A DNA stretch of 5,020 bases. It comes from Thermoplasmata archaeon (GTDB lineage: Archaea; Thermoplasmatota; Thermoplasmata; Thermoplasmatales; Thermoplasmataceae). Shown here piece after piece: positions 1 to 5,020 of the stretch (positions within the stretch are counted from its first letter, which is position 1; each line of letters starts with the position of its first letter). A program made the position numbers and the translations under genes. The notes beneath the pieces were generated by a model that was not told the DNA's origin, did no database searches, and saw only the letters and a list, made by a program, of their open reading frames with translations. Location of the stretch: contig JAJZKS010000154.1 of the NCBI GenBank assembly GCA_021850835.1, forward strand, positions 1 to 5,020, given 5' to 3'.

Positions 1-143
1 ATGAATATCAGGCATGTTAACACGTATACAATATATAAGATTTTCAAACGCAATTACGTTCTAAAACCGGCGGGTCCGCTCATTTATGAAAATCTGGCCC
101 TTAATTGTTCCTAGAAATGGTGTACACAAATTCCATTTACCAC
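1..143. other. Left-edge stretch with no supportable gene
   Basis: I see no gene that can be supported here. Frame 1 is open from the first base to a TAG at 112-114 (37 codons starting with ATG), so it could be the tail of a gene lying to the left, but its residues match no family I recognise. A second tiny frame (86-163, 25 codons) looks like noise. An 8-base palindrome GTGTACAC lies at 120-127, roughly 20 bases upstream of the TATA-like element of the next gene. It could be an operator, but a single short palindrome is weak evidence. No tRNA cloverleaf was found. Confidence 0.4.
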
Positions 144-157
144 ATAAATTATTAATT
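144..157 (+). promoter_or_regulatory. Candidate archaeal TATA box for the alpha/beta hydrolase
   Basis: The sequence ATAAATTATTAATT is an unbroken AT block whose centre lies about 27 bases upstream of the ATG at 177. That is where a TBP-bound TATA box sits relative to an archaeal transcription start when the transcript is leaderless. No Shine-Dalgarno-like purine run precedes the ATG, which fits leaderless translation. The segment 147-157 is also a perfect odd palindrome (AATTA-T-TAATT). The call rests on position and composition only. Confidence 0.5.
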
Positions 158-176
158 GATTAAAACTTCAAAGATA

Positions 177-905
177 ATGGCAACTTTTGTCTTTGTCCAT
201 GGTGCCTGGTTGGGTTCCTGGATCTGGAAGAAAATACTTGGCCCATTGCGCAAGAAAGGCCACGACGTTTATGCTGTCACTCTTACTGGAATGGGCGACA
301 GAGTTCATCTCGCCCGGGAGGACTTTGGAATGGACACTGCCACACAGGACGTTGTAAACCTTCTCGAATATGAAGACCTGCATGTTGTTGTGCTTGTCGG
401 GCACAGTTTCGCAGGCAAGGTGATCTCAAGGGTTTATGACGAGGTTCCAGAAAGAATTAAGATGCTGTTCTACTTTGATGCCTTTGTACCTCAAAAATCG
501 AGGGAGCCCCAGGGCGGAATTGAGCAGATGAGCAAGGATGAGAGGGGAATTATTGAAAAAGCTGTGAAGGCAGAAGGTTCAGGCTGGAAACTTGGAGTCC
601 CTGATGAGTTTCTTGATGACCTGGCCTGGGACCTTAAAGGTGATGACAAAGACTGGTTCTTTTCGAAACTTACCCCATGGCCTTCCAAACTAGCCTTTGA
701 ATCCATTCAAGTGAGCGAGAAAGTGGACAAGGCAAAGAAGGCATATATTTTCTGCAATAGGAGTTGGGAAGATATTGAGAAGCAATGGAAGGACTTCCTG
801 GATTCACTGGACGGGGAGTACAAGCTCCTAGTGGCAGCCCATTATCCCATGGTGACAAAAGTGGATGAGACCATAGATGCCCTGATTGCTCTGTCGAAGT
901 CCTAA
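177..905 (+). CDS. Alpha/beta hydrolase, EstC / hydroxynitrile-lyase-like esterase
   Basis: This is probably a soluble cytoplasmic carboxylesterase-type hydrolase of 242 residues; its substrate is unknown. I chose the ATG at 177 because the protein then begins MATFVFVHGAW, the usual first strand and oxyanion-hole HG motif of the family. A TTG at 156 would add seven residues with no ribosome site. Visible motifs, numbered from the ATG, are HGAW at 8-11, the nucleophile elbow GHSFAG with Ser77, and a C-terminal His222 in AAHYPM, matching the family's H-x-P-M signature. The usual catalytic Asp, in a strand-end motif like YxxCTRD, aligns here with Ser196 (YIFCNRSWED). Glu198 or Asp199 might replace it, or activity may be altered. 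Length is normal for the family (about 230-260). The gene is a single transcription unit converging on the minus-strand operon, so a shared pathway is not implied. Confidence 0.85.
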   Translation: MATFVFVHGAWLGSWIWKKILGPLRKKGHDVYAVTLTGMGDRVHLAREDFGMDTATQDVVNLLEYEDLHVVVLVGHSFAGKVISRVYDEVPERIKMLFYFDAFVPQKSREPQGGIEQMSKDERGIIEKAVKAEGSGWKLGVPDEFLDDLAWDLKGDDKDWFFSKLTPWPSKLAFESIQVSEKVDKAKKAYIFCNRSWEDIEKQWKDFLDSLDGEYKLLVAAHYPMVTKVDETIDALIALSKS

Positions 906-928
906 TCCAAAAAAGGCTTTAACAATTT

Positions 929-984
929 AAAAAAATTATAATAAATATTTTAAAAAAATAAATGGTTGAGTGAAACTACTCAAC
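929..984 (-). terminator. Hairpin plus T-tracts ending the minus-strand operon
   Basis: On the minus strand a perfect 7-bp stem, GTTGAGT / ACTCAAC with a 6-base loop, spans 984-965 and includes the last codons and TAG stop of the transporter gene. It is followed by CATTTATTTTTTT and, after an AT-rich spacer, a second run of seven T residues ending near 929. T-tracts are the main intrinsic termination signal in archaea, and the stem may add to it. On the plus strand the same region gives only A-runs, so it is a less convincing terminator for the convergent hydrolase gene. Confidence 0.6.
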
Positions 985-2292
985 AGGTTTATCCTTGGTT
1001 TCTTTAAGGAGGAGTGTGGTTATGAGCATGATAACTGTTGCAATTATGCCCACAATTATAATCAGACCAAGAGACTTCGAAACTCCACCTGAAACTCCCA
1101 CTATGTAAGGTATCAGTGTAAGTGACATTATTCCAAGAGTCAGGCTCCCCAACTGGTATGCAATTCCTGACCCTGAGAATCTGTATCTTGTCTCAAACTG
1201 CTCTGTTATGAGCGTTGGTGCTACTCCATCTGCAATCTTGAAGAAACCGTTCAAAAGAACCAGAGCAATAACAAATAACAGGTAACTCTGCATCTTCACG
1301 ATTAGTTCGAAAGGATAAAGGAAAGCTATCACGAGAATCGCTGAGATTATCATGGTCTTCCTCCTCCCGAATTTATCTCCAAGGAAAGAGCCTGCTATTG
1401 CCCACAAAATTGCGAATGCCGCTGCGATAGATACTGCAAAGCTCAACTGCGAATCTGTTATGACTGAAGAAGCTTTCAGGAAGTCCAGAATATAGGCACC
1501 GCTCACAAATATCCCTGGTGCACCTATGATAAAGAATGCAGCCGGGGTAAGAAGGAGCATGGTTTTCCACTTGTCCTTAATGGAGTCCAGTATAGGGAGC
1601 TTGTCAAGCTTTTTCTTTTCCTTTAGTTCTGAGAAGAGGGGGCTCTCTTCTATTCTCATCCTTATGAAAATGGCTACGACGAGGATAAGAACCCCGATGA
1701 TGAAGGGAATTCTCCAGGCAAAGCCAAGCAATTGGGCATGCGTGAACACTGTAGCAAGGAACGTAAAGAGGAGAGATGAACATAGAAGACCTATATTGGC
1801 ACCGTTCTGGATCCAGCTTGTAAGAAACGCGCGCCTCTTTGACGTTGCTATGTATTCTATAGAAAGCGAGGATGCTGCAGGCCATTCTCCTCCAAGCCCA
1901 ATACCCTGAATTATCCTGAAAACCACAATTGCGGTGAAAGCAGTTGTGGAACCGATTACAGATGCATCAGGAAGGGCAGCAATTCCCCCTATTCCTATTG
2001 CAGTCAGCACAAGAGTCCATACCATCATGTTACGACGCCCCATCCGGTCACCGAAGTGTCCGAATATGAGCGCGCCGATTGGCCGGCTCACGTATGTTAT
2101 TCCAAATACAATTACAGATTCACTTACCTTTGCTGCAGCGCTTAGACCCGTGAAAAATATATGGGGCCACACTAGGGATGCCGCTGTGGCCACTATGAAT
2201 AAATCATAGTAGTCAACGATTGTGCCCAAAGCGCTTGCAAAGACCACCTTAGTAGAGCTAGTAGTTGCCATGTTCCTTCTTTCCTCTCTCAT
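976..2292 (-). CDS. MFS transporter, metabolite:H+ symporter (MHS)-like
   Basis: This is an integral membrane proton symporter of 438 residues with about 12 predicted hydrophobic helices, probably importing a carboxylic or aromatic acid used by the operon. Diagnostic motifs are an N-terminal ASALGTIVDYYDLF (19-32; the family usually has a G-x-x-x-E-W-Y-D-F pattern), the loop 2-3 motif GHFGDRMGRR (78-87), RIIQGIGLGGEWPAAS (126-141) which is characteristic of the MHS group (KgtP, ShiA, ProP), the mid-protein repeat GSFLGDKFGRR (301-311), and EQFETRYRFSG (364-374) resembling the family's late E-x-x-x-T-R-x-R-x-x-G. A charged central loop lies at about 210-243. The ATG at 2292 overlaps the upstream stop as ATGA. 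An in-frame ATG at 2271, after a purine-rich GAGAGGAAAGAAGGAAC, begins MATTSS and may be the true start. It is the last gene of the operon. The substrate is inferred only from context. Confidence 0.9.
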   Translation of the reverse strand: MREERRNMATTSSTKVVFASALGTIVDYYDLFIVATAASLVWPHIFFTGLSAAAKVSESVIVFGITYVSRPIGALIFGHFGDRMGRRNMMVWTLVLTAIGIGGIAALPDASVIGSTTAFTAIVVFRIIQGIGLGGEWPAASSLSIEYIATSKRRAFLTSWIQNGANIGLLCSSLLFTFLATVFTHAQLLGFAWRIPFIIGVLILVVAIFIRMRIEESPLFSELKEKKKLDKLPILDSIKDKWKTMLLLTPAAFFIIGAPGIFVSGAYILDFLKASSVITDSQLSFAVSIAAAFAILWAIAGSFLGDKFGRRKTMIISAILVIAFLYPFELIVKMQSYLLFVIALVLLNGFFKIADGVAPTLITEQFETRYRFSGSGIAYQLGSLTLGIMSLTLIPYIVGVSGGVSKSLGLIIIVGIIATVIMLITTLLLKETKDKPVE

Positions 2293-2972
2293 CCATTTAT
2301 CTTGATATTCAGGTCCCTGAGAACGTCCCTTAGTGAGTAAAAGTCCACGCTCAGCTGACCTTCCCTGATTTTCTTTCTTGTTCCCTCTTCCTTCTTTTCC
2401 CTTGCTTCCGCCGCTGAAAGTACTTCATCTATTCTCTCTCGGCGGGTAACTACGACACCGTCGTCATCAGCAGTAATAAAGTCCCCCGGGTAAATGGTCA
2501 CATTTCCAGCAGTTATGGGTGTGTTGACCCAGCCTGGCTTAACCTTCGAAGTTCCTGTAACGTTCACATACCTCGACCAAACAGGGAAACCCATTTCCCT
2601 GAGTTGTTTTGTATCTCTCACTCCACCATCGATGACCAGCCCCGCTATTCCTTTCATCTTGCAAGCAGTTGCCATTAGTTCCCCGAAATAACCACACCTG
2701 GTCTCTGACAATGTGCTGATAACAAGAATGTCGCCTTCCTGGCAGTATTCGATCGCAGCATGAATCATGAGATTATCAGCATCAGCAGTGCACACTGTAA
2801 CAGCTACACCGGATACCGACTTTCCAGTCTGGATCGGCCTGATCCCTGGATCCATTACATTAGTTTTTTCCTGAGATTCCGAAACTGTGGCAACCCCATA
2901 TGAAGTGAGCCGGCTGCATATGGCCCTGTCTTCCTTTGAACGGGGGATGAGTTTGTTAATCTCATGTGTCAA
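2289..2972 (-). CDS. ligK: RraA-fold 4-carboxy-4-hydroxy-2-oxoadipate aldolase / oxaloacetate decarboxylase
   Basis: Family members (GalC, LigK, ProA) are metal-dependent class II aldolases. They split 4-carboxy-4-hydroxy-2-oxoadipate into pyruvate and oxaloacetate and often also decarboxylate oxaloacetate. The 227-residue protein has the fold's signature GELMATACKMKGIAGLVIDGGVRD in two parts: GELMA at 97-101, and DGGVRD at 115-120, where Arg119 and Asp120 match the pyruvate- and metal-binding Arg-Asp pair. FPVWSR follows at 129-134. The C-terminal tail, with AREKKEE at 189-195 and GQLSVDFYSLRD at 205-216, is typical of CHA aldolases and absent from short RNase-E-inhibitor RraA proteins, which argues against a regulator role. 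The start is TTG at 2972, overlapping the upstream TGA as TTGA and preceded by a near-perfect Shine-Dalgarno GGCGGTGA six bases away. It lies directly after the GalB-like gene, matching the pathway order. Exact substrate remains inferred; related RraA-fold members act on other 2-oxo acids. Confidence 0.82.
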   Translation of the reverse strand: MTHEINKLIPRSKEDRAICSRLTSYGVATVSESQEKTNVMDPGIRPIQTGKSVSGVAVTVCTADADNLMIHAAIEYCQEGDILVISTLSETRCGYFGELMATACKMKGIAGLVIDGGVRDTKQLREMGFPVWSRYVNVTGTSKVKPGWVNTPITAGNVTIYPGDFITADDDGVVVTRRERIDEVLSAAEAREKKEEGTRKKIREGQLSVDFYSLRDVLRDLNIKING

Positions 2973-3685
2973 AGGAATTCACCGCCAACATAAGGATAGG
3001 TCCTCATGAATGCTTCTGCAAATTTGTAGTCCTGAATCCCGGAAATCCTACGTGCATGATTGCCCCGTATGAATGCCCTCTCACTGTAATATTCAATTAG
3101 GTGGCTCTGTGCCTGGAAACACTCCATGGCCTTTCTCTTGATATCGAATACATCCGTTATGTCAATGACCAGATCAGGGTAGAATTCTGAAAGTTCTGAC
3201 TGGTGGTGCTCAAACCCGAATATCCTCGGTTGCTTGCATACTGGCACTTCGGGCAACACTCCTCTGGCGATTGAAAGTATTGATGCCCTGTGCACTGCAT
3301 CTGCCACCGTTTCATGGTCGGTATTAAACGGATCTTTCCTGCCATGAGTAACAATGTTTTCAGGCTGGTATTCCCGAAGTATCTTTACAAGTTCAATCAA
3401 CCGGTCATCAGTGATTCTTATGGGATAATCATCCCAGTCCAGGAACCTTACCGGTGCCCCAAGGATCTGGGCAGCCTTAGAGCTTTCTTCCCTCCTTGCT
3501 GTCTTTACTTCGTCGAGAGTCTTTCCCTGTTTCCAGAGCTCGGCAGATTCTCCTCTTTCTCCATAGGAAAGGGCAATAATCTGAACTTTCTTCCCCATCT
3601 TAACGTACTTTGCTATTACTCCACCTGCCCTCCAGACAAAATCAGCTGCATGCGCACTAACCACTAATAAAGAAGTCCTTTCCAT
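2969..3685 (-). CDS. galB: PIG-L/LmbE-fold protein, GalB-like 4-oxalomesaconate hydratase
   Basis: The 238-residue protein has the PIG-L/LmbE fold, best known for zinc-dependent N-acetylglucosaminyl deacetylases. The usual HPDD motif is replaced by AHAADFVWRAGG (11-22), keeping His12 and Asp15 but losing the Pro-Asp between them. From memory this is the form seen in Pseudomonas putida GalB, a zinc hydratase converting 4-oxalomesaconate to 4-carboxy-4-hydroxy-2-oxoadipate. The third metal ligand is probably His124 in THGRKDPFNTDHETVADAV (113-131). Other conserved spots are RREE (64-67) and FEHHQSE (158-164). It probably acts in the cytoplasm; no signal peptide or membrane segment is seen. Start is ATG at 3685, four bases after a GAGGTGA site that contains the stop codon of the upstream hydrolase gene. 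The next gene, a CHA aldolase, would use its product, which supports the hydratase role over deacetylase. The alternative is a LmbE-type deacetylase or amidase of unknown substrate. Confidence 0.8.
   Translation of the reverse strand: MERTSLLVVSAHAADFVWRAGGVIAKYVKMGKKVQIIALSYGERGESAELWKQGKTLDEVKTARREESSKAAQILGAPVRFLDWDDYPIRITDDRLIELVKILREYQPENIVTHGRKDPFNTDHETVADAVHRASILSIARGVLPEVPVCKQPRIFGFEHHQSELSEFYPDLVIDITDVFDIKRKAMECFQAQSHLIEYYSERAFIRGNHARRISGIQDYKFAEAFMRTYPYVGGEFL
2979..2986 (-). promoter_or_regulatory. Shine-Dalgarno site deciding the TTG start of the aldolase
   Basis: The minus strand reads GGCGGTGA-attcct-TTG. The motif differs by one base from the archaeal consensus GGAGGTGA, and the spacing is six bases. 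It lies inside the last codons of the GalB-like gene. No ATG occurs in the frame before residue 40, so this site settles TTG at 2972 as the start. Confidence 0.75.
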
Positions 3686-3689
3686 TCTT

Positions 3690-3696
3690 TCACCTC
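3690..3696 (-). promoter_or_regulatory. Shine-Dalgarno site embedding the upstream stop codon
   Basis: The minus strand reads GAGGTGA-aaga-ATG. The final TGA of this site (3692-3690) is also the stop codon of the DUF6282-type gene, so ribosomes finish one gene directly on the initiation site of the GalB-like gene. This suggests translational coupling and confirms ATG at 3685. Confidence 0.8.
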
Positions 3697-4592
3697 AACA
3701 GATGATGCGCGTTTTCAACAGTCATTTGACGCACTTCTTCAACGGTCAATGAATGTTCCAAGAAGAATCCGGCGAATTTCTTGAAACCTTCAACAGGGAA
3801 AATGGCGGTTTTCTGGCCAAGGTCAGTGGCAATGAGGTTGTGTTCGGGGCCCGTTTCCATTACTCCTTTCAGGACATGTTCCCAACTGACCTTGTTCGTA
3901 GCCGGAGTCGTATAACAGCGTTCAAGGAAAGCTCCGAGCCTTGCCATTTCCTTCTGCTGCTCTATTGTGTAAAAGGTTGTAGGGAAATCAGGGTGTGTTA
4001 TTATGATCCTCTCTAAGCCCATGTCCACGGCTTCCTTTACCAGTTTTAGGCCCTCAACTGGAGACAAGTGTCCCGTTGCCATGATGAGTTTGTACTTAAT
4101 GAAAAGCGAAATTATCTCTTCAGTTTCTTTGAGCAGGTTCCCCTTATCATCGAAGAGTCTTATTGGCGGCCTTAAAATCTTATCTTTCTCAAGCTGTCTT
4201 TGCATTAAGGCCCAGTAAGGAAGTTTTGACTCGTCCTGTTTTCCCTTGTTGTTGAACTCGTTCAGGGAATCAACCGTAGGGAGCCATACAAGCCTCGCTC
4301 CTGCCCTGCCAGCTATGTCTACGGCCTGAGGGTTCATTCCACCGATTGCATTATTAAGCGTCAGGGTTCCGATGACATTCATGCCCGGAACCAGCTTATT
4401 TACATAGTAGGTCCTGTCAGCAGTTGGTACGTAGTGGGATTTTATAGCGAAACCTTTCATTCCCGCTTCTTTTGCCATATTTGCAAATTCTATATCGTCA
4501 CCACTGCGATCCATCACATCTGGGGCCGGATGGACATGAAGGTCATATGCGCCCTGGAGTACCGAAGTGATGTCTTCATTGGAAACGGTCAC
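3690..4592 (-). CDS. DUF6282-type amidohydrolase-like metal-dependent hydrolase (copy 1, intact)
   Basis: This 300-residue protein resembles the family annotated as DUF6282, whose reaction I do not know to be established. It has what looks like a full amidohydrolase-superfamily metal centre in the right order: DLHVHPAPD (17-25; His19, His21), a possible carboxylated Lys51 followed by His53 in FAIKSHY, His175 in ATGHLSP, His200 in ITHPDFP, and Asp257 in ATDLGQ. The ATDLGQ and THPDFP blocks are the most distinctive. No signal peptide is seen, so it is probably cytoplasmic. The start is GTG at 4592; the frame is closed by a TGA at 4619-4617 and has no ATG between the start and the first metal motif. 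A GGGGGCGG run lies just upstream. Sitting directly before the GalB-like hydratase, it could make that enzyme's substrate, for example by hydrolysing a lactone such as 2-pyrone-4,6-dicarboxylate. That role is inference; LigI, the known lactonase, belongs to a different amidohydrolase group. Confidence 0.8.
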   Translation of the reverse strand: MTVSNEDITSVLQGAYDLHVHPAPDVMDRSGDDIEFANMAKEAGMKGFAIKSHYVPTADRTYYVNKLVPGMNVIGTLTLNNAIGGMNPQAVDIAGRAGARLVWLPTVDSLNEFNNKGKQDESKLPYWALMQRQLEKDKILRPPIRLFDDKGNLLKETEEIISLFIKYKLIMATGHLSPVEGLKLVKEAVDMGLERIIITHPDFPTTFYTIEQQKEMARLGAFLERCYTTPATNKVSWEHVLKGVMETGPEHNLIATDLGQKTAIFPVEGFKKFAGFFLEHSLTVEEVRQMTVENAHHLLR

Positions 4593-4708
4593 AGAACCGC
4601 CCCCATTTTCAGGTTCTCATTTTCTTCACAATTCACGCTTTTCCCGGAATGGATACGAAATCCATTAACGGGGCAAATATTTCTTTTAAAGATTTTTTCA
4701 TCCAACAT
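4589..4708 (-). CDS. Possible 39-residue small ORF between the two hydrolase genes
   Basis: The protein starts MLDEKIFKRNICPVNGF and ends ENENLKMGAVL; it has two cysteines (12 and 27) and no family I recognise. Its ATG at 4708 follows GAGGTAA-aaaa-ATG, a Shine-Dalgarno-like site that includes the stop codon of copy 2. Its TGA overlaps the GTG start of copy 1 as GTGA. Both junctions copy the style of the other junctions in this operon, which is the main reason to list it. Against it, a 40-codon open frame occurs by chance fairly often, its start lies in the suspicious 28-base repeat, and two hairpins in the same stretch suggest it could instead be a structured spacer. Confidence 0.35.
   Translation of the reverse strand: MLDEKIFKRNICPVNGFRIHSGKSVNCEENENLKMGAVL
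4593..4617 (-). promoter_or_regulatory. Hairpin abutting the GTG start of the intact hydrolase
   Basis: In the minus-strand RNA, AGAACC and GGUUCU form a 6-bp stem ending at the base just before the GUG start codon. The 13-base loop carries the G-run GGGGGC that would otherwise be the ribosome-binding region. Such a stem could limit initiation unless an upstream translating ribosome melts it. Six base pairs is short, so the structure may be chance. Confidence 0.3.
4648..4666. repeat. Short perfect inverted repeat in the inter-hydrolase spacer
   Basis: AATGGAT and ATCCATT form a perfect 7-bp inverted repeat around the 5-base centre ACGAA. It could be an RNA hairpin in the operon transcript or a dimeric regulator's DNA site. 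About 20 bases further upstream for minus-strand transcription is CTTTAAAAG (about 4692-4684), a good-looking TATA-like element, so an internal promoter ahead of copy 1 is possible. Neither role is demonstrated by the sequence. Confidence 0.3.
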
Positions 4709-4712
4709 TTTT
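4685..4712 (+). repeat. Left arm of a perfect 28-base inverted repeat
   Basis: This arm is identical, base for base, to the reverse complement of 4993-5020. It lies directly after the stop codon of the copy-2 hydrolase and contains the start codon of the possible small ORF. The arms are separated by 280 bases that are almost wholly copy-2 coding sequence. The arm is AT-rich but not a simple repeat, so a 28-base identity is not chance. Confidence 0.9.
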
Positions 4713-4719
4713 TTACCTC
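4713..4719 (-). promoter_or_regulatory. Shine-Dalgarno-like site over the copy-2 stop codon
   Basis: The minus strand reads GAGGTAA-aaaa-ATG: the last two codons of copy 2 (GTG AGG) and its TAA stop make a GAGGT core seven bases upstream of the small ORF's ATG. It mirrors the GAGGTGA site at the end of copy 1. Either it serves the small ORF or it is a fixed by-product of the conserved C-terminal Arg-stop. Confidence 0.4.
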
Positions 4720-5015
4720 ACTAAAAATTCCTGGTTGTCTACACTCATTTGCCTGATTTCATCCACTTTGTAGCCATTTTTAAGCAAAAATCTTGAGAGT
4801 TCAGCCATTCCTTCGACGGGCGAAATTGAATCAGTCTGTCCGAGGTCCGTGGCAAGAATGTTCCTTTCGATTCCGGTTTCCTTGATTTCCTTTAGCACAT
4901 GGTCAAATGTTGAGAAGCCAATGGCCGGCACCCTATAGCTTCTCTCCAGAAAAACTCCGTATTTGCAAATGCTTTTTTGTTGCTCTATAGTGAAAAATGT
5001 TGGATGAAAAAATCT
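4713..5015 (-). CDS. DUF6282-type hydrolase, C-terminal part only (copy 2, cut by window edge)
   Basis: This is a second, divergent copy of the neighbouring hydrolase. From TIEQQ onward its last 92 residues align without a gap to residues 209-300 of copy 1, with 45 identities counted by eye. It keeps FLER, the metal-ligand block ATDLGQ, and SPVEG, and ends VDNQEFLVR where copy 1 has VENAHHLLR. The N-terminal metal ligands would lie beyond the window. The frame can be read out to 5015, where a TAA (5018-5016) interrupts it, but the stretch 4993-5020 is the inverted-repeat arm and probably not genuine coding sequence. Trust the gene from 4713 to about 4995. A GTG at 4931 is only an internal codon. 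It is probably a full upstream paralogue with a related but different substrate; a real truncation by rearrangement is the alternative. Confidence 0.75.
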   Translation of the reverse strand, partial: RFFHPTFFTIEQQKSICKYGVFLERSYRVPAIGFSTFDHVLKEIKETGIERNILATDLGQTDSISPVEGMAELSRFLLKNGYKVDEIRQMSVDNQEFLVR

Positions 5016-5020
5016 TTAAA
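4993..5020 (-). repeat. Right arm of the 28-base inverted repeat at the window edge
   Basis: This arm is the exact reverse complement of 4685-4712 and runs to the last base given, so its full length is unknown. It replaces the expected continuation of the copy-2 coding sequence (the THPDFPTTF region of copy 1) and introduces an in-frame stop. Read on the plus strand it recreates the start of the small ORF, exactly as a fold-back join would. Confidence 0.9.

What the first reader, a model, noticed from the sequence alone, without database searches (positions are those of the whole stretch)
976..4592. Compact operon carrying GalB- and LigK/GalC-like steps plus a transporter in a probable archaeon
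The sequence shows a GalB-type PIG-L protein directly followed, with a 4-base overlap, by a CHA-aldolase-type RraA protein and then an MHS-type transporter. In gallate and protocatechuate 4,5-cleavage pathways these two enzymes run consecutive steps to pyruvate and oxaloacetate. Such a lower meta-cleavage module is familiar in proteobacteria but I do not know of a described archaeal version. No dioxygenase is in view, so the entry substrate could be an aromatic acid or an unrelated tricarboxylic or citramalate-like compound.
Basis: partly seen in the sequence, partly recalled or inferred. Interest (0 to 1): 0.72.

Follow-up and report, generated by a model that had tools for sequence, protein, structure and literature searches.

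The report
Archaeal operon for splitting polycarboxylic acids
A Thermoplasmata-type archaeon carries a compact, apparently acquired set of genes that looks able to import an unsaturated or ring-closed tricarboxylic acid, hydrate it and split it into pyruvate and oxaloacetate, using a protein family of unknown function (DUF6282) where the textbook lignin-breakdown pathway has other enzymes.

Summary
The genes are real and correctly placed: transporter, RraA-type aldolase and PIG-L protein, with 4-base overlaps.

The PIG-L protein is GalB-type: 204 bits to solved GalB against 47 to the next solved PIG-L protein, with the deacetylases' second Asp replaced by Ala. The RraA protein passes one CHA-aldolase model but misses the stricter LigK model.

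DUF6282, PIG-L and RraA form a recurrent module: 48 of the 80 best-matching DUF6282 loci carry both partners within 6 kb. Of the 80, 16 have a ring-cleaving dioxygenase gene near, 32 have TRAP or Tct uptake genes, 2 both.

A near-conspecific contig supplies the upstream end. The composite operon lies between GNAT and alpha/beta hydrolase genes that adjoin without it in 3 of 4 relatives examined. It contains no dioxygenase.

Best reading: import of 2-pyrone-4,6-dicarboxylate or a similar acid; DUF6282 acts like the lactonase LigI without belonging to its family; then the GalB and CHA-aldolase steps. A new variant of a known pathway; substrate and DUF6282 step are inferred.

The parts
976..2292 (-). 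MFS transporter resembling the MHS (metabolite:H+ symporter) family; last gene of the operon
   Evidence: MFS_1 1e-31; TIGR00883 265 bits (cut-off 443 not reached), shikimate and tricarballylate symporter models next; 58-62% identical to MFS proteins of Sulfolobales-order DUF6282 loci L089 and L101
2289..2972 (-). RraA-fold CHA aldolase / oxaloacetate decarboxylase (GalC/LigK-like)
   Evidence: NF006731 254 bits (cut-off 179), TIGR02798 228 bits (cut-off 304.5 not reached); best solved relative 3noj 1.9e-55; N71, H75, G101, R123, D124, T145, K147, R195, E199 kept, D102>E, R40>K
2969..3685 (-). PIG-L-fold hydratase of GalB type
   Evidence: 4-oxalomesaconate hydratase 5cgz 1.4e-59 against 1.5e-11 for the best other PIG-L chain; AHAAD motif; tree
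3690..4592 (-). DUF6282 protein, copy a; amidohydrolase-like barrel, proposed lactonase
   Evidence: PF19799 221 bits; model pLDDT 94.9; amidohydrolase-type structures; conserved H19, H21, K51, H53, H175, H200, D257
4713..5002 (-). C-terminal part of a second DUF6282 gene, copy b, cut by the contig end
   Evidence: tblastn 95% over 101 residues (window 4716-5006) to the complete copy in L002; DNA match to L002 ends at 5002
4993..5020 (.). inverted copy of 4685-4712, probable assembly artefact
   Evidence: the match to L002 stops at 5002 and 4994-5020 matches L002 in the opposite direction
156..905 (+). alpha/beta hydrolase, convergent with the operon; flanking gene, not part of it
   Evidence: match at E<=0.001 in 43 of 117 genomes of the order, where DUF6282 is in 3 of 117; empty site

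Best explanation
The operon (GntR - DUF6282b - DUF6282a - PIG-L - RraA - MFS; the GntR gene and most of DUF6282b are seen only in L002) is a catabolic island. The MFS transporter imports a polycarboxylic acid, most likely 2-pyrone-4,6-dicarboxylate (PDC) or a closely similar lactone or unsaturated tricarboxylate. DUF6282, an amidohydrolase-type barrel, opens the lactone (or tautomerises the open form) to give 4-oxalomesaconate / 2-keto-4-carboxy-3-hexenedioate. The PIG-L hydratase adds water to make CHA (4-carboxy-4-hydroxy-2-oxoadipate), and the RraA aldolase splits CHA into pyruvate and oxaloacetate for central metabolism. The GntR/FCD protein would be the regulator. Shown by sequence: gene content and order, GalB-type and CHA-aldolase-type identity, barrel fold model, recurrence of the module, empty site in relatives. 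Inferred: the substrate, the DUF6282 reaction, the direction of transport, regulation, and gain (rather than loss elsewhere) of the island.
For: GalB identity: (204 bits to 5cgz, 47 to the next chain); tree (5cgz nests among DUF6282-associated PIG-L proteins; four other solved PIG-L chains, deacetylases by name or recall, split off at 100/99; AHxxD has A in 60, G in 6 and is unreadable in 1 of 67 rows, and has D in 4 of 4 of those chains). CHA aldolase. Module: PIG-L within 6 kb in 56, RraA in 56, both in 48 and neither in 16 of 80 loci (the 80 are the best of 369 found). Catabolic context: LigA, LigB or VOC dioxygenase in 16 of 80, TRAP or Tct uptake genes in 32 of 80, both in 2; one representative of each of these labels was checked with Pfam. 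No LigA in 39 of 39 held genomes, drawn from 40 of the 64 loci without a dioxygenase neighbour, while the same model finds LigA in G003, G004, G460 and G569. No PF04909 protein (family of LigI and LigJ by recall) in 6 of 13 genomes with DUF6282: G001, G002, G003, Maledivibacter, Halalkalibacter and the complete genome of Geosporobacter ferrireducens. No PrpF (LigU/GalD family by recall) in 15 of 18, including 7 of 7 archaeal genomes, two of which lack DUF6282. Barrel fold with strand-end His/Asp. Operon ends and empty site.
Against: I saw no assay of any DUF6282 protein, and PDC is not shown to be the substrate. The fold match covers many amidohydrolase-type families and does not point to LigI: a putative PDC hydrolase, 2ffi, is only rank 35 at 14% identity. 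7 of 13 genomes with DUF6282 do have PF04909 proteins, so LigI-like enzymes are not excluded there; 3 of 18 have PrpF. The two clostridial RraA proteins scanned that follow the TRAP genes (L019, L009) stay under the CHA-aldolase cut-off (149 and 145.5 against 179), so the substrate may differ between branches. DUF6282 could be a tautomerase rather than a lactonase. The MFS protein misses its subfamily cut-off. The operon is a composite of two contigs from different assemblies: L002 ends inside DUF6282a, and its genome G002 shows no PIG-L match at E<=1e-30. MAGs can lack genes. LigB-family proteins of uncertain kind occur in 10 of 12 and 7 of 10 genomes searched.
Confidence: 0.5

Rival explanations
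1. The operon is the lower half of an aromatic 4,5-cleavage pathway in the same cell: protocatechuate or gallate is cleaved by a LigAB- or GalA-type dioxygenase encoded elsewhere, and DUF6282 replaces LigI or the GalD/LigU tautomerase.
For: L003, a Thermoplasmata contig, has a Rieske oxygenase gene divergent to GntR, DUF6282, PIG-L, RraA, MFS and LigA; Metallosphaera yellowstonensis has LigA-PIG-L-RraA-LigB with ring-hydroxylating oxygenase alpha and beta genes and DUF6282 about 8 kb away; Acidobacteria L042 and L050 have DUF6282-PIG-L-RraA-LigB-SDR. A metagenome contig of 9,536 bases seems to hold PIG-L P0020, DUF6282 P0158 and LigB P0256, judged only from equal contig length, count and source. 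A LigB protein named Thermoplasmatales, P0251, exists.
Against: The composite operon of this lineage has no dioxygenase; no LigA in G001 or G002. The LigB-family hit in G002 lies beside a gene that I read as an elongation factor, that in G001 among genes I read as unrelated, and both score low (46.7 and 58.8 bits). G524, a Sulfolobales-order genome with the module, is not among the 3 of 147 genomes with LigA (its list is not printed in full), though it has a LigB-family protein elsewhere.
Confidence: 0.25
2. The module degrades another branched hydroxy-tricarboxylate or methylated relative (for example via 4-hydroxy-4-methyl-2-oxoglutarate), and the GalB and CHA labels describe only enzyme kinship.
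For: The P. putida F1 CHA aldolase also cleaves 4-hydroxy-4-methyl-2-oxoglutarate (PMC5065237 passages). RraA proteins beside the module differ between branches. Uptake genes differ: MFS, TAXI-TRAP, Tct, ABC.
Against: The window's RraA passes one CHA aldolase model and keeps 9 of 11 compared active-site residues; linkage to LigA or LigB in two archaeal and several acidobacterial loci points to ring-cleavage products.
Confidence: 0.2
3. Sugar or thiol deacetylase (PIG-L) with an RNase E regulator (RraA), unrelated to carboxylate breakdown.
For: Both Pfam families include such members.
Against: BshB1 83.8 against cut-off 182.5 and RraA 73.1 against 136; the second Asp of AHxDD is absent; the PIG-L protein groups with 5cgz GalB.
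Confidence: 0.03

Closest known systems
Gallate pathway galBCD of Pseudomonas putida KT2440 and Pseudomonas sp. NGC7
   Same: GalB hydratase and GalC CHA aldolase as consecutive steps to pyruvate and oxaloacetate; PMC12314914 passages give GalD-GalB-GalC. That GalB is PIG-L-type rests on 5cgz
   Different: No GalD/PrpF match in G001, G002 or G003 and no dioxygenase in the operon; DUF6282 in two copies; a GntR/FCD regulator gene instead of the LysR-type GalR
Protocatechuate 4,5-cleavage operons (lig, pmd, pcm; Sphingobium, Comamonas, Pseudarthrobacter)
   Same: Lower steps from PDC/OMA to pyruvate and oxaloacetate; LigA or LigB beside the module in some relatives
   Different: Those list OMA hydratase LigJ, PDC hydrolase LigI and CHMS dehydrogenase LigC (PMC8431788 figure legend); here the hydratase is PIG-L-type, the LigI/LigJ family (PF04909, by recall) is not detected in G001, G002 or G003, and the operon has no dehydrogenase or dioxygenase
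DUF6282 (PF19799)
   Same: Clear family member, 221 bits
   Different: Pfam gives the family no function; no paper in the searched library contains the term
Aromatic gene families of Metallosphaera yellowstonensis MK1
   Same: PMC7325606 reports strain-specific enrichment for benzoate and phthalate catabolism terms (passages); its genome carries the same module with LigA and LigB
   Different: In that paper's main text 'oxalomesaconate' does not occur; the passages shown name no GalB, CHA aldolase or DUF6282; I did not read the whole text

Membership tests
Gallate / protocatechuate 4,5-cleavage pathway | LigAB- or GalA-type ring-cleaving dioxygenase with the lower genes | tested here: not met
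   None in the composite operon (window beside L002); LigA 0 of 39 genomes including G001 and G002, MAG gaps possible. Met in relatives L003 (LigA) and Metallosphaera (LigA and LigB)
Gallate / protocatechuate 4,5-cleavage pathway | KCH/OMA hydratase (GalB or LigJ) | tested here: met
   GalB type by score, motif and tree; activity not tested
Gallate / protocatechuate 4,5-cleavage pathway | CHA aldolase (GalC/LigK) | tested here: met
   NF006731 254 bits over 179; residues. The stricter TIGR02798 ligK_PcmE is not reached, 228 under 304.5
Gallate / protocatechuate 4,5-cleavage pathway | OMA tautomerase of the PrpF family (GalD/LigU) | tested here: not met
   0 matches in G001, G002, G003; matches in 3 of 18 genomes overall. 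Window's own genome not held
Gallate / protocatechuate 4,5-cleavage pathway | PDC hydrolase LigI (PF04909) when protocatechuate is the entry | tested here: not met
   0 matches in G001, G002, G003; other genomes with DUF6282 have some, 7 of 13; function may be taken by DUF6282, untested
GalB hydratase family | PIG-L fold with H12, D15 and H124 kept but no Asp before D15 | tested here: met
   invariant columns; AHxAD also in 5cgz. The metal role of these residues is recalled
PIG-L sugar/thiol deacetylases | AHxDD motif | tested here: not met
   AHAAD in the window; D in 4 of 4 other solved PIG-L chains (two named deacetylases, two by recall)
RraA regulator of RNase E | NCBIfam RraA models | tested here: not met
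   NF006875 73.1 under 136; TIGR02998 37.6 under 241
LigI PDC lactonase (for DUF6282) | PF04909 membership | tested here: not met
   Only PF19799 at E 0.001; no credible PDB sequence relative; amidohydrolase-type fold as in LigI by recall
LigI PDC lactonase (for DUF6282) | hydrolysis of PDC | not testable with these tools
   needs an assay
MHS metabolite:H+ symporter family | TIGR00883 cut-off | tested here: not met
   265 under 443.45; MFS membership clear

The most novel reading that the evidence does not exclude
DUF6282 is a previously unassigned lactonase (or tautomerase) family, and DUF6282-PIG-L-RraA is an oxygen-independent route by which bacteria such as Clostridia and spirochaetes, and acidophilic archaea, consume imported PDC-like acids. 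Bacteria and archaea that do carry a dioxygenase have joined the same module to ring cleavage.
Probability: 0.3. Interest if true: 0.72.

Novelty: new variant of a known kind. Interest (0 to 1): 0.55.

Why it matters
It offers a testable function for DUF6282, a family without one found in several bacterial phyla and two archaeal orders here, and suggests that the last steps of lignin-type aromatic breakdown exist as a stand-alone, movable route for polycarboxylic acids. PDC is described as a chemically stable pseudoaromatic acid and a polymer building block (start of the PMC10233912 abstract as listed), so a second kind of PDC-opening enzyme would also be of practical use.

Tried and rejected
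Deacetylase reading of PIG-L: rejected. RraA as RNase E regulator: rejected. The alpha/beta hydrolase at 156-905 as a pathway member (DesC/MgaC-like enzymes are alpha/beta hydrolases): rejected, since it occurs widely in the order without the operon (43 of 117, against 3 of 117 for DUF6282) and flanks the empty site. LigB-family hits in G001 and G002 as catabolic dioxygenases: judged unlikely from weak scores and neighbours; PF02900 did not discriminate, as it also rings in control genomes such as E. coli and in genomes of uptake-type loci. Family-level surveys: DUF6282 over the cut-off in 2 of 400 class genomes, 3 of 117 in the order, 2 of 147 in the order of Metallosphaera. The structural alignment list does not single out LigI among barrel hydrolases. 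Paper searches: DUF6282 0 papers; 4-oxalomesaconate + archaea 10 papers, seen as listing only, no title on an archaeal pathway; 4-oxalomesaconate hydratase + PIG-L 0; protocatechuate 4 5-dioxygenase + Thermoplasmata 0 (that term may miss text printed with a comma); PDC + anaerobic + LigI listed only unrelated papers in the 20 shown; aromatic compound degradation + archaea + protocatechuate + Sulfolobales, listing, two papers then seen in passages; extradiol + Thermoplasmatales 4, listing only; PDC with transporter and anaerobic terms, listing only, apart from PMC12314914 seen in passages. I claim no more than that these searches showed no described archaeal version.

Motif counts by regular expression for RraA missed many rows and are not used; one search replaces them.
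Full report
Anatomy. The minus strand carries four tightly packed genes: DUF6282 (3690-4592), PIG-L (2969-3685), RraA (2289-2972) and an MFS transporter (976-2292), plus the 3' part of a second DUF6282 gene upstream. The plus-strand alpha/beta hydrolase (156-905) is convergent with them. The final 28 bases of the window are an exact inverted copy of 4685-4712. The near-identical contig L002 stops matching at 5002, so this is probably a contig-end artefact.

Host. No whole genome is held for the window. The named proteins among the closest relatives are Thermoplasmatales. Contig L002 (Thermoplasmata archaeon MAS3.bin138, genome G002) matches window 4548-5002 at 94.7% DNA identity over 455 bases, and its DUF6282 protein is 95% identical to the window's second copy over 101 residues.

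The operon and its empty site. L002 reads malic enzyme - GNAT - GntR/FCD - DUF6282b (Pfam) and runs just into DUF6282a, where the contig ends; the window continues DUF6282b - DUF6282a - PIG-L - RraA - MFS and meets the hydrolase. The full operon is thus a composite of two contigs; G002 itself shows no PIG-L match at E<=1e-30. I looked at the four best hydrolase matches in the order. In three genomes (G302, G311, G206; 72-76% identity) malic enzyme, GNAT and the hydrolase follow each other directly, with 24 to 84 bases between the last two. In the fourth (L109, 57%) neither GNAT nor malic enzyme was found in the stretch held. DUF6282 occurs in 3 of 117 genomes of the order, the hydrolase in 43 of 117 at E<=0.001. 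So the operon behaves as a discrete accessory island, and it contains no dioxygenase. A Sulfolobales-order genome (G524, L101) has the same set next to a malic enzyme-GNAT pair: MFS (62% identical to the window's), PIG-L, RraA, DUF6282, a D-2-hydroxyacid dehydrogenase family protein (Pfam) and GntR.

PIG-L is of GalB type. The solved 4-oxalomesaconate hydratase 5cgz (P. putida GalB by recall) scores 204 bits; the next solved PIG-L protein scores 47. In four other solved PIG-L chains (two named deacetylases, two deacetylases by recall) the motif reads HxDD. In 5cgz it reads AHSAD, and in the 67 locus, window and metagenome rows the middle residue is Ala (60) or Gly (6), with one row unreadable. 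In the tree 5cgz nests among PIG-L proteins whose loci carry DUF6282, and the four other chains branch off with 100/99 support. The Sulfolobales rows lie on long branches, so their exact place is unsure.

RraA is of CHA-aldolase type. It passes NF006731 (254 bits, cut-off 179) but not TIGR02798 (228, cut-off 304.5). Against 3noj it keeps N71, H75, G101, R123, D124, T145, K147, R195 and E199, but has Glu for D102 and Lys for R40. Passages of PMC5065237 give R123 as essential and D124 and E199 as metal-binding. The Glu is shared by the other archaeal rows compared (L003, L005/L089, L101) and by the acidobacterial rows L067 and L071, which have LigB near; L042, L050 and L053, also with LigB, have Asp.

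Genomic context in 80 DUF6282 loci. The scan confirmed 369 relatives and kept the best 80, so the sample leans to near relatives of the query. Within 6 kb: PIG-L 56, RraA 56, both 48, neither 16, GntR 49, LigA/LigB/VOC dioxygenase 16 (LigA 1, LigB 9, VOC 6), TAXI-TRAP or Tct uptake genes 32, both contexts 2. These counts come from profiles built from the loci themselves; one representative of each of these labels was checked with Pfam. Some loci are cut by contig ends, and L005 and L029 have their dioxygenases beyond 6 kb. LigA was sought in the genomes of 40 of the 64 loci without a dioxygenase neighbour: 0 of 39 held. The control genomes of that call did not ring either, but the same model finds LigA in G003 (Thermoplasmata, L003), G004 (Metallosphaera) and two more genomes of the latter's order. 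In the DUF6282 tree a group of 22 rows (92/87, not a starred branch) holds the window, the five archaeal loci and 16 of the 17 metagenome proteins added (the 17th, P0141, falls outside it); a second group of 28 rows holds Acidobacteria, Alicyclobacillus and Actinobacteria, with 12 rows having only a dioxygenase near; a third of 39 rows, mostly Bacillota and Spirochaetota, has 29 rows with only uptake genes near. Copy b looks like a duplication within Thermoplasmata (100/87).

What the neighbours say. In Acidobacteria L042 and L050 the order is DUF6282 - PIG-L - RraA - LigB - SDR. In Metallosphaera it is LigA - PIG-L - RraA - LigB with ring-hydroxylating oxygenase alpha and beta genes, DUF6282 about 8 kb off. 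In L003, a Thermoplasmata contig, a Rieske gene lies divergent to GntR - DUF6282 - PIG-L - RraA - MFS - LigA. In many Clostridia and spirochaetes it stands with uptake genes alone. The simplest common denominator is entry at the level of PDC or its ring-opened forms, with DUF6282 as the first step. The textbook enzymes for that stretch are often not found: PrpF is absent in 15 of 18 genomes including 7 of 7 archaeal ones, two of which lack DUF6282. PF04909 is absent from 6 of 13 genomes with DUF6282 (G001, G002, G003, Maledivibacter, Halalkalibacter, complete Geosporobacter) and present in the other 7 and in 3 of 3 empty-site genomes. Different NAD(P)-dehydrogenase families travel with the module in different groups (DUF1932 type in 20 of 80 loci, SDR in 8 of 80; D-2-hydroxyacid type in three loci of the order of Metallosphaera). 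They may stand in for LigC where a dioxygenase is present; this is a guess.

Against this reading. The substrate is not shown. Two clostridial RraA proteins scanned fall under the CHA-aldolase cut-off, so that branch may use a different acid. DUF6282 may be a tautomerase. The fold evidence is unspecific. LigB-family proteins of uncertain kind occur in 10 of 12 and 7 of 10 genomes searched.

Verdict. It is a new variant of the known lower 4,5-cleavage route: same two last steps, different first step, no ring-cleavage gene in the island, archaeal and apparently mobile.

Noticed in passing
window 4685-4712 and 4993-5020: Perfect 28-nt inverted repeat ending at the window's last base; the near-conspecific contig L002 does not continue it, so it is probably an assembly artefact.
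   Followed up: yes
L106/L112, L107/L113, L108/L114 against window and L002: Empty insertion site of the operon between GNAT and alpha/beta hydrolase genes in three of four related loci examined (not seen in L109).
   Followed up: yes
L052, L069, L070 (Alicyclobacillus): The DUF6282 module sits at the end of a long cluster with a VOC-type dioxygenase, an aldehyde dehydrogenase and proteins that I read as catechol meta-cleavage enzymes.
   Followed up: partly
L004 (labelled Bacillota WH5.bin23): Its PIG-L protein is 71% identical to a Thermoplasmatales protein and groups with Thermoplasmata, while its DUF6282 falls elsewhere; the contig may be misbinned or laterally acquired.
   Followed up: partly
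L014, L027, L052, L079 and others: A DUF1932-domain dehydrogenase of unknown substrate recurs within 6 kb of DUF6282 in 20 of 80 loci.
   Followed up: no
L009, L019 (Clostridia): The RraA protein after the TRAP genes of these DUF6282 clusters stays under the CHA-aldolase cut-off, hinting at another substrate.
   Followed up: partly
L099, L100 (order of Metallosphaera): LigA and LigB in clusters with Rieske-type oxygenases and genes that I read as a UbiD-like decarboxylase or a CoA ligase, without a DUF6282 gene in the stretch, which suggests further archaeal ring-cleavage routes.
   Followed up: no
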